Of a stretch of 64,000 nt of DNA, positions 1-64,000 are shown in pieces. Position numbers and translations under genes: made by a program. The stretch spans positions 558,001 to 622,000 of the forward strand of contig NZ_CP081958.1 in assembly GCF_019823105.1 (NCBI RefSeq), given 5' to 3'. Position 1 is the stretch's first letter; the number at the start of each line of letters is the position of its first letter. This DNA is from Halobaculum magnesiiphilum (lineage in GTDB: Archaea; Halobacteriota; Halobacteria; Halobacteriales; Haloferacaceae). Below the pieces are notes generated by a model. It was not told where the DNA came from and ran no database searches. It was given only the letters and a program-made list of their open reading frames with translations.

Positions 1-927
1 CTCGGGCTCTCGATCCCTCCGTACGTTGACGCAGGTGAAAGCGGGGAGGAGCTGGTCACGATCTCCAACAATACGGGTACCTCGCTCACGATATCCGTCG
101 GGTTGGTCAACGCCTCGGGAACGGTGTCACCCAGTAGTACCTCGGTAGCGCCAGGCGCGTCTCAGACGTTCACCGTGGACCTCTCCGCCGACGTCTCGGC
201 GGGGGATAACGCCCTGACCGTCGATATCTCCGCAACCGACGGATCGTCGGTGAGCGTCGAGCTCCGCCGGAGCCTGGGTGTCCGGAACTTCCTCCGGCGT
301 CTGGAGGACCGAACGGCGAACGACAACGCGCTGTATTATCTCTCCTATCGGCTCCAGAACATCGACAACTTCCAGTCGTACGAACTCGTAGTACGGAACC
401 TCGACTTGAACTGGGTACAGACGCGAACGTACACGAGCACGGATTACGAGCACATTTTCCGAATCCCGGCGTCGGGATCCGACGGCGGCACGGCCGGGTC
501 CAGATACGAGTTCGACATGCGGGTCTACGACGCCAACGGGCTGGCGATCCAACGAACTATCACGGACGTCGCCGACGGCAACGATCCTCCGGACAACGAC
601 AGCATCGGCGGGGGACCGGAGGACCCGGTGGTCGTCGACTTCACGATCACCGACAACGAGCAGTACAACACGGCCCATTACGTCGTCGACTACGAAGTGG
701 ACAAAACGAGCAACCTCCAGGAGGTCCGGGTCACGTTCGACAACCAGTCCAATTCGTGGGCAGATACGACCGAGACGAGCACCGACGAGCCCACCGGGAC
801 GGTCACGTACGACCAGGGCGGCGTCGCCGGCGACACCTACGAGATCACGGTGGAGGTCGTCAACGACAACGGTATCGTCACGGACTCGCTGACGAAAACG
901 GACGTCGCCGACGGCACGGACCCGTAG
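1..927 (+). CDS. Exported Ig-like repeat protein, 3' part (5' end outside window)
   Basis: The reading frame is open from the first base of the window and ends at TAG 925-927, so the start lies upstream. The visible 308 residues begin with a beta-sandwich-like segment rich in Thr, Ser and Val (about residues 1-90). Two successive units of about 100 residues follow, each ending in nearly the same words: TDVADGNDP near residue 190-200 and TDVADGTDP at the very C-terminus. They look like fibronectin/Ig-type modules. No membrane anchor, sortase-like tail or PGF motif is visible at the C-terminus, so if it is a surface protein it is either secreted or held by partners. The next three genes also encode exported proteins on the same strand. 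No enzymatic motif was recognised; a structural role is inference. Confidence 0.75.
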   Translation, partial: LGLSIPPYVDAGESGEELVTISNNTGTSLTISVGLVNASGTVSPSSTSVAPGASQTFTVDLSADVSAGDNALTVDISATDGSSVSVELRRSLGVRNFLRRLEDRTANDNALYYLSYRLQNIDNFQSYELVVRNLDLNWVQTRTYTSTDYEHIFRIPASGSDGGTAGSRYEFDMRVYDANGLAIQRTITDVADGNDPPDNDSIGGGPEDPVVVDFTITDNEQYNTAHYVVDYEVDKTSNLQEVRVTFDNQSNSWADTTETSTDEPTGTVTYDQGGVAGDTYEITVEVVNDNGIVTDSLTKTDVADGTDP

Positions 928-1171
928 CGCGTCCCGAGCGGACCCTTGACGGCAAGGGTCGTGCCGGCGACCGCCGATTCGGCGATTCTTCGCTGAAACG
1001 TGCGATTCCGACCGAGTAGGCACGCCTACCGCACTGTCTCGGCCGGAGTAGGGAAGTGTACCGTTCGAGTAGGCCGGTCATACAAAGGAGAAACGGGTGT
1101 ATGGTGGAACTAAGCCTCGACGGGTCCCGCGGTGGACCGAACGGGCGAAACACACACGAGGTACACACGAT

Positions 1172-1681
1172 ATGAGACCCAAAGGAAAGCTGTTCGCGCT
1201 GCTCACGATCTTCGCCGCCATCGGGCTGGTGACTGCGAGCGGTGCGTTCACGACGGTGCAGGCGGATCGTACAGCGAATGTTGAAGTGAGCGGAGACAGT
1301 TCCGCACTGATAGGAATCACGGAGAACGAAAGCACGTCCTTAGCCAATCTGAACACTGATGACGGTGAGGCAACGTTCGAGTTTGGTAATAGCTCACATG
1401 GTCTAAACCAGAATGCCACAACGTCACTCACGCCCATAGCCGACATCACCAACAACGGAGACGAGGACGTGGAACTGACCATCAGCTTTAGTGACCTTCC
1501 GGAAAATTGGGGTGTCACCGCGGTTGATGGTGGCAACAACACCATCAGCGAAACTACTACACTCACACCCGGTGAGTCCATCGCCTTTGGTCTGGTGTTT
1601 GATATTCCATCCCAATCGATCACGGAATCTGAGGGATTCAGCTTTACGATCGAGATAAACGCTGACAGCAGCGAGGCATAA
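1172..1681 (+). CDS. Small exported SipW/TasA-camelysin-like protein
   Basis: A 169-residue protein. The start at ATG 1172 gives a short charged N-terminus, a hydrophobic segment (residues 7-28) and the junction GAFTTVQADRT. This closely resembles the processing region of haloarchaeal DUF1102/TasA-like proteins (SGAFTxVxADRTxxV). A longer reading from ATG 1097 would put a basic extension before the signal and is less likely. GAGGT lies about 10 nt upstream of the ATG. The mature part is all-beta in character (alternating hydrophobics, many Thr/Ser/Asn) and ends without an anchor. It is followed by a DUF1102/PKD-like protein and a DUF5305-like protein, a grouping typical of archaeal loci with a SipW-type signal peptidase; no peptidase gene is inside the window. 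Base composition is visibly less GC-rich than in its neighbours. The fibre-subunit role is inferred. Confidence 0.8.
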   Translation: MRPKGKLFALLTIFAAIGLVTASGAFTTVQADRTANVEVSGDSSALIGITENESTSLANLNTDDGEATFEFGNSSHGLNQNATTSLTPIADITNNGDEDVELTISFSDLPENWGVTAVDGGNNTISETTTLTPGESIAFGLVFDIPSQSITESEGFSFTIEINADSSEA

Positions 1682-1804
1682 TCTCGTAGCGTTCGATAAA
1701 ATCGGTTAGGCGGAGTAGACACCGCCCCTTCCTCGGTCCCCTCTGCGGGCCTTCGCCAGCATCGCATAGCCGCTTGACCGCACCCACACTACACAGTACC
1801 CACG

Positions 1805-3931
1805 ATGAACACCACCGCCGCGAGACTGGCGTCCGTCCTCCTCCTCGTCGCGGTGGTGGCAGTCCCCGGCCAGTTTCTGCTCGCGTCCGCGGCAGCTCCC
1901 ACGGACGACGTATTCTCCGACCAAGGTGTGACGCTCCGGCCTTCCGAGGGGGCGAACGGCGACTACGCCAGCATCAACGACCAGGGCAACCTCACCGTGG
2001 ACATCACGAACCCCGGGGTCAACGACGAGAGCCTCACCGTCATCCAGGACGTGTTCGTCATGGAGAACACCGGCTCGGAGAACCGGACTGTGTGGATCAC
2101 CCACGACGCGAACGACTCCGTCACCCTCTACCGGACGATGGAGGGGGGCCTCGTCAACGAGTTCAGCGTCGGACAGCGCGCCATCGACGGCTCCGAGGGC
2201 GCTCTCACGCTCGCCCCGGGCGAGCAGATCAGCGTCTCGATGGCCATCAACACCCGCGGAAGCAACACCGCCGCGGGCGACACGATCCTCCGGACGATCA
2301 CGCTGCAGACCCGCATCAACGAGACGCCGCCCGGCGACGGCACCGGCGGGCAGCCCGGCGCCGGGAGCGGCGGTGGCAACTCGGGCGCCCCGGGGGCCGG
2401 AGCGGGTGACGGCAACGACACCGACGACAACGATACCGGCGATATCCCCGTCGGCGCCGACGACGTAGCCGCCGAGACAGACACCGGCGAGGCGATCGAC
2501 GTATCCGTCGAGGAGGTCAACCCGACGAGTCTGAGCGACAGCGGGGTGCCCGGGGAGGAGCCGCCGACCGCGGTCATCAGCGACCGAGCCAGGTTCGGCG
2601 GACTCGACGAAACCGACGACCCGGGCCCGTCCAGGGTCGACATCGTCACTGGAGTCGGCGAGACTGTCGAGTTCACGGGTACGGAGTCGCTGATCAAGAC
2701 CACTCGGGGCATCGACCGGAACGAGCGGATCGTGAAGGCGGTGAACATCACCGTTCCGAGGCGGTTCGAGAACGGCCCCGCGTCGGTGAGTATCCGGATC
2801 GACAAAGACCGCCTCGGGGACACAGCTCCCGAGGACGCCCGTATCGGTCGGCTCACCTCGCGCGGGTGGCAACTGCTCGAAACCACGGTCGCCTCCGAGA
2901 CGGACGACTCGGTGGTCCTGCGGACACGGACGCCGGGGTTCAGTGTGTTTGCGGTGTTCCAGCGTCCGGAAGTCACCTACACCTGGACGCTTCCGGACGG
3001 GACGACTGTGAACGGAGACAACGTCCGGACGGCGTTCGATGAACCCGGGATCTACAACGTCACGTTGACCGTGACCGACTCGGACGGTGACAGCGACACG
3101 ACGACCCGACGGATCGTCGTCAATGACGACCCCGTCGTCGAGATCGACCGCCCTGAGAACGTCTCCACCGGGGAGACGGTCACGCTCACGGCGAACGTGA
3201 CTGACGAGGTGGGCAACGCTACCGTCAGGTGGGAACTCCCGAACGGCACTGAGGCCACCGGCGAGAGCGTGAATTACACGTTCTCTGAGGGTACGCAGAC
3301 GGTGCGCGCGGTCGCCGAGGACGAGTACGGCGCCAACGACAGCGACGAGGCGGTGATCGTCGTCGGCGCAGCCACCCGTGGCAGCGGCGGGGACGGAGGA
3401 ACAGTGGTCGGCGAGGGATTCCCCGTGCTGGAGTGGCTGGTCGTCCTCACGGGCGCGCTGGCGGCGTTCAGCCTGCTCGCGTACTACCGGTTGCCCGCGG
3501 CGATCCCCTCGCCGGTGCCGCTGGTGGGACGGCTGTGGCAGTGGATACTCGCCGACCGGCGCCGCCGCCCTGACGTGATCGTCTGTACGGACATCTCCTG
3601 GGACGCCGACCGGAATCTGTTCCGGATCGGCCGTCTGGAGATAGAGGCGTTCGGGGCAGGCCTCGACCGTGTGGAGCTCGACATCACCGACGAGGTCGGC
3701 GAGACGCTCGGGCGCAAACGGATCGACGTCGAGGACGTGTACGAATACGAGTCGGCACCGGAGCTGGTCCCCGGGTTCTCCGATCGACCCGTCCGGCCGA
3801 ACGCGGAGTTCACCGTCCGTGTCCGCGCGGTCGACGACCGGAACGCAGAGGACATCGTCAGGCGCGTAGTCGCGCCCGGCCCGGAGTCGGCCGTCGAGGG
3901 AGGCGTCGAGAGCGGTCGGCCAGCCGACTGA
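1805..3931 (+). CDS. DUF1102/PKD-like surface protein with one membrane span
   Basis: A 708-residue protein with a signal peptide (residues 1-30). It continues with a DUF1102-like beta domain (about 35-170) that contains the words DITNPGVNDES and LAPGEQISVSM, then a Gly/Asp/Thr-rich linker (175-240). A domain resembling the module before PGF-type anchors follows (about 250-383; it ends GFSVFAVF), then a PKD-like unit (about 385-435) and a second Ig-like unit (440-525). A single transmembrane helix (about 538-560) precedes a cytoplasmic C-terminal domain of roughly 145 residues, which is beta-rich and acidic. The start at ATG 1805 is fixed by the signal peptide. The architecture suggests an outward-facing scaffold with an intracellular tail, probably acting with the small exported protein upstream and the membrane protein downstream. 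The assembly or anchoring role is inferred. Confidence 0.8.
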   Translation: MNTTAARLASVLLLVAVVAVPGQFLLASAAAPTDDVFSDQGVTLRPSEGANGDYASINDQGNLTVDITNPGVNDESLTVIQDVFVMENTGSENRTVWITHDANDSVTLYRTMEGGLVNEFSVGQRAIDGSEGALTLAPGEQISVSMAINTRGSNTAAGDTILRTITLQTRINETPPGDGTGGQPGAGSGGGNSGAPGAGAGDGNDTDDNDTGDIPVGADDVAAETDTGEAIDVSVEEVNPTSLSDSGVPGEEPPTAVISDRARFGGLDETDDPGPSRVDIVTGVGETVEFTGTESLIKTTRGIDRNERIVKAVNITVPRRFENGPASVSIRIDKDRLGDTAPEDARIGRLTSRGWQLLETTVASETDDSVVLRTRTPGFSVFAVFQRPEVTYTWTLPDGTTVNGDNVRTAFDEPGIYNVTLTVTDSDGDSDTTTRRIVVNDDPVVEIDRPENVSTGETVTLTANVTDEVGNATVRWELPNGTEATGESVNYTFSEGTQTVRAVAEDEYGANDSDEAVIVVGAATRGSGGDGGTVVGEGFPVLEWLVVLTGALAAFSLLAYYRLPAAIPSPVPLVGRLWQWILADRRRRPDVIVCTDISWDADRNLFRIGRLEIEAFGAGLDRVELDITDEVGETLGRKRIDVEDVYEYESAPELVPGFSDRPVRPNAEFTVRVRAVDDRNAEDIVRRVVAPGPESAVEGGVESGRPAD

Positions 3932-4088
3932 CAGGGCACCGGACGGCCCGCCGTCGCTGTTCTGCGACGTGATGCAAAAACGATATGCTGTCCGAGGGAG
4001 TTGGCCTCGACGAATGGTGTCGTCCTCCGACGACCGACGGACGCCGGCCACGCCACCGACTGTTCCGGCGCGAGGAGGGCACGCATAG

Positions 4089-5108
4089 ATGGCCGTCGGA
4101 GACCAACTCAAGCTCCAGCTCGCCCGCAACGGCCTGCTCATCGCAGCCGTTGTCGCCGTTGTCGGCGCGGCGTCGCTCGCCGGCGCCGGCTACGTGTACC
4201 TGACGCCGCCGACCGAGCAGGTGACCGAGGAGACGAACCGACAGCAAGTGGCGGCCGGCGTCGACACTAGCGCCGTCGTCACCGGCAACGAGACGCTGTA
4301 CGACCGCGGGACGCGTCTCCGGAACATGCCGGTGTACTTCACGTCCGCGAGCCCGGACCTCACGCTCCACGTCGAGGCCTCGGTTCCCGACGACCGGCAG
4401 GTCACCGTCGAGCATCGACTACAGGTCGTCATCAGGGGAACGCGTGCAGATCAAGTGTTCTACGAGAACGCAACCGTGCTCTCGGGCGGACGGGCGACCG
4501 TCTCGGACGGGAACTACGAGCGGAACGCGACGCTGAACGTCTCGCAGTTCAGGTCTGAGGTCGCTACTGTTCAGTCCGCCGCGCCCGTGGGGACGTTCCG
4601 GGTGCTCGTCACGCTGGATGTCTCGTACAACACCACCGACTACACGGGCGAGTTCAACACCAGCGCGCCGCTCGTGATCACTGGCGGCGCCTACTGGGTC
4701 GATGGCGACATCTCGGACAGTAGAACACACAGCAGGACTGTCACCACTCGGGAGGTCGGATCCCCGAACATGAGACTCGTGGGTCTCCTCGCGGTCCTCG
4801 GAGTGGTCCTGCTCGTCGCCGGCGTACTCGTTCGTCGGGCGCCCACGCTGGTCGATGTGACTGCCATCGAGACGCAGGTAGCCCGCGATCGCTACGATGA
4901 GTGGATCTCCAACGGCGAGATCCCGACCAAACGCGAGAAGGAGTACGTTCGGACGGACTCGCTGGAGGACCTCGTCGACATCGCGATCGACTCCAGCAAA
5001 CGAGTGATCCACGACCGCGATCTGGAGGTGTACGCGGTCATCGAGGGCGACCTCGTCTACTTCTTCTCCCCGAACGAGGACGTGGTCGCCGACTGGCTCG
5101 ACGTGTAA
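4089..5108 (+). CDS. DUF5305-like two-span membrane protein
   Basis: A 339-residue protein with an N-terminal membrane helix (residues 12-38) and a second helix (about 233-255). Between them lies an external domain of nearly 200 residues containing PPTEQVTEETNRQ, YTGEFNTSAPLVITGG and many Asn-x-Thr sites. A cytoplasmic tail of about 80 residues follows the second helix. This matches the DUF5305 family as I remember it: extracellular beta domain flanked by helices, often near SipW-type signal peptidases and DUF1102 proteins in haloarchaea. GGAGGG about 12 nt upstream of ATG 4089 is a plausible ribosome binding site. It is the last gene of the surface module. Its function is unknown; pilus or fibre assembly or a membrane anchor is a reasonable guess. 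Confidence 0.8.
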   Translation: MAVGDQLKLQLARNGLLIAAVVAVVGAASLAGAGYVYLTPPTEQVTEETNRQQVAAGVDTSAVVTGNETLYDRGTRLRNMPVYFTSASPDLTLHVEASVPDDRQVTVEHRLQVVIRGTRADQVFYENATVLSGGRATVSDGNYERNATLNVSQFRSEVATVQSAAPVGTFRVLVTLDVSYNTTDYTGEFNTSAPLVITGGAYWVDGDISDSRTHSRTVTTREVGSPNMRLVGLLAVLGVVLLVAGVLVRRAPTLVDVTAIETQVARDRYDEWISNGEIPTKREKEYVRTDSLEDLVDIAIDSSKRVIHDRDLEVYAVIEGDLVYFFSPNEDVVADWLDV

Positions 5109-5283
5109 CCGAATGAAGCCCCGCCGACGAGACCTCCTGTTCGCATCCGGCGACCCAGCTCCGATGCTTCGAACGATGTACGTGTAGCGGTGTCTGGCCG
5201 AATCGGAGGGGAGAGTAGTACATCATAAATATGATAGAAACATTCAATTGTAATTACACATTTAATTGAGGTGGTGTAGGTGT

Positions 5284-5706
5284 GTGTCACAGCGATCCCG
5301 AAATTATCGACGAATACGATTTCGATCGGTCGATCGCCGCAACAGGACGTTTCTCGTATCCGGTCTCACACTCCTCGTCGTCAGCAAGATCGCAGACGTG
5401 GTGACGACAGCTGTGGGGCTACTGTTCATACCGGGAATCACCGAACTCAATCCGATCGCACAGAGTGTGTTTCAGAGTATGGGAACGGTGGTTGGCGTCG
5501 TCGTGTTCGGGTTCACCGTCGTGTTTTGTACAGCCACCGTCGTCGAGTTGGGTGGATGCGAACTGTATCGGCAGACTGGGTCCGAAGCGGCCACAGTGTG
5601 CCTGCGGTTCGGCGCGTATGGAACTCTCTCCATGATCTACTCGTACGCCGCGTATCAGAATGCGGTGCTGATCGCCGACAACGTGTCTATATGGCTGCTG
5701 CTGTGA
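5284..5706 (+). CDS. Small four-helix membrane protein with probable N-terminal frameshift
   Basis: About 140 residues from GTG 5284 (an alternative TTG lies at 5266). From about residue 22 the protein consists of roughly four hydrophobic helices (FLVSGLTLLVVSKIADVVTT, then GVVVFGFTVVFCTATVV and two more) and includes IADVVTTAVGL and ITELNPIAQ. These recall the haloarchaeal DUF5658-type membrane proteins. The first ~20 codons in this frame read as an Arg-rich stretch with poor G/C in third positions. The frame one step away (GTG 5282) reads MCHSDPEIIDEYDFDRSIAA, a typical acidic haloarchaeal N-terminus. A one-base frameshift near 5335-5350 is therefore likely, either a real mutation or a sequencing error. 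The function is unknown. Confidence 0.6.
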   Translation: MSQRSRNYRRIRFRSVDRRNRTFLVSGLTLLVVSKIADVVTTAVGLLFIPGITELNPIAQSVFQSMGTVVGVVVFGFTVVFCTATVVELGGCELYRQTGSEAATVCLRFGAYGTLSMIYSYAAYQNAVLIADNVSIWLLL

Positions 5707-5879
5707 GTTCCGATCGCTTTCAGTCCTGTTGACGGGGCAGTCCAGAGAGCGCTCGCCGGCAGGTACAACGCATTCGCAACGATTACAACGACGATCGACC
5801 GAACCCAGCGCTAGATACTCAAACACATCTCGAGGCGATGATCAATTAGACCGTGCCCACCCACCTTTTCCACTGCGGC

Positions 5880-6070
5880 CGGCTTCGCCGACCCTCGGCA
5901 AAAGCTGGTGAAAAAGCACTCCTCCCTCGTGGTTCGAGAGACGGCGAAGCCGTCTCTCGTCATTACCAGACGCCGGCGGCGTCTGGTCAGCGGCCGGAAC
6001 GCGGAGCGTTCCGGCAGCATCACGAAAGGCGCCTCGCGCCTTTCGAACGACTTCAGGCGGCGGAGCCGCC
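5880..6070. repeat. Array of six perfect hairpins with 3-nt loops
   Basis: The stretch 5707-6183 has no convincing gene. Its middle part is a run of perfect inverted repeats, each with exactly three unpaired bases. Their positions, left arms and loops are: 5880-5890 (CGGC, TTC), 5935-5959 (CGAGAGACGGC, GAA), 5965-5987 (ACCAGACGCC, GGC), 5993-6015 (GCCGGAACGC, GGA), 6023-6045 (CGAAAGGCGC, CTC) and 6056-6070 (GGCGGC, GGA). The four large ones have 10-11 bp stems and total lengths of 23-25 nt. They are separated by only 5-10 nt, while the arm sequences differ from unit to unit. The DNA stays open in more than one frame here, but those readings are Arg-rich artefacts of the palindromes. The flank 5707-5879 shows nothing I can support. 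Confidence 0.85.
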
Positions 6071-6183
6071 ATCCGCTCCGTCGTCGGCCCGTTTGCTCGC
6101 TGCGCTCGCCCGCGGTGGGTTCGCCTGCGATATCGGTAAAATAGACAGCGCTGTGAACCACCTGCTGTTATTGAGTTGCTGAG

Positions 6184-6363
6184 CTATTCATCGGAGATAG
6201 TCGAGACGACCGCGTCGGCACCGCACTCGGGACACAGGTCGTGATCGGCGTGGAATCGCGCGTCACACGTCCGGCACCGGTACTCGGCTTCCTCCTCGGC
6301 CGCCTCCTTCGCGCTCCGCTTGAACTGTTCAACCTGCCGTCCCAACCTGCTGAACAATCCCAT
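6184..6363 (-). CDS. 59-residue zinc-ribbon protein
   Basis: A small minus-strand gene from ATG 6363 to TAG 6184. The protein starts MGLFSRLGRQVEQFKRSAK, has an amphipathic, Glu/Ala-rich N-terminal helix (about residues 8-28), then CRTC at 30-33 and CPEC at 44-47, a four-cysteine zinc ribbon. It ends in a short acidic tail. Haloarchaea encode many such one-domain zinc-finger microproteins, some of which affect motility, biofilm formation or stress responses, but I cannot name an orthologue for this one. It lies 27 nt downstream of a coding remnant on the same strand and next to the hairpin array. Regular codon use and the exact CxxC spacing argue that it is a real gene. Confidence 0.75.
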   Translation of the reverse strand: MGLFSRLGRQVEQFKRSAKEAAEEEAEYRCRTCDARFHADHDLCPECGADAVVSTISDE

Positions 6364-6390
6364 ACTCCATTCGACTGTGGCGACCAGGAT

Positions 6391-6576
6391 TCATAAGCGT
6401 TCGTCGGGGAACCATCGATAGTTCCACAGGATTTCGCTAACACGATCGCCGTCGTGGGAGGAGCCCTCCCACAATTCCTCGACGACGATCGGCGGTTCGT
6501 GAACCGCATTCGCTTCGAGACACGCCGACAGCGGGTCAGGGTCGCGATCGCCGACGATTCCGGGATTGTCGTGTAT
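6391..6576 (-). pseudogene. Startless coding remnant or unrecognised small gene
   Basis: On the minus strand an open frame ends at TGA 6391-6393 and reads about 60 acidic, haloarchaeal-looking residues, including HDNPGIVGDRDPDPLS, VVEELWEGSSHDGDR and LWNYRWFPDERL. Third positions are G/C-rich over this part. No ATG, GTG or TTG is available in a sensible place: upstream of about 6576 the frame continues as a basic sequence into the shikimate kinase region. It is best read as the 3' part of a gene whose start has been lost by deletion or frameshift. The opposite strand is also open here (ending at TGA 6583-6585) but has no good start and a basic product. I do not recognise the family. Confidence 0.35.
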
Positions 6577-6707
6577 ACGACGTGAGCCGAGAGTCGCCGA
6601 TTCCGAACGCCGCCCGACGGCTGACTCCGGACGTCCCTGTTCGCACCCGCGACCGCGATGTTGACACGACCGCCATCCTTTACCCCGACGAACGCGCGCG
6701 TCGATTC

Positions 6708-7583
6708 ATGGAAGGACGCGCCGCCGCGCCGGGCGCCGGAACCGTCGTCAACGCCCTCGCGACGGGTCGCGGCGCCGCGTTCGCGCTGGATCTGGAGACG
6801 ACCGCGACGGTCGAACTCGACCCCGACGCCGAGGGCGTGACCGGCGCAATCGCCGGCGCGCCCGACGGCGACACGACGCTGATCGAGCGGTGCGTCGAGC
6901 GCGTCGTCGACCGCTACGGCGCCGACGAGGGCGGCGCCGTCGAGACCGAAAGCGAGGTGCCGACCGCCGCGGGGCTGAAGAGTTCGAGCGCGGCCGCGAA
7001 CGCGACCGTGGTGGCGACGCTGTCGGCGCTCGGGCTGGACGTCGCGAACGACCCAGACGCCGACGTGACGAAGACGGAGGCGTGCCGCGTCGGCGTGCGC
7101 GCCGCGCGCGACGCCGGCGTCACCGTGACGGGCGCGTTCGACGACGCCTCGGCGTCGATGCTCGGCGGCGTCACCGTCACCGACAACCGCGAGGACGAGC
7201 TCCTCGCCCGCGACGACCCCTTCGCCGAGCACGCGCTCGTGTGGACGCCGCCTCAGCGCGCGTACTCGGCCGACGCGGACACCGCCGCGTGCGAGCGCGT
7301 CGCGCCGATGGCGGAGCTGGCGACCGAGCTGGCGCTCGACGGCGACTGCGCGCGGGCGATGACGGTGAACGGGCTCGCCTTCTCGGCGGCGCTGGGGTTC
7401 CCGACCGACCCCGCGGTCGAGGCGATGACCGACTGCGCCGGCGTCTCGCTGTCGGGGACCGGGCCGAGCGTCGTCGCCGTCGGCGACCGCGAGGCGCTGG
7501 CGGACGTGCGCGAGCGGTGGGACGACCGGGACGGGGAGACGCGGCTGATCCGGACACGCGAGACCGGAGCGCGAGTGCTGTGA
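6708..7583 (+). CDS. aroK: Archaeal (GHMP-type) shikimate kinase
   Basis: A 291-residue enzyme that phosphorylates shikimate at the 3-hydroxyl using ATP. It begins MEGRAAAPGAGTVVNALATG, typical of the archaeal GHMP-superfamily enzyme, which is unrelated to bacterial AroK. The phosphate-binding GHMP motif PTAAGLKSSSAAANA lies at about residues 85-99, and the C-terminal GHMP motif SLSGTGPSVVAVG at about 245-258. A GTG at 6582 would add 42 residues that do not belong to the family, so ATG 6708 is chosen. The stop overlaps a possible GTG start of the chorismate mutase gene by 4 nt, so the two are probably one transcript. It feeds EPSP synthase (19331) and chorismate synthase (24202) in the same window. 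Confidence 0.93.
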   Translation: MEGRAAAPGAGTVVNALATGRGAAFALDLETTATVELDPDAEGVTGAIAGAPDGDTTLIERCVERVVDRYGADEGGAVETESEVPTAAGLKSSSAAANATVVATLSALGLDVANDPDADVTKTEACRVGVRAARDAGVTVTGAFDDASASMLGGVTVTDNREDELLARDDPFAEHALVWTPPQRAYSADADTAACERVAPMAELATELALDGDCARAMTVNGLAFSAALGFPTDPAVEAMTDCAGVSLSGTGPSVVAVGDREALADVRERWDDRDGETRLIRTRETGARVL

Positions 7584-7612
7584 ACGACACGCGACACGAC
7601 GACACCGAACCC

Positions 7613-7951
7613 ATGAGCTACGAGGACTCAGACCTGACCGACGAGACGCGGCGGACAGACGACGTACCGGCCGAGCTCCAGGAGATGAGCCTGGACGAAC
7701 TGCGCGAGGAGATCGCCGACATCGACCGCGAGTTGGTCGAGCTCATCGCGCGGCGGACGTACGTCGCCGACACCATCGCCGATGTGAAGGAGCGACGCGA
7801 CCTGCCGACGACCGACGAGACCCAAGAGCAGGCCGTGATGGACCGCGCCGGCGAGAACGCCGAGCGCTTCGAGGTGGACGCGAACCTCGTGAAGGCGATC
7901 TTCCGGCTGTTGATCGAGTTGAACAAGGTCGAGCAGCGGGAGAACAGGTAG
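7613..7951 (+). CDS. Chorismate mutase (AroQ type)
   Basis: A 112-residue all-helical protein whose core matches the AroQ family: LDELREEIADIDRELVELIA, ARRTYVADTIADVKERR and FRLLIELNKVEQRE. It converts chorismate to prephenate. The conserved Arg of the first helix (LREEIADIDR), the Arg/Lys of the ARRTYVADTIADVK region and the final Glu/Gln helix are all present. ATG 7613 gives a sensible acidic N-terminus. GTG 7580 is possible; it would overlap the shikimate kinase stop by 4 nt and add 11 residues. The pairing with shikimate kinase fits a translationally coupled aromatic operon. Prephenate dehydrogenase for the next step lies at 17121-16279 on the opposite strand. Confidence 0.9.
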   Translation: MSYEDSDLTDETRRTDDVPAELQEMSLDELREEIADIDRELVELIARRTYVADTIADVKERRDLPTTDETQEQAVMDRAGENAERFEVDANLVKAIFRLLIELNKVEQRENR

Positions 7952-7989
7952 CCGGAATCCGATAACCTGCGGCCCTTCTCCCGAACGCC

Positions 7990-9051
7990 TCACGCGACGG
8001 GTCCGATACCGCCCTCCTCGCGCGTGAGGAGGTAGCAGACGAACGAGGACAGCCAGTGCGAGCCCGCGTAGTCGTCCGTGAACGCCTCCTCGACGCCGCG
8101 GCGGGCGTGCGCGACGGCGGCCTCCCTGATCGCCGTCCGCCGCGACCCGGCGGGCAGCGCGTCGGCGACGCCCGCCAGCGCCCACGCCCGCGAGACGTTC
8201 AGACCGACCAGATGGAGCGCCACCCCGTCCTCGCCGTCGGCGACGGAGACGGGCGCGGGAAGCGTGTCCGCGTCGGGGAGGAAGCCGTCGGCCCACGTCG
8301 CGAACGCGTCGCCGTCGAGGACGCGCCGCATGAGGTCGGCCTCCGCGAGCGCGGGCGAGAGGAAGTCCCACCCCAGCGGCTCGTTTCCGATGGACGCGTC
8401 GGCGTCGTCGCGGTAGAACGCCAGCGCCGTCTCGACGACGCTCCGTTCGAGCGCGTCGTCGCCGACCGACCGGGCGTAATCGAGGATCACCGAGAGCGCG
8501 AACGCGGAGTTGCCGTGCGTCCCGACGCGGAACGGTCGATCCATCGGGAGAAACCGCTCGACGACGAGGTCACGGACCCGTTCCTCCAGCGGCGCGAGCG
8601 CGTCGCCCCACCGCGCCGCCCGCGGGTCGTCCCACCGGTCGAGTTCCGCGGCGAGCGCGAGCAGCCACGCCCAGCCGTAGGGCCGCTCGAACGTCTCGCG
8701 GTTCTCGAACCACGCGAGCTCGCCGGCGACGTGCTCGGCGGTCAACCGTTCGTCGATCCCCTGGGCGATCGCCTCGCGGTCGGGGTGGTCGGGGAACAGC
8801 CGCAGCGCCCGCACCAGACACCAGTGGCTGTGGACCGCCGAGTGCCAGTCGAAGCAGCCGTAGAAGACGGGGTGACGCTCGCGCGGCGGCGTCACGTCGT
8901 CGGGCCCCTCGATCGCGCCCGTCGCGTGAGGGTACTCGGTGTCGACGCCGTCGAGCGGATGTCGGGTGAGCCGCGCGGCCGCGTCCGCGCCGATCCAGTC
9001 GGCGCGACCGGCGATCAGCGTCTCGTCGTCGGGCGGCGAGAGGTCGTCCAT
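7990..9051 (-). CDS. DUF2891 family protein
   Basis: A 353-residue soluble protein. The N-terminal signature RHPVFYGCFDWHSAVHSHW (about residues 59-77) is characteristic of DUF2891, whose members are all-alpha proteins of about 350 residues resembling (alpha/alpha)-barrel enzymes. Further conserved blocks are RPYGWAWLLALAAEL (about 124-138), RVGTHGNSAFALSVILDYAR (about 176-195), GWDFLSPALAEADLMRR and the C-terminal AGSHWLSSFVCYLLT. Multiple conserved His, Trp and Asp residues suggest an active-site cleft, but no reaction is established. The gene stands alone between convergent chorismate mutase and the carbonic anhydrase gene upstream on the same strand (67-nt gap). The start at ATG 9051 is the first in frame and gives a natural acidic N-terminus. 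Confidence 0.85.
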   Translation of the reverse strand: MDDLSPPDDETLIAGRADWIGADAAARLTRHPLDGVDTEYPHATGAIEGPDDVTPPRERHPVFYGCFDWHSAVHSHWCLVRALRLFPDHPDREAIAQGIDERLTAEHVAGELAWFENRETFERPYGWAWLLALAAELDRWDDPRAARWGDALAPLEERVRDLVVERFLPMDRPFRVGTHGNSAFALSVILDYARSVGDDALERSVVETALAFYRDDADASIGNEPLGWDFLSPALAEADLMRRVLDGDAFATWADGFLPDADTLPAPVSVADGEDGVALHLVGLNVSRAWALAGVADALPAGSRRTAIREAAVAHARRGVEEAFTDDYAGSHWLSSFVCYLLTREEGGIGPVA

Positions 9052-9118
9052 ACGGCGGGGTCCGCCCGAACCGAGTTCAATCGGTCGCCCGCGTGCGACG
9101 CGGTCACACTCGGTTCGG

Positions 9119-9835
9119 TCAGTACGTCCACAGGCGGCGGATCCGGTCGGCGACGGCTCCGTGTTCGGCCCGCAGCGTCTCGGGGTCGCGCTCGCCGTCG
9201 ACGTTGATCACGTGGATCTCGCCGCGCTCGCCGCCGTAGACGTCCTGGAAGTCGTAGACGACTCCGATAACGTCCGTTTCCTCGGGCACGTCGTCGCTCC
9301 CGAGCAGGTGGTCGACCTGCCGGTCGACGTTGTACTCGACGAGCCGGTTCACGGCCTCGGCGTCGTCGAGGCCATCGGGGAGCCGGTCGACGCCGGGTTC
9401 GAGATGCGGGGCGAGCAGGTCGACGCAGTGGCGGATCCCCGCCGGCTCGTCGTCGGCGTCGAAGTCGCCCGTGAGCGCGCCGTACATCGCCGTCACGGCG
9501 CCGCAGCCGGTGTGGCCGACCACGACCGCGGTCCGCGTCCCGGCGTGTGCTAGCGGGTACAACACGTCGCCGGAGACGGCCTCGCCGGCGTCGGTGCGCT
9601 GGACGACCCGGTTGCCGATGTTGCCGCAGGTGAACAGCCGTCCGGGCGTGTCGTTGCCGAAGACGTGGTCCTGAAGCACCCGCGAGTCCGAGCAACAGAC
9701 CGTCACGGCCTCGGGCTGTTGTCCGTCCTGTACCTCGTCGAAGCGACCGGCGAACGCGCGGGCGTGCCCGGCGTTGTCGGCCAACAGATCGACCGCCGTC
9801 CGGTTCATACGCACGTGGTCCGCGTCCGCGTACAT
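9119..9835 (-). CDS. Beta-class carbonic anhydrase
   Basis: A 238-residue enzyme for reversible CO2 hydration. Zinc ligands and the catalytic dyad are visible: CCSDSR with Cys48, Asp50 and Arg52, then HTGCG with His108 and Cys111. The motif LFTCGNIGNRV between them is typical of the family. ATG 9835 is preferred; an upstream in-frame reading would add 24 Arg-rich residues unlike any carbonic anhydrase. The acidic composition fits a cytoplasmic haloarchaeal protein and no signal peptide is present. It lies upstream of DUF2891 on the same strand with a 67-nt gap, so co-transcription is possible. Confidence 0.92.
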   Translation of the reverse strand: MYADADHVRMNRTAVDLLADNAGHARAFAGRFDEVQDGQQPEAVTVCCSDSRVLQDHVFGNDTPGRLFTCGNIGNRVVQRTDAGEAVSGDVLYPLAHAGTRTAVVVGHTGCGAVTAMYGALTGDFDADDEPAGIRHCVDLLAPHLEPGVDRLPDGLDDAEAVNRLVEYNVDRQVDHLLGSDDVPEETDVIGVVYDFQDVYGGERGEIHVINVDGERDPETLRAEHGAVADRIRRLWTY

Positions 9836-10075
9836 ATGTCTGGCTCGTCGGACCGAGCACCGGCGTCGGTTCGCGACCGACCGGTGACTGTCGAGCTTCA
9901 CGCGCACGGCGACCGAAATTGAACGAAGGAGGGGCTCCGAGCCGTGCGCCCGTCGGGGTTCTGATCGCGCGTCGACTCGCGACCCGGTATGGTATTATGG
10001 TCCTAATATGGTACTGTGTGTCTAAGGTAGTTCCATGCAACGCTGAAATACCGGGAGGTGTTTTTCGGAGGCACG

Positions 10076-10204
10076 ATGACAGAGCGAACGATGGGCGACA
10101 TCAGCCACACCGCACCGCACGGCGCCTCCGCGGACCCCGTCTGGGAACGAGGCGGCGAGAAACCCGAACCGCGAGCGGACGGCGGCGACCGCGACGACGA
10201 CTGA
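10076..10204 (+). CDS. 42-residue conserved-looking small haloarchaeal protein
   Basis: A short gene from ATG 10076 to TGA 10204. The protein begins MTERTMGDISHTAPHGASAD and continues PVWERGGEKPEPRADGG, ending in a run of Asp. The block MGDISHTAPH followed by VWERG resembles small haloarchaeal proteins that I recall only loosely, so I give no family name. GGGAGGTG at 10053-10060, about 15 nt upstream, is a good ribosome binding site. The region before it (9990-10020) repeats the word TATGGT three times in AT-rich DNA and probably holds the promoter. ATG 10091 is an alternative start. No domain or catalytic motif is visible. Confidence 0.6.
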   Translation: MTERTMGDISHTAPHGASADPVWERGGEKPEPRADGGDRDDD

Positions 10205-10346
10205 CTTCTCACTGCGATCGATAGGCCCCTCGGAGAATCCCACCACTAGAGCGGCCGCCAAGCCCGGCCACCGCGTCGGCACTCGTTCCCACGACCGAAC
10301 AGCGACCGCTCGGTCCGTGACCCGGGTTACCACCCCGAATAAATCT

Positions 10347-10364
10347 TTACTCAGTATAGAGTAA
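10347..10364. promoter_or_regulatory. Inverted repeat in promoter of small acidic gene
   Basis: TTACTC at 10347-10352 and GAGTAA at 10359-10364 form a perfect inverted repeat around AGTATA. It lies just downstream of an AT-rich TATA-like segment (AATAAATC near 10338-10345) and about 45 nt before ATG 10407. The position suits an operator for a dimeric archaeal regulator. The rest of 10205-10406 shows nothing else I can support. Confidence 0.5.
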
Positions 10365-10406
10365 TCGACGGAAAGACATATTGTGGATGAGCCCGAACGA
10401 TGTAGT

Positions 10407-10610
10407 ATGCCCCAGCAGGTCACCTTCGATTCGTACGCGGCGGCGGTCGCGACCGACGCGGACGCGTGGTCGCCCGACGAACGCCCGGAGACGCCGGAAT
10501 CGGCCGACCTCCCGTACGGCGTCGACGCTCCGTCCGACGGCTCCGAGACGGTCGGGATTCCCGAGCAGTACACGACGTTCGGCTGCGTGGAGTACCGTCC
10601 GCGGGAGTGA
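10407..10610 (+). CDS. 67-residue acidic protein of unknown function
   Basis: ATG 10407 to TGA 10610. The protein (MPQQVTFDSYAAAVATDADA...) is strongly acidic, rich in Pro, Ser and Glu in the middle, and ends with TTFGCVEYRPRE, where a single Cys sits in a hydrophobic/aromatic context. I do not recognise the family. It has its own AT-rich promoter with an inverted repeat (10347-10364) and is separated from the ABC transporter genes by about 130 nt. ATG 10383 (eight residues longer) is possible but places the start inside the promoter-like region. Codon use is typical of the genome, which supports a real gene. Confidence 0.65.
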   Translation: MPQQVTFDSYAAAVATDADAWSPDERPETPESADLPYGVDAPSDGSETVGIPEQYTTFGCVEYRPRE

Positions 10611-10738
10611 GCCGGCTGCGGAAGTGATGAGTCGGCAGTCGAAGCGAGTCGACTGCCCGGGTGACTCGGCCGGGGCGGCGTTCTCACGGCCGATAGGCGC
10701 GGCGACGGCCTCTTATCGGCGGGGGCGAATCGGACGGT

Positions 10739-11647
10739 GTGATAACCGTCGACGGCCTGCGGAAGGTGTACGGCGACTTCGTCGCCGTGCACGGGAGTAC
10801 CTTCGACGTGGAGCCTGGGGAGATATTCGGCGTCGTCGGCCCGAACGGCGCGGGCAAGACGACGACGCTCAAGACGCTCGCGGGGCTGATCGAGCCGACC
10901 GCCGGCACCGTCCGCGTCGCCGGCGAGCCCGCGGGCGACCCGGAGACGCGCACCGCCCTGGGATTCCTCCCGGAGGAGTCGCCGCTGTACGAGGACATGA
11001 CCGCGCGGAGCTACCTCCGCTTTTTCGCGGACCTGTACGACGTGCCGCGCGAGACCGCGAACCAACGGATCGAGACGGCGCTCGACGATCTCGAGCTGGA
11101 GCACCGCGACCGTCGGCTGGGGGACGTCTCGAAGGGGATGAAACGGAAGGTCGCGATCGCCCGGTCGCTGGTCAACGACCCCGACGTGTTGATCTACGAC
11201 GAGCCGGCCTCCGGGCTCGATCCACTCACGACCAACTACGTGCTGGAGTACGTCCGCGACCTCGCCGACGCGGGCAAGACCGTGCTGTTCTCGGCGCACA
11301 ACCTCTATCACGTCGAGTCGGTCTGTGACCGCGTCGTGATCATGAACGAGGGCGAGATCGTCGCGCGCGGCACCGTCGAGGAGATCCGCGCCGAGCACGG
11401 GGAGACGACCTACCGCGTGTTCACGACAGTCCCCGTCGAGGGGAGCGAGCCCGACGGCGACCGCCACGTGTCGACCGTCGACTCGATGGACGCCGTCGAG
11501 GCGATCCGCGGGGCGGCGGCCGACGCCGGCGGCGAGGTCGTCGACATTCGTACGCGGGAGTCGACGCTGGAGGAGATCTTCCTCGACGTGGCCGGCCAGC
11601 CGATGCCCGGAAGCCGCCGCACCGACCCCGGGGAGGTCGGGGAGTGA
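10739..11647 (+). CDS. ABC-2 type exporter ATP-binding protein
   Basis: A 302-residue ABC ATPase. Walker A GPNGAGKT is at residues 34-41, the signature VSKGMKRKVAIARSL at about 129-143, Walker B DVLIYDEPASGLDP at about 148-161 and the switch histidine in LFSAHNLYHVE near 185. The C-terminal ~80 residues after the ATPase core are typical of ABC-2 (drug/Na+ efflux-like) subunits. The start is GTG 10739; MITVDGLRKVYGDF is the usual N-terminus of the family. Its stop overlaps the GTG start of the next gene by 4 nt, and two permease genes follow in the same operon, so it very probably energises them. The substrate cannot be inferred from sequence. Confidence 0.92.
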   Translation: MITVDGLRKVYGDFVAVHGSTFDVEPGEIFGVVGPNGAGKTTTLKTLAGLIEPTAGTVRVAGEPAGDPETRTALGFLPEESPLYEDMTARSYLRFFADLYDVPRETANQRIETALDDLELEHRDRRLGDVSKGMKRKVAIARSLVNDPDVLIYDEPASGLDPLTTNYVLEYVRDLADAGKTVLFSAHNLYHVESVCDRVVIMNEGEIVARGTVEEIRAEHGETTYRVFTTVPVEGSEPDGDRHVSTVDSMDAVEAIRGAAADAGGEVVDIRTRESTLEEIFLDVAGQPMPGSRRTDPGEVGE

Positions 11648-13506
11648 GTCGCCCCGGCGCGGTCGTTCGCGCGCTCCTCGCCGCCGCCCGCCGGCACGCC
11701 CGAAAGACGGGCCGCGTCGCGCGCTGGGAGGTGTCGCGGACGACCGGCACCGTCGACCGGAAGACCGCCGCCCTCGGCGCCGTCGCGCTCCTGTTGACGG
11801 TGGGCGTCGCCGCGGGCGGGTTGTTCGCCGGCGGCGTCGCCCTCGACGACGACATCTACGCGGTCGCGGTCAGTCCGGACAGCCCGTACCACGACCCCGT
11901 GAGCGACTCCACGCCGCTGGAGGCGGTGCCCGTCGGCGCGCCGGGCGCGGACGTGTACGTCGACGACCGCGACCCGACCGACCGCGAGGCGACCGTCTCG
12001 GTGGCCGACACCCGGAAGGGACAGGCCGCCCTCGGCGCGTTCCGGTCGGCCGTCGAGCGGCACAACACACAGCTCCTGTTGGCGGAGGAGAACCAGTCGG
12101 CCGCCTTCCCGGTCGGCGTCACCCTCAGCTACGTCGAACGCGCGAGCGAGCGCGTCGGCGCCAGCGACGGGGCTGCCGGCGCGGGAGGCGACGGGGGCGA
12201 CGGCGAAGCTGACGCCGGAGGCGCCGGACCCGGCGGCGCCGGCGACGGATCCGGCGGCTCCGGACCCGCCGCGGGCGACGGATCCGGGGACGGGCTCGGT
12301 GTCCCCGACTTCGGCGGCGTCGCGGGGCCGCTGTTCGGCGGCCAGCCGACCGGGTCGCCGGCGGAGATCTCCCCGCCGTTCCCGTTCTCCTCGCTCGTGC
12401 TCGCGTTCGCCTTCCTCGTGCCGATGAACTTCGTGATCCAGGCGTACGGCTCCACGGTCCTCAACGAGCGGATCAACCGCCGGGGGGAGCTGCTGCTCGT
12501 CGCGCCGCTGTCGCCGGGCGACATCGTCGCCGGGAAGACCCTGCCGTACGCCGCGGTCGCGCTCCTCGCGACGGCGCTCATCGCCGCGGGGGTCGGCGGC
12601 GGCCCGCTCTCGGTGGCGGCGGTGTTCCCCATCGCGCTCGTGTTCCTCGCGTCGACGTTCGTCGGCGCGATGTTCGCGCGCTCGTTCAAGGAGCTCACCT
12701 TCGTCACCGTCACCGTCTCCGTGACGCTGACGACGTACGCGTTCGTCCCCGCGATCTTCGCGACGGTGACGCCGATCGCGCTCATCTCGCCGCTGACGAT
12801 CGTCGTCCGCGACCTCCAGGGGGAGGCGGTCGTGCTCGGGGAGTACCTGTTCTCGACGGGGCCGTTCTACCTCACGGCGGCGACGCTGTTCGCCATGGGC
12901 GTCGGCGTCTACCGCGAGGAGGACATGTTCACTCAGCGGTCGGTGCCGTTGAAGTTCCTCGACGCGCTCGCGGTGCGGCTGCACCGCCCCCGCGACGTGG
13001 CGCTGCTGTCGGCGCTGTCGATCCCGTTCGTGTTCGTCGCCGAGCTGCTCGGGGTCGCGCTGCTGTTCGCGCTGCCGCAGGCGGCCGCGGTCGTCGGGCT
13101 GCTCGTGATCGTCGCGGTCGTCGAGGAGATCGCGAAGGGCGTCGCGATCTTCGCGGGGTTCCACCAGTCGCGCTTCGAGCGCGACCTCCCCACGGCGCTG
13201 AAGCTGGGCGCGCTGTCGGGCGCCGGCTTCTTCCTCGCCGAGAAGGCGACGGCGATCGTTCAGGTCGTCGGGCTCGGCTCGCTCCCGCTCGGGCAGGCCG
13301 CGTTCGGCACCGCCGGCGTCGGCGCGGAGTTCGGTCCGGCGCTCGGCCTCGCGCTGTTGGCGCTCCCGCTCCTCCTGCACGTCGTCACGGCGGCCGTCGG
13401 CGCCGTCGGCGCGACGCGCGGCTGGCGCGCGTGGACGGCCACGCTCCTGGTCGCGATGGCGATCCACTTCGCCTACGACCTCACGGTGGTGAGCGTCCTT
13501 GGCTAG
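11644..13506 (+). CDS. ABC-2 permease fused to PrsW-family intramembrane protease
   Basis: A 620-residue polytopic protein starting at GTG 11644, overlapping the ATPase gene by 4 nt. Residues about 1-430 are an ABC-2 permease: one helix near 43-65, an external domain containing a Gly/Ala/Asp-rich linker (about 175-215), then five or six helices from about 245 that include NERINRRGELLLVAPLSPGD, the usual ABC-2 coupling region. From about 440 the protein carries PrsW/CAAX-protease-like motifs: EEIAK with Glu494 and Glu495, FFLAEK with Glu533, His579 (LLLHVV) and HFAYD with His608 and Asp612. These are the metal-ligand and catalytic positions of PrsW-type glutamic/metallo-proteases. Fusion of the two modules is clear from continuous reading; a proteolytic role coupled to transport is inference. 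Confidence 0.85.
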   Translation: MSRPGAVVRALLAAARRHARKTGRVARWEVSRTTGTVDRKTAALGAVALLLTVGVAAGGLFAGGVALDDDIYAVAVSPDSPYHDPVSDSTPLEAVPVGAPGADVYVDDRDPTDREATVSVADTRKGQAALGAFRSAVERHNTQLLLAEENQSAAFPVGVTLSYVERASERVGASDGAAGAGGDGGDGEADAGGAGPGGAGDGSGGSGPAAGDGSGDGLGVPDFGGVAGPLFGGQPTGSPAEISPPFPFSSLVLAFAFLVPMNFVIQAYGSTVLNERINRRGELLLVAPLSPGDIVAGKTLPYAAVALLATALIAAGVGGGPLSVAAVFPIALVFLASTFVGAMFARSFKELTFVTVTVSVTLTTYAFVPAIFATVTPIALISPLTIVVRDLQGEAVVLGEYLFSTGPFYLTAATLFAMGVGVYREEDMFTQRSVPLKFLDALAVRLHRPRDVALLSALSIPFVFVAELLGVALLFALPQAAAVVGLLVIVAVVEEIAKGVAIFAGFHQSRFERDLPTALKLGALSGAGFFLAEKATAIVQVVGLGSLPLGQAAFGTAGVGAEFGPALGLALLALPLLLHVVTAAVGAVGATRGWRAWTATLLVAMAIHFAYDLTVVSVLG

Positions 13507-14701
13507 CGATCGCGAGAGGGACGGCGAGGAGAGCGTCCCGGTCGCCGACGGCGTCCCCGCCGACGCATCGGCGGAGGACACCCCGAACCCGATCCCGGGC
13601 ACCGTCGCCGCGGGCGACCGCGCCGGACGCGATCCCCGCTGGACGATCGCGAGGCGGGAGCTGGCGTCGCTACGGTCGGAGAAGACCATCGTGCTCGCGC
13701 TGCTCATCCAGCTGTTCGTCGCGGCGTTCTCGTCGTTCCTCGTCGTCGGGCTCGTCTCGCTGTACGACCCCGGCGCCGCGGCGAACTACTCGGTCGACAC
13801 GGCCGTCGCCGGCGACGACGCGGGCGACCTGCTGCGCGCAGTCGGGGAGACCGACGGGATGGAGGCCGAGCGGTACCCGACCCGGCAGGCCGCAGCCGAC
13901 GCGTTCGCCGAGGGTCGGGCCGACGCCGCGTTGCTGTCGACCGCGACCGAACGGGGCACCCTGGAGGTCCGGGTGCTCGTGCCCGACGGGAACGTCGGAA
14001 CGACGCTGGTCGTCGTGCGCGCCCGCGAGGCGCTGCGGGCGTTCGAACGTCTGGAGCGCGACCAGCGCTCGGCGTCGCTTTCGGCGGCGGTCCTCGACCT
14101 GCCGCCGCGGGCGGGCTCGTCGCCGTACTTCGGGTTCACCTACACGGTGCTCGTTCCTCTGCTACTGTTCCTCCCGGTGTTCATCGCCGGCTCGGTGACG
14201 GTCGACTCGCTCACCGAGGAACTGGAGCGCGGGACGCTGGAACTGCTCCGGGTCGCCCCCGTCACGATGACCGACATCGTCGAGGGGAAGCTGCTGGCGG
14301 CCGCCGGCCTCGCCCCGATGCAGGCGGCGCTGTGGCTCGCGCTGCTGTCGGCCAACGGGACCGCCATCGCGCCGTCGCCGACCGCGATCGGCACCGTCGC
14401 CGGGGTGGTCGGACTGCTCGCGCTCACCGCGGGGCTGGCCGCCCTGGTGACGGCGCTGGGCGCGGCGCTCGCGCTCACGGCGCCCGATCGACGGGCCGCG
14501 CAGACGGTGTACTCGCTGGGCGTGCTCGGGCTGTTCGGCGCGGCGGCACTGTCGCCGGTCAACCCCGCGAACGTCGCCGCGAAGCTGGCCGTCGGCAGCG
14601 CCGACCCCGCGTCGTATCTCGCGATCGTCGCCGTCGTCGTCGCCGGCGGGGTCGCCGTCGCGGTTGCCCGCGCCGGCGTGGCACGCTACGGCCCTGCCTG
14701 A
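13499..14701 (+). CDS. ABC-2 type transporter permease
   Basis: A 400-residue polytopic protein. It begins at TTG 13499 (MASDRERDGEES), overlapping the preceding gene by 8 nt. After an acidic cytoplasmic N-terminus of about 60 residues come a membrane helix (about 63-85), an external domain (about 90-215) and five to six C-terminal helices. These include ELERGTLELLRVAPVTMTDI at about 240-260, the canonical ABC-2 coupling segment. It probably pairs with the permease part of the upstream fusion protein and the ATPase to form a heterodimeric exporter. TTG is uncommon as a start, but no better in-frame ATG lies before the first helix. Confidence 0.88.
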   Translation: MASDRERDGEESVPVADGVPADASAEDTPNPIPGTVAAGDRAGRDPRWTIARRELASLRSEKTIVLALLIQLFVAAFSSFLVVGLVSLYDPGAAANYSVDTAVAGDDAGDLLRAVGETDGMEAERYPTRQAAADAFAEGRADAALLSTATERGTLEVRVLVPDGNVGTTLVVVRAREALRAFERLERDQRSASLSAAVLDLPPRAGSSPYFGFTYTVLVPLLLFLPVFIAGSVTVDSLTEELERGTLELLRVAPVTMTDIVEGKLLAAAGLAPMQAALWLALLSANGTAIAPSPTAIGTVAGVVGLLALTAGLAALVTALGAALALTAPDRRAAQTVYSLGVLGLFGAAALSPVNPANVAAKLAVGSADPASYLAIVAVVVAGGVAVAVARAGVARYGPA

Positions 14702-14733
14702 GCCGCCGGGACGCCCGTACGGGTTCGGCTTGC

Positions 14734-16203
14734 TCAGGCCGCGACGATGTCCACGACCGTCTCCTTGCCGCACACGAGGTTGTACGCGCCCTCGTCGTCG
14801 TTCCAGAGGATCAGGACGTTCTCGACCGAGAGGATCGCGCCGTACGGCGCCTCGCGCAGGTCGCGGTTGAGCGACGACTCGCCCGTGAGCACGAGGTAGT
14901 GCTCCAGCCGCTCGCTGCCGTCGCCGACCTTGAACAGCGGGTTCGCGTCCGCGTCGTCGGTGAGGTCGCCCGAGAGCTTCACCGCGAGGAGGTTCACCCG
15001 GTCGGTGACGTGCTCCTCGGAGTCGGCCAGGCGGTGGTAGCGCTCGGCGCTGGCGACGACCGGATGGCGGCGCTCGCCGTCGGGCCGGAGGATCGCCCAC
15101 GAGAACTTCACGTCGGTGTTGACGTAGGTTCCGGGCTCCTCGTCGTACGCGCGCGCCGCGGCGTCGTCGAGCGTCCGCTGGAAGCCGGGGGTCGCGAGAT
15201 CCGGGCGCTCCTCGAAGGACCACCCGCGATCCTCGGGGGCGTCGCCGGGCCATAGCCGCAGGTCGGGCGCGTACACGCTCACGTCGCCCTCGGGCGGCGT
15301 CAGGGCGCGCTCGACGCGTCGCAGTTCCGTCGAGGTGTTCAGGTCCGCCGGCGCCAGCATGACACAGGAGCCGTCGGCGGCGAGCGCGTCGAGATAGCGC
15401 GAGGCGACCGCCGCCGGGTCGTCGAGTTCCGAGAGGACGTTGCCGAAGAGGACGAGGTCCATCTCGCCGACAACGTTCGGGTCGAACGCCTCGGCACTCT
15501 CGCGGTGGACCGTCGTGTGGACGTTCGGCCGGGTGTCAGCGAGCACCTCCTCCAGCACGTCGGCGTTCGCGCTCGGCTCGATCGCGTGGTAGTCGACCAG
15601 TGCGTCGTCGGGGAGGTAGTCGAACAGCCCGAGGGCGGGGCCGCCGGTTCCCGCGCCCACGTCGAGCACGCGGAGGGTCCGGGGAAGCAGTCCGCGGTCC
15701 GCGAGCCGGTCGAGCACGTAGCCGACGGCGGCGTAGAAGTCCGGCTGGTGGTAGACCGCGTACGCGAGCGCGGCGTCGGCGTCGTACTCGACGGGGCGCC
15801 CGCGGTAGTAGTCCTCCTTCAGCCGGTCGATCGTCTCCCGGAGCGCGTCGCCGGAGTCGCCCTCGTGCCAGTCGAGGCCGTAGCGCTCGAACAGCAGGTC
15901 CTCGATCGCCTCGGCGTGCTCGTCGGGGAACGCCTCGGGCGACCAGCCAGGCGGGTCGACGGGGTCGTCGTTCGCGGGGACGAAGGTGCCGTCCTCGCGC
16001 TCGTAGAGGCCCAGATCGAACGCCTCCTCGCGGAGGGCGGTGCGCACGACCGCCGGGTGCGGTCGGTCGGGGAGGTACTCGTACACCTCCTCGGGGTCGA
16101 CGGGCCGGGCGTTGCGGAGGTACTTCGCGGTGTCGCGCAGCGCCTCGCGGTCGACGCTCACGGCGACCACCCCGCGGCCGCCTGAGGTCGTGGCCGCGGA
16201 CAC
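14734..16203 (-). CDS. SAM-dependent methyltransferase, Rsm22-like
   Basis: A 489-residue protein with a Rossmann methyltransferase core: motif I DVGAGTGG at residues 181-188, an acidic motif II region (YHAIEPSANADVLEE, about 206-220) and LVLFGNVLSELDDP at about 250-263. The N-terminal ~175 residues are helical, and a C-terminal domain of about 120 residues (PLFKVGDGSERLEHYLVLTG) looks like an OB-fold. Layout and length recall the small-ribosomal-subunit Rsm22 family found in archaea and mitochondria. The cysteine cluster I associate with many Rsm22 proteins is not visible here, so the assignment is tentative. GTG 16161 is an alternative start. It is convergent with the ABC permease gene. Confidence 0.65.
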   Translation of the reverse strand: MSAATTSGGRGVVAVSVDREALRDTAKYLRNARPVDPEEVYEYLPDRPHPAVVRTALREEAFDLGLYEREDGTFVPANDDPVDPPGWSPEAFPDEHAEAIEDLLFERYGLDWHEGDSGDALRETIDRLKEDYYRGRPVEYDADAALAYAVYHQPDFYAAVGYVLDRLADRGLLPRTLRVLDVGAGTGGPALGLFDYLPDDALVDYHAIEPSANADVLEEVLADTRPNVHTTVHRESAEAFDPNVVGEMDLVLFGNVLSELDDPAAVASRYLDALAADGSCVMLAPADLNTSTELRRVERALTPPEGDVSVYAPDLRLWPGDAPEDRGWSFEERPDLATPGFQRTLDDAAARAYDEEPGTYVNTDVKFSWAILRPDGERRHPVVASAERYHRLADSEEHVTDRVNLLAVKLSGDLTDDADANPLFKVGDGSERLEHYLVLTGESSLNRDLREAPYGAILSVENVLILWNDDEGAYNLVCGKETVVDIVAA

Positions 16204-16278
16204 GGGACAGCCTGCGGCGAGTGAGTCATTACCGGCGGCTACTCGGTCGGCGTGGGTAACGGTTCTGTCTCGACGGCC

Positions 16279-17121
16279 TCACTCGTCGACGCGCGACGCG
16301 GGGCCGTCGGTCCGCTCGTCGTTTCCGGCTTCGGTGCCGGCATCGTCGCCGTCGTCGCCGTCCACTCGCGACTCGGTGTTCACGGCGTCGCCGGCGCGCT
16401 CGAACAGCGCCGCGAACTCGTCGCGGTCGGCGGCCGCCACGGCCCGCGCCGCCTCCGCGACCGCGTCGTCGCCGTCGAACGTCTCGCGGATGTCGGCGTA
16501 CACGCGTGGCTCGCCCTCGGTGACGGTGCGTGCGATCTCGGCGAGCGGCTCGGAGACGGGCGTGTGGAAGCGCTCGTCCACGTCGCCGGCGGCCAGGGCG
16601 TACGCGAGGACGGCGGTGTGGGCGCCCGTCTGGACCTTCGCCATCGCGTCGTCGTGCTCGGCCGCGGTCGTCTCGAACACCTCGTTGCAGACGGCCGCGA
16701 ACCGCTCGCGGACCCGATCGACGGTTCGGCCGGAGCGACCGGGGACGTACGCGATCCGGCCGGGGCCGCGCGGCGGCGCGAACAGCGGATGGAAACTGGC
16801 GTACTCGCCGGCGGCGTGGTCGGCCATCGCCGAGAGCGGCTCGGCCATCACGCCCGACACGTCGACGAGTGCCCCGCCCGCGGCGTTGTCGGCGTACTTC
16901 GCGACCGCGTCGGCGACGACGGGGATCGGCACCGCGAGCACGACGCAGTCGAACGACTCGTCGGTGTCGACCGGGACGACGCGGCCGTCGACGACGTCCT
17001 CGGCGGCGTCCATCGCGGTCTGGGGGTTCGTGTCCGCGAGCGCGACGCGCTCGCTGACCGGGCGGAGGGTCCGCGCGGCCCACCGGCCCATCTCCCCGGC
17101 GCCGACGACGAGCAGCTTCAT
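16279..17121 (-). CDS. tyrA: Prephenate dehydrogenase
   Basis: A 280-residue enzyme of the tyrosine branch, oxidising prephenate to 4-hydroxyphenylpyruvate with NAD(P). It begins MKLLVVGAGEMGRWAARTL, with the nucleotide-binding GAGEMG at residues 7-12. Further family features are AVPIPVVADAVAKYA, LVDVSGVMAEPLSAM and FHPLFAPPRGPGRIAYVPG. The last ~35 residues are an Asp/Gly-rich haloarchaeal tail. An upstream in-frame extension reads through a repeat-like Pro/Glu/Arg/Gly sequence and is rejected, so the start is ATG 17121. It belongs with the chorismate mutase and shikimate genes of this window although it stands on the other strand. Confidence 0.88.
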   Translation of the reverse strand: MKLLVVGAGEMGRWAARTLRPVSERVALADTNPQTAMDAAEDVVDGRVVPVDTDESFDCVVLAVPIPVVADAVAKYADNAAGGALVDVSGVMAEPLSAMADHAAGEYASFHPLFAPPRGPGRIAYVPGRSGRTVDRVRERFAAVCNEVFETTAAEHDDAMAKVQTGAHTAVLAYALAAGDVDERFHTPVSEPLAEIARTVTEGEPRVYADIRETFDGDDAVAEAARAVAAADRDEFAALFERAGDAVNTESRVDGDDGDDAGTEAGNDERTDGPASRVDE

Positions 17122-17198
17122 GCCGTTCGGTATCCGTGTGGCGACCGAAAGGGTATCGGTCGGGGCGACGGTGTCGCCACCCCGACTGTGGGGGCCCG

Positions 17199-17270
17199 GA
17201 GCTACTCCACGGCCGCGCTCCGGTGCTCCTCCACGGCCGCGTTCTGGAGCTACTCCACCGCCGCGATCCG
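17199..17270. repeat. Three tandem 24-nt repeats at the 3' end of a gene
   Basis: Units at 17199-17222, 17223-17246 and 17247-17270 share the pattern GNGCTNCTCCACNGCCGCGN. The third unit lies in the final codons of the minus-strand gene 17250-17666 and encodes its last residues RIAAVE plus the stop codon. The other two are imperfect copies of this 3' end placed just beyond the stop. They probably arose by slippage. Confidence 0.8.
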
Positions 17271-17666
17271 GAACCACTCCGACGGGAGTGTGTCGCCGCC
17301 GTGATCCTCGGCGGAACGGAGGCGCATCCGCACCTCCGACAGCGACACCGGATCGGCGAACCGCACGCCGACCAGCGTCTCCGAGTCGACCGTGCGCGCT
17401 TCCCCGCGGAAGTCGACCGCGCGGACGGTGACGCTGTCGGCACCGACACCGCCCTCGACGACCTCGAAATGCGCCTCCAGCAGTCCGGGCGCGACCTCGA
17501 CGATCTCGGCGCCGTCGACGTCGCTGGCGTCGATCTCGATGGTGTAGGTACGGACGCCGTCGGGGGCCTGCTGACAGACGGCGACGACGGCGTCGGTCAG
17601 TTCGTCTGCGTCCGCGTCGACGCCGGCAGCGTCGCCGGCGGTCGGCGCGTCGGGATCGCTCGTCAC
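17250..17666 (-). CDS. Conserved-type haloarchaeal protein, unknown function
   Basis: A 138-residue acidic protein, start GTG 17666, stop TAG 17250. After a disordered Asp/Ala-rich N-terminus (1-25) comes a compact alpha/beta domain with TYTIEIDASDVDGAEIVEVA, LEAHFEVVEGG and ETLVGVRFADPVSLSEVRMR, ending DTLPSEWFRIAAVE. I do not recognise the family. The start is one base from the stop of the M24 peptidase gene upstream on the same strand, so the two are almost certainly co-transcribed and translationally coupled. The 3' end overlaps a 24-nt tandem repeat, and copies of the last codons continue beyond the stop. Confidence 0.75.
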   Translation of the reverse strand: MTSDPDAPTAGDAAGVDADADELTDAVVAVCQQAPDGVRTYTIEIDASDVDGAEIVEVAPGLLEAHFEVVEGGVGADSVTVRAVDFRGEARTVDSETLVGVRFADPVSLSEVRMRLRSAEDHGGDTLPSEWFRIAAVE

Positions 17667-17667
17667 G

Positions 17668-18876
17668 TCACTCCACCACCAGCTCCACGGGGTAGTCGCC
17701 GGTGAGGTTCTCGTAGCCGTCCTCGGTGACGATCACGATGTCCTCGATGCGGACGCCGCCCACGTCGGGGTCGTACAGGCCGGGCTCGACGGTGATCACG
17801 TGTCCCGGCTCCAGTTCCTCCCCGCGGGGGTTGAGTCCCGGCCGCTCGTGTACGTCGAGGCCGACGCCGTGGCCCGTCGAGTGAATGAATCCCGTCTCGG
17901 TGTCCGGGTCCGAGCGCAGCGTCGGGTGGCCGGTATCCTCGTACACGTCGCAGGCGGCCGCGTGCACCTCGGCGCCCGTGGCGCCCGGTTCGACAGCGTC
18001 CAGCGCCGCCTCCAGCGCCTTCTCGGTCAACGCGAACCACTCGGCGATCGTGTCGCTCGCCTCCCCCTTCGCGAACGTGCGGGTCATGTCAGAGTGGTAC
18101 TTGCTCGCCTTCTCGCGCGGGAAGATGTCGACGATGATGCTCTCGCCGGCTTCGAGCGGGCCCGACCCGCGGTCGTGGGGGTCGGCGGCGTCGGCGCCGC
18201 AGGAAACGATCGTCTCGTCGAGCGCGCAGCCGTGCCGGAGGAGGGTGACCTCGATCTCCTCCTTGACGCGCTCGCTGGTGAGCGAGGTTTTCCCGCCGTC
18301 CTCGCCGCCCTCTCTCTCCTCGATGACGAGCGTGCCGTCGTCGGCCACGTCGGCCGCGGCGATCAGCTCCTCGGCGGCCGCCATGGCGGTCTCGTTGGCG
18401 TCGGTCGCCCGTCGGACGGCGTCCAGTTCCTCCTCGGTCTTCGTCGCGCGGACCGTCTCGATCACGTCGTCGCGGTCCACGTCGACGGCGATCCCCGCCT
18501 CGCGGAGGGCGTCGGCGACGCCGACCGGGAAGCGCTCGGGGACGAGCGTCGACTCGACTTCCAGGTCCGCCAGGAAGTCGGCGTACACGCCAGCCTGCGC
18601 CGCGGCCTGTCCTTCCTCGGCGGCCCGCTCGGCGTAGTCGTACGTCGACAGCCGCCCGACGGTGTCGGCGTGGGATTCCTTCTTCGCCCTCCCGTATTCG
18701 AGCCCGGAGACGAGCACGGCGAGCTCGTCGCCGGTGTAGGCGGTGAAAAAGGGGTCGGGGGCGTCGAACCCCGAGAGGTACAGCTGGTTCGAGTCGTCGC
18801 TTCCGGCGTCGATACAGTACGCGTCGGCGTCCGTCGCCGCGAGCAGGTCGTCGAGGGCGACGAGGCTACGTGTCAT
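17668..18876 (-). CDS. M24 family metallopeptidase (Xaa-Pro aminopeptidase-like)
   Basis: A 402-residue cytoplasmic peptidase of the pita-bread fold. The N-terminal ~150 residues form the creatinase-N-like domain. All five metal ligands are visible: Asp250 (IIVDIFPRE), Asp263 (YHSDMTRTF), His336 ([12 protein letters not shown]), Glu364 (TVEPGLYD) and Glu378 (RIEDIV). The protein probably removes N-terminal residues before proline or acts as a dipeptidase; substrate preference cannot be read. The start is ATG 18876 ([20 protein letters not shown]). The downstream gene begins one base after its stop. Confidence 0.92.
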
Positions 18877-18967
18877 ACTGGTGGATGTGGCGACCGGCGG
18901 GATAGTCGTTTTCGTCCCGGGAATTCGGCCGCGAACCCGCGCGAGCGCGCCGCGTCGCGCCCAACCG

Positions 18968-19147
18968 TCAGGTGCGCTCTGCTTCCGCCGGCCACCGTTC
19001 GCTGATCTCGCCGTTCATCGCGTACTCGAGCGCCCGCCAGACCTCCCCCGCGTCCCGGAGTCGCTCCACGCCGTCGATCCGATCCCCGGGGATCATCCCG
19101 CGGTCGAGGAGCTCGTCGAGGAGGCACTCCGCGTGCGATTCGTCCAT
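18968..19147 (-). CDS. 59-residue protein of unknown function
   Basis: From ATG 19147 (TTG 19153 would add two residues) to TGA 18968. The protein, MDESHAECLLDELLDRGMIP..., is predicted all-helical with an acidic N-terminal helix, a central GDRIDGVERLRDAGEVWRAL and EYAMNGEISERW near the end. The shape recalls a small helical adaptor but no family is recognised. AT-rich DNA upstream (about 19155-19190) can supply a minus-strand promoter (AATAATAC in minus-strand reading). It lies about 90 nt upstream of the M24 peptidase gene on the same strand. Confidence 0.6.
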   Translation of the reverse strand: MDESHAECLLDELLDRGMIPGDRIDGVERLRDAGEVWRALEYAMNGEISERWPAEAERT

Positions 19148-19330
19148 GAGCAATCATGTACTACATGTGTTGTATTATTTCTTCCCAACTATTTCGGTGT
19201 GTCACGTGTGGCCGTGTACCCCGTCAACAGGGCCTCTCGGGGACGATAAGTGACGAACAGGACTGTCGCCGAATCCGCAACCGCTGTCGCGGTCGGTACA
19301 CACTTGCCCGGCCGGGCGCACCTGCGCCAC

Positions 19331-20653
19331 ATGGACGCACACGTCTCCCCCTCGCGGGTCGCCGGCCGCGCGCGCGCCCCGCCGTCGAAGAGCTACACGC
19401 ACCGCGCGATCCTCGCCGCCGGCTACGGCGCGGGGACGACCGTCACGGACCCGCTCGACTCCGCGGACCCGCGGGCGACCGGACGGGCCGTCGAGGCGTT
19501 CGGCGGCGAGGTCGCGTGGGTCGGTGGGAGCGACACGGAGGGCGACGACGACGGCGGCGCGAGCGCCGTCGAGGTCGAAGGCTTCGCGGGGCGACCGAAC
19601 ACCCCCGACGACGTGATCGACTGTGCCAACTCGGGGACGACGATGCGACTGGTCACCGCGGCCGCCGGACTGACCGACGGCCTCGCCGTGCTCACCGGAG
19701 ACGAATCGCTGCGCTCGCGCCCGCAGGGGCCGCTCCTCGACGCCGTCGCGGGCCTGGGCGGCCGGGCCGAGTCGACCCGACGCAACGGGCAGGCGCCGCT
19801 GGTCGTCGGCGACGCGATGGCCGGCGGGACGGTCGCCATCCCCGGCGACGTGTCCTCACAGTTCGTCACCGCGCTCCTGATGGCCGGCGCCGTCACCGAC
19901 GAGGGGATCGAGGTGGATCTCGAAACCGAACTCAAGTCCGCGCCGTACGTCGAGATCACCCGCGAAGTGCTCGCCGACTTCGGCGTCTACACCGAGCGCA
20001 CGGAGACGGGCTTTCGCGTGCCCGGCGGGCAGACCTACGAGGCCGACGAGTACGCGGTCCCGGGCGACTTCTCGTCGATGTCGTACCTGCTCGCCGCCGG
20101 CGCGGTCGCCGTCGCCGAGGCCGAGTCGGTCGTCGTCGAGGGCGCCCGCCCGAGCGCGCAGGGCGACTCAGCGATCGTCGGCGTGCTCGACCGCATGGGC
20201 GCCGACATCGACTGGGACGAGGGCGCCGGCGAGATCACCGTCCGCGGCGGCGACCTCTCCGGGGTCGAGGTCGACGTGGGCGACACGCCGGATCTCCTCC
20301 CCACCATCGCCGTGCTCGGTGCCGTCGCCGACGGCGAGACGCGGATCGTGAACGCCGAGCACGTCCGCTACAAGGAGACCGACCGCGTCGCCGCCATGGC
20401 CGAGTCGCTGGAGGCGATGGGCGCCGAGGTGACCGAGACGCAGGACTCGCTGACGGTCCACGGCGGCGACTCCGACCTCGTCGGCGCGACGGTCCACGGC
20501 CGCGGCGACCACCGGCTCGTGATGGCGCTGACCGTCGCCGGCCTCGTCGCCGACGGGGAGACGACGGTCACCGGCGCCGAACACGTCGACGTGTCGTTCC
20601 CCGGCTTCTTCGCGACGATGGGGGAACTGGGCGCGGACGTGTCGGTGGAATAG
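19331..20653 (+). CDS. aroA: 3-phosphoshikimate 1-carboxyvinyltransferase (EPSP synthase)
   Basis: A 440-residue enzyme joining phosphoenolpyruvate to shikimate 3-phosphate. Family motifs are visible in order: [14 protein letters not shown] (about residues 17-30, with the substrate Lys), [17 protein letters not shown] (about 96-112), [39 protein letters not shown] and [16 protein letters not shown] 19331 ([20 protein letters not shown]) is chosen; an upstream in-frame GTG/ATG run adds residues without resemblance to the family. It works downstream of shikimate kinase (6708) and upstream of chorismate synthase (24202), with prephenate dehydrogenase nearby, so the cluster covers the last steps to tyrosine precursors. 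Confidence 0.94.
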
Positions 20654-20809
20654 GCCGGTTCCGTCTCCCGCGGGGCGACGACGCGTCGCTCCGCCGGCCT
20701 CGTCTGACTCGCCGGATCCGAGGAGCGGCGAGTCCGTCGACGCCGCGAGGCTCTCGATCCGAACAGCTTTGCTACTACACAACATACTTCACAGATCGGT
20801 GATCTACTC

Positions 20810-21334
20810 ATGGCAACCGAGGACGTCGGCGGAACCGTGGCTGAGCCCGACGAGGCGGTCGTCGAGGCGTTCCTGACGGCGTTCGTCGCCGGCGACGCCG
20901 ACCGGATGAGTGACCTCGTGACGGACGACTGCGTGCTCCACCGGCCGCGGTGGCCGCTCGATACGGAGGGTCGGGCCGCGATCGTCGAACTGACCGAGGG
21001 CAACGAGGGGAGCTTCGCTGACGTGACCGTCACGGTCGAGCAGTCCGTTCGATCGGGCGACCGCATCGCCGCGTACGCCACCGCGAGCGGGCACAACGTC
21101 GGGCCGATGCGGATGGAGGGTCGCGAGATCGCCCCGACGGGGCGGCGCTTCGAGGTGCCGCAGTTCGGCATCTACCGGGTCGAAGGCGGCCGAATCGCCG
21201 AGACCTGGGTGCTCGCGGACGCGCTCGGGATCGTCGAGCAGCTCGACAATCTCCCGACGGGACCGAGCGCGATGACTCGGATCGCGGTGAGGCAACTCCG
21301 GTGGCGCCTCGGCGGCCGACAGCGGCTCCACTGA
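20810..21334 (+). CDS. NTF2/SnoaL-like domain protein
   Basis: A 174-residue protein with a cone-shaped NTF2-like fold signature: a helical start (EAVVEAFLTAFVAGDADRMS, about 14-33), VTDDCVLHRPRWPL, DRIAAYATASGHNVGPM, and the late strands FGIYRVEGGRIAETWVLAD (about 125-143). The order matches SnoaL-like ester cyclase relatives, which are cytosolic small-molecule binding proteins or enzymes. A C-terminal basic tail (about 155-174) is unusual for the family. The substrate is unknown. It sits 60 nt before an iron-containing alcohol dehydrogenase on the same strand. Confidence 0.8.
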   Translation: MATEDVGGTVAEPDEAVVEAFLTAFVAGDADRMSDLVTDDCVLHRPRWPLDTEGRAAIVELTEGNEGSFADVTVTVEQSVRSGDRIAAYATASGHNVGPMRMEGREIAPTGRRFEVPQFGIYRVEGGRIAETWVLADALGIVEQLDNLPTGPSAMTRIAVRQLRWRLGGRQRLH

Positions 21335-21394
21335 GCGGCCGGTCCCCCTTCCGCCGTCGGTGCCGTTTTCGCCCGGGAGAGAGACGATCCGGCC

Positions 21395-22630
21395 ATGACC
21401 GACCTCGACACGCCGCCGTTCGCGTTCGACTACGACCCCGGCACGATCCACTACGGTCGCGGCCGTATCGCCGACATCGGCGACGCGCTCGACGAGCGCG
21501 ACCGCGACACCGCGCTCGTCGTCTGCGGCTCCAACGTCGCCGCCAACGCTGAGCTGATGGACGCCGTCGGCGACGGCCTCGGCGACCGCCTCGCGGAGGT
21601 GTTCGCCGGAACGACCACGGAGAAGCGCCTGCGGGAGGCGGCCCGCGCCGCGGAACGCGCGGACGACCTGGGCGCCGACGCATTCGTCCCGGTCGGCGGC
21701 GGCTCCAGCCTCGACGTGGCGACTGTCGCGTCGGTGCTTCGCGCCCGCGACCTGTCGCTGGCGGACGCCCGCGCGGAGGTGGCCGAGACCGGCGGCATCG
21801 CGACGCCCGAGGACCCCGCCTCCCTGACGCCGCTGTTCCCGGTGCCGACGACGCTCGCGGGGGCGGACCTCTCGGTCATCGCCGGCATCGCCGCCGAGGT
21901 CGACGACGGCGAGGACGGGGCGGACGGCACTCGGGTCGTCTCCACGGGCGTCGGCGGCCGCGACCTGATGCCGGAGGCGCTGTTCTACGACCCCGACCTC
22001 TTCGAGACGACGCCCGAGGGCGTGCTCGCGGGGTCCGCGATGAACGGCTTCGACAAGGCGATCGAGTCGCTGTACGCCGGTACCCGGACCGCCGTCACGG
22101 ACGCGACCGCGACGCGGGCGGTCCGGCTGCTCGCCGACGGGCTGCCGGAAATGACCGACGACCCGGCGGCGATGGACCGCGCGGTCGCCGGGGTCGTTCT
22201 CGCGCAGTACGGCATCTCGCGCCCGGGCGACATGACTATCAACGTGATCCACGCGTTCGGCCACGGCCTGCGCGACGCCTTCGGGATCCAGCAGGGGCTC
22301 GCGCACGCGGCGGTCGCCCCCCACGCGCTGCGGGCGATGGCCGACGCCGGCGTCGACCTCTCGCTGCTGGCGGCGGCCTTCGAGGTGGATGGCGACGGCG
22401 GCGACGGCGGCGTCGAAGACCCTGCGGTCGAGGAAGCGATCGCCGAGGTCGAACGGATCCGCGACGGGCTCGGCCTGCCCGCGTCGCTGTCGGCGATCGA
22501 CGGCGTCGACGCCGACGGGCTCGACGAGGCCGCGCGCGTGACCGCCGGCGACTCGCTGTTGTCGTACGCGCCAGACGGATACGATCTCACGGAGGCGGAC
22601 GCGCGGGCGGTGCTGGAGGCAGCGTTCTGA
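21395..22630 (+). CDS. Iron-containing alcohol dehydrogenase family protein
   Basis: A 411-residue enzyme of the Fe-ADH/dehydroquinate synthase-like fold. NAD-binding segment PVGGGSSLDVATVAS lies at about residues 100-114 and LFPVPTTLAGADLSVIA at about 149-165. The metal-site region contains NGFDKAIES (about 215-223) and IHAFGHGLRDAFGIQQGLAH (about 286-305), which supply Asp and His ligands. The insert of Asp/Gly repeats (DGDGGDGGVEDP, about 332-343) is a haloarchaeal feature. It probably oxidises an alcohol or reduces an aldehyde with NAD(P); the true substrate is unknown. ATG 21395 is the first in frame. Confidence 0.88.
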   Translation: MTDLDTPPFAFDYDPGTIHYGRGRIADIGDALDERDRDTALVVCGSNVAANAELMDAVGDGLGDRLAEVFAGTTTEKRLREAARAAERADDLGADAFVPVGGGSSLDVATVASVLRARDLSLADARAEVAETGGIATPEDPASLTPLFPVPTTLAGADLSVIAGIAAEVDDGEDGADGTRVVSTGVGGRDLMPEALFYDPDLFETTPEGVLAGSAMNGFDKAIESLYAGTRTAVTDATATRAVRLLADGLPEMTDDPAAMDRAVAGVVLAQYGISRPGDMTINVIHAFGHGLRDAFGIQQGLAHAAVAPHALRAMADAGVDLSLLAAAFEVDGDGGDGGVEDPAVEEAIAEVERIRDGLGLPASLSAIDGVDADGLDEAARVTAGDSLLSYAPDGYDLTEADARAVLEAAF

Positions 22631-22729
22631 TCCCACGAGGGGTCGGACGCCGTCCGGACCGGCGACAACCGAACTGAACCGACCCGGCGTTCACCAACCG
22701 CTTTGCCCCCTCGACACGGATCGGGTCGC

Positions 22730-24106
22730 ATGAGCGACACGGATTCCCCGCCGCGCCCGCCCGACGCCGTCCCCGGCCCGGACGGCCTCCCCGTCCTGGG
22801 CTCGTTTCTCGAGAACCGCCGCGACTTCTTCGCCTTCCGCGACCGCGTCGCCGCCGAGTACGGCGGCGTCGCGCGCTATGAGATCCTCGGACAGGACGTG
22901 ATCCTGCTGACCGACCCGGACCCGATCCGGACGGTGCTCGTGGCCGAGAACGAGACGTACGTGAAGGGCGACCTGTTCCAACAACAGCTCCGACCAGTGC
23001 TCGGCAACGGGCTGCTCAACAGCGAGGGCGACTTCTGGCGCCGACAGCGGCACCTCATCCAGCCGGCGTTCACCCCCGACCGCATCGCGGGCTACGCCGA
23101 CATGATGGTCGAGACGACCGACCGGACGAGCGCCCGCTGGGACGACGGCGAGGTCCGCGACGTGCACCGCGACATGATGGGGCTGACGCTCGACATCGTC
23201 GCCCGCGCGCTGATGGGCGTCGACATCCGCGATCGAACGCCCGCGATCGGCGGCGCGCTCGACACCGTGATGGAGCAGTCCGCGGGCGGGAGCCTGCTCG
23301 ATCTCCTTCCCCCGTCGGTGCCGACGCTCGGGCGTGAGAGGCTCCGCGAGGCGGTCGCCTCGCTCGACCGCATCGTCGACGAGCTGGTCGACGAGAAGCG
23401 CCGCGCGCTGCGGGAGGGCGAGATCGAACCCGACGCCGACGTGGTCTCGGCGCTCCTGACGGCCGAGGACGACGACGGCGAGCGGATGGCCGCCGAGCAG
23501 GTGCGCGACGAGGTGAAGACGCTGCTGCTGGCGGGTCACGAGACGACGGCGCTGTCGCTGACGTTCACCCTCCACCTGCTCGCGCGCCACCCCGACATCG
23601 AGCGACGACTGCTCGACGAACTGGAGGCCGAACTCGGCGACGACCCCGCCGGGTTCGACACCGTGCGGGATCTGGAGTACCTCGATCGGGTCGTCACCGA
23701 GTCGATGCGGCTGCTCCCGCCGGTTCACGGCATCCTCCGCGAGCCGACCGAGGACGTCGAACTCGGCGGCTACCGCGTGCCGGAGGGAACTCCCATCGCG
23801 ATCAGCCAGTGGGTCGTCCACCGCGACCCCGCCCACTACGACGACCCGCTGGAGTTTCGCCCCGACCGCTGGACCGACGAGATGGAGGCCGACCTGCACC
23901 CGTTGGCCTACTTCCCGTTCTCCTCGGGCCCGCGCCGGTGCGTCGGCGATCGGTTCGCCCTGTTGGAGGCGAAGCTGATCCTCGCGACGCTGCTGCGGCG
24001 GTACGCCTTCGAGGTCGTCGATCCGGTCGACCTCGAATCGAACCTGGAGGCGAGTATCACCACGCGCCCGACCGGACCGGTCCGAATGCGGCTTCACGAG
24101 CGCTGA
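22730..24106 (+). CDS. Cytochrome P450
   Basis: A 458-residue soluble P450 monooxygenase. The I-helix motif AGHETT is at residues 268-273, the K-helix ESMR at 324-327 and the heme-ligand loop FPFSSGPRRCVGDRFAL with Cys404. The N-terminus lacks a membrane anchor and starts with the proline-rich PPRPPDAVPGPDGLPVLGS typical of CYP102/CYP4-like soluble enzymes. ATG 22730 is preferred; an earlier in-frame ATG at 22703 lies in the spacer after the alcohol dehydrogenase gene. It needs electron partners that are not in the window. Neighbouring alcohol dehydrogenase on the same strand suggests a hydroxylation-then-oxidation pair, which is inference. Confidence 0.93.
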   Translation: MSDTDSPPRPPDAVPGPDGLPVLGSFLENRRDFFAFRDRVAAEYGGVARYEILGQDVILLTDPDPIRTVLVAENETYVKGDLFQQQLRPVLGNGLLNSEGDFWRRQRHLIQPAFTPDRIAGYADMMVETTDRTSARWDDGEVRDVHRDMMGLTLDIVARALMGVDIRDRTPAIGGALDTVMEQSAGGSLLDLLPPSVPTLGRERLREAVASLDRIVDELVDEKRRALREGEIEPDADVVSALLTAEDDDGERMAAEQVRDEVKTLLLAGHETTALSLTFTLHLLARHPDIERRLLDELEAELGDDPAGFDTVRDLEYLDRVVTESMRLLPPVHGILREPTEDVELGGYRVPEGTPIAISQWVVHRDPAHYDDPLEFRPDRWTDEMEADLHPLAYFPFSSGPRRCVGDRFALLEAKLILATLLRRYAFEVVDPVDLESNLEASITTRPTGPVRMRLHER

Positions 24107-24171
24107 CGGGGGCCGTCCGACCGATCCCGTCCGCCGCCTCCGCCCCGGCGGTTCTTCGGACGTTCGCCGCA

Positions 24172-24179
24172 TTTTATAC
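24172..24179 (+). promoter_or_regulatory. TATA box of the chorismate synthase gene
   Basis: TTTTATAC sits about 27 nt before ATG 24202, the expected spacing for an archaeal TATA box with a leaderless or near-leaderless transcript. It shows that aroC has its own promoter rather than relying on the P450 gene. Confidence 0.65.
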
Positions 24180-24201
24180 CGCCGACCCCCCGAACACGAG
24201 C

Positions 24202-25389
24202 ATGAACGGCAACGAGTTCGGCCGGCTGTTCCGGCTGACAACCTACGGCGAGAGCCACGGCGAGGCCATGGGCTGTACGGTCTCGGGGGTGCCCGCGGGC
24301 GTCGAGTTGGACGAGGAGCGCATTCAACGCGAGCTCGACCGGCGCAAGCCCGGCCAGTCGATGATCACGACCAGCCGCGGCGAGCCGGACGAGGTGCGGA
24401 TCAACTCCGGGATCCAGGACGGCTACACCACCGGCACCCCGATCGGGATGGTCATCCAGAACAAAGACGCCCGGTCAGGCAAGTACGAACCCTTCGTCAC
24501 CGCGCCACGTCCCAGCCACGGCGACTACACGTACTCGGCGAAGTTCGGCACGCGAAACTGGGGCGGCGGCGGCCGTTCCTCGGCCCGGGAGACAGTGAAC
24601 TGGGTCGCCGGCGGCGCCGTCGCGAAGGCAGTACTCGACCAGAGCGACTACGACGTACAGATCAAAGCGCACGTCAACCAGATCGGCGACATCGTCGCGC
24701 CGGAGGTCACTTTCGAGGAGATGCTGGAGCACAGCGAGGAGAACGAGGTCAGGTGCGCCCACACGGAAACGGCCGCGGAGATGCGGGAACTGATCGACGA
24801 GTACCAGGAGGCCGGCGACTCCATCGGCGGCGCCATCGAGTTCGAGGCGCGCGGCGTCCCGCGCGGACTCGGCGCGCCGCGGTTCGACGCCTTCCCCGCC
24901 CGCCTCGGCCAGGCGATGATGTCGATCCCCGCGACGACGGCCTTCGAGTTCGGGCTCGGCCGCGACGCCCGCGAGGTCACGGGACACGACCGCAACGAGA
25001 ACTGGGAATTCGACGAGGGCGACCACCCCGAAACGGTCAGCGAGGAGGGCGACCCCGTCCCCGTCGGCAACGATCACGGCGGCCTCCAGGGCGGGATCAC
25101 GACCGGCGAGCCGATATATGGCGAGGTGACCTGGCACGCGCCCACATCGATCCCGAAAGAGCAGACGACCGTGGACTGGGAGACGGGCGAGGAGAAGCAG
25201 GTGCAGGTCGTCGGCCGCCACGACCCGGTGCTGCCGCCGCGTGCGGTCCCCGTGGTCGAGGCGATGCTGTACTGTACGGTGCTCGACTTCATGCTGCTCG
25301 GGGGACGGATCAACCCCGACAGGCTGGACGACCGCCCCGGCGAGTACGACACCGACTACCACCCGAGCAGCCCCGGGAACGAGGAGTAG
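24202..25389 (+). CDS. aroC: Chorismate synthase
   Basis: A 395-residue FMN-dependent enzyme forming chorismate from EPSP. It begins MNGNEFGRLFRLTTYGESHG, with the first family signature (GESHG) at residues 16-20. Further signatures are RRKPGQSMITTSR (about 49-61), RPSHGDYTYSAKFGTRNWGG (about 98-117), the second signature GGGRSSARETVNWVAGGAVA and near the end AVPVVEAMLYCTVLDFMLL. The start is fixed by the family N-terminus and a TATA box 27 nt upstream. It completes the shikimate-to-chorismate segment with aroK (6708) and aroA (19331) in this window. Confidence 0.96.
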   Translation: MNGNEFGRLFRLTTYGESHGEAMGCTVSGVPAGVELDEERIQRELDRRKPGQSMITTSRGEPDEVRINSGIQDGYTTGTPIGMVIQNKDARSGKYEPFVTAPRPSHGDYTYSAKFGTRNWGGGGRSSARETVNWVAGGAVAKAVLDQSDYDVQIKAHVNQIGDIVAPEVTFEEMLEHSEENEVRCAHTETAAEMRELIDEYQEAGDSIGGAIEFEARGVPRGLGAPRFDAFPARLGQAMMSIPATTAFEFGLGRDAREVTGHDRNENWEFDEGDHPETVSEEGDPVPVGNDHGGLQGGITTGEPIYGEVTWHAPTSIPKEQTTVDWETGEEKQVQVVGRHDPVLPPRAVPVVEAMLYCTVLDFMLLGGRINPDRLDDRPGEYDTDYHPSSPGNEE

Positions 25390-25443
25390 CGGGAACGAAG
25401 CCGGAGGACGGATCGCACGCACCCGGCCGCCAGACTCCCCCTG

Positions 25444-26151
25444 TTATCGTCGAGATTCGACGAACTCCCGGATATCGGCGGCCGTGGACCCCTCGATCGG
25501 GTCGGTTCCCCACCGGAACGCCGGGAGCGTCTCGACGCCGCTGTCGCGGCCCAGTTGTCGGTCGGAGAGCGTCTGATTCCGCCGCCGTCGCGTCCGTGCG
25601 GCCTCGACCACCGCGTCGCCGTCGACGCCCACGTCTCCGGCGAGCTCCCGAAGCAGGTCTAACGAGTACTCCGGCGCCGCCTCGACGAGCGCCTCGTGGA
25701 ACGCCCACGCGTCGGCGCGGCTGCCCCGGGCGCGAACCTCGAACAGCGCGCTGGGCAGCAGCATCGACCACTCGTTGACCGGAAGCGGGAACATCAGTAG
25801 CGTCGGTCGGAACCTGCCCTCGGCGAGGAGGTCCGACAGCTTTGGGAACTCCTCACGCCACCACCGGATCGACGGCTCGTGGGCGTAATCGAAGTAGACG
25901 GCGACGAGCGTGCCGCCGCCCGCATAGATCTGCTTCACGCCGGCGTATGGGGTACGAGTCCCTTCACGGTAGCTGAACGTCTTCGTCGCCTCGGCGGTAG
26001 TGAACTCCTCGGTGTGCCAGCCGCTGCGGGGCTCGTCGCCGTCGGCGTCGCCGCGCAGCCAGCGGAGGCACCCGGATGTTCCGGCGAGTGTCGCGGTACC
26101 TGCGGCCGCGAGGAACCGTCTGCGCGTGGGCCCGTGTTCGAGACCGGTCAT
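25444..26151 (-). CDS. Tat lipoprotein with DsbA-like fold lacking CxxC
   Basis: A 235-residue exported protein. Residues 10-28 form a Tat signal (RRRFLAAAGTATLAGTSGC) with lipobox Cys28, so it should be exported folded and lipid-anchored. The mature part resembles the DsbA/thioredoxin-like family of haloarchaea: VAVYFDYAHEPSIRWWREEF at about 83-102 is where CxxC normally follows the first strand, but here the positions read YAHE. The C-terminal block VETLPAFRWGTDPIEGSTAAD carries the cis-Pro region (LPAF), as expected of the fold. It is therefore probably a non-redox binding or chaperone-like relative. Its ATG overlaps the stop of the CAP gene upstream by 4 nt. Confidence 0.8.
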   Translation of the reverse strand: MTGLEHGPTRRRFLAAAGTATLAGTSGCLRWLRGDADGDEPRSGWHTEEFTTAEATKTFSYREGTRTPYAGVKQIYAGGGTLVAVYFDYAHEPSIRWWREEFPKLSDLLAEGRFRPTLLMFPLPVNEWSMLLPSALFEVRARGSRADAWAFHEALVEAAPEYSLDLLRELAGDVGVDGDAVVEAARTRRRRNQTLSDRQLGRDSGVETLPAFRWGTDPIEGSTAADIREFVESRR

Positions 26152-26813
26152 GATTCGTTTTCCTCCCCCGGGTTAGCGTCGCAGAAATTCACTGTAGCGT
26201 ACGTTCGCCCGTCCTGAACGATGTATATCCCGACGCCGATGGTGTCGTGACTCGGAAGGAGCATCCCCGTGTTGTGTTCCGGGGATCGAATGAATCCACG
26301 AAGGATGACCTCTGCAAGCTCCTCTTCCGTTTGCGTATAGCTCCTGTTCCAGAAGACTCCTCTGAGGTTTTCGCCACCCCCACCGCAGGCATAACTGCTT
26401 GCCCGAACGCGGTCCGTGAACGTCTCACCATCGGGATTGGTGTGGTTAAAGAAATCCCGTGTGGCCATGTCATACGAGTGATGGCGAGCGATACGGGCAA
26501 GTCGAGGATCTGAGACCAATCGCCCAGAGCCACTATCTGCTCGATAGTTGTTTATTTTATCAACTAATATATACTCAGATAATGTAACATTAACATCCTC
26601 ACGTGGAGTCTTATTTTTTAACGGAATTGGGGTCTTGACTTCGCTATCCAATTGTTGATGACCAAATTTCGGAGTTTTCGGGTTGTTGCCTTCCATTTCT
26701 ACTGGCTCTTGGCTATGAACGATCGGCTCGGGATTCGAACCGACGGAGGAGAGACAACCAGCTAACGAGATCATCGCGACAAGTGTGAGTGCAATCGTGA
26801 ATCTTCTATTCAT
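26148..26813 (-). CDS. CAP-domain (SCP/PR1-like) lipoprotein
   Basis: A 221-residue exported protein with a Sec-type lipoprotein signal MNRRFTIALTLVAMISLAGC and lipobox Cys20. After a linker of about 55 residues, the CAP domain (about 80-215) shows KINNYRADSGSGRLVSDP, ARIARHHSYDMATRDFFNH, NPDGETFTDR, GENLRG, FIRSPEHNTGMLLPS and IGVGIYIVQDGRTYATVNFC, the conserved SCP/CAP series with the two zinc-associated histidines. CAP proteins act outside the cell; the role in archaea is unknown. Base composition is clearly poorer in GC than the flanking housekeeping genes. It is coupled by a 4-nt overlap to the Tat lipoprotein gene downstream. Confidence 0.85.
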   Translation of the reverse strand: MNRRFTIALTLVAMISLAGCLSSVGSNPEPIVHSQEPVEMEGNNPKTPKFGHQQLDSEVKTPIPLKNKTPREDVNVTLSEYILVDKINNYRADSGSGRLVSDPRLARIARHHSYDMATRDFFNHTNPDGETFTDRVRASSYACGGGGENLRGVFWNRSYTQTEEELAEVILRGFIRSPEHNTGMLLPSHDTIGVGIYIVQDGRTYATVNFCDANPGEENES

Positions 26814-26908
26814 TGTACCGACCTCGGGCGGGACAGACCGGTTTGAACGATCGAGATTGCCATAATATCAGTGATAATTTATCATATATGTATGTTCGTA
26901 ATTAGTCG

Positions 26909-29626
26909 TCAGCACATAACGGAATCGTGATTGCTCTCCTCAGATCCACACCGAACTTCGACCGTCCGGAGAGTCCCCGAGATATACGAACCAGTCTCTG
27001 GCTTCTTGAGTGAGTGCTCTTGTTTCACGGTCCTTCCTTCACGCTCCCACAACCATTCGGTCCAGGATTCCGTTTCCGCGAATGTTTCCGTAGTAACGGT
27101 GAACTCACGCTCGCTCGCGTACTCGTGGTAGTGAACTGTCCGAGTCCGTTCGACCTCGGTCTTGTACAGGTAGTCGGTGTCGTAGTACGTGTAGCCGCTG
27201 TGGTCGTGGCCGGTGTACCAGACATCGGTATCGTATCTCCAGTTGGAGCACTCGCGTGAGAACCCTCCGTACGGGCTCGGATCGAGGTCCCAGTTCGTAC
27301 ACGTTCTCGTGGTCCGGGTGTGTCGCTCGCGGTCGTGATTATGTCCGTCGCCGACGACGACCCGATCAGTTCTGGTTTCGCCAGTGTAACTCCACCCCGG
27401 GCGCTGGAACTTGCTCGAAAGCCACTGGTATTTGTCCTCGTAGTACGTCCGTTCCTCGGTCCGAACGTTCCGTTCCACGATCTGCCAGTCGTCTCCTGCC
27501 CCGTCCGGGTCCGACTGCCTGACACGAGTGATCCGGCGCGATCGCTGCTCAACGCTCGTCCCGGTCGATACCCAGTTGTCTCCGAGCATGGACGGTCGTC
27601 CTGCGTCGGCCCTGACAGAGACCGTTCGTCCCGTAAAGTACGTCCCGGAGTCGTATACCGATCTTTTGAACCAGTCTTTCCCTGATGGTCGATCCTCAGA
27701 GATGACACGTTCAATCGTATTACCAGTTCTCTCGTACCAGTACTCGGTGTAGGTCTTCGGTCGAACGTTGATGTCGACGGTTTTCAACGCCTCACCGTTC
27801 GGGCCCTGTGTCGAGATCAGCCTCGCCTTGTACGCTCCTGGGTCGTCGTACGTGTGAGCGATCTCGACGTTCCGCAGTGACGAGGTTCCCGAACCGCGCG
27901 CAGCACTCCCGTCACCGAAGGTGAGACGGTAGTTCTGGTTCGATCCGACGATGAACGTGACCTGAACGCCGGGTTCGATCTTCAAGCTGTGTTTCCTCGC
28001 TGAGTCACCCGATTTCATCGCATAGAATACGATGTCGTCGTGAGTCTGCACCGAGTGAACGCGGCTTATCCACTTCTGTTCGTCCCGATCGCCGTCCGCG
28101 TCGATCGCCGAGAGCGAAACCTCCCTTGTGACCTTCCCACCGTGTTCGGAGACGAACATATGACGGATCCCGGTGTCGCGAGTGCCCGAGAATCGGCCGA
28201 GTGTATCGACGACGACGGCCCGATTCGTGTCGTTTATGCGCCACGTCGCGCGAACGATCTTCGGCTCTTCATGTGTGACCGTCGCTAGAAATTCGTAGGT
28301 GCCGAGTTCTACGGAGTCCGTTTCCGATGTCTGTTTCGTGTCGTCAGTGGCGTATCTCGACGAGATTTCCGAGATATAGGGCACGGCCTCTCCGGTCCCG
28401 AAACTCGTCTGTGTCTCCACGTTCGTCTCCTTCACCGCGGTCACGGTGTTCCCCTCGTCGTCCGTAACCGTCGCCGAGACTTCCACCGTGTCCCCAAGCA
28501 GGCCATCGATCCCGACGTTGTTCACGTACCGATTCGACTTCCGTTCGAGCTGGTTCTGCGGAGGTTCCCAACTGATCGTCAGCTCCCCGCCGTCCGGATC
28601 GTACGCCTCCAGCGTGTACTCCTGAGTGCTCCCCATCGGCGCGGTGTCGGGGCCGTCGATAGAGACCACCGGCGGTCCCTCGTCGTACACTTCGACGGTC
28701 TTCGTCGCGGTTGCTCGCGCCCCGTCGTCGTCAACGACAACGCCGCGCAGCGTGTACGTCCCCGTTTCCGTGAACGTGCGCTCGACGGTCGCGCCAGTCT
28801 CAGAGCGATCGGGCCACAGTCGTCGAACCACGGTTCCGTCCGGGTCGCTCCCTCGGAGCACGAACGTCGCCTCGTGGCCGGACGCGACGCGGTCCGGGCC
28901 CGCAATGCGGGCGGTCGGGCCCTCGTTCGAGTCGTCGGTCGTGGATCCGGTGGCGTCGTTCGACGCGAGCACGCGCACCGACTTCCGGAACGTCTCGGTC
29001 GCGCCGTCGTCGTCCGTGACGCGGACGCTGAACGCGAACGTCTCGCCCGCCGGAAGATCGACGATGCGATCGACCTCGCGGGTCGACTGCCCGTCCGACC
29101 AGGCGTAGGAGGTGATCTCCCCGTCGGGGTCGTACACGTCGGCCGTGAACGTCGCCGTCTCGCCGCGGACGACGCTGTCCGGTCCGCCGATTTCCCCGGT
29201 CGGCGGTTCGTTCGGCTGCGGGGTCGATTCTCCGGACTCGGTGTCGGACGGCTCCTCGTCCGGGGCGGCCACGTCGACGTACAGCGTGTCGCTCCGCTCG
29301 ACGCCGTGGTCGTCGGTCACGGTTAACGTGACCTCGTATCTGCCGACGGTCGACGCGGTGAACGTCGTCGAGACCGCCGTCGGATCGCTCGGCTCGATCT
29401 CCCGGCCGTCGGGAGTTCGGATCGCCCACTCGTGGGCGACGAGCTCCCCGTCGGGGTCGAGCGAGCCGCCGCCGTCCAGCCACACTACGGTGCCGCGCTC
29501 GACGTGTTGATCGAGACCGGCGTCGGCGAGCGGCGGATCGTTTTCCGCCGCATCGTGCGCGGCGACCGACGCGGGAACGGCCGCCACGACGAGGATCGCC
29601 GCGACGGCCAGGGAAGCGCATCTCAT
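26909..29626 (-). CDS. Large secreted PKD-repeat protein with aromatic C-terminal domain
   Basis: A 905-residue protein with signal peptide (1-23, VAAILVVAAVPASVAAH). About four PKD/Ig-like domains follow (25-125, 140-225, 235-320, 325-405), each with PDG and TVTDDxG type motifs. A further beta domain spans about 410-540 and a PKD-like unit 560-640 ends in YKARLISTQGPNGEALKTVD. The last ~260 residues are unlike the rest: many Tyr, Trp, His and Arg (for example WRYDTDVWYTGHDHSGYTYY), two CTNW/CSNW words and a C-terminal Cys. The nucleotide composition also changes, the 3' half being much less GC-rich. No membrane anchor is visible. An adhesive or glycan-binding role is possible but unproven. 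Confidence 0.85.
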   Translation of the reverse strand: MRCASLAVAAILVVAAVPASVAAHDAAENDPPLADAGLDQHVERGTVVWLDGGGSLDPDGELVAHEWAIRTPDGREIEPSDPTAVSTTFTASTVGRYEVTLTVTDDHGVERSDTLYVDVAAPDEEPSDTESGESTPQPNEPPTGEIGGPDSVVRGETATFTADVYDPDGEITSYAWSDGQSTREVDRIVDLPAGETFAFSVRVTDDDGATETFRKSVRVLASNDATGSTTDDSNEGPTARIAGPDRVASGHEATFVLRGSDPDGTVVRRLWPDRSETGATVERTFTETGTYTLRGVVVDDDGARATATKTVEVYDEGPPVVSIDGPDTAPMGSTQEYTLEAYDPDGGELTISWEPPQNQLERKSNRYVNNVGIDGLLGDTVEVSATVTDDEGNTVTAVKETNVETQTSFGTGEAVPYISEISSRYATDDTKQTSETDSVELGTYEFLATVTHEEPKIVRATWRINDTNRAVVVDTLGRFSGTRDTGIRHMFVSEHGGKVTREVSLSAIDADGDRDEQKWISRVHSVQTHDDIVFYAMKSGDSARKHSLKIEPGVQVTFIVGSNQNYRLTFGDGSAARGSGTSSLRNVEIAHTYDDPGAYKARLISTQGPNGEALKTVDINVRPKTYTEYWYERTGNTIERVISEDRPSGKDWFKRSVYDSGTYFTGRTVSVRADAGRPSMLGDNWVSTGTSVEQRSRRITRVRQSDPDGAGDDWQIVERNVRTEERTYYEDKYQWLSSKFQRPGWSYTGETRTDRVVVGDGHNHDRERHTRTTRTCTNWDLDPSPYGGFSRECSNWRYDTDVWYTGHDHSGYTYYDTDYLYKTEVERTRTVHYHEYASEREFTVTTETFAETESWTEWLWEREGRTVKQEHSLKKPETGSYISGTLRTVEVRCGSEESNHDSVMC

Positions 29627-29944
29627 ACTCTCTGTCCGAGATGCCTCGCTATCTGTTATAAGATTTTAGAACTCAAGCGAAAAATTATAGTTTCGAAACG
29701 AGAGTCTCAGACCCCGGAGCGTGTCGATCGACCGAGCTGTGGGCCGACCGTCACCGATATCGTGATCGTCGCGTGTCATTTGGTGAACCGACACCGGTTC
29801 CCGTCGGACTGGGCAGCCGATCACTCGTCGGCGGGGTCGATCCCCGAAACCCTCACGATCGACCCTTTGCGAACCTATAGCAAGGCATTTTACGTGCGCA
29901 AGACAACCGTCAAATACTGCCCATCGGAGGGCCGATCAGTACCT
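29627..29944. other. Divergent intergenic region with two promoters
   Basis: No gene is supported in these 318 nt. The left part is AT-rich and carries a minus-strand TATA-like element (CTTATAAC in minus-strand reading, around 29655-29662) for the PKD gene, and a perfect 10-bp palindrome GTTTCGAAAC at 29690-29699. The right part holds CATTTTACG near 29886-29894, about 55 nt before korA, the best promoter candidate for korAB. Confidence 0.5.
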
Positions 29945-31837
29945 ATGTCAGCCGACGAACTCATCTGGCGGATCGCTGGCGGGTCGGGGGACGGTATCGC
30001 CTCGACCAGTCAGAACTTCGCCAAGGCCCTGATGCGGTCGGGGCTGCACGTCTTCACGCATCGTCACTACCCCTCGCGCATCCGGGGCGGCCACACCTAC
30101 GTCGAGGTACGCGCCTCCGCCGATCCCGTCAAGTCGCGGGGCGACGGCTACAACTTCCTGCTGGCGCTTGGCGACTCGTTCGCCCGCAACCCGCAGGACG
30201 AGGCCTACTACGGGAACGAGGAGGCCAAGCCGCTCGCGGAGAACCTCGACGAGCTCCGCGAGGGCGGGGTCATCGTCTACGACTCCGGGCTGCTCGACCC
30301 CTCGGAGGTTCCGAACTTCGAGGAGCGCGTCGAGGAGAACGACTGGCACGTGTACGACATCGACCTCCGGTCGCTCGCGCGCGAGCAGGGCCGGGAGGTC
30401 ATGCGCAACACCGCCGGCGTGGGCGTCACCTGCGCCATCACCGGGATCCCCCTCGAAGCGATCGAGGAGCTGATGCGCGACGCCATGCCCGAGAAGATCC
30501 TCGAGCCGAACCTCGAGATCATGCAGACGGGCTACGACCTCGTTCGCGAGGAGTACGACGTCGACGCCCCCGACGTGTCCGTCCCGTCGGGAGAGCACGA
30601 CGAGGAGCAGGTGCTCATGTCCGGCTCCGACGCCATCGCCTACGGCGCCATCGACGAGGGCTGCCGGTTCATCGCCGGTTACCCCATGACGCCGTGGACC
30701 GAGGTGTTCACCATCATGAGCCAGAACCTGCCCGAACTGGGCGGGATCTCCGAGCAGGTCGAGGACGAGATCGCCGCGGCCGCGCTCGCCATCGGCGCCT
30801 CCCACATGGGCGTCAAGGCGATGTCCGGCTCCTCCGGCGGCGGCTTCGCCCTGATGGGCGAGCCGCTCGGCCTCGCGGAGATGACCGAGACGCCGCTGGT
30901 GCTCATCGAGGCCATGCGCGCCGGTCCCTCGACCGGGATGCCCACCAAGCCAGAGCAGGCCGACCTGGAGCACGTCCTGTACACGTCACAGGGCGACTCC
31001 CAGCGCGTCGTGCTCGCGCCTGGCACCGTCGCCGAGGCGTACGAGGCGTCCCGACGGGCGTTCCAGCTCGCCTACGAGTACCAGATCCCGACGATGATCG
31101 TCTACGACCAGAAGCTGTCGGGCGAGCTGACGAACGTCCCAGCCTCGCACTTCGACCGCGAGCCCAACGGCGACATCGGCATGACGCTCACCGAGGACGA
31201 ACTGGCCGACCAGCCGCACACGGCCGACGGCAAGTTCCACCGCTTCCAGCACGAGGGCGAGAACGGCGTCTCGCCGCGCTCGGTGCCCGGCCAGAAGGCC
31301 GGCCGCTACCTCGCGACCGGCAACGAACACAACCCGGCCGGCCACATCAGCGAGGACCCGGACAACCGGGTCGCGCAGATGGACCGTCGTCAGCGCAAGC
31401 TCGACGCCATCCGCGCGGACCTCGACGACGACGGGCTGCTCGTCGAACACGGCCCCGAGGAGGCCGACTACGGCATCCTCACCTTCGGCTCCCAGCAGGG
31501 GACCGTCGAGGAGGCCGTCGACCGGCTCAACGAGAACGGCACGTCGGTGAAGGCGCTGACCGTCGCCGAACTCGCGCCGTACCCGGTCGACGCGGTTCGG
31601 TCGTTCCTCGACTCCGTCGACGAGGCGCTCGTCGTCGAGATGAACGCGTCGGCGCAGTTCCGCGGTCTGACCCAGAAGGAGCTCGGCACGCACGGGGAGA
31701 TGCTCTCCTCGCTGCTGAAGTACAACGGAAACCCCTTCGAGCCCGCGGAGATCGTCGAGGGGTTCACCACGAAACTCGTCGACGGCGGGGAGCTCCCCGG
31801 CAACGAGACGAAGTTCGTGCCCGCGGCAGGTGACTGA
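29945..31837 (+). CDS. korA: 2-oxoacid:ferredoxin oxidoreductase, fused gamma-alpha subunit
   Basis: A 630-residue subunit of a 2-oxoacid (probably 2-oxoglutarate) ferredoxin oxidoreductase. The N-terminal ~200 residues are the gamma-type domain (RIAGGSGDGIASTSQNFAKA, then HYPSRIRGGHTYVEVR). From about residue 220 comes the alpha domain: GSDAIAYGAIDEGCRFIAGY, MTPWTEVFTIM, GASHMGVKAMSGSSGGGFAL and MPTKPEQADL. The fused gamma-alpha plus separate beta organisation is that of halobacterial KorAB/PorAB enzymes, which use thiamine pyrophosphate and ferredoxin in place of NAD-linked complexes. ATG 29945 matches the family N-terminus. KorB starts 3 nt after the stop. Assignment to 2-oxoglutarate rather than pyruvate is by overall resemblance. 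Confidence 0.9.
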   Translation: MSADELIWRIAGGSGDGIASTSQNFAKALMRSGLHVFTHRHYPSRIRGGHTYVEVRASADPVKSRGDGYNFLLALGDSFARNPQDEAYYGNEEAKPLAENLDELREGGVIVYDSGLLDPSEVPNFEERVEENDWHVYDIDLRSLAREQGREVMRNTAGVGVTCAITGIPLEAIEELMRDAMPEKILEPNLEIMQTGYDLVREEYDVDAPDVSVPSGEHDEEQVLMSGSDAIAYGAIDEGCRFIAGYPMTPWTEVFTIMSQNLPELGGISEQVEDEIAAAALAIGASHMGVKAMSGSSGGGFALMGEPLGLAEMTETPLVLIEAMRAGPSTGMPTKPEQADLEHVLYTSQGDSQRVVLAPGTVAEAYEASRRAFQLAYEYQIPTMIVYDQKLSGELTNVPASHFDREPNGDIGMTLTEDELADQPHTADGKFHRFQHEGENGVSPRSVPGQKAGRYLATGNEHNPAGHISEDPDNRVAQMDRRQRKLDAIRADLDDDGLLVEHGPEEADYGILTFGSQQGTVEEAVDRLNENGTSVKALTVAELAPYPVDAVRSFLDSVDEALVVEMNASAQFRGLTQKELGTHGEMLSSLLKYNGNPFEPAEIVEGFTTKLVDGGELPGNETKFVPAAGD

Positions 31838-31839
31838 CA

Positions 31840-32778
31840 ATGAGCGCATTCAGTGCAATCGGCGAGGAACGCGAGATCGACCGTAACGAGTACACGCCCG
31901 AGATCGAACCGCAGCCGACGTGGTGTCCGGGCTGTGGCGACTTCGGCGTCCTGAAGGCGCTGAAGGGCGCGCTGCCGGAGGTCGGCCGCACGCCCGAGGA
32001 GACGCTGCTGGTCACGGGGATCGGCTGTTCGGGCAAGCTGAACAGCTACCTCGACAGCTACGGCTTCCACACGATCCACGGCCGCTCGCTGCCGGTCGCC
32101 CGTGCGGCGAAGCTCGCCAATCCCGGCGTCGAGGTCGTCGCGGCCGGCGGCGACGGCGACGGCTACGGGATCGGCGGGAACCACTTCATGCACACCGCCC
32201 GGGAGAACCACGATATGACGTATATCGTGTTCAACAACGAGATCTTCGGGCTGACGAAGGGGCAGACGTCCCCGACCAGCCCGAAGGGGCACAAATCGAA
32301 GACGCAGCCCCACGGCTCGGCGAAGACGCCGATCCGGCCCCTGTCGCTGTCGCTGACCTCGGGCGCGTCGTTCGTCGCCCGGACGGCCGCGGTCAACCCG
32401 AACCAGGCCCAGCGTATCCTGAAGGAGGCGATGGAGCACGACGGCTTCGCGCACATCGACTTCCTGACGCAGTGCCCGACGTGGAACAAGGACGCGAAGC
32501 AGTACGTCCCGTACACGGACATCAACGAGTCCGACGACTACGACTTCGATCCGACGAACCGCGCGGACGCCCAGGAGCTGATGCGCGAGACCGAGGACAA
32601 ACTGTACGAGGGCGAGGTGCTCACCGGTGTCTACTACCGCGAGGACGACCGCCCCTCCTACCAGCAGGAGAAACAGGAGATCGGCGAGATGCCCGACGAG
32701 CCACTGGCGGAGCGGTACTTCGACGGCGACTACGAGTGGGAGCGCTCGTACGACAACTTCATCGACAAGCACAAGTGA
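31840..32778 (+). CDS. korB: 2-oxoacid:ferredoxin oxidoreductase beta subunit
   Basis: A 312-residue TPP-binding subunit. It shows the beta-subunit hallmarks TWCPGCGDFGVLKAL (about residues 27-41), TGIGCSGKLNSYL, HGRSLPVARAAKLANP, the TPP/Mg2+ motif GGDGDGYGIGGNHFMH (about 103-118) and VFNNEIFGLTKGQTSPTSP (about 129-147). It binds thiamine pyrophosphate and works with the fused gamma-alpha subunit encoded 3 nt upstream. No ferredoxin-like CxxCxxC cluster is present, so electrons must go to a separate ferredoxin. The C-terminal ~70 residues are acidic and Tyr-rich, common in halobacterial versions. Confidence 0.92.
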   Translation: MSAFSAIGEEREIDRNEYTPEIEPQPTWCPGCGDFGVLKALKGALPEVGRTPEETLLVTGIGCSGKLNSYLDSYGFHTIHGRSLPVARAAKLANPGVEVVAAGGDGDGYGIGGNHFMHTARENHDMTYIVFNNEIFGLTKGQTSPTSPKGHKSKTQPHGSAKTPIRPLSLSLTSGASFVARTAAVNPNQAQRILKEAMEHDGFAHIDFLTQCPTWNKDAKQYVPYTDINESDDYDFDPTNRADAQELMRETEDKLYEGEVLTGVYYREDDRPSYQQEKQEIGEMPDEPLAERYFDGDYEWERSYDNFIDKHK

Positions 32779-32937
32779 GCTGTCGGGCGGACGCACCCGT
32801 CTGACGGCCTCGTCGTCACGCGAATCGGCGGTCGCGGACCGCCGTCCGCTTCCGGCCGGCTCGCGGGGTTATCGTCGACACAACTACCGTTTTCTTATTC
32901 GCAAGGTATTTTTTCTGCGGGGCGAAATCATACGGCA

Positions 32938-33366
32938 ATGAGTACGTCCTCGACGGCCGACCGCATCCTCGAAGCGCTCGAGGAGGACGCCCAGGCCTCC
33001 TACGCCGAGATCGCCGACCGCGCCGGCGTCTCGAAGCCGACGGTGCGGAAGTACATCAACAAGCTCGAAGACGAGGGCGTCATCGTCGGGTACTCCGCGG
33101 AGATCGACCCCAAGAAGCTCTCCGGGCAGACGATCGCGCTCGTCGGCATCGACGTGGACAGCGAACGCTACGTCGAGGCGACGCGGGCGCTGAAGGAGCT
33201 CGACTCGGTCGTCTCGCTGTACACCTCCTCGGGCGACCACATGTTCATGGCCGAGGTCCGCGCGGCCGACGGCGAGGAACTCGGCGAGGTGATCTCCGAG
33301 GACATCGGCGGCGTCGAGGGCGTCACCGCGGCGCATCCGTCGGTGCTGCAGGAGCGACTGAAATAG
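32938..33366 (+). CDS. Lrp/AsnC-family transcriptional regulator
   Basis: A 142-residue DNA-binding protein. An N-terminal winged helix-turn-helix (ASYAEIADRAGVSKPTVRKY, about residues 20-39) is followed by the RAM ligand-binding/oligomer domain (about 65-140, GQTIALVGIDVDSERYVEAT). These are the two parts of every Lrp/AsnC protein. It is close to the haloarchaeal LrpA type, but no orthologue name is claimed. AT-rich DNA before the start (AGGTATTTTTTC, about 32903-32914) is a promoter candidate about 27-30 nt upstream of ATG 32938. Its position just behind korAB suggests that it may respond to an amino acid or 2-oxoacid and control that operon; this is inference. Confidence 0.9.
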   Translation: MSTSSTADRILEALEEDAQASYAEIADRAGVSKPTVRKYINKLEDEGVIVGYSAEIDPKKLSGQTIALVGIDVDSERYVEATRALKELDSVVSLYTSSGDHMFMAEVRAADGEELGEVISEDIGGVEGVTAAHPSVLQERLK

Positions 33367-33510
33367 CCGACCGGGCGACCGGTTGGGCGTCTGGTTGGAC
33401 GGTCGACCGTGGCGGCCGGCGGGGCCGCCGGGGGGACACTTCGACCGATCGGCTTCACTTTCACCGCGGGTGGCGACGGTTTTTGAGGGTTCGGGGACTC
33501 ACCGACACGT

Positions 33511-34950
33511 ATGGAGGAGACGCTCCCGGGGGCGCCGACGGACGAAAGTCGCGGCGAGCGCGTCGTCCTCCACGTCGACATGGACTGTTTCTACGCCTCC
33601 TGCGAGCGGCTGAAGGAGCCCGATCTCGCGGGCGAGCCGATCGTCGTCGGGATGGGGTACGAGCCGGGCGACACCATCGGCGCGGTCGCGACCGCGAGCT
33701 ACGAGGCGCGCGAGTTCGGCGTCGAGTCCGCACAGCCCATCTCGAAGGCGCTGGAGCGACTCCCCCGCGTCGCTGACGCCGACCCCGACGACCCGGACGC
33801 GCCCGACCCCGCGGAGGCGGGCCACTACCGGCCCGTCGACATGGCGTTCTACAAGGAGGTCGCCGGCGACGTGAAGTCGGCGCTGCACGACCTCGCGGAC
33901 ACGGTCCGGGAGGTGAGCATCGACGAGGCGTACCTCGACGTAACCGACCGTACCTCCTGGAACACGGGCGAGGGCGCCGGCGACGCACCGCTCGCGGAAG
34001 GGTTCGCGCGCCACGTCCGCGAGCGCATCGAGCGCGAGGCGGGCGTGTCCGCGAGCGTCGGCGTCGCGCCGAACATGGCGACCGCGAAGGTCGCCTCCGA
34101 CTACGACAAGCCCGAGGGACTGACGGTCGTCGAGCCGGGGGAGGTGGCCGACTTCCTCGCGCCGCTTCCCGTCTCGGACATCCACGGCGTCGGTCCGGTC
34201 ACGGCCGGCGACCTCGCGGACATGGGCATCGAGACGGCCGGCGACCTCGCCGACGCGGACCCCGCCGAGCTGGAGGCGCGGTTCGGCTCGCGCGGCCGGG
34301 AGTTCCACGAGCGCGCGAACGGGCGCGACGACCGCGAGGTGACGCCTACGGGGCGCCCGAAGTCGCTGTCGCGGGAATCGGCCGGGCGGACCGCCGACGC
34401 GGAGACGCAGCGCGAGCGGGTTCGCGCCTTGGCGGCCGACGTGGCCGAGCGTGCGCGCTCGCGCGGCGCGATGTACCGTACGATCGGCGTGAAGGTCGTG
34501 TGCCCCCCGTTCGACGTGAACACACGCGCCGACTCGCTGCCGGGGCCGGTCGACGACCCCGACCTCGTCGAGGAGGTGGCGCTGGACCTGCTGGAGGAGT
34601 TCGCGGGGGAGACGGTCCGCAAGCTCGGGGTCCGCGTGTCGAACCTCTCGTTCGCCGCCGAGGAGCAGGCGACGCTCGGCGGGTACGAGGGCGCGGCGCC
34701 CGCGTCGGCGGCCGACTCCGAGGAGGACCGCGACGACGACCGCGGAGCCGACGCGGACGCCAACGCAGACTCGGATGCGGAGGCCAACGCCGACGCCGCC
34801 GGCGACGCGGACGCGGACGACGTGACGCGCCGGTCGGCCGACGGCGATGCGACGCTCGACGAGTGGGCCGACGAGGGTGACCCCGACGCCGAGCGGGAGC
34901 GCCGCCGGCGACGCCGACGGGGACAGGTCGACCTCGGGGAGTTCGGGTAG
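33511..34950 (+). CDS. dinB: DNA polymerase IV (Y-family, DinB)
   Basis: A 479-residue translesion polymerase. The catalytic acidic residues are visible in HVDMDCFYASCE (Asp23, Asp25) and VSIDEAYLDVTD (about residues 133-144). The helix-hairpin-helix PVSDIHGVGPVTAGDLADMG (about 219-238) and little-finger domain (about 290-395) follow. The C-terminal ~80 residues hold a low-complexity Asp/Ala linker (ADANADSDAEANADAAGDAD) and end in RRGQVDLGEFG, which looks like a PCNA-interacting (PIP) motif. A TATA-like TTTTTGAG about 30 nt upstream suits its own promoter. Confidence 0.93.
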   Translation: MEETLPGAPTDESRGERVVLHVDMDCFYASCERLKEPDLAGEPIVVGMGYEPGDTIGAVATASYEAREFGVESAQPISKALERLPRVADADPDDPDAPDPAEAGHYRPVDMAFYKEVAGDVKSALHDLADTVREVSIDEAYLDVTDRTSWNTGEGAGDAPLAEGFARHVRERIEREAGVSASVGVAPNMATAKVASDYDKPEGLTVVEPGEVADFLAPLPVSDIHGVGPVTAGDLADMGIETAGDLADADPAELEARFGSRGREFHERANGRDDREVTPTGRPKSLSRESAGRTADAETQRERVRALAADVAERARSRGAMYRTIGVKVVCPPFDVNTRADSLPGPVDDPDLVEEVALDLLEEFAGETVRKLGVRVSNLSFAAEEQATLGGYEGAAPASAADSEEDRDDDRGADADANADSDAEANADAAGDADADDVTRRSADGDATLDEWADEGDPDAERERRRRRRRGQVDLGEFG

Positions 34951-35019
34951 GCCGTCGACGACGGCGGCGGGTTGCCGCCCGCCGACGAACCTTTCGGGCG
35001 CGGACGACACGGATCGAGC

Positions 35020-35421
35020 ATGGCAGGCGTCGCGACCGGACTGGTGCTCGGGAGCCTCGTGGGCGCGGTGGCGACGGCCGCCGGGTCGTACTTCGTGTTC
35101 CGCCGCCGGCGACGCGCCGAGACGGACCACCTCCGCCTCGCGTTCCGAACCGAACTCGAGGCGCTGTCGTACGTGGCCGACCTCGCCGAGGAGGGTCGCT
35201 ACGAGGCGCTCGCCGCGAGCGTCGAGCCGCCGCAGGTGTACGAGAACAACGCCGACCGCGTGGGGCACCTGACGGACGACGAGGTCGAGGCGCTGGTCGC
35301 CTTCTACACGGACCTGTACTGGCTCCGGGACCAGCAGGACATCGAGGACAAGAAGGACCGCGCCGACGAGGTGGCGCGCGAGTGGCACGAGGCGGTCGAG
35401 GCGGTCCGGGCGGCCGGCTGA
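35020..35421 (+). CDS. Single-span membrane protein of unknown function
   Basis: A 133-residue protein from ATG 35020 with an N-terminal hydrophobic segment (MAGVATGLVLGSLVGAVATA, residues 1-20) that is followed by FRRRRRAETD, a positive-inside anchor. The rest is an acidic cytoplasmic helical domain (VADLAEEGRYEAL, DEVEALVAFYTDLYWLRDQQ) ending REWHEAVEAVRAAG. No family is recognised. An upstream ATG at 34972 would add a 16-residue hydrophilic stretch before the helix and is less likely. It lies 69 nt after dinB on the same strand. Confidence 0.75.
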   Translation: MAGVATGLVLGSLVGAVATAAGSYFVFRRRRRAETDHLRLAFRTELEALSYVADLAEEGRYEALAASVEPPQVYENNADRVGHLTDDEVEALVAFYTDLYWLRDQQDIEDKKDRADEVAREWHEAVEAVRAAG

Positions 35422-35516
35422 CCGCGCGGCCGACCGACCGGGCAGTCGCCCGACCGGATCACCTCCGTCACCTCGCTTGCCGCCGCCGCGCCTCGCGTCC
35501 TACAGGCGTTCGCGTG

Positions 35517-36389
35517 CTACAGCCGACGCCGTCCGCTCGCGCCGACGGCGTCGGCGAACAGCGGCAGCGCGGGGATGACCGTCTCGACGGGACCGCCGTT
35601 GAACCGTGCGAACAGTCCCGCCACGTCGTCGACGGCCTCGGCGTCGAAGCCCGCCGCCACCGCGGATTCCCGCGAGAGCGCCGGGCGGTAGGCCAGCCCC
35701 TCGACGTAGTCGTCGACGACCGCCGACGCGTCGGTGACGGCGGCGTCGAAGTCATCGGAGAGCAGTTCGGGTTCGAGGTCGCCCCACAGCCGATCGAGGA
35801 AGCCGGGCCACTGCGCGAGACAGCGGTAGATACTCGGGAGGCTGTCGTCGTCGAAGCCGTGGAACGCACGGACGGCGTCGACGGCGTCGGCCGCGGCGTC
35901 GGGGACGGCGTCGACGGCGACCATCGAGGGGTCGAGCCCGCGGTCGGCGTCGAGGCCGGCGGGGTACGGCCCGGTCGCGGACGGGTCGTCGGGCACCGCG
36001 GTCCCCACGTCGCCGCCGTTCATCGCGCGGTCGACCAGCTCGAACAGGGTCGCGAGCCGCGGCGAGACGGCGTCGAAGGTGGCGATCTGGCCGCGCAGCT
36101 CCCGCGCCTCCGCCGGCGCGAGGTCGAGGTCGCCGGGGCGGTAACGGGGGCCGTCGACGGCCGAGAGGACGGCGTCGCGGTAGGCGACCGACGCCTCGGC
36201 GAACGCGCGCGTCTCGAACGCCGGTTTCACCTGTCCCCACAGGTAGCGGGTGAACTTCGGGTGGTTCGCGGTCGCCGTCCGCCAGATCCAGTTGACGACC
36301 GGGGCACGGAACGTGGCGCGGACGTCGTCGTACACCCCTGCGCGCCAGCCCGTCGCGTCGGCCGCGTGGAGTTCCAGGCTCGTGTCCAT
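35517..36389 (-). CDS. DehI-like (haloacid dehalogenase type I fold) protein
   Basis: A 290-residue helical protein made of two similar halves. The first carries HPKFTRYLWGQVKPAFETRA (about residues 43-62) and the second WPGFLDRLWGDLEPELLSDD (about 194-213), followed in both by a helix with VAYRDAV or VVDDYVEG. This duplicated FxRLWGxLxP pattern is that of the DehI group of halocarboxylic-acid dehalogenases, which is also annotated in haloarchaea. Catalytic residues cannot be confirmed by eye, so activity on haloacids is uncertain. The start is ATG 36389 (MDTSLELHAADATGWRAG). It is divergent from the HerA-type ATPase gene. Confidence 0.65.
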   Translation of the reverse strand: MDTSLELHAADATGWRAGVYDDVRATFRAPVVNWIWRTATANHPKFTRYLWGQVKPAFETRAFAEASVAYRDAVLSAVDGPRYRPGDLDLAPAEARELRGQIATFDAVSPRLATLFELVDRAMNGGDVGTAVPDDPSATGPYPAGLDADRGLDPSMVAVDAVPDAAADAVDAVRAFHGFDDDSLPSIYRCLAQWPGFLDRLWGDLEPELLSDDFDAAVTDASAVVDDYVEGLAYRPALSRESAVAAGFDAEAVDDVAGLFARFNGGPVETVIPALPLFADAVGASGRRRL

Positions 36390-36561
36390 GCGCGGGCCGT
36401 CGATCGGTGTGCACCTAAATCCACGCCGCGGCTGTGCTGGCGACGCATCGTGGGACGACGCCCAAGGGAGTGTTCGCCGCCCACACCGACCATCCGCCGC
36501 CCATACGGAACGTTCGCCGTCGACCGCCGGCGTCAGCCGTACGTCTGACGCGACTGCCGAA

Positions 36562-36569
36562 CTTTATAC
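36562..36569 (+). promoter_or_regulatory. TATA box of the HerA-type ATPase gene
   Basis: CTTTATAC lies about 27 nt before ATG 36594, the typical archaeal spacing for a leaderless transcript. The surrounding bases are GC-rich, so the motif stands out. Confidence 0.65.
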
Positions 36570-36593
36570 CCGGTGGGGAGCCAGGGTTCGGTA

Positions 36594-38468
36594 ATGAGCG
36601 ATGAGACCATCACCGTCGCGGACGTGAGCGACGGGGCCGGCGGCGAGTCCGGGCTGTCGGCCGGCACGCCCATCTCGCTCCCGGTGGTCGAGATCCTGAC
36701 CGGGCGAGGGTTCATCACGGGCAAGTCCGGCAGCGGGAAGTCAAACACCGCCTCGGTCGTCATCGAGAAGCTCCTCTCGAACAGCTTCCCGGTCCTCATC
36801 GTCGACTCCGACGGCGAGTACTACGGGCTGAAGGAGGAGTTCGAGATCCTCCACGTCGGCGCCGACGAGGAGTGCGACATCCAGGTATCGAGCGAGCACG
36901 CGGGCAAGATCGCCTCGCTCGCGCTGGAGGACAACGTCCCGATCATCCTCGACGTGTCCGGCTACCTCGACGAGGACGAGGCCTCCGACCTGATCCGCGA
37001 GACGGCCAGACAGCTGTTCGCCAAGGAGAAGAAGCTCAAGAAGCCGTTCCTGATGCTCGTCGAGGAGTGCCACGAGTACATCCCAGAGGGCGCCGGGCTG
37101 GACAAGACCGGCAAGACGCTGATCAAGATCGGCAAGCGCGGGCGCAAACACGGCCTCGGCATCGTCGGCATCTCCCAACGCCCCGCCGACGTGAAGAAGG
37201 ACTTCATCACCCAGTGCGACTGGCTCTGCTGGCACCGGCTCACCTGGGACAACGACACGAAGGTCGTCTCCAGGATATTGGGAAGCGACTACGGCGAGGC
37301 CATCGAGGACATGGACGACGGCGAGGCGTTCCTGATGACCGACTGGGCCGAGTCGATCCGCCGGGTGCAGTTCCACCGCAAGCAGACGTTCGACGCCGGC
37401 GCGACGCCCGGTCTCGACGACTTCGAGCGCCCGGACCTCAAGTCGGTGTCGGGCGACCTCGTCTCGGAGCTGCAGACGATCACCGACGAGCGCGAGCGCA
37501 CCGAGTCCGAACTCGCCGATCTGCGCCAGGAGCTGGACAAGAAGAAGCAGAAGATCACCCAACTCGAACGCGAGCTGGAGGAGGCGCGGGACATGTCCGA
37601 CATGGCCGACACCTTCGCGCAGGCGCTGCTCCAGAAGGCCGATGCCCCCTACCGCGGCGGGAGCGGGGAGAACTTCGGGCGGGGGGCGGGCGACGTCGGG
37701 GCGGCATCCGAGGCGAGCGGGTCGGCACCGGAGCCGCAACGCCGCGACGGGGATGCCGAATTCGGTGGAGTCCCGGGCAACGACCAGTCCGAACTGCACG
37801 ACTACGAGGACCCCGAGGCCGCGGCGGCCGCCATGCCGGTCGAGACGGACGACGGCGGACGGGACGGCGCCGCGTCCGAGCAGGCGGGAGAGCGCACAAG
37901 CGACGTGTCCGACGCGGCCGCCGGCAACGGAACCGCGGAGGCGGCGGGAGCGGCCGACGCCGCCGGCGACGCTGCCGACCCGGCGGACTCGTCGAGGGGG
38001 GCGAGCGACGACCGCGTCGCGAGCGCGGTGCCCCCGACCGACGGCGTGGACATCTCGCCGGCCCGGTCGCGCTCCGGGTTCGACGGCATCGAGGACGCGG
38101 CGGCGTTCATCGACGGCGACGAGTTGCGCCGCCGCGAGGCCGTCGTCGCGGGGTTCGTTCGCGCCGTCGAGTCGCTGGAGGAGGTGACCCGCGGGATGCT
38201 GTCGGCCTACCGCCACGCCGGCCGCGCGACGCCGGTCGAGGCGCACCGCGCCGCCGACGGCTCGGGCGACCGTCGGTACGCGTACGCCCGCAACAAGGTG
38301 CTGCGACGGGCGGGATTCGTGGAGCATCGCAGCCGCGGCGAGTACGCCTACGCCCTGCCCGAGCTGGTTCGTCGGGTGTACGGCGAGCACACGGACGAAC
38401 AGGACCTCGTGGAAGTGATCGCCGAGATCGAGGCGCGCGCCGGGCTCGACCCGGACGTGTCGCCGTGA
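36594..38468 (+). CDS. HerA-type ATPase with coiled coil and C-terminal domain
   Basis: A 624-residue ATPase. Walker A GKSGSGKSN is at about residues 42-50 and Walker B LMLVEECHEYIPEG at about 153-166. Sensor-like GIVGISQRPADVKKDFI follows near 190-206. These match HerA/DUF87 hexameric translocases. After the core comes a coiled coil (about 300-345, ELADLRQELDKKKQKITQLE), a ~150-residue low-complexity Ala/Asp/Gly region, and a compact C-terminal domain (about 505-615, FVRAVESLEEVTRGMLSAYR) resembling a winged helix. HerA proteins usually work with NurA nuclease in end resection; no nurA is visible in the window. An upstream ATG at 36573 would put seven extra residues before the TATA-positioned start and is less likely. 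Confidence 0.85.
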   Translation: MSDETITVADVSDGAGGESGLSAGTPISLPVVEILTGRGFITGKSGSGKSNTASVVIEKLLSNSFPVLIVDSDGEYYGLKEEFEILHVGADEECDIQVSSEHAGKIASLALEDNVPIILDVSGYLDEDEASDLIRETARQLFAKEKKLKKPFLMLVEECHEYIPEGAGLDKTGKTLIKIGKRGRKHGLGIVGISQRPADVKKDFITQCDWLCWHRLTWDNDTKVVSRILGSDYGEAIEDMDDGEAFLMTDWAESIRRVQFHRKQTFDAGATPGLDDFERPDLKSVSGDLVSELQTITDERERTESELADLRQELDKKKQKITQLERELEEARDMSDMADTFAQALLQKADAPYRGGSGENFGRGAGDVGAASEASGSAPEPQRRDGDAEFGGVPGNDQSELHDYEDPEAAAAAMPVETDDGGRDGAASEQAGERTSDVSDAAAGNGTAEAAGAADAAGDAADPADSSRGASDDRVASAVPPTDGVDISPARSRSGFDGIEDAAAFIDGDELRRREAVVAGFVRAVESLEEVTRGMLSAYRHAGRATPVEAHRAADGSGDRRYAYARNKVLRRAGFVEHRSRGEYAYALPELVRRVYGEHTDEQDLVEVIAEIEARAGLDPDVSP

Positions 38469-38472
38469 GGCC

Positions 38473-38763
38473 GTGACGCTGAAACTCCCGCCCAGCGGCG
38501 ACGACCGCTGGCGGCTGGCGGCGCACGCGCGGGTCATCGTCTACGAGACCGACGACGGCAACGAGCTCCTCACCGTGTACGACTGCGGCGCCGCCCAGAA
38601 GCCGCCGTCGGCGCAGGTGATCGGCAACCTCGTGCGCGTGAACGCCGATCACGAGCTCGAACACGGCCCGACGGGGTACGCCGTCAGCATGCGGGAGGCC
38701 GCGGACCTGGTCAAGCAGGACGACCACCACTACCTGATCGAGGCGGTCGACCGGGACGACTGA
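38473..38763 (+). CDS. 96-residue protein of unknown function
   Basis: GTG 38473 starts 4 nt after the stop of the HerA-type gene, so the two are presumably translationally coupled. The product (MTLKLPPSGDDRWRLAAHAR...) is a small alpha/beta protein: HARVIVYETDDGNELLTVYD, then QVIGNLVRVNADHELEHGP and YLIEAVDRDD. No domain is recognised. Tight coupling to an ATPase makes a partner or regulatory role plausible, but nothing in the sequence shows it. Confidence 0.75.
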   Translation: MTLKLPPSGDDRWRLAAHARVIVYETDDGNELLTVYDCGAAQKPPSAQVIGNLVRVNADHELEHGPTGYAVSMREAADLVKQDDHHYLIEAVDRDD

Positions 38764-38926
38764 ACTCCGCTGGACGGCAATCGAGTGTCGACGCCCGCGT
38801 CCGTGTGTGAGTAGTTCACGATCCGGGGGAAGCCTCTTGACGCTCGGTGTCGACGCTGTCGTCAATGGAGACCTCTTCTCCGTCCCGTTGACCGACGCGT
38901 CGGCGAGGGCGCGCCGGTCGACACGG

Positions 38927-38946
38927 CGGGGACCGCGCGGTCCCCG
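38927..38946. promoter_or_regulatory. Perfect 20-bp palindrome upstream of hflX
   Basis: The 20-nt sequence at 38927-38946 (left half CGGGGACCGC) is its own reverse complement. It is about 90 nt upstream of the hflX start, in a 272-nt spacer (38764-39035) with no gene. It could be a regulator site or simply form a cruciform in GC-rich DNA. Confidence 0.4.
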
Positions 38947-39035
38947 GGACGCACGACCAGCGAGCGATCGGCGGCGGGCGCGGCGGGGTCGGGACTCACC
39001 TCCCGACTTCGACGGGCGCGCGGCCACAACACACA

Positions 39036-40382
39036 GTGAACGTACGAGACAGACTCACCGGCGGGCGGGCGGTCGTCGCCGCCCGCGACGAGGATTCGAC
39101 GCCCGATACGACGGAGATCCGGCGCCTCGCCGAGGCGGCGGGCTACGACGTGGTCGGCGAAGTGACACAGCGACGCGCGGAGGACCTCCGATACAACCTC
39201 GGCGAGGGGAAGGCGGGCGAGTTGGCGGACCTCGTCGCCGAGGTCGACGCCGACGCGGTCGTCTTCGAGGGCGCGCTCACGCCGGGACAGTACGCCGACC
39301 TGCTTGACCTGCTCCCGCCGGCGGCGACGCTGGTGGACCGCTACCGGCTGGTGCTGGAGATCTTCGCCGAGGGGGCGGGGTCGGCCGCGGCGAGGACGCA
39401 GGTGCGGCTGGCGACGCTGCGGTACGAACTCCCGCGGGTGCGACGCACGACCGAGGAGTCCGTCCTGAACCGGGCCACCGAGAAGGGGTCGCCGGTGCTG
39501 GACGTGGAGCGTCGGATCGACACGCTGGAGGCGAAGCTCGACGACATCGCCGACGCGGCGGCCGACCGCCGCGAGCGACGCCGCGAGGAGGGGTTCGACC
39601 TCGTCGCGCTCGCGGGCTACACGAACGCCGGGAAGTCGACGCTGCTGCGGCGACTGGCGGACGACCTCGCGGTCGAACCGGACGACAGCAACGACGGCGA
39701 CGACGACCCCGGAGGTAGTCACGCGGACCTGACGGAGACGGCGCCGACGGAGGACCGCCTGTTCGAGACGCTGGAGACGACGACGCGCCGGGCGACGCTC
39801 GGGGGCCGACGGGCGCTCCTCACCGACACGGTGGGGCTGGTGGCCGACCTCCCGCACGACCTCGTGCGATCCTTCTCGGCGACGCTCGACGAGATCGGCG
39901 CCGCCGACGCCGTGCTCGCGGTCGTCGACGCGAACGCCGACGAGGAACAACTCCGGCGGCGCCTCGAAACGACCGTCGAAGTGCTCGCGGCGGACGCGAC
40001 CGGGCCGGTGATCCCCGTCGTGAACAAGGTCGACCGACTGGACGACGCCGAGCGCGAGGCCGCCTTCGCGGTCGTCGACGAGGTGCTCGCCGCCGGCGAC
40101 GTGGACACCCGCGAGCCCGTGGCGATCAGCGCGCTCGACGGGACGGGCGTGGACGCCCTCCGCACGACGGTGATCGAGGCGCTTCCCGGCGCGACGGCGA
40201 CGCTCCGCGTGCCCAACTCGGGCGAGGCGCAGGCGCTCGTCTCGTGGCTCCACGACCGCGGCGACGCCGACGTGACCTACGGCCCCGAGTCGATCGAGGT
40301 CGCGTTCGCGGGGAGGCCGTCGATCGTCGCGGAGGCCCGGCGCCGCGCCGCCGACCTCCGGCCGGACGACGGCGACGGGTAG
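39036..40382 (+). CDS. hflX: GTPase HflX
   Basis: A 448-residue ribosome-associated GTPase. The HflX N-terminal domain is visible (EIRRLAEAAGYDVVGEVTQR, LGEGKAGELADLV) with the glycine-rich GAGSAAARTQVRLATLRYEL linker. A coiled region (VLDVERRIDTLEAKLDD) precedes the G domain: G1 GYTNAGKSTL at about residues 195-204, G3 LTDTVGLVADLPHDLV and G4 NKVDRL. Both inserts rich in Asp are halobacterial. The start is GTG 39036. It probably binds the large ribosomal subunit to rescue or split stalled ribosomes, as in bacteria and other archaea; the specific role here is inferred from the family. Confidence 0.93.
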   Translation: MNVRDRLTGGRAVVAARDEDSTPDTTEIRRLAEAAGYDVVGEVTQRRAEDLRYNLGEGKAGELADLVAEVDADAVVFEGALTPGQYADLLDLLPPAATLVDRYRLVLEIFAEGAGSAAARTQVRLATLRYELPRVRRTTEESVLNRATEKGSPVLDVERRIDTLEAKLDDIADAAADRRERRREEGFDLVALAGYTNAGKSTLLRRLADDLAVEPDDSNDGDDDPGGSHADLTETAPTEDRLFETLETTTRRATLGGRRALLTDTVGLVADLPHDLVRSFSATLDEIGAADAVLAVVDANADEEQLRRRLETTVEVLAADATGPVIPVVNKVDRLDDAEREAAFAVVDEVLAAGDVDTREPVAISALDGTGVDALRTTVIEALPGATATLRVPNSGEAQALVSWLHDRGDADVTYGPESIEVAFAGRPSIVAEARRRAADLRPDDGDG

Positions 40383-40418
40383 CCGAAGGCACATCCGCGT
40401 CGAAGGCCTTTCACCGGT

Positions 40419-40781
40419 ATGGACGCGACGCTCGAACTCCCGACGGGCGAGACGGTCGACACGGAGACGGTGTTCAGCTTCAACGGCTACCCGTACCGCT
40501 TCCGTCCCCTCGACCACGGGGAGTACGCGTTCGCGCTCTCGCCGCTGGTGTGGGGCGGCGGCGACATGGACGTGCCCTTCGAGGACCGCGCGGAGCTCCG
40601 CGAGCAGTGGGGCCCCGAATCGCGTGGCGTGCTGACCGACGAGGAGTGGCGCGACTGGCTGGTCGAGGCCCGGGCGGACGACCGCTTCGGCGACGACGAA
40701 CTCGACGCGGTGGAGCGGGAACTGTTCGGGACCGAGGCCGGGCTGCTCGACCGCGTGAAGCGGACGTTGGGCGTTGGATGA
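40419..40781 (+). CDS. 120-residue haloarchaeal protein of unknown function
   Basis: ATG 40419 to TGA 40781. The sequence MDATLELPTGETVDTETVFS leads into a beta-rich start (GYPYRFRPLDHGEYAFALSP), then an acidic helical end (DERFGDDELDAVERELFG type) finishing KRTLGVG. No family is recognised. It lies 36 nt downstream of hflX and about 100 nt upstream of hisC, so it may share the hflX transcript. Codon usage and composition are normal for the genome. Confidence 0.75.
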   Translation: MDATLELPTGETVDTETVFSFNGYPYRFRPLDHGEYAFALSPLVWGGGDMDVPFEDRAELREQWGPESRGVLTDEEWRDWLVEARADDRFGDDELDAVERELFGTEAGLLDRVKRTLGVG

Positions 40782-40884
40782 CTGCGGGCGGCGACCGCGT
40801 CGCCCCCGGCCGCGCGGTCGCCGAGGATCCGAGCGCGCGGCCGGAGTACGCATCCTTAAGAAGCGTCCACCACTTCTCTCGCGC

Positions 40885-41979
40885 ATGAACACGCGCGACC
40901 TCTCGGCGAACGCGCCGTACGTCCCCGGCCGCGGCGTCGAGGAGGTGGCCCGCGACCTCGGGCTCGACCCCGACGAGCTGGTGAAGCTCTCCTCGAACGA
41001 GAACCCGTTCGGTCCCTCGCCGAAGGCCGTCGAGGCGGCGAAGGCAGCCGCCGAGTCCGCCCACGTCTACCCGAAGGCCGCACACGCGGACCTCACCGAG
41101 GCACTGGCCGAGAAGTGGGATCTTGCCCCCGAACAGGTGTGGGTGAGCCCCGGCGCCGACGGCTCGCTCGATTACCTCTCGCGGGCGATGCTGTCGCCCG
41201 GCGACCGGGTGCTCACGCCCGACCCGGGGTTCGCCTACTACCCGATGAGCGCGCGCTATCACCACGGCGAGGTGGCGACGTACCCACTCGAGAAGGGCGA
41301 CGGCTTCGCCCAGACCGCCGACGCGATCCTCGACGCCTACGACGGCGAGCGGATCGTCTACGTGACGACGCCGCACAACCCCACGGGGAGCGAACTTCCC
41401 CGCGACGAGCTCCTCGCGCTGTTGGAGGGCGTCGGCGAGGAGACGCTCGTCGTCGCCGACGAGGCCTACGGCGAGTACACCGAGACGCCCTCGGCGGCGG
41501 GGCTGCTCGGCCAGTACGAGAACCTCGCGGTCACGCGCACCTTCTCGAAGGCGTACGGGCTCGCAGGGCTTCGTATCGGCTACGCGCTCGTACCCTCTTC
41601 GTGGGCCGACGCGTACGCCCGCGTCAACACGCCCTTCGCGGCCAACGCCGTCGCGCTCGACGCCGCGCTCGCGGCGCTCGGGGACGACGAGCACGTCGAG
41701 AAGAGCGTCGAGTCGGCGACGTGGGCGCGGGAGTACATCGCCGACGAACTCGACGCGCCGACGTTCGACAGCGCCGGCAACTTCGTGCTCGCGGAGGTCG
41801 GCGACGGAAACGCCGTCGCGGAGCGCACACAGGAGCGGGGCGTGATCGTCCGCGACACCGGCTCGTTCGGGCTTCCCGACTGCGTACGGATCTCCTGCGG
41901 CACGGAGGCGGAGACCCGCGAGGCGGTCGCGACGCTGAACGAGGTGCTCGCGGACCTGGAACTCGGGGTCGAAGCGTGA
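40885..41979 (+). CDS. hisC: Histidinol-phosphate aminotransferase
   Basis: A 364-residue PLP-dependent class II aminotransferase. It begins MNTRDLSANAPYVPGRGVEE and shows LSSNENPFGPSPKAVEAAK (about residues 34-52), VYVTTPHNPTGSELPRDELL, VADEAYGEYTET and the PLP-lysine segment TFSKAYGLAGLRIGYAL (Lys about 222). It transfers an amino group to imidazole-acetol phosphate in histidine synthesis; such enzymes can also serve aromatic amino acids. A TATA-like CCTTAAGA about 27-30 nt before ATG 40885 marks the promoter. Its stop overlaps the GTG of the adenylate-kinase-like gene by 4 nt. Confidence 0.92.
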   Translation: MNTRDLSANAPYVPGRGVEEVARDLGLDPDELVKLSSNENPFGPSPKAVEAAKAAAESAHVYPKAAHADLTEALAEKWDLAPEQVWVSPGADGSLDYLSRAMLSPGDRVLTPDPGFAYYPMSARYHHGEVATYPLEKGDGFAQTADAILDAYDGERIVYVTTPHNPTGSELPRDELLALLEGVGEETLVVADEAYGEYTETPSAAGLLGQYENLAVTRTFSKAYGLAGLRIGYALVPSSWADAYARVNTPFAANAVALDAALAALGDDEHVEKSVESATWAREYIADELDAPTFDSAGNFVLAEVGDGNAVAERTQERGVIVRDTGSFGLPDCVRISCGTEAETREAVATLNEVLADLELGVEA

Positions 41980-42506
41980 CTGGGGGCGGTCCCGTCGACC
42001 GCCTCGCGGTCACGGGCACCCCGGGGACCGGGAAGACCACCGCGACGGACCTGCTGGCGGCCGAGCGCGGGATCGAGGTGGTCCACCTCAACGACGTGAT
42101 CCGCGAGGAGGGGCTGTACGCCGAGCGCGACGAGGAGCGCGACTCCCTCGTGGCCGACCTCGATTCGGTCGCCGAGCACCTCGGTGACTGGTCGGGCGTG
42201 GTCGACTCCCACCTCGCGCACTACCTTGACGCCGACCGCGTCGCAGTGTTGCGGTGTCGCCCCGACGTGCTCGAACGGCGGCTGATCGAACGCGGGGAGA
42301 GCGAGGCGAGCGCACGCGAGAACCGCGAGAGCGAGGCGCTGGACGTGATCCTCGGCGAGGCCGTCGACCGCTTCGGCGAGGATCAGGTGTACGAGATCGA
42401 CACGACCGACCGCGACCCGGAGCGCGTCGCGACCGAGCTGGGCCGCGTGCTCGACGGCGACCGAGAGCCGTCGGCGGGCGAGGTCGACTTCGTGGAGTAC
42501 CTATGA
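41976..42506 (+). CDS. AK6/Fap7-type adenylate kinase
   Basis: A 176-residue nucleotide kinase. Walker A is GTPGTGKTT at about residues 14-22, followed by VVHLNDVIREEGLYAERDEE. SHLAHYLDADRVAVLRCRPD and LERRLIERGESEASARENRE are the NMP- and lid-like segments of the AK6/Fap7 group. These proteins act on AMP/ATP and in small ribosomal subunit maturation. The GTG 41976 overlaps the hisC stop by 4 nt and its own stop overlaps the next ATG by 4 nt, so hisC, this gene and the phosphatidyltransferase form one operon. Confidence 0.88.
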   Translation: MTGGGPVDRLAVTGTPGTGKTTATDLLAAERGIEVVHLNDVIREEGLYAERDEERDSLVADLDSVAEHLGDWSGVVDSHLAHYLDADRVAVLRCRPDVLERRLIERGESEASARENRESEALDVILGEAVDRFGEDQVYEIDTTDRDPERVATELGRVLDGDREPSAGEVDFVEYL

Positions 42507-43120
42507 CGCTGGATCAGCTCCGGCCGTTGGCGGAGAAGGGCCTCAGCCCGTTCGTCCGGGTCGCAGACGGCCTCGGGCTCTCCCCCGACGGCGTGAGCGT
42601 CATCGCGTTCGCGTGCGCCGTCGCCGCCGGCGTCGCGTTCGGGCTCGCGCCCCCCGCGGAGGCGCCGCTGTCGTACGTCGCCGGCTCGCTGCTCGTGTTC
42701 GCCAACGGGTGGCTCGACCTCGTCGACGGCGCGCTCGCGCGGGCACAGGGGACCGACTCTTCCGGCGGCGATCTGCTGGATCACGTGCTCGACCGCTACG
42801 CCGACATCGCGGTGCTCGTCGGCCTCTCGGCCGGGATCGGCCGCTACGGGCTCGGGCTCGCGGCGGTGACGGGGGTGTTGATGACCTCGTATCTCGGCAC
42901 GCAGATCCAGGCCGTCGGCATCGGCCGCGAGTACGGCGGGCTGTTGGGTCGCGCGGATCGGCTCGCGCTCGTGGGCGTCGTCGGCGTCGTCGCCGCCGCG
43001 GTTCCGGGGCCACTGGTCGCCGGCCTGGGCGCGGTCGCGGTCCTGTTGCTCGTGTTCGCGATCGTCGGCCACCTCACCGCCCTCCAGCGCTTCTGGGGCG
43101 CGTGGACCGACCTCCGGTGA
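42503..43120 (+). CDS. CDP-alcohol phosphatidyltransferase
   Basis: A 205-residue integral membrane enzyme. The signature DG(x2)AR(x8)G(x3)D(x3)D is met by LVDGALARAQGTDSSGGDLL followed by DHVLDRYAD (about residues 72-101), with Asp residues for metal-assisted displacement of CMP. About six hydrophobic helices are visible. In archaea this family makes archaetidyl-glycerol phosphate, archaetidyl-inositol phosphate or archaetidyl-serine; which one cannot be read here. ATG 42503 overlaps the stop of the AK6 gene (ATGA). Confidence 0.9.
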   Translation: MTLDQLRPLAEKGLSPFVRVADGLGLSPDGVSVIAFACAVAAGVAFGLAPPAEAPLSYVAGSLLVFANGWLDLVDGALARAQGTDSSGGDLLDHVLDRYADIAVLVGLSAGIGRYGLGLAAVTGVLMTSYLGTQIQAVGIGREYGGLLGRADRLALVGVVGVVAAAVPGPLVAGLGAVAVLLLVFAIVGHLTALQRFWGAWTDLR

Positions 43121-43203
43121 TCGCGGTCGTGTCGCGCGAACCGACCGACGCGGGACGTGTGCGCGGACGAATACTTTTGTCCCCCGGGTGGAATGGCGAT
43201 GGT

Positions 43204-44100
43204 ATGACCGGTACGACGGAGGGCCCCGACGCCGCCGAACCGATCCGCCGCGGGTCGGATTCCACGCTCTCGTCGGCGCTGGCGAAGCTCGACGACGGGT
43301 GTTGCGTGCTCGTCACCGGGGACGTCTCCGAGGAGGCCTATCGCGTCGCGTCCTCGCGGTACTTCGGCGCGCCGCACCGACGGCGACGGCGGGTGCTCGC
43401 GCTCACGACCGGGGGCGCGGCGTCGCCGGAGGCGTGGCTTCCGGACGGCGTCGACGCGGCGGACGACGGTGCCGCTGTCGTTCGCCTGGACGGGACGGTC
43501 CGGGACCCGGCCGCCGCGGCGGGATCCGACGCCACCGGATCGGGATCTGACGCCGCCTCATCCGGACCTGACGCCGCCGCGCCGTCGGCGTTCGAGTCGG
43601 AGGCCGAGACGACCGAAACGCCGAACGCGGATACCGACTCCGGCGCGGGTCCGGATCGACTCGATCTCGACGGGACCGTCAGCGACCACAAGACCGTCAG
43701 CGACGACGGAGCGACGGACGGGGAGGCGGCGACCGTCCGGACGACGCTGCTGGACGCGATCGACGAGGTCGACGAGGACCGATCGAACCGGCTGGGCCTC
43801 CGGGTCGGCGTCTTCCGGGTCGACATGCTCTGGGCGACGCTGGGCAGCGAGGCGACGGGGCAGCTGTTGCGCGAAGTGTCTCGAACGACCCGCGATCGCG
43901 GCGGCATGGCGCACTTTCACCTCCCACGACCCACGGACGGAGACCCGCGTTCGGACCCGATCGTCTCCGAGTTCGTCGAACTCCTCGACGACGACCTCGA
44001 CGTGATCGTCGAGCTACGATGCCGTGAGTCGGCGCCCACCCCGGAGGAGCGATGGCACATCGTCGGCTGGGGAACGACCGAATGGAACGCGCTCCGGTGA
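43204..44100 (+). CDS. HTR-like (DUF7504-like) protein next to CHAT protease
   Basis: A 298-residue protein in three parts. The N-terminal domain (about 15-100) has a RecA/KaiC-like outline (STLSSALAKLDDGCCVLVTG) but no full Walker A. A low-complexity Ala/Ser/Asp region with three DATGSGSD-type repeats spans about 100-170. The C-terminal domain (about 175-298) shows LRVGVFRVDMLWATLGSEAT, GGMAHFHLPRP and VIVELRCRESAPTPEERWHI, typical of the haloarchaeal 'HTR-like' group that I recall as DUF7504. It lies 4 nt before the CHAT protease gene. TATA-like AATACTTTTG about 30 nt upstream marks a promoter for both. The likely role is a partner or sensor for the protease, by neighbourhood only. Confidence 0.7.
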   Translation: MTGTTEGPDAAEPIRRGSDSTLSSALAKLDDGCCVLVTGDVSEEAYRVASSRYFGAPHRRRRRVLALTTGGAASPEAWLPDGVDAADDGAAVVRLDGTVRDPAAAAGSDATGSGSDAASSGPDAAAPSAFESEAETTETPNADTDSGAGPDRLDLDGTVSDHKTVSDDGATDGEAATVRTTLLDAIDEVDEDRSNRLGLRVGVFRVDMLWATLGSEATGQLLREVSRTTRDRGGMAHFHLPRPTDGDPRSDPIVSEFVELLDDDLDVIVELRCRESAPTPEERWHIVGWGTTEWNALR

Positions 44101-44104
44101 CCGC

Positions 44105-46384
44105 ATGACGGAACGAACCTCCCGATCGCCGACGGACGAGGATCCGGACATGGACGAGGCTCCGGACGCGGCCGCGGTTCGGCTCGTCCCGGCGCGGGGG
44201 CGTGGGCCCGGAACGTTCGAACTCGTCGACTCCATCGAGGAGGTTCGCCTCCCTGTCGCCATCGAGGGGAGCGAGAACGGCTCCCGGCCGGCGACGACGC
44301 GGCTGACGACCGCCGGCCGGTTTCACGCGCCGGTTGACGGCTGCTGGGCGGTCGATGCGACGGCGGTGACGCCGCTTTGTACGGCCGACGTGTACGTCCG
44401 CGACGCGGACAACACCGTTGTCGCGACCGCGACGGCGGAGGCGCCCGCCAGGATCCCCGCCGGCCCGCACGTGTTGGAGCTGTCGACGGCCCCCGTGAAG
44501 ACGTACGTCGCCGTCGACGGACCCGCTCGCGTCTCCTACGAGGACCGGTACCCGCGGGTCTCGCTGGACGTTCCGGAGCGCGGCTCCGGCGACGACGCCG
44601 ACGGCGAGATCCTGCTCGGCGCCCGGTCGCGGCGCACGTCGCCGGCGGGAACGGTGACGGTTCCGGACTCGCCGGCGGGGCTCGCGCGCGCGGTCTCGAC
44701 GTTCGGGTCGGCGCTCGCGACCACCTCCCCGGAGCGGTCGTTCCCGACGCTTCGGGGACACCCGCCACTGATCGAGCGCGGGGAGTCGTTCGAGACGCCG
44801 CAGTTCGTCGAGCGCGTCGACACCGGCGTCACGATCGGGGTACCGTTCGCGTACGACGCCCTGTACTCGGCGACCCCGCTGGCGTTCTATCTCAGCGCGG
44901 ACATCGAGGAGAGCGCCGACCCGTACCTCCGGGCCGGCGAGTACCGCCACGACCTCCCCCGGGACCCGGACACGCTCGCGGCCGAGCTCGGCGACCTCCT
45001 CCGGCACTGCTTCACGCTCGATTGTGCGACGCGGGCCTGCTCGGTCGGACTGTACGATGTGGACCTGCACGTCCACGAGGTGCTCACCGAGCGCCTCGAC
45101 CCGCCGTGGGCGGAGTGGTACGAGGCCGACCTCGCCGAGCGCACCGCCGCGTACCTCGACGTGCCGACGGAGGCGACGCTCGACTGTCTCGACTGGCCGC
45201 ACACGACGGACGTGGTTCCGGTCGCGGAGAACGCCTCCGCGCTGCCGTTCCTCGCGGCCGACCTCTCGGTCGTGCGCTCCCCGCCGCCCGAGACCGACGC
45301 GACCAGCGACGGCGGCGTGACCGAGCTCGACGACTTCGTTCGCACGTCGCGGGAGGCCGTCAGGAACGCCGCGCTGACGCGCAGCGCGAGCGAGGCGGAC
45401 GGCCCCGCCCTCGACCCGACCCGGGGGCCGACGCAGAACGCCCTCGACGACTCCGAGTCGATCGTGACCCCAGAGCCCGCCGACAGCATCGCGCAGGCGT
45501 GGATCGGTCCCGGGTTCCCGATGCGGGCGGCCAAGCCGACCGTCGAGACGTACCGCCGCCGCCTCGATCGCACGCCGGCGGAAGACCTGACGATCGGCGT
45601 CACGGTCGTCTGCAACGACGAGGCGATGGTCGACGAGCTCGGCGACACGTACGGCTTCCGCGATCACGTCACGTTCGACATTCGCGAGGAGCGGGATTTG
45701 ACCGTCGAGGAGCTGCGCGAGCTGCTCGCCGACGAGCACGACTTCTTCCACTACGTCGGCCACGTCGACGAGCGCGGGATGGAGTGTTCCGACGGCTTCC
45801 TCGACCTCCGGAGCCTGCAGACGACGGGCGTCGACGCGTTCCTGCTCAACGCCTGTACGTCCTACCAGCAGGGGATGGGACTGGTCGAGGCGGGCGCGCT
45901 CGGCGGCGTCGTGTCGCTGACCGACCTGCCGAACTCGCTGGCGACGCGCGTCGGCCGCGACCTGGCGCGGCTGTTCGACGCCGGGTTCCCGCTGTACGCC
46001 GCGCTCGACGTGGTCGGGACGGGCCCGTTCGCCGAGAGCGCCTACAGCATCGCGGGGGATCCACTGGTACAGTTGTGTCAGTGCTCGACGGGAGTCGGGT
46101 TTTTACTAGAAATAACGGACATAGAGATGGAACAGCGGGAAGTAGAAGTCACACCGAGCTGGTATCCTACAAAGCGACATGGCTTGGGTGGGATGGCAAA
46201 GCCAATTATGATGAGTGTAGAGAGGCAGTGGATCGCGACCGGAGCAACAGCTGCTATCGATACCTCGATAGACCGCCTATTCGAGTGTCTGAACTCTGGC
46301 AGATTCCCAGTCCGATTTGACGGGGATCTGTTGTGGAATTGGGATATTACGGAAGAGATGTTGTCATCTACGGGCCAGACGTGA
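44105..46384 (+). CDS. CHAT-domain (caspase-like) protease
   Basis: A 759-residue cytoplasmic protein. Residues about 15-440 are a large acidic beta-rich region with no recognised domain; about 490-680 is the CHAT domain. The catalytic pair is visible: His549/His553 in DFFHYVGHVDERGMECSDGF and Cys584 in LLNACTSYQQGMGLVEAG, with the later block GGVVSLTDLPNSLATRVGRD. CHAT proteins are caspase-superfamily cysteine peptidases. After about residue 665 the sequence (WYPTKRHGLGGMAKPIM...) is encoded by DNA far poorer in GC than the rest. The gene starts 4 nt after the HTR-like gene. Its 3' end overlaps a convergent 45-residue membrane-peptide gene by 17 nt. Substrate unknown. Confidence 0.85.
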   Translation: MTERTSRSPTDEDPDMDEAPDAAAVRLVPARGRGPGTFELVDSIEEVRLPVAIEGSENGSRPATTRLTTAGRFHAPVDGCWAVDATAVTPLCTADVYVRDADNTVVATATAEAPARIPAGPHVLELSTAPVKTYVAVDGPARVSYEDRYPRVSLDVPERGSGDDADGEILLGARSRRTSPAGTVTVPDSPAGLARAVSTFGSALATTSPERSFPTLRGHPPLIERGESFETPQFVERVDTGVTIGVPFAYDALYSATPLAFYLSADIEESADPYLRAGEYRHDLPRDPDTLAAELGDLLRHCFTLDCATRACSVGLYDVDLHVHEVLTERLDPPWAEWYEADLAERTAAYLDVPTEATLDCLDWPHTTDVVPVAENASALPFLAADLSVVRSPPPETDATSDGGVTELDDFVRTSREAVRNAALTRSASEADGPALDPTRGPTQNALDDSESIVTPEPADSIAQAWIGPGFPMRAAKPTVETYRRRLDRTPAEDLTIGVTVVCNDEAMVDELGDTYGFRDHVTFDIREERDLTVEELRELLADEHDFFHYVGHVDERGMECSDGFLDLRSLQTTGVDAFLLNACTSYQQGMGLVEAGALGGVVSLTDLPNSLATRVGRDLARLFDAGFPLYAALDVVGTGPFAESAYSIAGDPLVQLCQCSTGVGFLLEITDIEMEQREVEVTPSWYPTKRHGLGGMAKPIMMSVERQWIATGATAAIDTSIDRLFECLNSGRFPVRFDGDLLWNWDITEEMLSSTGQT

Positions 46385-46505
46385 CCGTAGCGCCGGCGAC
46401 GGCATTCCCCGCACTCGACAACAACAGCACGAGCGCGAACAGCGCGCCCATCATCCGCGGGTGGTCAGCCAGCCATTCCGTCATTGCGGCGTCGTTGTCG
46501 GACAT
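46368..46505 (-). CDS. 45-residue one-span membrane peptide (DUF7503-like)
   Basis: ATG 46505 to TAG 46368 on the minus strand. The product begins MSDNDAAMTEWLADHPRMMG, an acidic to neutral N-terminus, followed by a hydrophobic helix (ALFALVLLLSSAGNAVAGA, residues 21-39) and a short tail VTSGP. The N-terminal WLADHPR word and single span match the small haloarchaeal membrane family I recall as DUF7503, which travels with HTR-like and CHAT genes. GGAAGGGA just upstream of the ATG is a good ribosome binding site and a TATA-like element lies about 33 nt upstream. Its last codons overlap the CHAT gene in antisense. It could be a membrane effector or a protease substrate; this is inference. Confidence 0.7.
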   Translation of the reverse strand: MSDNDAAMTEWLADHPRMMGALFALVLLLSSAGNAVAGATVTSGP

Positions 46506-46536
46506 TGCAATCCCTTCCTTCGTTGGTTTCTGAATG

Positions 46537-46544
46537 AATATATC
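46537..46544 (-). promoter_or_regulatory. TATA box for the membrane-peptide gene
   Basis: AATATATC here (GATATATT in minus-strand reading) lies about 33-38 nt upstream of the minus-strand ATG at 46505. It sits in AT-rich DNA between the convergent cassette and the MBF1 promoter. The region 46506-46630 has no other feature. Confidence 0.5.
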
Positions 46545-46632
46545 GGAAAGATTCTGATATCAAATAACGCGAACCAACTACTGATATTTAGGGTATTTAA
46601 ATACCGGTCGAACGGGCCGGCGGTGGCACACG

Positions 46633-46640
46633 TTTTATAC
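46633..46640 (+). promoter_or_regulatory. TATA box of the MBF1 gene
   Basis: TTTTATAC is about 27 nt before ATG 46664, identical in sequence to the aroC TATA box at 24172. The spacing implies a leaderless or near-leaderless mRNA. Confidence 0.7.
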
Positions 46641-46663
46641 CGCACACCGCGCTAGGTCGAGGT

Positions 46664-47194
46664 ATGCCCCAGTGTGAGATGTGCGGCGCGGAGAAGGCGT
46701 CGCTCACCACCACGAAAGTCGAGGGCGCGGAGCTGGAGCTGTGCTCGGACTGCTCGGACTTCGGCACCGAGGTCCGCACCGAGAGCTCCTCCTCGACGTC
46801 CACGAAGTACTCCACCTCCTCGTCTTCGTCGTCCTCGTCGGACTCCGCGAGTTCCTCGTCATCGTCGTCGTCCTCGTCGTCGTCGGGACGCCGCCGCGAC
46901 ATGTTCGACGACATGGAGACGGTCGCGGGCGACTACGACGACCGGATCCGGCAGGCCCGCGAGTCGGCCGGGCTGAGCCAGGAGGACCTCGCGAGCGACA
47001 TCAACGAGAAGGCATCCGTCATCCGGAAGCTCGAACGCGGGGACATCCTCCCCTCCGACGAGGTCCAACAGAAGATCGAAAAGAAGCTCGGGATCTCGCT
47101 GGTCGAGGGCGAGTCCGTCGACGACGCCGACTGGGAGAGCTCCTCCTCGGGAAGCATGACTCTCGGCGACGTTGTCAAGCGCAACGACAACTGA
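46664..47194 (+). CDS. Multiprotein bridging factor 1 (MBF1) family regulator
   Basis: A 176-residue regulator with three parts: an N-terminal zinc ribbon (CEMC at residues 4-7, CSDC at 27-30), a serine-rich linker (about 38-75, nearly all Ser) and a helix-turn-helix of the XRE/Cro type (DDRIRQARESAGLSQEDLAS at about 93-112, then KASVIRKLERGDILP). The tail is acidic and ends SGSMTLGDVVKRNDN. This order is that of archaeal MBF1. It probably bridges TATA-binding protein or another general factor with regulators, or acts in translation. It has a strong TATA box 27 nt upstream. Confidence 0.92.
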   Translation: MPQCEMCGAEKASLTTTKVEGAELELCSDCSDFGTEVRTESSSSTSTKYSTSSSSSSSSDSASSSSSSSSSSSSGRRRDMFDDMETVAGDYDDRIRQARESAGLSQEDLASDINEKASVIRKLERGDILPSDEVQQKIEKKLGISLVEGESVDDADWESSSSGSMTLGDVVKRNDN

Positions 47195-47338
47195 GCGACG
47201 CCGCGGTCATCGCGATCGTCCCCGCCCCCTCCGGCGCCGCACGTTGTCGGGTGCATCCCCCGCCGTCGGCACCACCGCCGTCCGCAACCGCTGTCGCGAC
47301 CGAAGCGACTTTTCGCGCGCCCCCCGGACCCATCGACC

Positions 47339-47998
47339 GTGAGCGACTCCGACACCCTGATCCTCGTCAACCTGAAGGCGTACCCGTGTGACCCCGTCGA
47401 GATCGCCGAGGCGTGCGCGACCGTCGCCGACGACACCGGCGCGCGCGTCGCCGTCGCGCCGCAGGCGGCACACCTATCGGCCGTCGCGGACACCGGCGTC
47501 GAGACGTGGGCACAGCACGTCTCACCCGTCGAGCACGGCAGCCACACCGGCTCGACGCTGGCGGAGGCCGTCGCCGACGCGGGCGCGACGGGCACGCTGA
47601 TCAACCACTCCGAGAACCGGCTGAAGCTGGCCGACATCGATGCCTCGCTCGCGGCCGCCGGGCGCGCCGGACTGGAGACGGTCGTCTGCGCCAACAACCC
47701 CGCGCAGTCGGGCGCCGCGGCCGCCCTCGGTCCTGATGCCGTCGCCGTCGAGCCGCCGGAACTCATCGGCGGCGACGTGTCGGTCGCGACGGCGGACCCC
47801 GCGATCGTCGAGGACTCCGTCGCCGCCGTCGAGGCCGTCGACGCCGACGTGGACCTGTTCTGCGGCGCCGGCGTCTCGACGGGCGAGGACGTGACCGCCG
47901 CGGGCGAACTCGGCGCGACGGGCGTGCTCCTCGCCTCCGGCGTGGCGAAGGCCGACGATCCCGAGGCGGTGCTGCGGGACCTCGTCTCGGGGCTGTAA
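47339..47998 (+). CDS. tpiA: Triosephosphate isomerase
   Basis: A 219-residue archaeal-type TIM interconverting dihydroxyacetone phosphate and glyceraldehyde 3-phosphate. It starts at GTG 47339 ([20 protein letters not shown]) with substrate-binding Asn11 and Lys13. The catalytic His90 is in LINHSENRL and catalytic Glu138 in [10 protein letters not shown]. The phosphate-binding end reads [11 protein letters not shown] and [12 protein letters not shown]. Length is the short archaeal form. It lies about 145 nt after MBF1 and is convergent with the small membrane protein gene. Confidence 0.95.
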
Positions 47999-48002
47999 GC
48001 GA

Positions 48003-48359
48003 CTACCCCTGCTCTCGGTCACTTTCGTGCCGGGCCTGTTCGTCGATCTCCCGGATCGCCTGCTCCTGTTCGCTCCGGGTGATCCCGCCGGCCTCGGCGA
48101 ACCGACCCTCGTACTGCCAGTCGGGAACGAGCGACCAGCCGTCGCCCTCGCCCTCGCCGTCGTCGCCGCTGCCGCCGCGATCGGCGTCGGTCCGGCCGCT
48201 CACGACCGCGCGAAGGCGTCCGAGGAGGACAAGTACGACCAGCGCGAGCGTGGCGCCCGCGATCGCGATCCCCAGCCGCTCGTCGAGGTTCCAGAGCACG
48301 GAGGCGACGATCGGGCCGATCAGGAGGGACACGAGGACCACGGCGGTGACTCGTCGCAT
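48003..48359 (-). CDS. Two-span membrane protein, unknown function
   Basis: A 118-residue protein from ATG 48359 (MRRVTAVVLVSLLIGPIVAS). Two hydrophobic helices (about residues 4-22 and 31-51) are followed by a Gly/Asp/Glu-rich linker and an acidic helical tail (WQYEGRFAEAGGITRSEQEQ). The tail resembles those on many small haloarchaeal membrane proteins whose role is unknown. An upstream ATG at 48386 would add a basic nine-residue leader. The gene is convergent with tpiA (4-nt gap). Confidence 0.75.
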   Translation of the reverse strand: MRRVTAVVLVSLLIGPIVASVLWNLDERLGIAIAGATLALVVLVLLGRLRAVVSGRTDADRGGSGDDGEGEGDGWSLVPDWQYEGRFAEAGGITRSEQEQAIREIDEQARHESDREQG

Positions 48360-48427
48360 TGGGAGACGATCGATGCGACGGTACAAACGAGTACCGCCGC
48401 GTTCGCCGGGACAGCCCCGATCGACCG

Positions 48428-49165
48428 TTACTCCTGATTAACGTCGTGTTCGAGGACGCCGACGCCCTCGACCTCGACCTCGACGCGGTCGCCGTCCGCG
48501 AGCGGACCGACGCCCGCGGGCGTGCCGGTCGCGACCACGTCGCCCGGCTCCAGCGTCATGTACGTCGTGATCTCCTCGACGAGCTCGGGGATGGAGAACA
48601 TGAAGTAGTCGCGCGAGGAGGACTGCTTCGTCTCGCCGTTCACGCGGAGTTCGACGGCCGCGTCCTCGGGCACGTGCTCGGGGTCGGCGATGCAGGGGCC
48701 GATCGGCGCGGCGCCGTCGAAGGCCTTGCCGCGCACCCAGTTTTGCTCCTCGTTCTGATCGTCCCGGTTCGACACGTCGTCGAGGCAGGTGAACCCCGCG
48801 ACGTAGTCCATCGCGTCCGCGGCGGCGACGTTGCGCGCCTGCTCGCCGATCACGAACGCGATCTCGGCCTCGTGATCGACGCGCTCCTTCCCGCCCGGGA
48901 GCGTGACCGTCGAGTTCGGATCCGCGACCGCGTTCGGGGGTTTGAGAAACAGCAGCGGGCGATCCGGGACCTCGTTGCCGAGCTCCTCGGCGTGATCGGC
49001 GTAGTTGCGGCCCACGCAGACGATCTTCGTGGGCTCACAGGGTGCGAGCAGGTCCACGTCGTCGGCGTCGGTGTCGTACGTCTCGCCGCCCGCGGTCACG
49101 GTGCCGTCGTCGTACGTGCCGCGTCGGACGGTCCCTGCCGGGTCGCGGATCCTGGCGTAGCGCAT
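48428..49165 (-). CDS. Fumarylacetoacetate hydrolase (FAH) family protein
   Basis: A 245-residue enzyme of the FAH/acylpyruvase fold. Characteristic blocks are KIVCVGRNYADHAEELGNEV (about residues 47-66), RPLLFLKPPNAVADPNSTV, the metal-ligand VDHEAEIAFVIG (about 95-106), VAGFTCLDDVSNRD, NWVRGKAFDGAAPIGPCI and VVATGTPAGVGPLADGD. It probably hydrolyses or decarboxylates a 2,4-dioxo acid in a catabolic pathway. The substrate cannot be fixed. ATG 49165 (MRYARIRDPAGTVRRG) is the natural start. Confidence 0.9.
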   Translation of the reverse strand: MRYARIRDPAGTVRRGTYDDGTVTAGGETYDTDADDVDLLAPCEPTKIVCVGRNYADHAEELGNEVPDRPLLFLKPPNAVADPNSTVTLPGGKERVDHEAEIAFVIGEQARNVAAADAMDYVAGFTCLDDVSNRDDQNEEQNWVRGKAFDGAAPIGPCIADPEHVPEDAAVELRVNGETKQSSSRDYFMFSIPELVEEITTYMTLEPGDVVATGTPAGVGPLADGDRVEVEVEGVGVLEHDVNQE

Positions 49166-49269
49166 TGTCGACGGGTCGGCTGGCTGGTGCTTAGGCGTTG
49201 TGAGTCCGGTAGCCGACGGCGCCGCGGCTGGCGTCGTGGAAGCCGAGAGAACCGGGATGGCTGCCGCGG

Positions 49270-49878
49270 TTACAGCTCGACGGCCTGCTTCTGCCCGAGC
49301 GATTCGGGCACCGTGAAGCGGATGGTCGTCGTCGCGCCGGCCATCGTGTTGATCTTGATCGTGACCTCGTCACCCTCGCCGAGGTTGCTCGGGGCGTCGG
49401 CGGGGCCGTTACCGTGGTCGTTCAACTCGAACTCGACGTTGAAGCGGTCGTCGGCGTCGTTGAGGACCGTATCGGAGTCGTCGGTGTTCTTCACCTGGTA
49501 GGTGTTGAACGTCCAGTCGGTCGCGCTGGAGGTGGAGTGGGTCAGTGTCTCGGTTCCGCTCGGGCCGATCCAGTTGATCGTCGCGTTCTCCAGGTCGATC
49601 TCGCCGGCGCCGGGCGCCTGCGTCACGGTGACGTTGACGCTCTCGACCGAGTTGTCGGTCGTGTTGACCGTCCCGGTCGTGACGACCTCCTGGAGGCGGT
49701 TGCTAACCTGTTTACTGCTCTGTTGACCCGTTTCCTGCGACTTGCTCTGGAGGAAGCCGGCGGTGTTGATGAGGACGCCGGCGGCGATCGCCGCCACCAG
49801 CACCATCGCGATGAACACGATGAGCGTCCCGATACCCACCTGCCCGCGCTCTTCCTCGTCCGTGATGAATTCGAACAT
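49270..49878 (-). CDS. Archaellin (archaeal flagellin)
   Basis: A 202-residue structural protein of the archaellum. The class III signal is [12 protein letters not shown] with cleavage expected before Gln13. It is followed by the conserved hydrophobic stalk helix ([20 protein letters not shown] and on to [12 protein letters not shown]). The rest is the beta-rich head with Asn/Thr-rich strands. Gly-Ile-Gly and INTAGFLQ are hallmarks of archaellins. The upstream DNA holds a TATA-like GTATATG (around 49940-49947, minus strand) with a leader of about 40 nt. No other archaellum gene (arlC-J) is in the window, so this is a stand-alone copy or the edge of a cluster. Confidence 0.93.
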
Positions 49879-50017
49879 CGGTGGTTGTGCTCCCACGCGC
49901 TCTCGCACGTCGGTTACCCGACTCGATGCCGCTCCCCTACATATACTTCAGCCGCCGAGAATCAACCCTGAATATCGGTCGTGTCGAGCCGATGCGGACT
50001 CACCGAGGGGTCCCGTC

Positions 50018-51517
50018 TCACCGAACGGTCGCGTCCGTGATCCGCGCGAGCCGTTCGGCGACGGCGTCGTTCAGGCCGTCCTCGGTGACGCGCCAGCGCC
50101 AGTTCCCCTCGGTCGTGCCGGGCGTGTTGAACCGGGCGTGGCTGTCCAGCCCGAGCAGGTCCTGCATGGTCGTGACCGCGAGCGTCGCCTCGGAGTTCCA
50201 CACCGCCTCGACGAGGTCCCACTCGATCTCGACGCCGTCGGTGCCGAGGTTGTAGTGGAGGCAGTCGCGCTGTCGGTCCCCCAGCGACTCGTAGTAACCG
50301 ACGGCGGTATCGGTGTCGTGGGTCGACGTGTACGCGACGCAGTCCTCCGGGTAGTGCATCGGCTGATACATGTGGCCCTGCTGGCACCAGTCGGCGTACT
50401 GGGGCACGCGCATCCCCGGGAGGTCGAACGCCTCGCGCAGCCCCGCGCTCTCGGCGTCGAGAAAGCCCAGGTCCTCCGCGACGAACGGAAGGCGACCGAA
50501 CTCCCCGCGCACGGCCTCGAAGAACGCCTCCCCCGGACCCTCTCGCCACTCGCCGTCGGCGGGGTCGTCGCTGTCGGCCGGGATCGCCCAGAACTCGTCG
50601 AACCCCTTGAAGTGGTCGAGGCGGGCGTAGTCGACGAGGTCGAACAGCCGACGGAGCCGGTCGAGCCACCACTCGTACCCCGTCTCGGCGAGGCGGTCCC
50701 AGTCGTACACCGGGTTCCCCCAGCGCTGCCCGGAGTCGCCCATGTTCGGCGGGACGCCCGCGACGGCGGCGGGGCGGCCGTCGTCGTCGAGGTCGAACGC
50801 CTCGGGCGCGGCCCACACGTCGGCGGAGTCGAGCGCGACGTAGATCGGGAGATCGCCGAGGATCTCGACCCCGCGGTCGGCGGCGTCCGCGCGCAGGTCG
50901 CGCCACTGTCGGTCGAACGTCCACTGGCAGAACGCCCGGAAGTCGACCTCGTCGGCGAGCTCGTCACGGTAGTCGGCGAGCGCGTCGGGGTCGCGCGTCC
51001 GAACCGGCTCGGGCCACTCGGTCCACAGGGTCCCGTCGAACTCGCGTTTGAGCGCGCGAAACAGCGCGTAGTCGGCGAGCCAGTCGGCCTCGCGCTCGCG
51101 GAACGCGGCGAACGTCTCTCGTTCGTCGTCGCTCGCGACCTCGCGGAAGCGGTCGAACGCCGTCCGGAGACGGTCCAGCTTGACCGACTCGACGGCGTCG
51201 TAGTTCACCTCGTGGGGAGAGAAGTCGACGCTTTCCCCGGCGTCCGGGGCGGCCTCGTCGTCGAGGTAGCCGCGCTCGGCGAGGTCGACGAGGTCGATCA
51301 ACAGGGGGTTCCCGGCGAACCCGGAGAACGTCTGGTACGGGGAGTGGCCGTGGATCCCGACGGTCGGTCCCAGCGGGCACACCTGCCAGATCGACTGGTC
51401 GGCGCGGTCGAGGAACTCGAGGAACGAGCGCGCGCCCGCGCCGAGGTCGCCGATGCCGTGGGGACCGGGGAGCGCGGTGGGGTGGAGCAGGACGCCGCTC
51501 CGGCGGTCGAATCGCAT
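50018..51517 (-). CDS. malQ: 4-alpha-glucanotransferase (GH77)
   Basis: A 499-residue amylomaltase. It begins MRFDRRSGVLLHPTALPGPH, and GH77 landmarks follow: HSPYQTFSGFAGNPLLIDL (about 58-76), RLDHFKGFDEFW (nucleophile Asp region, about 297-308), PFVAEDLGFLD (acid/base Glu, about 344-354) and TSTHDTDTAVGY (about 392-403, with the third Asp). It transfers alpha-1,4-glucan segments between acceptors. No signal peptide, so it acts in the cytoplasm. It is divergent from the GT4 gene, with GH13 and the double GH15 enzymes next to it, defining an alpha-glucan locus. TATA-like CTTGATAC (minus strand) is about 28 nt upstream. Confidence 0.94.
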   Translation of the reverse strand: MRFDRRSGVLLHPTALPGPHGIGDLGAGARSFLEFLDRADQSIWQVCPLGPTVGIHGHSPYQTFSGFAGNPLLIDLVDLAERGYLDDEAAPDAGESVDFSPHEVNYDAVESVKLDRLRTAFDRFREVASDDERETFAAFREREADWLADYALFRALKREFDGTLWTEWPEPVRTRDPDALADYRDELADEVDFRAFCQWTFDRQWRDLRADAADRGVEILGDLPIYVALDSADVWAAPEAFDLDDDGRPAAVAGVPPNMGDSGQRWGNPVYDWDRLAETGYEWWLDRLRRLFDLVDYARLDHFKGFDEFWAIPADSDDPADGEWREGPGEAFFEAVRGEFGRLPFVAEDLGFLDAESAGLREAFDLPGMRVPQYADWCQQGHMYQPMHYPEDCVAYTSTHDTDTAVGYYESLGDRQRDCLHYNLGTDGVEIEWDLVEAVWNSEATLAVTTMQDLLGLDSHARFNTPGTTEGNWRWRVTEDGLNDAVAERLARITDATVR

Positions 51518-51713
51518 CGGGTGTGGGCTCGGTGGCGAGCGGTATCAAGTTCCGGGTCGTCGGGGAGGGATCGGGACGCCCGGCGAGCGTCGGGTGACCG
51601 GGAAGACGAGTCGCCGACCGAGCCATCCGATGTCGTCGCACGGTCGTCCCAAGGGATCGATCCCTCACATCGACGCCAAGTGACTAAGTACTGCACCTGC
51701 AATACTCGACTCG

Positions 51714-52784
51714 ATGCCGTACACGGTCCTAATGCTCGGGTGGGGGTTTCCGCCGAACGTGACCGGAGGACTGGACACGGCGGTCGGCGAGCTGTTCGAG
51801 CGCCTCGACGCTCGCGAGGGCGTCGAGGTGAAACTGGTGTTGCCGGCGGAGTACGCCCCGGAGGGACGCGACGGGATCCACGGCGTACCGACCGGCGAGG
51901 GCGACATCATCACCCGGATCGGCCGCCTGTCCGGGGAGTTCGTCGAGCGCGCGGCCGACGCCGACATCGTCCACACGAACGACTGGTTCGGCTACAACCC
52001 CGGCTCGCGCGCGCAGGCCAGCCACGACGTGGAGTGGGTGACGACGTTCCACTCGCTGTCCTCCGACCGCAACGCGGACCCGCCCGAACGCGAGAAGCGA
52101 ACCGAGGCGCGCGTGGTGAACCGATCGGATCACCTGCTCGCGGTGAGCGAGTTCACCGCCCGCAAGATCGCCCACGAGTACGGCGGCGACGCGGAGGTCA
52201 TCTACAACGGCTTCTCGCGGGTCGAGCCGACCGGTCGGGACCTGAAGGCCGAGCTCGGGATCGACGGCGAGATGCTGTTCTTCGTCGGCCGCCACACCGA
52301 CCAGAAGGGGCTGGCGTACCTCCTCTACGCGCTGCCGAAGGTCCGCCGCGACGACGTGACGCTCGTCATCGGCGGCACCGGCCACCTCACCGACCAGCTG
52401 AAGCGGTTCGTCGAGTTACTCGGGATCGGTGACAGCGTCGAGTTCGTCGGCTACGTCCCCGAGGAGGAGCTCGGCGACTACTACGCGAGCGCGGATCTGT
52501 TCGTCTCGCCGTCGCTGGCGGAGCCGTTCGGGATCACCATCGTCGAGGCGCTGTCGGTCGGCACGCGCGTCGTCGCCGGCCCCAGCGGCGCTGCGGAGGT
52601 GCTCCCCGGCGACTGCCTCATCGAAGTCGAGCCGAACTCCGACGCGATCGCCGCCGGCATCGAGCGCGCGCTCGCGCTGGACACGCCCATCGAGTACGAG
52701 GAGCGAACCTGGGACCAGGTCGCGGACGAACACGTCGCCTTCTACGAACGGATCCTTTCGGAGGAGTCACCCGACGGGGAGTGA
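51714..52784 (+). CDS. GT4-family glycosyltransferase
   Basis: A 356-residue GT-B glycosyltransferase. The N-terminal domain begins MPYTVLMLGWGFPPNVTGGL (acceptor/sugar-nucleotide loop GGL). The C-terminal nucleotide-binding domain shows FFVGRHTDQKGLAYLLYALP, VEFVGYVPEEELGDYYASAD and the EX7E-like VSPSLAEPFGITIVEALSVG. This is a GT4 retaining transferase. Beside malQ, GH13 and GH15 genes it most likely makes or extends an intracellular alpha-glucan or a compatible-solute glucoside; that is inference. The start is ATG 51714. Confidence 0.88.
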   Translation: MPYTVLMLGWGFPPNVTGGLDTAVGELFERLDAREGVEVKLVLPAEYAPEGRDGIHGVPTGEGDIITRIGRLSGEFVERAADADIVHTNDWFGYNPGSRAQASHDVEWVTTFHSLSSDRNADPPEREKRTEARVVNRSDHLLAVSEFTARKIAHEYGGDAEVIYNGFSRVEPTGRDLKAELGIDGEMLFFVGRHTDQKGLAYLLYALPKVRRDDVTLVIGGTGHLTDQLKRFVELLGIGDSVEFVGYVPEEELGDYYASADLFVSPSLAEPFGITIVEALSVGTRVVAGPSGAAEVLPGDCLIEVEPNSDAIAAGIERALALDTPIEYEERTWDQVADEHVAFYERILSEESPDGE

Positions 52785-52825
52785 CCCGGCGGACCCCATG
52801 GACCCGGCGCGAACCGCCGGTGTCG

Positions 52826-53278
52826 CTATCTGAGCAGCCGAAAGTCGGTGACCGGCTCGGGATGCACGATCCGGAAGCCGTCGGCCGTCGGCTCGAGCCC
52901 GACCCGATCCGGCGCGGGGCCGCCGCGCTGGTACGGGCTGTCCGACTCCCCGGGCGACTGGTAGGGGCTGTCGGATGTCGCGGACTGATACGGACTGTCC
53001 GAGGTCGCAGACTGGTAGGGGCTGTCGGACGGCCGAGGACCGGTGCCGTAGGCGTCCTGGCGCGCGCCGTCCTCGGACTCGGGGGGCCGCTCGAAGTCCT
53101 CCGGCGGGAGGTAGATCCGCTCGCCGGAGGCCGACTCGACGACGACCGCGGCGTCGCGATCGCCCGTGACGACGATCACGGTCCGGCCGTCGGCGATCTC
53201 CACGTCGACGGAAACCGGGCGGTCGCTCCCGTCCGTCTCCCGACGCCCGTCCTCCGCGTCCTCGCCGTTTCCGTCCAT
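52826..53278 (-). CDS. Acidic protein with SDSPYQ tandem repeats
   Basis: A 150-residue protein, ATG 53278 to TGA 52826. Residues about 20-62 form a small beta domain (VSVDVEIADGRTVIVVTGDR, AVVVESASGERIYLPPEDF). From about 84 come four near-copies of SDSPYQ, the first three spaced by nine residues (SDSPYQSAT), ending PYQRGG. The C-terminal block (FRIVHPEPVTDFRLLR) is again structured. No family is recognised. It stands alone on the minus strand inside the glucan locus, between GT4 and GH13 genes. A scaffold or regulatory role is conceivable but unproven. Confidence 0.7.
   Translation of the reverse strand: MDGNGEDAEDGRRETDGSDRPVSVDVEIADGRTVIVVTGDRDAAVVVESASGERIYLPPEDFERPPESEDGARQDAYGTGPRPSDSPYQSATSDSPYQSATSDSPYQSPGESDSPYQRGGPAPDRVGLEPTADGFRIVHPEPVTDFRLLR
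52928..53029. repeat. 27-nt-type tandem repeat encoding SPYQ units
   Basis: Four imperfect units, centred on CTGGTAGGGGCTGTC and its variants (plus strand), with two perfect 27-nt spacings. Synonymous differences between copies (TAG/TAC, ACG/GGG in plus-strand reading) show that the repeat is kept at protein level rather than being a fresh duplication. Confidence 0.8.
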
Positions 53279-53388
53279 ACCCCGACGATTCATCGGCGGG
53301 CACTTAGCGATTCCCCGCGTCGACGCGAGCCGGGACCCGGGGGTCGTCCGGCGAAAGAGCGAAACCGCTACCGCTCCAGCGGCCAGCC

Positions 53389-55326
53389 ATGGAGCATCCG
53401 GGGCAACCGCGCGTGTGTGCGGCGGGCGAAGCCGTCGAGCTCGCGCCGCGCGATCCCGATCCGGGCGTCGACTACGAGTGGAGTGTCGTGCAAGCACCTG
53501 CCGGATCGACGGCCGAGACCGGCGAGGAGCCGGTGCAGTGGTTCGAGCCCGACGTGCCCGGCCGGTACCGGCTCAGGCTCGCCGGCGGGGGAACGACGCA
53601 CGACCTGACCGTGCGGGCGTTCGCCCCGGGAACCGCCCCCGCCGGCGGGGACGGCCGGTCCGCCAGCGGCGACGCCGTCGGCGACGATCGGTCGGGACAG
53701 GAGGGACAACGGTCCGGATCGGGCTCGGCCGCCGGGTCGGCGACGCATTCCGGGTCCATCGGCGGCGGGGGCGACCCCGAGCGCCCGCGCGTCCACCTGG
53801 AGACCGCCGTCGGCGACGAGGAGGTCCGGATCGACGCGCGCCTCGATCCGGCAACCGGAACGCGCGTCGAGTTCCTGCTGGACGACCGCGACGACCTCGG
53901 CGAGTCGGACGTAACTGTCGAGGGCGGGACGCTCACGGTCGCGCGCGACCGGCTCCCCGAGCGAGCGCGGGTGTACGCCGTTCCCCTCACCGACGACGCC
54001 TACGGCGTACAGGACGCCGTCGACCTGCGCCGCGCCGGCGACGAGGTCGCGGTCGACCGTCCGTACGACCCGCCCGAATGGGCGCTCGACTCGACCATCT
54101 ACGAGGTGTACGTCCGCACGTTCGCCGACCCCGAACGCGGCCGCGAGCCGTTCGAGGCGATCCGCGGGCGGCTCGACCGCCTCGACGAACTGGGGGTCGA
54201 CACGCTGTGGCTGACGCCCGTCCTCCAACACGACGGCGAGCCGCACGGCTACAATATCACGGACTTCTTCGAGATCGCCGCGGACCTGGGCGGCCGCGAG
54301 GAGTACGAGGCGATGGTCGACGCCGCCCACGAGCGCGGGATGACCGTGCTGTTCGATCTGGTGTGCAACCACTCGGCGCGCGATCACCCGTTCTTCCAGG
54401 ACGCGTACGGGGACCCCGACAGCAAGTACTACGACTGGTACGAGTGGCAGGAGAACGGCGAGCCGGGCACGTACTTCGACTGGGAGCTGATCGCCAACTT
54501 CGACTTCTCCTCGCTGGAGGTGCGCCGGCACCTGCTGGACGCCGTCGACGAGTGGGCGCCCCTGGTCGACGGCTTCCGGTGTGACATGGCGTGGGCTGTC
54601 CCCGACGGCTTCTGGACGGAGGTCCACGACCGCGTGAAGGCCCACGACTCGGAGTTCCTCCTGCTCGATGAGACCATCCCGTACATCCCCGACTTCCAGG
54701 GAGGGCTCTTCGACATGCACTTCGACTCGACGACGGCGTTCACCCTCCGCGAGGTCGGCGCCGGAAACCGGCCCGCCGAGGCCGTGCTTGACGCCGTGGA
54801 CCAGCGCCGGAGCGTCGGGTTCCCGGAGCACGCGTCGTTCATGCTGTATCACGAGAACCACGACGAGTCGCGCTATCTCGCCTCCTACGGGGAGGACGCG
54901 GCGTTCGCCTCCGCGGGGGCGCTCGCCACGCTGCCGGGCGCGCCGATGGTGTACGCCGGCCAGGAGACCGGCCAGCTCGGCCGCCGCGACCAGCTCGACT
55001 ACGGGAACGCCCGCACGGACCTCACCGAGCACTACCGGCGCCTGCTGGCGCTGCGCGGGGACCACCCGGCGCTTGCTCACCGGGCGACGCTGTCGCGCGT
55101 CGACTACGAGGTCGCCGCCGGCAGCGCCGAGTCGGTCGTCGCCTACCGCCGCGAGGCCGCCGACGGCGAGGCGGTCGTCGTCGCCCTCAACTTCGCCCCC
55201 GAGCCCGCGACGGTCGCCGTCGACCCCGCCGTCGGGACCGAGGACCTCGTGACTGGCGCGGCGGTCCGACGCGACGACGGGGCGGTGACCGTCGACGACG
55301 TGGTCGTCGTGCCCGTCCGCGGGTAG
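53389..55326 (+). CDS. GH13 alpha-amylase family enzyme
   Basis: A 645-residue glycoside hydrolase. Residues about 1-90 are a PKD/Ig-like domain, 90-130 a Gly/Asp/Ser linker, 130-215 a beta domain of the CBM48/early-set kind. The (beta/alpha)8 barrel follows: STIYEVYVRTFADPERGREP (about 232-251), LVCNHSARDHPFF, DGFRCDMAW with nucleophile Asp399, LLDETIP with acid/base Glu428 and HENHDESR with Asp492. The C-terminal beta domain ends near VVVPVRG. It has no signal peptide, so it should act on intracellular maltodextrin. It probably cooperates with malQ and the GH15 fusion encoded 142 nt downstream. Confidence 0.93.
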   Translation: MEHPGQPRVCAAGEAVELAPRDPDPGVDYEWSVVQAPAGSTAETGEEPVQWFEPDVPGRYRLRLAGGGTTHDLTVRAFAPGTAPAGGDGRSASGDAVGDDRSGQEGQRSGSGSAAGSATHSGSIGGGGDPERPRVHLETAVGDEEVRIDARLDPATGTRVEFLLDDRDDLGESDVTVEGGTLTVARDRLPERARVYAVPLTDDAYGVQDAVDLRRAGDEVAVDRPYDPPEWALDSTIYEVYVRTFADPERGREPFEAIRGRLDRLDELGVDTLWLTPVLQHDGEPHGYNITDFFEIAADLGGREEYEAMVDAAHERGMTVLFDLVCNHSARDHPFFQDAYGDPDSKYYDWYEWQENGEPGTYFDWELIANFDFSSLEVRRHLLDAVDEWAPLVDGFRCDMAWAVPDGFWTEVHDRVKAHDSEFLLLDETIPYIPDFQGGLFDMHFDSTTAFTLREVGAGNRPAEAVLDAVDQRRSVGFPEHASFMLYHENHDESRYLASYGEDAAFASAGALATLPGAPMVYAGQETGQLGRRDQLDYGNARTDLTEHYRRLLALRGDHPALAHRATLSRVDYEVAAGSAESVVAYRREAADGEAVVVALNFAPEPATVAVDPAVGTEDLVTGAAVRRDDGAVTVDDVVVVPVRG

Positions 55327-55439
55327 GCGAACGCGACGCTCCCGCGTGTCGCCAGTTCGGGCGGGTCGCAACCGCGGTTCGACGGGGCCGGACCGCCCGC
55401 GTCGACCCCGACTGTGAACTGATCACGTACCGCTGAGAC

Positions 55440-55469
55440 TTTACCCGCCCGAGTTGTTGCTCGGGTAAA
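55440..55469 (+). promoter_or_regulatory. Nested inverted repeats at the GH15 start codon
   Basis: TTTACCC (55440-55446) and GGGTAAA (55463-55469) form an outer inverted repeat whose last base is the A of the ATG. Inside, CCCGAG (55448-55453), TTGTTG and CTCGGG (55460-55465) form a perfect 6-bp hairpin. The two pairings share GGG and exclude each other. The site suggests an operator or an mRNA structure controlling the GH15 gene. Confidence 0.55.
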
Positions 55470-58400
55470 TGCGGCTGCGAACGGCACTCAACGACTACAA
55501 GCGCGACCGGGAGCACGGCTCGGCCGGCACCGCCAGCACCGTCCGCGGCGGGCTGTCCGGACGCGGCGAACGGCTTGTTCACGTCGCCCCGACCGGCGGG
55601 ATCCGCGACTTCTCGTCGGCGCTGTCCGGGCTCTCGGGTATCGACCGCTCCCGGTTCGGTATCGAGACCGGCGAGAAAACGTACTGGTTCGACGAGCTGG
55701 AGACGGTTCGCCAGCACTACTACCGCGAGACGACGCTCGTCGAGACGGAGTACGACGCCGGCGAGTTCACCGTCCACCAGTACGACCTCACGCTCGGGCG
55801 CGAGCACGTGACCCACGTCGAGCTCCGCGGGTCGATCCCGCCGGAGGCCCACCTGGTCGCGTTCCTCACGCTCGCGCCGGAGGGCCAGGAGACGCGCGTC
55901 GGCCGGCTCATCCACGAGGGCGCGGGCCCGATCGACGGCGACGCGGTGGAGGTGTTCCACCGCGACGAGCACGACTTCGTCACCGCCTCCACCGGGCTCG
56001 AGGACGTGCGCGGACAGATCCCCGAGCGCTTCGAGGAGCTGCTCGACCCCGACCCGATCGCGCTCCCGCGCGACGGCGCGTTGAACCGCTACGAGGACAC
56101 ACACCTCAGCGGCGACGTGGTCGTCACCGCGCCCCTCGAACGGGCCGGTCGCGGGCTCCGAACGACGCTCGTGAGCGCGTTGACCGACGGCGACACCGAC
56201 CGCGAGCGTGCCCTCGCGGACCTCCGCGAGTGTGCGACCGACCACGCCGACGCCGACGAGCTTCGAACCGTCGCGCGCGAGCGCGCCGCCGTCGCGATCG
56301 CCGACGACGGTCCGCGGCGGGGGACGGTCCGCGCCGACATGCGGGCGCTGTCGCTGCTTGAGGCGCCCAGCGGCGCGCGGATCGCGGGTCCGGAGTTCGA
56401 CCCGTTCTTCCGAAACTCCGGCGGCTACGGTTACACCTGGTTCCGCGACGACGCGCGGATCTCCCACCACTTGCTCGATGCGAGCGAGCCGCTGGGGCTG
56501 GATCTCGACCCCGAGGTGCTCGCGCGAAGCGCCCGCTTCTACTGTGAGGCCCAACAGCCTGACGGCTCCTGGCCCCACCGCGTGTGGGCGGTCGACGGCT
56601 CGCTGGCGCCCGGGTGGGCCAACGCGCACGTCGAGGGACGCGCCGGCTCCGACGAGTACCAGGCCGACCAGACCGCGATCACCGTCGCGTTCCTGGCGAC
56701 GCTGCTTCGCGAGCACCGCGACACGCTGTCGCACGACGACGAGCGGCGGATCCGCGAGAGCGTCGCCGCCGGCGTCGACGCGCTCGAGGACGCCCGCGGG
56801 GACGACGGCCTGCCGCGGCGCTGTCAGAACCTCTGGGAGGACATGGCGGGGCGGTTCACCCACACCGCCGCGACGTTCATCGAAGCCTACGCCGCCGTCG
56901 CCCGCGCGCCGGTGAGCGAGGACCTCCGCGAGCGCGGCCGGGCGGCCGCCGAGGGGACGTTCGGGGCGCTCGACGCGCTGTGGGACGACGAGCGCGGGAC
57001 ATACGCGGTGCGGCTCGTCGGCGGCGAGGGCGACGACCGCCTCGACGCCTCGACGTTCGCGCTCGTCGACGCGCTCGCGGCCGTGGAGGCGGTCGACGGG
57101 ATCCGCGTCGACCCCGAGGACGTCGACCGCGTGGCCGATCACGTGCGGGCGTCGCTGGAGGGGCTGTACCGCGACCCGGCCGAGTCGGCCGTCGAGGGGC
57201 TGATCCGCTACGAGGGCGACGAGTGGCGCACCGAGGGGCAGGACGGCGAGAAGGTGTGGACGCTCGCGACCGCGATGGGCGCCGGCGGCGCCGCGACGCT
57301 GGGGGCGCTGTTGGAGGACCGCGGGCGCGAGGAGACCGCGGCGTGGCTGTTCGAACGCGCGGCGGAGCTGTACGGCCTGCTCGAGGACGGCGGGCCGTTG
57401 ACGACGCGGATGGGGTACCTCCCGGAGCAGTGGTACGACGACGGTACGCCCGACAGCGCGACGCCGCTCGGGTACGCTCACTGCTTCCGGCTGGGCGTGA
57501 CCGCCACGCTCGCCGAGCGCGACGCCCTGCCGAGCGCGGCCGCGGCGCCGTCGGCGCCCACCGACCGGCCGCGGTGGACGACCGGCGAGAAGTTCGGCGT
57601 CGGTACCGTCGCCGACCACGGCGAGCCCGACGCCTCCCGCGTCTGGTTTACGCTGACCGAGGGGGCGCTCACCGAGGTCCGCTTCCCCCGCGTGGACCTG
57701 ATGAACCTGCGCACGCTGGATTTCATCGTCTCGGCTGCCGACGACGACTACACGGTCCGGACCCACGTCGAGGGGCAGCGCGACGACGAGGACACCGTCG
57801 AGCGACGCGTCCGTCCGGTCGCCGACGACGCGCTGGCGTACGAACACGTGATCACCGAGACGGGCGACGGCCGCGGCCACGAGTGGGAGCTGCGCGTCGA
57901 GTACGCGGTCGACCCGAACCACGACGCGCTCGTCGCGGACGTCGAGTTCCGCGCCGGCGACGACGGCGAGTACCACGTGTTCGTGGCCGCGGACACGGCG
58001 CTCACGAACACCGGCACGCGCGACCGGGGGCTGCGCCTGGGCCAGCCGGGGAGCCACCACCTCGTCGCCCGCGACGCCGGCGCCTACACCGGCGAGCGGG
58101 GCGACGCGCGGCTCGTCGACGAGGGCGGGAACGGCTACTCCGTCGCCGTCGCGATGGCGACGGTCGACCGCTTCGACTGGGCGACCGTCTGTGCCGCCGG
58201 CAGCGACGAGCTGTCGGCGCTGTTCGCGACCGGCGAGGTGCCGCGGACGCGCTCGTCGGTCGACAACGACAACGTCGTCCTCGTGGGTCGCCTCGGCTCC
58301 GGGCGACACACGAGCGAGACGCTCTCGCTCGGGTTCGCGCGGCAGGCCGACGCCTCGGCGGCGCTGGGCGAGGCGGTCGGGTCGCTCGCGACCGGCTACG

Positions 58401-60028
58401 ACGAGGTCGCGTCGGCGTACCGCGAATCGTGGCGGGACTTCCTCGCGGACCGACCCCTGCCCGACGCCGTCGCCGGCGACGACGAGCTCGCGAACCAGTA
58501 CCGCACGGCGCTGATGACGCTGCGCGCCGTCGAGGACAAGACCTACCGCGGGGCCAGCGTCGCCTCGCCGTCGGTGCCGTGGGGGGAGGCGGTCCACGCC
58601 GACGAGCAGAAGGGGTACGGCTACAACTTCGTGTGGGCGCGGGACCTGTATCAGGTGTTCACCGCCTCGCTGCTCACCGACGACATCGGCACCGCCATCG
58701 ATCAACTGGAGTACGTCTACGAGTACCAGCAGGACGAGGACGGTTTCATCCCGCAGAACACCTACCTCAACGGCATCACCCGCTGGGGCGGCGAGCAGAT
58801 GGACAACATCTCGTTCCCGGCGGTGATGGCCTACCAGCTGTGGGAGGCGGGCGTCGACTTCGCGGACACGCTGTACGACTACGAGCACGTCCGCCGGTCG
58901 GCCGACTACGTCGCGCGCAACGGCCCCGCCAGCGGGCAGGAGCGCTGGGAGGAGGAGGCGGGCTACTCGCCCTCGTCGATCGCCGCCGAGATCGCCGGGC
59001 TGGCCTGCGCCGGGAAGCTCGCGCTGGAGACCGGCGACGAGGCGAACGGGCTCGTGTGGCTCGCGCTGGCCGACCGCTGGACCGGCGAGGTGGAGACGTG
59101 GACCGCCACCGAGACGGGCACCGCCCGCCACACGCACACGCCGTACTACGTCCGCGTCACCCGCGACGGCGACCCCGAGGCGGGCCACCTCCGCACCCTC
59201 GCCAACGACGGCCCGCGCCTCGACGAGCGCGACATCATCGACGCCGGCTTCCTCGAGCTCGTGCGCCTCGGGATCAAGCCGTGGAACGACGAGACGGTCC
59301 GCAACTCGGTGCGCGAGGTCGACGACACCATCCGCGTCGACCTGCCGGCGGGCGTCGCCTTCTACCGCTACAACGGCGACGGCTACGGCGAGCTCGACGA
59401 GGGAGACGTGGGTGCCCCCTGGTCGGTCGAGAACCACGGGAAGGGTCGGCTGTGGCCCCTCCTGACGGGCGAGCGCGGCGAGTACGAGCTTCGGGTGGAC
59501 CCCGCCGAGACGGAGCGCGAGCCCGAACTGGATCCGACCGCGCTGCTGCGGACGATGCAGCGGTTCGCCAACTCGGGCCGGATGATCGCAGAGCAGGTGT
59601 GGGACCGCGACTACCGCACAGAGTACGACTGGGAGTACGGCGAGGGGACCGGGAGCGCGACGCCGCTGGCGTGGTCGATGGCGCAGTTCGTCCGCCTCGC
59701 CCACGGCGTCGACGCCGGCGAGCCCGTCGAGACGCCCGCGTTCGTCCGCGATCGGTTCCTCGACCGGCGGCTCCACGACAGCGACGAGAAGCCCGCCCTC
59801 CGCGTCGACACGAACTTCCAGGGCAACAGCGTCGTCGTCTCCGGCGAGACCACCGGCGCGCGCGTCGCCGTGACGACGCCGGTCGACTCGGCGATCGTCG
59901 ACGCCGAGGACGGGGAGTTCGAGGCGACGCTGGACATCGGCTACGGCGAGAACGACATCACCGTCGCCGCCGCCAGCGACGCGGACCTGGAGACGGCCGC
60001 GACGACCGTCTCCCGGTACACGGTCTGA
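55469..60028 (+). CDS. Double GH15 glucoamylase fusion protein
   Basis: A 1519-residue cytoplasmic enzyme made of two GH15 units. The first unit (about 1-690) has a beta-sandwich N-domain and an (alpha/alpha)6 barrel with GGYGYTWFRDDARISHHLLD (about 321-340) and DEYQADQTA. The second begins near 700 with a glucodextranase-N-like domain (WTTGEKFGVGTVADHG), then a second barrel with GYGYNFVWARDLYQVFTASL (about 1050-1069), DGFIPQNTYLNGITRWGGEQ and YSPSSIAAEIAGL, then a C-terminal beta domain ending TVSRYTV. Both catalytic-acid regions (EYQAD, GGEQMDN) keep Glu. There is no signal peptide. It should release glucose from alpha-glucans; two active sites may differ in bond preference. Confidence 0.9.
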   Translation: MRLRTALNDYKRDREHGSAGTASTVRGGLSGRGERLVHVAPTGGIRDFSSALSGLSGIDRSRFGIETGEKTYWFDELETVRQHYYRETTLVETEYDAGEFTVHQYDLTLGREHVTHVELRGSIPPEAHLVAFLTLAPEGQETRVGRLIHEGAGPIDGDAVEVFHRDEHDFVTASTGLEDVRGQIPERFEELLDPDPIALPRDGALNRYEDTHLSGDVVVTAPLERAGRGLRTTLVSALTDGDTDRERALADLRECATDHADADELRTVARERAAVAIADDGPRRGTVRADMRALSLLEAPSGARIAGPEFDPFFRNSGGYGYTWFRDDARISHHLLDASEPLGLDLDPEVLARSARFYCEAQQPDGSWPHRVWAVDGSLAPGWANAHVEGRAGSDEYQADQTAITVAFLATLLREHRDTLSHDDERRIRESVAAGVDALEDARGDDGLPRRCQNLWEDMAGRFTHTAATFIEAYAAVARAPVSEDLRERGRAAAEGTFGALDALWDDERGTYAVRLVGGEGDDRLDASTFALVDALAAVEAVDGIRVDPEDVDRVADHVRASLEGLYRDPAESAVEGLIRYEGDEWRTEGQDGEKVWTLATAMGAGGAATLGALLEDRGREETAAWLFERAAELYGLLEDGGPLTTRMGYLPEQWYDDGTPDSATPLGYAHCFRLGVTATLAERDALPSAAAAPSAPTDRPRWTTGEKFGVGTVADHGEPDASRVWFTLTEGALTEVRFPRVDLMNLRTLDFIVSAADDDYTVRTHVEGQRDDEDTVERRVRPVADDALAYEHVITETGDGRGHEWELRVEYAVDPNHDALVADVEFRAGDDGEYHVFVAADTALTNTGTRDRGLRLGQPGSHHLVARDAGAYTGERGDARLVDEGGNGYSVAVAMATVDRFDWATVCAAGSDELSALFATGEVPRTRSSVDNDNVVLVGRLGSGRHTSETLSLGFARQADASAALGEAVGSLATGYDEVASAYRESWRDFLADRPLPDAVAGDDELANQYRTALMTLRAVEDKTYRGASVASPSVPWGEAVHADEQKGYGYNFVWARDLYQVFTASLLTDDIGTAIDQLEYVYEYQQDEDGFIPQNTYLNGITRWGGEQMDNISFPAVMAYQLWEAGVDFADTLYDYEHVRRSADYVARNGPASGQERWEEEAGYSPSSIAAEIAGLACAGKLALETGDEANGLVWLALADRWTGEVETWTATETGTARHTHTPYYVRVTRDGDPEAGHLRTLANDGPRLDERDIIDAGFLELVRLGIKPWNDETVRNSVREVDDTIRVDLPAGVAFYRYNGDGYGELDEGDVGAPWSVENHGKGRLWPLLTGERGEYELRVDPAETEREPELDPTALLRTMQRFANSGRMIAEQVWDRDYRTEYDWEYGEGTGSATPLAWSMAQFVRLAHGVDAGEPVETPAFVRDRFLDRRLHDSDEKPALRVDTNFQGNSVVVSGETTGARVAVTTPVDSAIVDAEDGEFEATLDIGYGENDITVAAASDADLETAATTVSRYTV

Positions 60029-60185
60029 CCGTCGGTCGGGCTGGCACCAGCCAGCGCCGACCCCCACCCGCGTCGTCCGTTCCACGCCGGTTCCCGGGAT
60101 CGGCGACCGGTGATCGCTCGTCCACATCGCGCCGAAATTCCTAGTAGGAGTATATACACCATCAGGGGTACCTTTACCACCGGAC

Positions 60186-60199
60186 GAGTCAATTAACTC
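60186..60199. promoter_or_regulatory. Inverted repeat just before the NUDIX gene
   Basis: GAGT (60186-60189) and ACTC (60196-60199) flank CAATTA, directly before ATG 60202. TATA-like CCTTTACC at 60171-60178 lies about 27 nt upstream, so the repeat would overlap the transcription start. A second AT-rich element (GTATATAC, about 60149-60156) is further up. Confidence 0.4.
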
Positions 60200-60201
60200 A
60201 T

Positions 60202-60672
60202 ATGACCGAGCCGGAGACGACGTACGTCGGGAAGGCGTGCGCGTACATCACTCGCGGCGGCTCGCAGTTACTGGTGTTCGAAGGACCGGGACACGACGGG
60301 CTCCAGATCCCGAAGGGAACGATCGAGCCCGGCGAACGGCCGCGGAGCGCGTTGTTTCGGGAGGTACGAGAGGAGAGCGGCCTTGCGACGCTGGCGAGCG
60401 TCGACAAGCTGGCGACGGACGTGTGGACCCGGCGCGAGTCGCCGCCGAAGGCGTACGTGCGCCACTTCTATCACGCGAGCGTCCACGAGCCGCGCGACGA
60501 GTGGACCCACGTCGTCCGCGACGGCGGCGGCGAGCACGGCAGCGAGTTCGCGTTCTCGTGGGTCGACATCGACGAGGCGCGCGACCGGGAGTTCGCGCTG
60601 GCGCTGGACGACTACGTCCACCGGCTCTCGGCGGTCCCCAGCGCCGTCGAGGTCGCCGGGGCGGCCGACTGA
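60202..60672 (+). CDS. NUDIX hydrolase
   Basis: A 156-residue nucleotide-diphosphate hydrolase. The Nudix box is complete: Gly39, Glu45, Arg53-Glu54, Glu57-Glu58 and Gly60-Leu61 within PKGTIEPGERPRSALFREVR and EESGL. The N-terminus ETTYVGKACAYITRGGSQLL and the late block FSWVDIDEARDREFALALDD are typical of the fold. The substrate (for example an NDP-sugar or ADP-ribose) cannot be read. ATG 60202 has a clear promoter upstream. It follows the glucan locus on the same strand but with its own promoter. Confidence 0.92.
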   Translation: MTEPETTYVGKACAYITRGGSQLLVFEGPGHDGLQIPKGTIEPGERPRSALFREVREESGLATLASVDKLATDVWTRRESPPKAYVRHFYHASVHEPRDEWTHVVRDGGGEHGSEFAFSWVDIDEARDREFALALDDYVHRLSAVPSAVEVAGAAD

Positions 60673-60757
60673 GTCGCGGCCCGCCTCCGGACCACCCGCG
60701 GATCGCCTCGCAGCCGGCGAACGGATTTATGTGTAATTCGACCGAACACACGGGTGC

Positions 60758-61486
60758 ATGACATCCATGGACCTCACCTGGCACGGTCACTCCACCTGGA
60801 CCGTCGAGATCGAGGACACCACCTTCCTGATCGACCCGTTCTTCGACAACCCCCACACCGACACCGACCCCGAGGAGGTCGACCCCGACCACGTGCTGCT
60901 CACGCACGGCCACGCGGACCACATCGCGGACGTGGACCGGTTCCGCGGCGCCCACGTCGTCGGCACGCCCGAGGTCACCGGCTACGTCACCGACGAGTAC
61001 GGCGTCGAGGACACCACGGGGATGAACCTCGGCGGCACCGTCGAGCTGGGCGACGCGTTCGTGACGATGGTCCGCGCGGACCACACGAACGGGCTCGACA
61101 CCGGCTACGGCGCCTCCGGCGGCACGCCCGCGGGGTACGTCATCTCCGAGACGAAGCCGACCCAGGAGTCCGACCCCGACAGCACGTCGTTCTACCACGC
61201 CGGCGACACCGCGCTCATGACGGAGATGCGCGACGTGATCGCGCCGTTCCTCGAGCCCGACGCGGCCGCGGTCCCCGCCGGCGACCACTTCACGATGGGG
61301 CCCGCGCAGGCGGCCATCGCCGTCGACTGGCTCGACGTGGACTACGCGTTCCCCATGCACTACGACTCGTTCCCGCCGATCGAGATCGACACCGACGACT
61401 TCGTCCGCGAGGTCCGCGCGACCGGCAGCGACGCCGAGGCGGTCGTCCTCGGCGACGACGAGACGTTCACGATCGGGGGGGAGTAA
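60758..61486 (+). CDS. MBL-fold metal-dependent hydrolase (UlaG-like)
   Basis: A 242-residue metallo-beta-lactamase-fold enzyme. It begins [20 protein letters not shown] and carries [13 protein letters not shown] with His50, His52, Asp54 and His55, then [13 protein letters not shown] with the second metal-site Asp, and [12 protein letters not shown] with a further His. This is the UPF0173/UlaG-like group of soluble MBL hydrolases. The physiological substrate is unknown. TATA-like GATTTATG about 28 nt before ATG 60758 marks its promoter; ATG 60767 is a possible alternative start. Confidence 0.9.
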
Positions 61487-61581
61487 GTCGCCGCCGGAAC
61501 CGGACTCGACGTCGGTATCCGTGAACCGGTGTCGTCCGCAGTAACAAGGTTTACGCGCGAACCGCCCTTGGTGCCGGACGC

Positions 61582-61980
61582 ATGTCCGATATCGAGACTT
61601 CCACCGTCAGCGAAGAGGGCTTCACCAGCACGAGTCAGGTCGGCGACTTCTCGCTCACCGTCGACGCGCTCGGCGAGGACGGCCCCGACCCGAACTCCGT
61701 CCTCGTGGCCGACTACGCCTCCTGCTTCCTGCCCGCCTTCCGCGTCGGCGGCCAGCAGCGCGGGCACGAGGACCTCGGCAAGGTCCAGATCGACGCCGAG
61801 GCCGACCTCGACGACGACGACGACCTCACCGCGATCCGCTTCGACATCCACGTCGAGGCGGACGTCGACGACGAGACGCTCGCCGACATCGTCGAGCGCG
61901 CCGAGGGCATCTGCCACGTCCACTCGGCGCTGCGCGAGGGGCTCCGCGCCGACATCACGGCCCACGCCGACGCCTTCTGA
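61582..61980 (+). CDS. OsmC-family peroxiredoxin-like protein
   Basis: A 132-residue protein of the OsmC/Ohr fold. The two redox cysteines are visible: Cys48 in ADYASCFLPAFRVGGQQRG and Cys111 in AEGICHVHSALREGL. A Glu/Arg for activation of the peroxidatic cysteine is plausible but not identified. It should reduce organic hydroperoxides or act in stress defence. GGTTTACG about 30 nt upstream of ATG 61582 is a TATA candidate. The sequence is very acidic (DLDDDDDL), as expected for a halophile. Confidence 0.9.
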   Translation: MSDIETSTVSEEGFTSTSQVGDFSLTVDALGEDGPDPNSVLVADYASCFLPAFRVGGQQRGHEDLGKVQIDAEADLDDDDDLTAIRFDIHVEADVDDETLADIVERAEGICHVHSALREGLRADITAHADAF

Positions 61981-62061
61981 GGCCGGCGCGGCCGCTCACG
62001 GGACGAATTCGTTTTTCGGGAAACGACGACCGGGAGCGGCGGCTTCGCGCCGCCTGCGGAC

Positions 62062-62211
62062 TCAGCGGCGGGCGTCGTCGCCGCGGTAGGATCGGTACGT
62101 CATCGCGCGGCCGTCGATGATCACGACCTCCTCGTCGGTGCGGTCGCTCGCACCCCCGACGGGGTCGTCCGGCTCGTCACGGAAGACGTACGGTGAGTCG
62201 CGCTCTTCCAT
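62062..62211 (-). CDS. 49-residue acidic protein, leaderless gene
   Basis: ATG 62211 to TGA 62062 on the minus strand. The product reads MEERDSPYVFRDEPDDPVGG and continues through DRTDEEVVIIDGRAMTYRSY to a basic end (RGDDARR). One beta-like stretch (EEVVIIDGRAMTYRSYRG) suggests a small structured core. No family is recognised. A strong TATA element (TTTATAC in minus-strand reading) lies 27 nt upstream of the ATG, exactly the leaderless spacing, and codon use is normal. That supports a real gene despite its size. Confidence 0.7.
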   Translation of the reverse strand: MEERDSPYVFRDEPDDPVGGASDRTDEEVVIIDGRAMTYRSYRGDDARR

Positions 62212-62234
62212 GGTAGTGGATACCACATCACCAC

Positions 62235-62242
62235 GTATAAAT
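62235..62242 (-). promoter_or_regulatory. TATA box of the 49-residue gene
   Basis: GTATAAAT on the plus strand (ATTTATAC in minus-strand reading) is 27 nt from the ATG at 62211. The match to the canonical haloarchaeal TATA box is very good. Confidence 0.65.
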
Positions 62243-62365
62243 CTTCGTCAGACAGTCTCTGCCATGATTTTTGGGGCGACATCGGCGTCCGTCGGATCGC
62301 CGGATCTCCGGGCTACCAGTCGGGCGAGGTTTCAGACTCCCGGCCCGCTCACTCTTCACGGGGCC

Positions 62366-62417
62366 CGTTGACTCGTCGCGGGCGATCATCACCCGCGGGC
62401 ACGTTGACTCGTCGCGG
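62366..62417. repeat. 16-nt direct repeat upstream of GTP cyclohydrolase III
   Basis: CGTTGACTCGTCGCGG occurs at 62366-62381 and again at 62402-62417, 20 nt apart. They lie 100-150 nt before GTG 62520, in a 308-nt spacer (62212-62519) with no plus-strand gene. They could be paired regulator sites. Confidence 0.6.
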
Positions 62418-62519
62418 CCGTAGGACTCCCCGCCCGTGGCTGGCCGGTGTGAACCCCCACCCGTCACGGATCCGTGAACGGTAACGCGTATGTGTCGTCG
62501 GTCCTCGAATCGACATACA

Positions 62520-63272
62520 GTGACCGCCGCGCAGTTGACGTTGGTGCAGATCGACAACTACGGCCCGTGGACCGTGACGCCGGAGCCCCGTCGGGAGATG
62601 GACCTCCAGACGCTCCAGTCGCGCCTGTTCGCGGACATGGCACAGTACATCGGCAACCGGGGCGGCTACGTCTTCTTCACCCGCTTCGACAACATGGTCG
62701 CCGTGACGAACGGCCTCGACCGCCGGGACCACGAACTCCTCCAAGAGTCCGTGGGGAACCGCTACCCCGTCACGGTGAGCCTCGGTGTCGGCGTCGACGA
62801 GGTGCCGATCGAGGCGCTGGAGACGGCTACCGAGCGGGTGCAGGCGGCCGGATCCGCCCAGTCGTCGGACCGTAGCGAGGTCCTCGCGGGCGAGTTCCAC
62901 GGCGGCGACGCCGCGGACGACGTTCACATCGCGCACTTCGACGTGAACGACGCGACCGGGAAGTACACCGACCGGCTCAACGAGTTCGACTCGTTCATCA
63001 ACATCGAGCAGGGGTACGCCTCGCTGATGAAGTACATGCGTGAGGAGCACGGCGCGCTCTCGTTTTTCGTCGGTGGCGACAACGTCATCGCGGCGTGTCC
63101 GGACCTCTCGCACGACGAGTACATGGGCGCCATCGACCACGTCGCCGCGGACGCCGACGTCCAGCTCAAGGTCGGGGTCGGCTCGGGCGCGACGCCCCAC
63201 GAGGCCGGCTTCGCGGCGAAACACGCCCTCGAGGACTGCCGCTACGAGGGGACGCTCGTCGAGTTCGCCTGA
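62520..63272 (+). CDS. GTP cyclohydrolase III
   Basis: A 250-residue archaeal enzyme that opens GTP to the formylamino-pyrimidine (FAPy) intermediate used for flavin/F420 or related precursors. It starts VTAAQLTLVQIDNYGPWTVT from GTG 62520. Each of its two related halves is a GGDEF/cyclase-like domain: GGYVFFTRFDNMVAVTNGLD (about residues 46-65) and HGALSFFVGGDNVIAACPDL (about 178-197), with metal-binding Asp in RFD and GGD. The closing block KVGVGSGATPHEAGFAAKHA is also conserved. An upstream ATG at 62490 would add a basic, unrelated decapeptide. Confidence 0.9.
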   Translation: MTAAQLTLVQIDNYGPWTVTPEPRREMDLQTLQSRLFADMAQYIGNRGGYVFFTRFDNMVAVTNGLDRRDHELLQESVGNRYPVTVSLGVGVDEVPIEALETATERVQAAGSAQSSDRSEVLAGEFHGGDAADDVHIAHFDVNDATGKYTDRLNEFDSFINIEQGYASLMKYMREEHGALSFFVGGDNVIAACPDLSHDEYMGAIDHVAADADVQLKVGVGSGATPHEAGFAAKHALEDCRYEGTLVEFA

Positions 63273-63331
63273 ACGCGACCGAACTTCCCGACACCGACAC
63301 GGTTGTGTCGCCGCCGACCCGACGCACCCCC

Positions 63332-64000
63332 ATGACCGACCGCGACTCCGAACCGCCGGCCGCGACGGATCCGTCCGGGTCCCGCCGCGATCGCGCCCGC
63401 GCGAGCCTCCTCGGGGTGGCCTGCGGCGACGCCCTCGGGCGCCCCGTCGCCGGCGACGCCCCGGCCGCCGTCCGCGACCGCCACGGCCGCGTGACCGAGA
63501 TGCTCGGCGCCGACGGCCGCCCCGCCGGAACGACTACCGACCCAACGGCCGCCGCCGTCGCCGCCGCCGAGCGACTGCTCGACCGAGCAGACGCCGCCGT
63601 GAGCGCCGACCTCGACCCGCCATCGGCGGACCGCCCCGGCGCGCTCCTCGCCGCCGTCCCGTACGGCTGCCTCGCGGGGGACGCACACGACCGTGCCGCC
63701 GCGGCTGCCGAGGCCGCCCTCGTAGCCGGGACGGCCGCCGGCGACGATGTCGCGGCCGAGTCGTCCGCAGCGCTCGCGACGGTCGTGGGTGAACTCGTCG
63801 ACGGCGAATCCGTCGCGGACGCGGTGTCGACGGCCATGAGCGTCGCCGTGGCGCGGGACGCGCCGGTTCCAGTGCGCGAGACGCTGTCGGTCGTCGGCGA
63901 CCGCGGCGCCGTGACCATCGACCCCGCGGGCGACCCGGCGGCGGTGTTCGAGACGGCGCTCCACGAGGCGGTCGCCGCGGCGGACGCCGAGGAGGCGATC
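63332..64000 (+). CDS. ADP-ribosylglycohydrolase family protein (3' end outside window)
   Basis: The first 223 codons of a gene that runs off the right edge, beginning at ATG 63332. RARASLLGVACGDALGRPVA (about residues 22-41) is the N-terminal signature of the ADP-ribosylglycohydrolase (ARH/DraG) fold, where GD-A-G normally leads into the first metal-binding acidic residues. The continuation is Ala-rich, with the ligand region TTTDPTAAAVAAAERLL (about 68-84) in place of the usual TDDT, so a catalytically altered member is possible. Full-length analysis needs the next window. Confidence 0.8.
   Translation, partial: MTDRDSEPPAATDPSGSRRDRARASLLGVACGDALGRPVAGDAPAAVRDRHGRVTEMLGADGRPAGTTTDPTAAAVAAAERLLDRADAAVSADLDPPSADRPGALLAAVPYGCLAGDAHDRAAAAAEAALVAGTAAGDDVAAESSAALATVVGELVDGESVADAVSTAMSVAVARDAPVPVRETLSVVGDRGAVTIDPAGDPAAVFETALHEAVAAADAEEAI

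Follow-up and report, generated by a model that had tools for sequence, protein, structure and literature searches.

A row of perfect hairpins in a 64,000-nt stretch of the Halobaculum magnesiiphilum chromosome (the window, to which all plain coordinates refer) probably consists of two miniature, non-autonomous mobile elements nested in a dispersed repeat, selfish DNA similar to REPINs and PATEs that would be mobilized in trans in the form of single-stranded hairpins. The array belongs to a repeat family in which copies are nested, filled and empty alleles differ precisely, the DNA structure is conserved and the loops vary. The single-stranded intermediate, the enzyme acting in trans and the absence of a host function are presumed parts of this explanation, and the polarity of events, insertion as opposed to precise loss, is presumptive as well, being taken from the nesting and not from phylogeny.

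Hairpin array in the window

Perfect inverted repeats with stems of 11, 10, 10 and 10 bp and 3-nt loops all lie inside 5935–6045, that is, within 111 nt. On the plus strand, these are hairpin A (5935–5959; CGAGAGACGGC-GAA-GCCGTCTCTCG, 11 bp, loop GAA), hairpin C (5965–5987; ACCAGACGCC-GGC-GGCGTCTGGT, 10 bp, loop GGC), which can alternatively be read as an 11-bp stem with a 1-nt loop, hairpin D (5993–6015; GCCGGAACGC-GGA-GCGTTCCGGC, 10 bp, loop GGA) and hairpin B (6023–6045; CGAAAGGCGC-CTC-GCGCCTTTCG, 10 bp), the loop of which is GAG on the minus strand. Two shorter hairpins are part of the surrounding host repeat, namely, hairpin E (6056–6070; GGCGGC-GGA-GCCGCC, 6 bp), which is also present at L002 and in the empty allele L259 (see below), and a weak 4-bp hairpin read from the sequence (5880–5890; CGGC-TTC-GCCG), with the counterpart GGGCCGGC-tcc-GCCGGCCC in L259. 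The row of perfect hairpins with 3-nt loops reported in the first-pass annotation is thus confirmed, including the 6-bp and 4-bp ones.

Four hairpins in the window combine a 3-nt loop with a stem of 10 bp or longer, every one in the array. Palindromes of 7–8 bp are common in the GC-rich sequence here, and the array could be imagined as a GC-rich intergenic region in which several palindromes happened to come together, but 60 dinucleotide-preserving shuffles of the whole window produced only 0–2 such hairpins each and never 2 within 200 nt, and these units are found again in other members of the order. We therefore consider the probability of a chance origin to be negligible, and local composition, put forward at the outset as a potential refutation, fails to account for the cluster. 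Along 400 kb of this chromosome, only three 3-nt-loop hairpins with stems that long occur, all isolated, so 3-nt-loop hairpins are not generally enriched genome-wide. Single-strand DNA folding of 5865–6125 gives z = -7.5 relative to shuffles.

Rfam searches of 5000–7000 returned no match above the gathering score, PADLOC placed no defense genes next to the array, and the suggested check for a linked transposase-like gene found none. The zinc-ribbon gene adjoining the array has orthologues in four genomes of the genus (L250–L253), with no array beside them.

Insertion sites and nesting

Comparison of loci indicates that the array is a nest of insertions, with a host repeat receiving the AB element and AB then receiving the CD element, because AB occurs without CD elsewhere and the host repeat is found empty at L259. 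The outermost level (level 0 of the nest) is a dispersed repeat at 5856–6120, with approximate outer limits (CCCACCCACC...CGCGGTGGGT), that has a second copy in its own genome (L002; 90% over 278 nt). AB (5930–6050, plus strand; TGGTT-A-TCAT/CA-B-AACGA, 64 nt without CD) is inserted in this repeat at ctCG^CTTCagg, as determined by alignment with the empty site L259, where the repeat in another genome of the genus lacks the 121-nt insertion and shows the exact junction ccctCG^CTTCagg. CD (5964–6020, plus strand; T-C-CAGCG-D-AGCAT, 57 nt) lies at TCAT^CA, with hairpin A on one side of it and hairpin B on the other, and is flanked by the direct repeat CAT (at least CA). CD copies are flanked by CA, and the flanks of AB show no clear direct repeat or duplication. 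Five loci in the same genome carry AB without CD (L005, L006, L007, L036, L046), and the site GGCAT^GAACGGG is found both empty of and filled with CD (L006 versus L036). A third element type, EF, is inserted in an AB flank in a further relative (L248).

The entire array is found at one other locus of the genome (C1:1281326; 90–92% identity); one own-genome locus has four hairpins with other stems and the same linkers, and other loci have two hairpins only. The element grammar derived from these comparisons is TGGTT-A-TCATCA-B-AACGA for AB and [CA]TY-C-YAGCA-D-RR[CA] for CD. Overall, each element is little other than a pair of short perfect hairpins and spans about 51–64 nt, with stems of about 9–11 bp, 3-nt loops, a linker of 5–6 nt and short conserved ends. 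The arms of the hairpins indeed differ from each other, as originally noticed, because AB and CD are two different elements, but a separate consensus exists for every position and reappears elsewhere in the genome and in the order; the further statement that the architecture alone is conserved was too strong, given that copies of one element type also share their linkers and outer half-stems.

Several other arrangements were observed along the way. At L005 (~1374–1720; C1:1996.3–1996.6 kb of the same genome), an AB+CD cluster is flanked by a 57-bp duplication, with two differences, of the 3' end of a putative ornithine carbamoyltransferase gene. CD units stand in tandem, head to tail, at L056, L057, L058 and L079, where neighbors share CAT. 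A larger dispersed repeat of this genome consists of GGTGGGACTGAAAGGGGC, a variable long stem, a loop region, the stem complement and GGGGGCTTTC (L003, L014, L025, L027, L036, L046); it often precedes a start codon by ~50–200 bp, frequently harbors AB and keeps its own stem paired but variable.

EF is found in the left region of IS200-type elements, with two filled loci (L085, L098) versus six empty ones, and, as a 51-nt in-frame insertion, close to the 3' end of tnpB. A search with tnpB junctions recovered filled and empty EF alleles, some with near-identical flanks (for example, L136 versus L153); the flanking matches in tnpB overlap by 2 nt (CG), which gives EF a CG direct repeat at its borders. 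CD and EF occur in left and right regions of IS605 elements and also elsewhere.

Among tnpB alleles with near-identical flanks, 30 of 42 loop sites differ, compared with 10 of 252 in the stems and 11 of 553 in the flanks; this loop divergence, seen in a handful of alleles, could reflect repeated insertion or fast change in place. Near-perfect stems with loops that differ despite near-identical flanks (tnpB pairs with few independent alleles) would also be expected if replication, through template switching or quasi-palindrome correction, copied one arm to the other while the untemplated loop drifted. Acting alone, however, template switching leaves unexplained the linkers and outer half-stems conserved across genera as well as the precise insertion into defined targets and the nesting, and the lack of genome-wide enrichment of 3-nt-loop hairpins also weighs against it. 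We accordingly regard it as an improbable explanation of the array, although it could operate on top of mobility.

With regard to coding sequences, the tnpB proteins at L087, L089, L090, L091, L095 and L103 carry in-frame peptide tails that double hairpins encode (for example, ...ASVHETASREPTRTSGSGDDD), and these add no stop codon. In two genomes (L073 1501–1562 and L077 1501–1562), a carbonic anhydrase (Pro_CA) gene is cut short by a CD copy; reading this insertion as in-frame was rejected, since the CD copy brings a stop codon. L411, from a genome of another family, contains a tnpB gene with rows of 3-nt-loop hairpins on both sides (81–290 and 1910–1955).

Structural conservation and distribution

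In an alignment of 74 distinct CD copies, 1459 of the 1480 pair cells (98.6%) are Watson-Crick, and most of the 20 pairs vary by two-sided, compensatory change; because the copies are related, these counts do not represent independent events. The non-Watson-Crick cells comprise 8 G-T/T-G and 7 A-C/C-A. The strong predicted folding and the compensatory changes would fit hairpins that act as RNA (a non-coding RNA, a terminator, or a processing or stability element) and spread only secondarily. Selection on RNA would favor G-U, however, and G-T cells are no commoner than A-C cells, which argues for conservation of the structure at the level of DNA rather than RNA. An RNA function is also at odds with the near-equal numbers of GNA loops and their complements, indicating that neither strand is preferred, with the occurrence of copies within coding regions and within other mobile DNA, and with the absence of an Rfam match. 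The structured-RNA option raised in the first-pass annotation is thus disfavored, and we assign it little credence. The option of REP-like mobile DNA, in contrast, is well supported by the dispersed copies, the nesting, the precise empty sites and the selection on structure, so that the initial interpretation as a whole is partly supported.

The loops are the hypervariable part of CD, whereas a C-G pair closes the loop of hairpin C in 72 of 74 copies and that of hairpin D in 73 of 74. GNA or TNC accounts for 90 of the 148 loops in the CD copies, with an even split between strands (GAA 25 versus TTC 22; GGA 15 versus TCC 18), compared with only 3 of 41 background 3-nt-loop hairpins from the same-chromosome list. 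GNA loops on G-C stems form extraordinarily stable DNA mini-hairpins (PMC4686876). The columns at the feet of the hairpins are YAGCA, CATY and RRCA in CD, and TGGTT, TCATCA and AACGA in AB.

The array is not unique to this genome, and the proposed search of other haloarchaea found relatives in most of those covered. The covariance model for CD (R1) identified the element in 121 of the 148 family genomes, representing 27 of 28 genera, and the model for AB (R2) did so in 112 of 148 genomes, likewise from 27 of 28 genera (E <= 1e-6); per-genome match counts are maximum values, since a palindromic unit is also hit on its opposite strand. Across 295 sampled genomes of the phylum, R1 (E <= 1e-6) identified 31 genomes with matches, all in the same order, and no CD match outside it. 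A DNA pattern for the C half, with the inner three bases left free, was found, among the matches listed, in Halorubrum, Halolamina, Halobellus, Haloplanus, other haloarchaea and a few bacteria; among these listed matches, complete pairing of the free inner bases is seen in 71 of 78 haloarchaeal cases and in 0 of 4 bacterial ones. The four listed bacterial matches were rejected as relatives, given that their inner triplet is not fully paired and no hairpin follows. Viral contigs yielded no exact match to the C-half pattern.

Related elements and possible mobilization

Judging by published descriptions, the haloarchaeal elements would work like PATEs and SMRs, REPINs and the mitochondrial double hairpins. 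The bacterial REP/REPIN elements with their RAYT (TnpA-REP) enzymes (PMC3116915, PMC8266576) are, similarly, tiny paired-hairpin units composed of inverted half-elements, dispersed and sometimes in tandem, for which single-stranded DNA mobility has been inferred; in one REP, a 3-nt loop caps a perfect stem of 8 bp (PMC8266576). AB and CD each combine two inverted palindromic half-elements in one dispersed unit, but GTAG (or CGTC) at the hairpin foot is absent in both, and no association with Y1_Tnp was detected in an analysis that pooled RAYTs with IS200/IS605 TnpA. Unlike REP/REPINs, the present elements have archaeal hosts, inner stems that vary by compensatory change, and loops that are free and flip strand, whereas loop reversal in a Stenotrophomonas REP impairs binding and cleavage (PMC8266576). 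Allomyces double-hairpin elements and the repetitive hairpin-forming elements of sponge mtDNA also consist of two adjacent hairpins as a mobile unit and insert into genes and spacers, with conserved stems and differing loops (cited in PMC2800124). A mobile unit of two stem-loops is found here as well, recognized by its architecture and by filled and empty sites; the mitochondrial setting aside, the archaeal elements differ in that the loop length is fixed at 3 nt, the closing pair is almost always C-G and the targets are short and defined.

The closest setting is that of Haloquadratum walsbyi (PMC3119063), where PATEs are numerous and transposase-free, with near-terminal palindromes and a 52-bp terminal-only form, and where SMR-A and SMR-B are very short, transposase-free and located in IS605-type elements and other mobile DNA, SMR-A inserting into palindromes close to the termini of IS605-type elements or PATEs (PMC3119063). 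The elements described here might therefore be A- or B-type SMRs or minimal PATEs, perhaps disabling IS605-type transposons. Their haloarchaeal hosts, the insertion of EF and CD into IS605-type elements and other repeats, the SMR size of 80–110 bp with enigmatic mobilization and the 52-bp form of one PATE (PMC3119063) are all compatible with such an assignment. PATEs, however, are linked to IS605 elements through palindromes that they share with the ends of these elements, and no such IS parent was found here: 60 Y1/TnpB loci with 1.5-kb flanks contain invading double hairpins and no matching single hairpins at both ends. PATEs lack both a transposase and a target duplication; here too there is no gene, but direct repeats CG and CA flank EF and CD, respectively, and none flanks AB. 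By their published description, SMRs are ~80–110 bp long, with inverted terminal repeats and commonly >95% identity within a type, as opposed to two separate hairpins in 51–64 nt with variable stems, and the specific features of SMR-A (~110 bp, commonly >95% identity within a type, inverted terminal repeats) are not seen here. In addition, AB and CD also lie inside non-IS repeats, and many tnpB genes with EF stay open. We consider this assignment a real possibility, although somewhat less likely than not.

Under the preferred explanation, two nested elements mobilized in trans, AB would have inserted into the host repeat first and CD later between A and B. When a strand is exposed, for example, the lagging strand, both hairpins would fold, and a putative single-strand transposase or recombinase supplied in trans would recognize the two together. 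The element would then be excised or copied and joined at a short target; CD apparently joins after CA, EF after CG and AB at CG^CTTC (two host repeats compared). The enzyme would most plausibly be HUH/Y1-like, as for REPINs and IS200/IS605; the TnpA-REP-like class is favored because such enzymes recognize hairpin REPs and cut at CT or CA dinucleotides (PMC8266576).

The presence of Y1_Tnp is not associated with the presence of CD (Fisher p = 0.25) and not clearly associated with CD copy number (Spearman 0.14, p = 0.09), and Y1 hits are lacking altogether in six genomes that contain 15 or more CD matches; a Y1 transposase as the local driver was rejected for lack of association. Hairpins near Y1 genes, considered as IS ends, proved instead to have inserted into IS200/IS605 elements. 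The loci examined include no autonomous hairpin-gene-hairpin element, and inspection by eye revealed no consistent rule for IS608-like guide pairing between linker and target. It is also conceivable, although unlikely, that these elements form a haloarchaea-wide class of mobile DNA recognized by hairpin shape and not by sequence, through pairing, C-G closing and GNA-type DNA loops, with the loop and inner stem rewritten during mobilization, for instance, by opening and refilling of the loop, and with an enzyme outside the known Y1 families.

Although elements of this kind are already known from bacteria and Haloquadratum, the haloarchaea-wide family appears to be undescribed. No description of it was found in the open literature, and the matches listed for the literal element sequence in published papers include nothing relevant. 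The elements represent a compact, testable case of DNA selected in vivo for hairpin shape, variable in sequence yet almost perfectly paired, with a loop bias toward the motif that gives the most stable DNA mini-hairpins. As nested mobile DNA, they account for a class of odd palindrome arrays found in haloarchaea; they also reveal tnpB genes with in-frame element insertions and raise the question of which enzyme moves double-hairpin elements.
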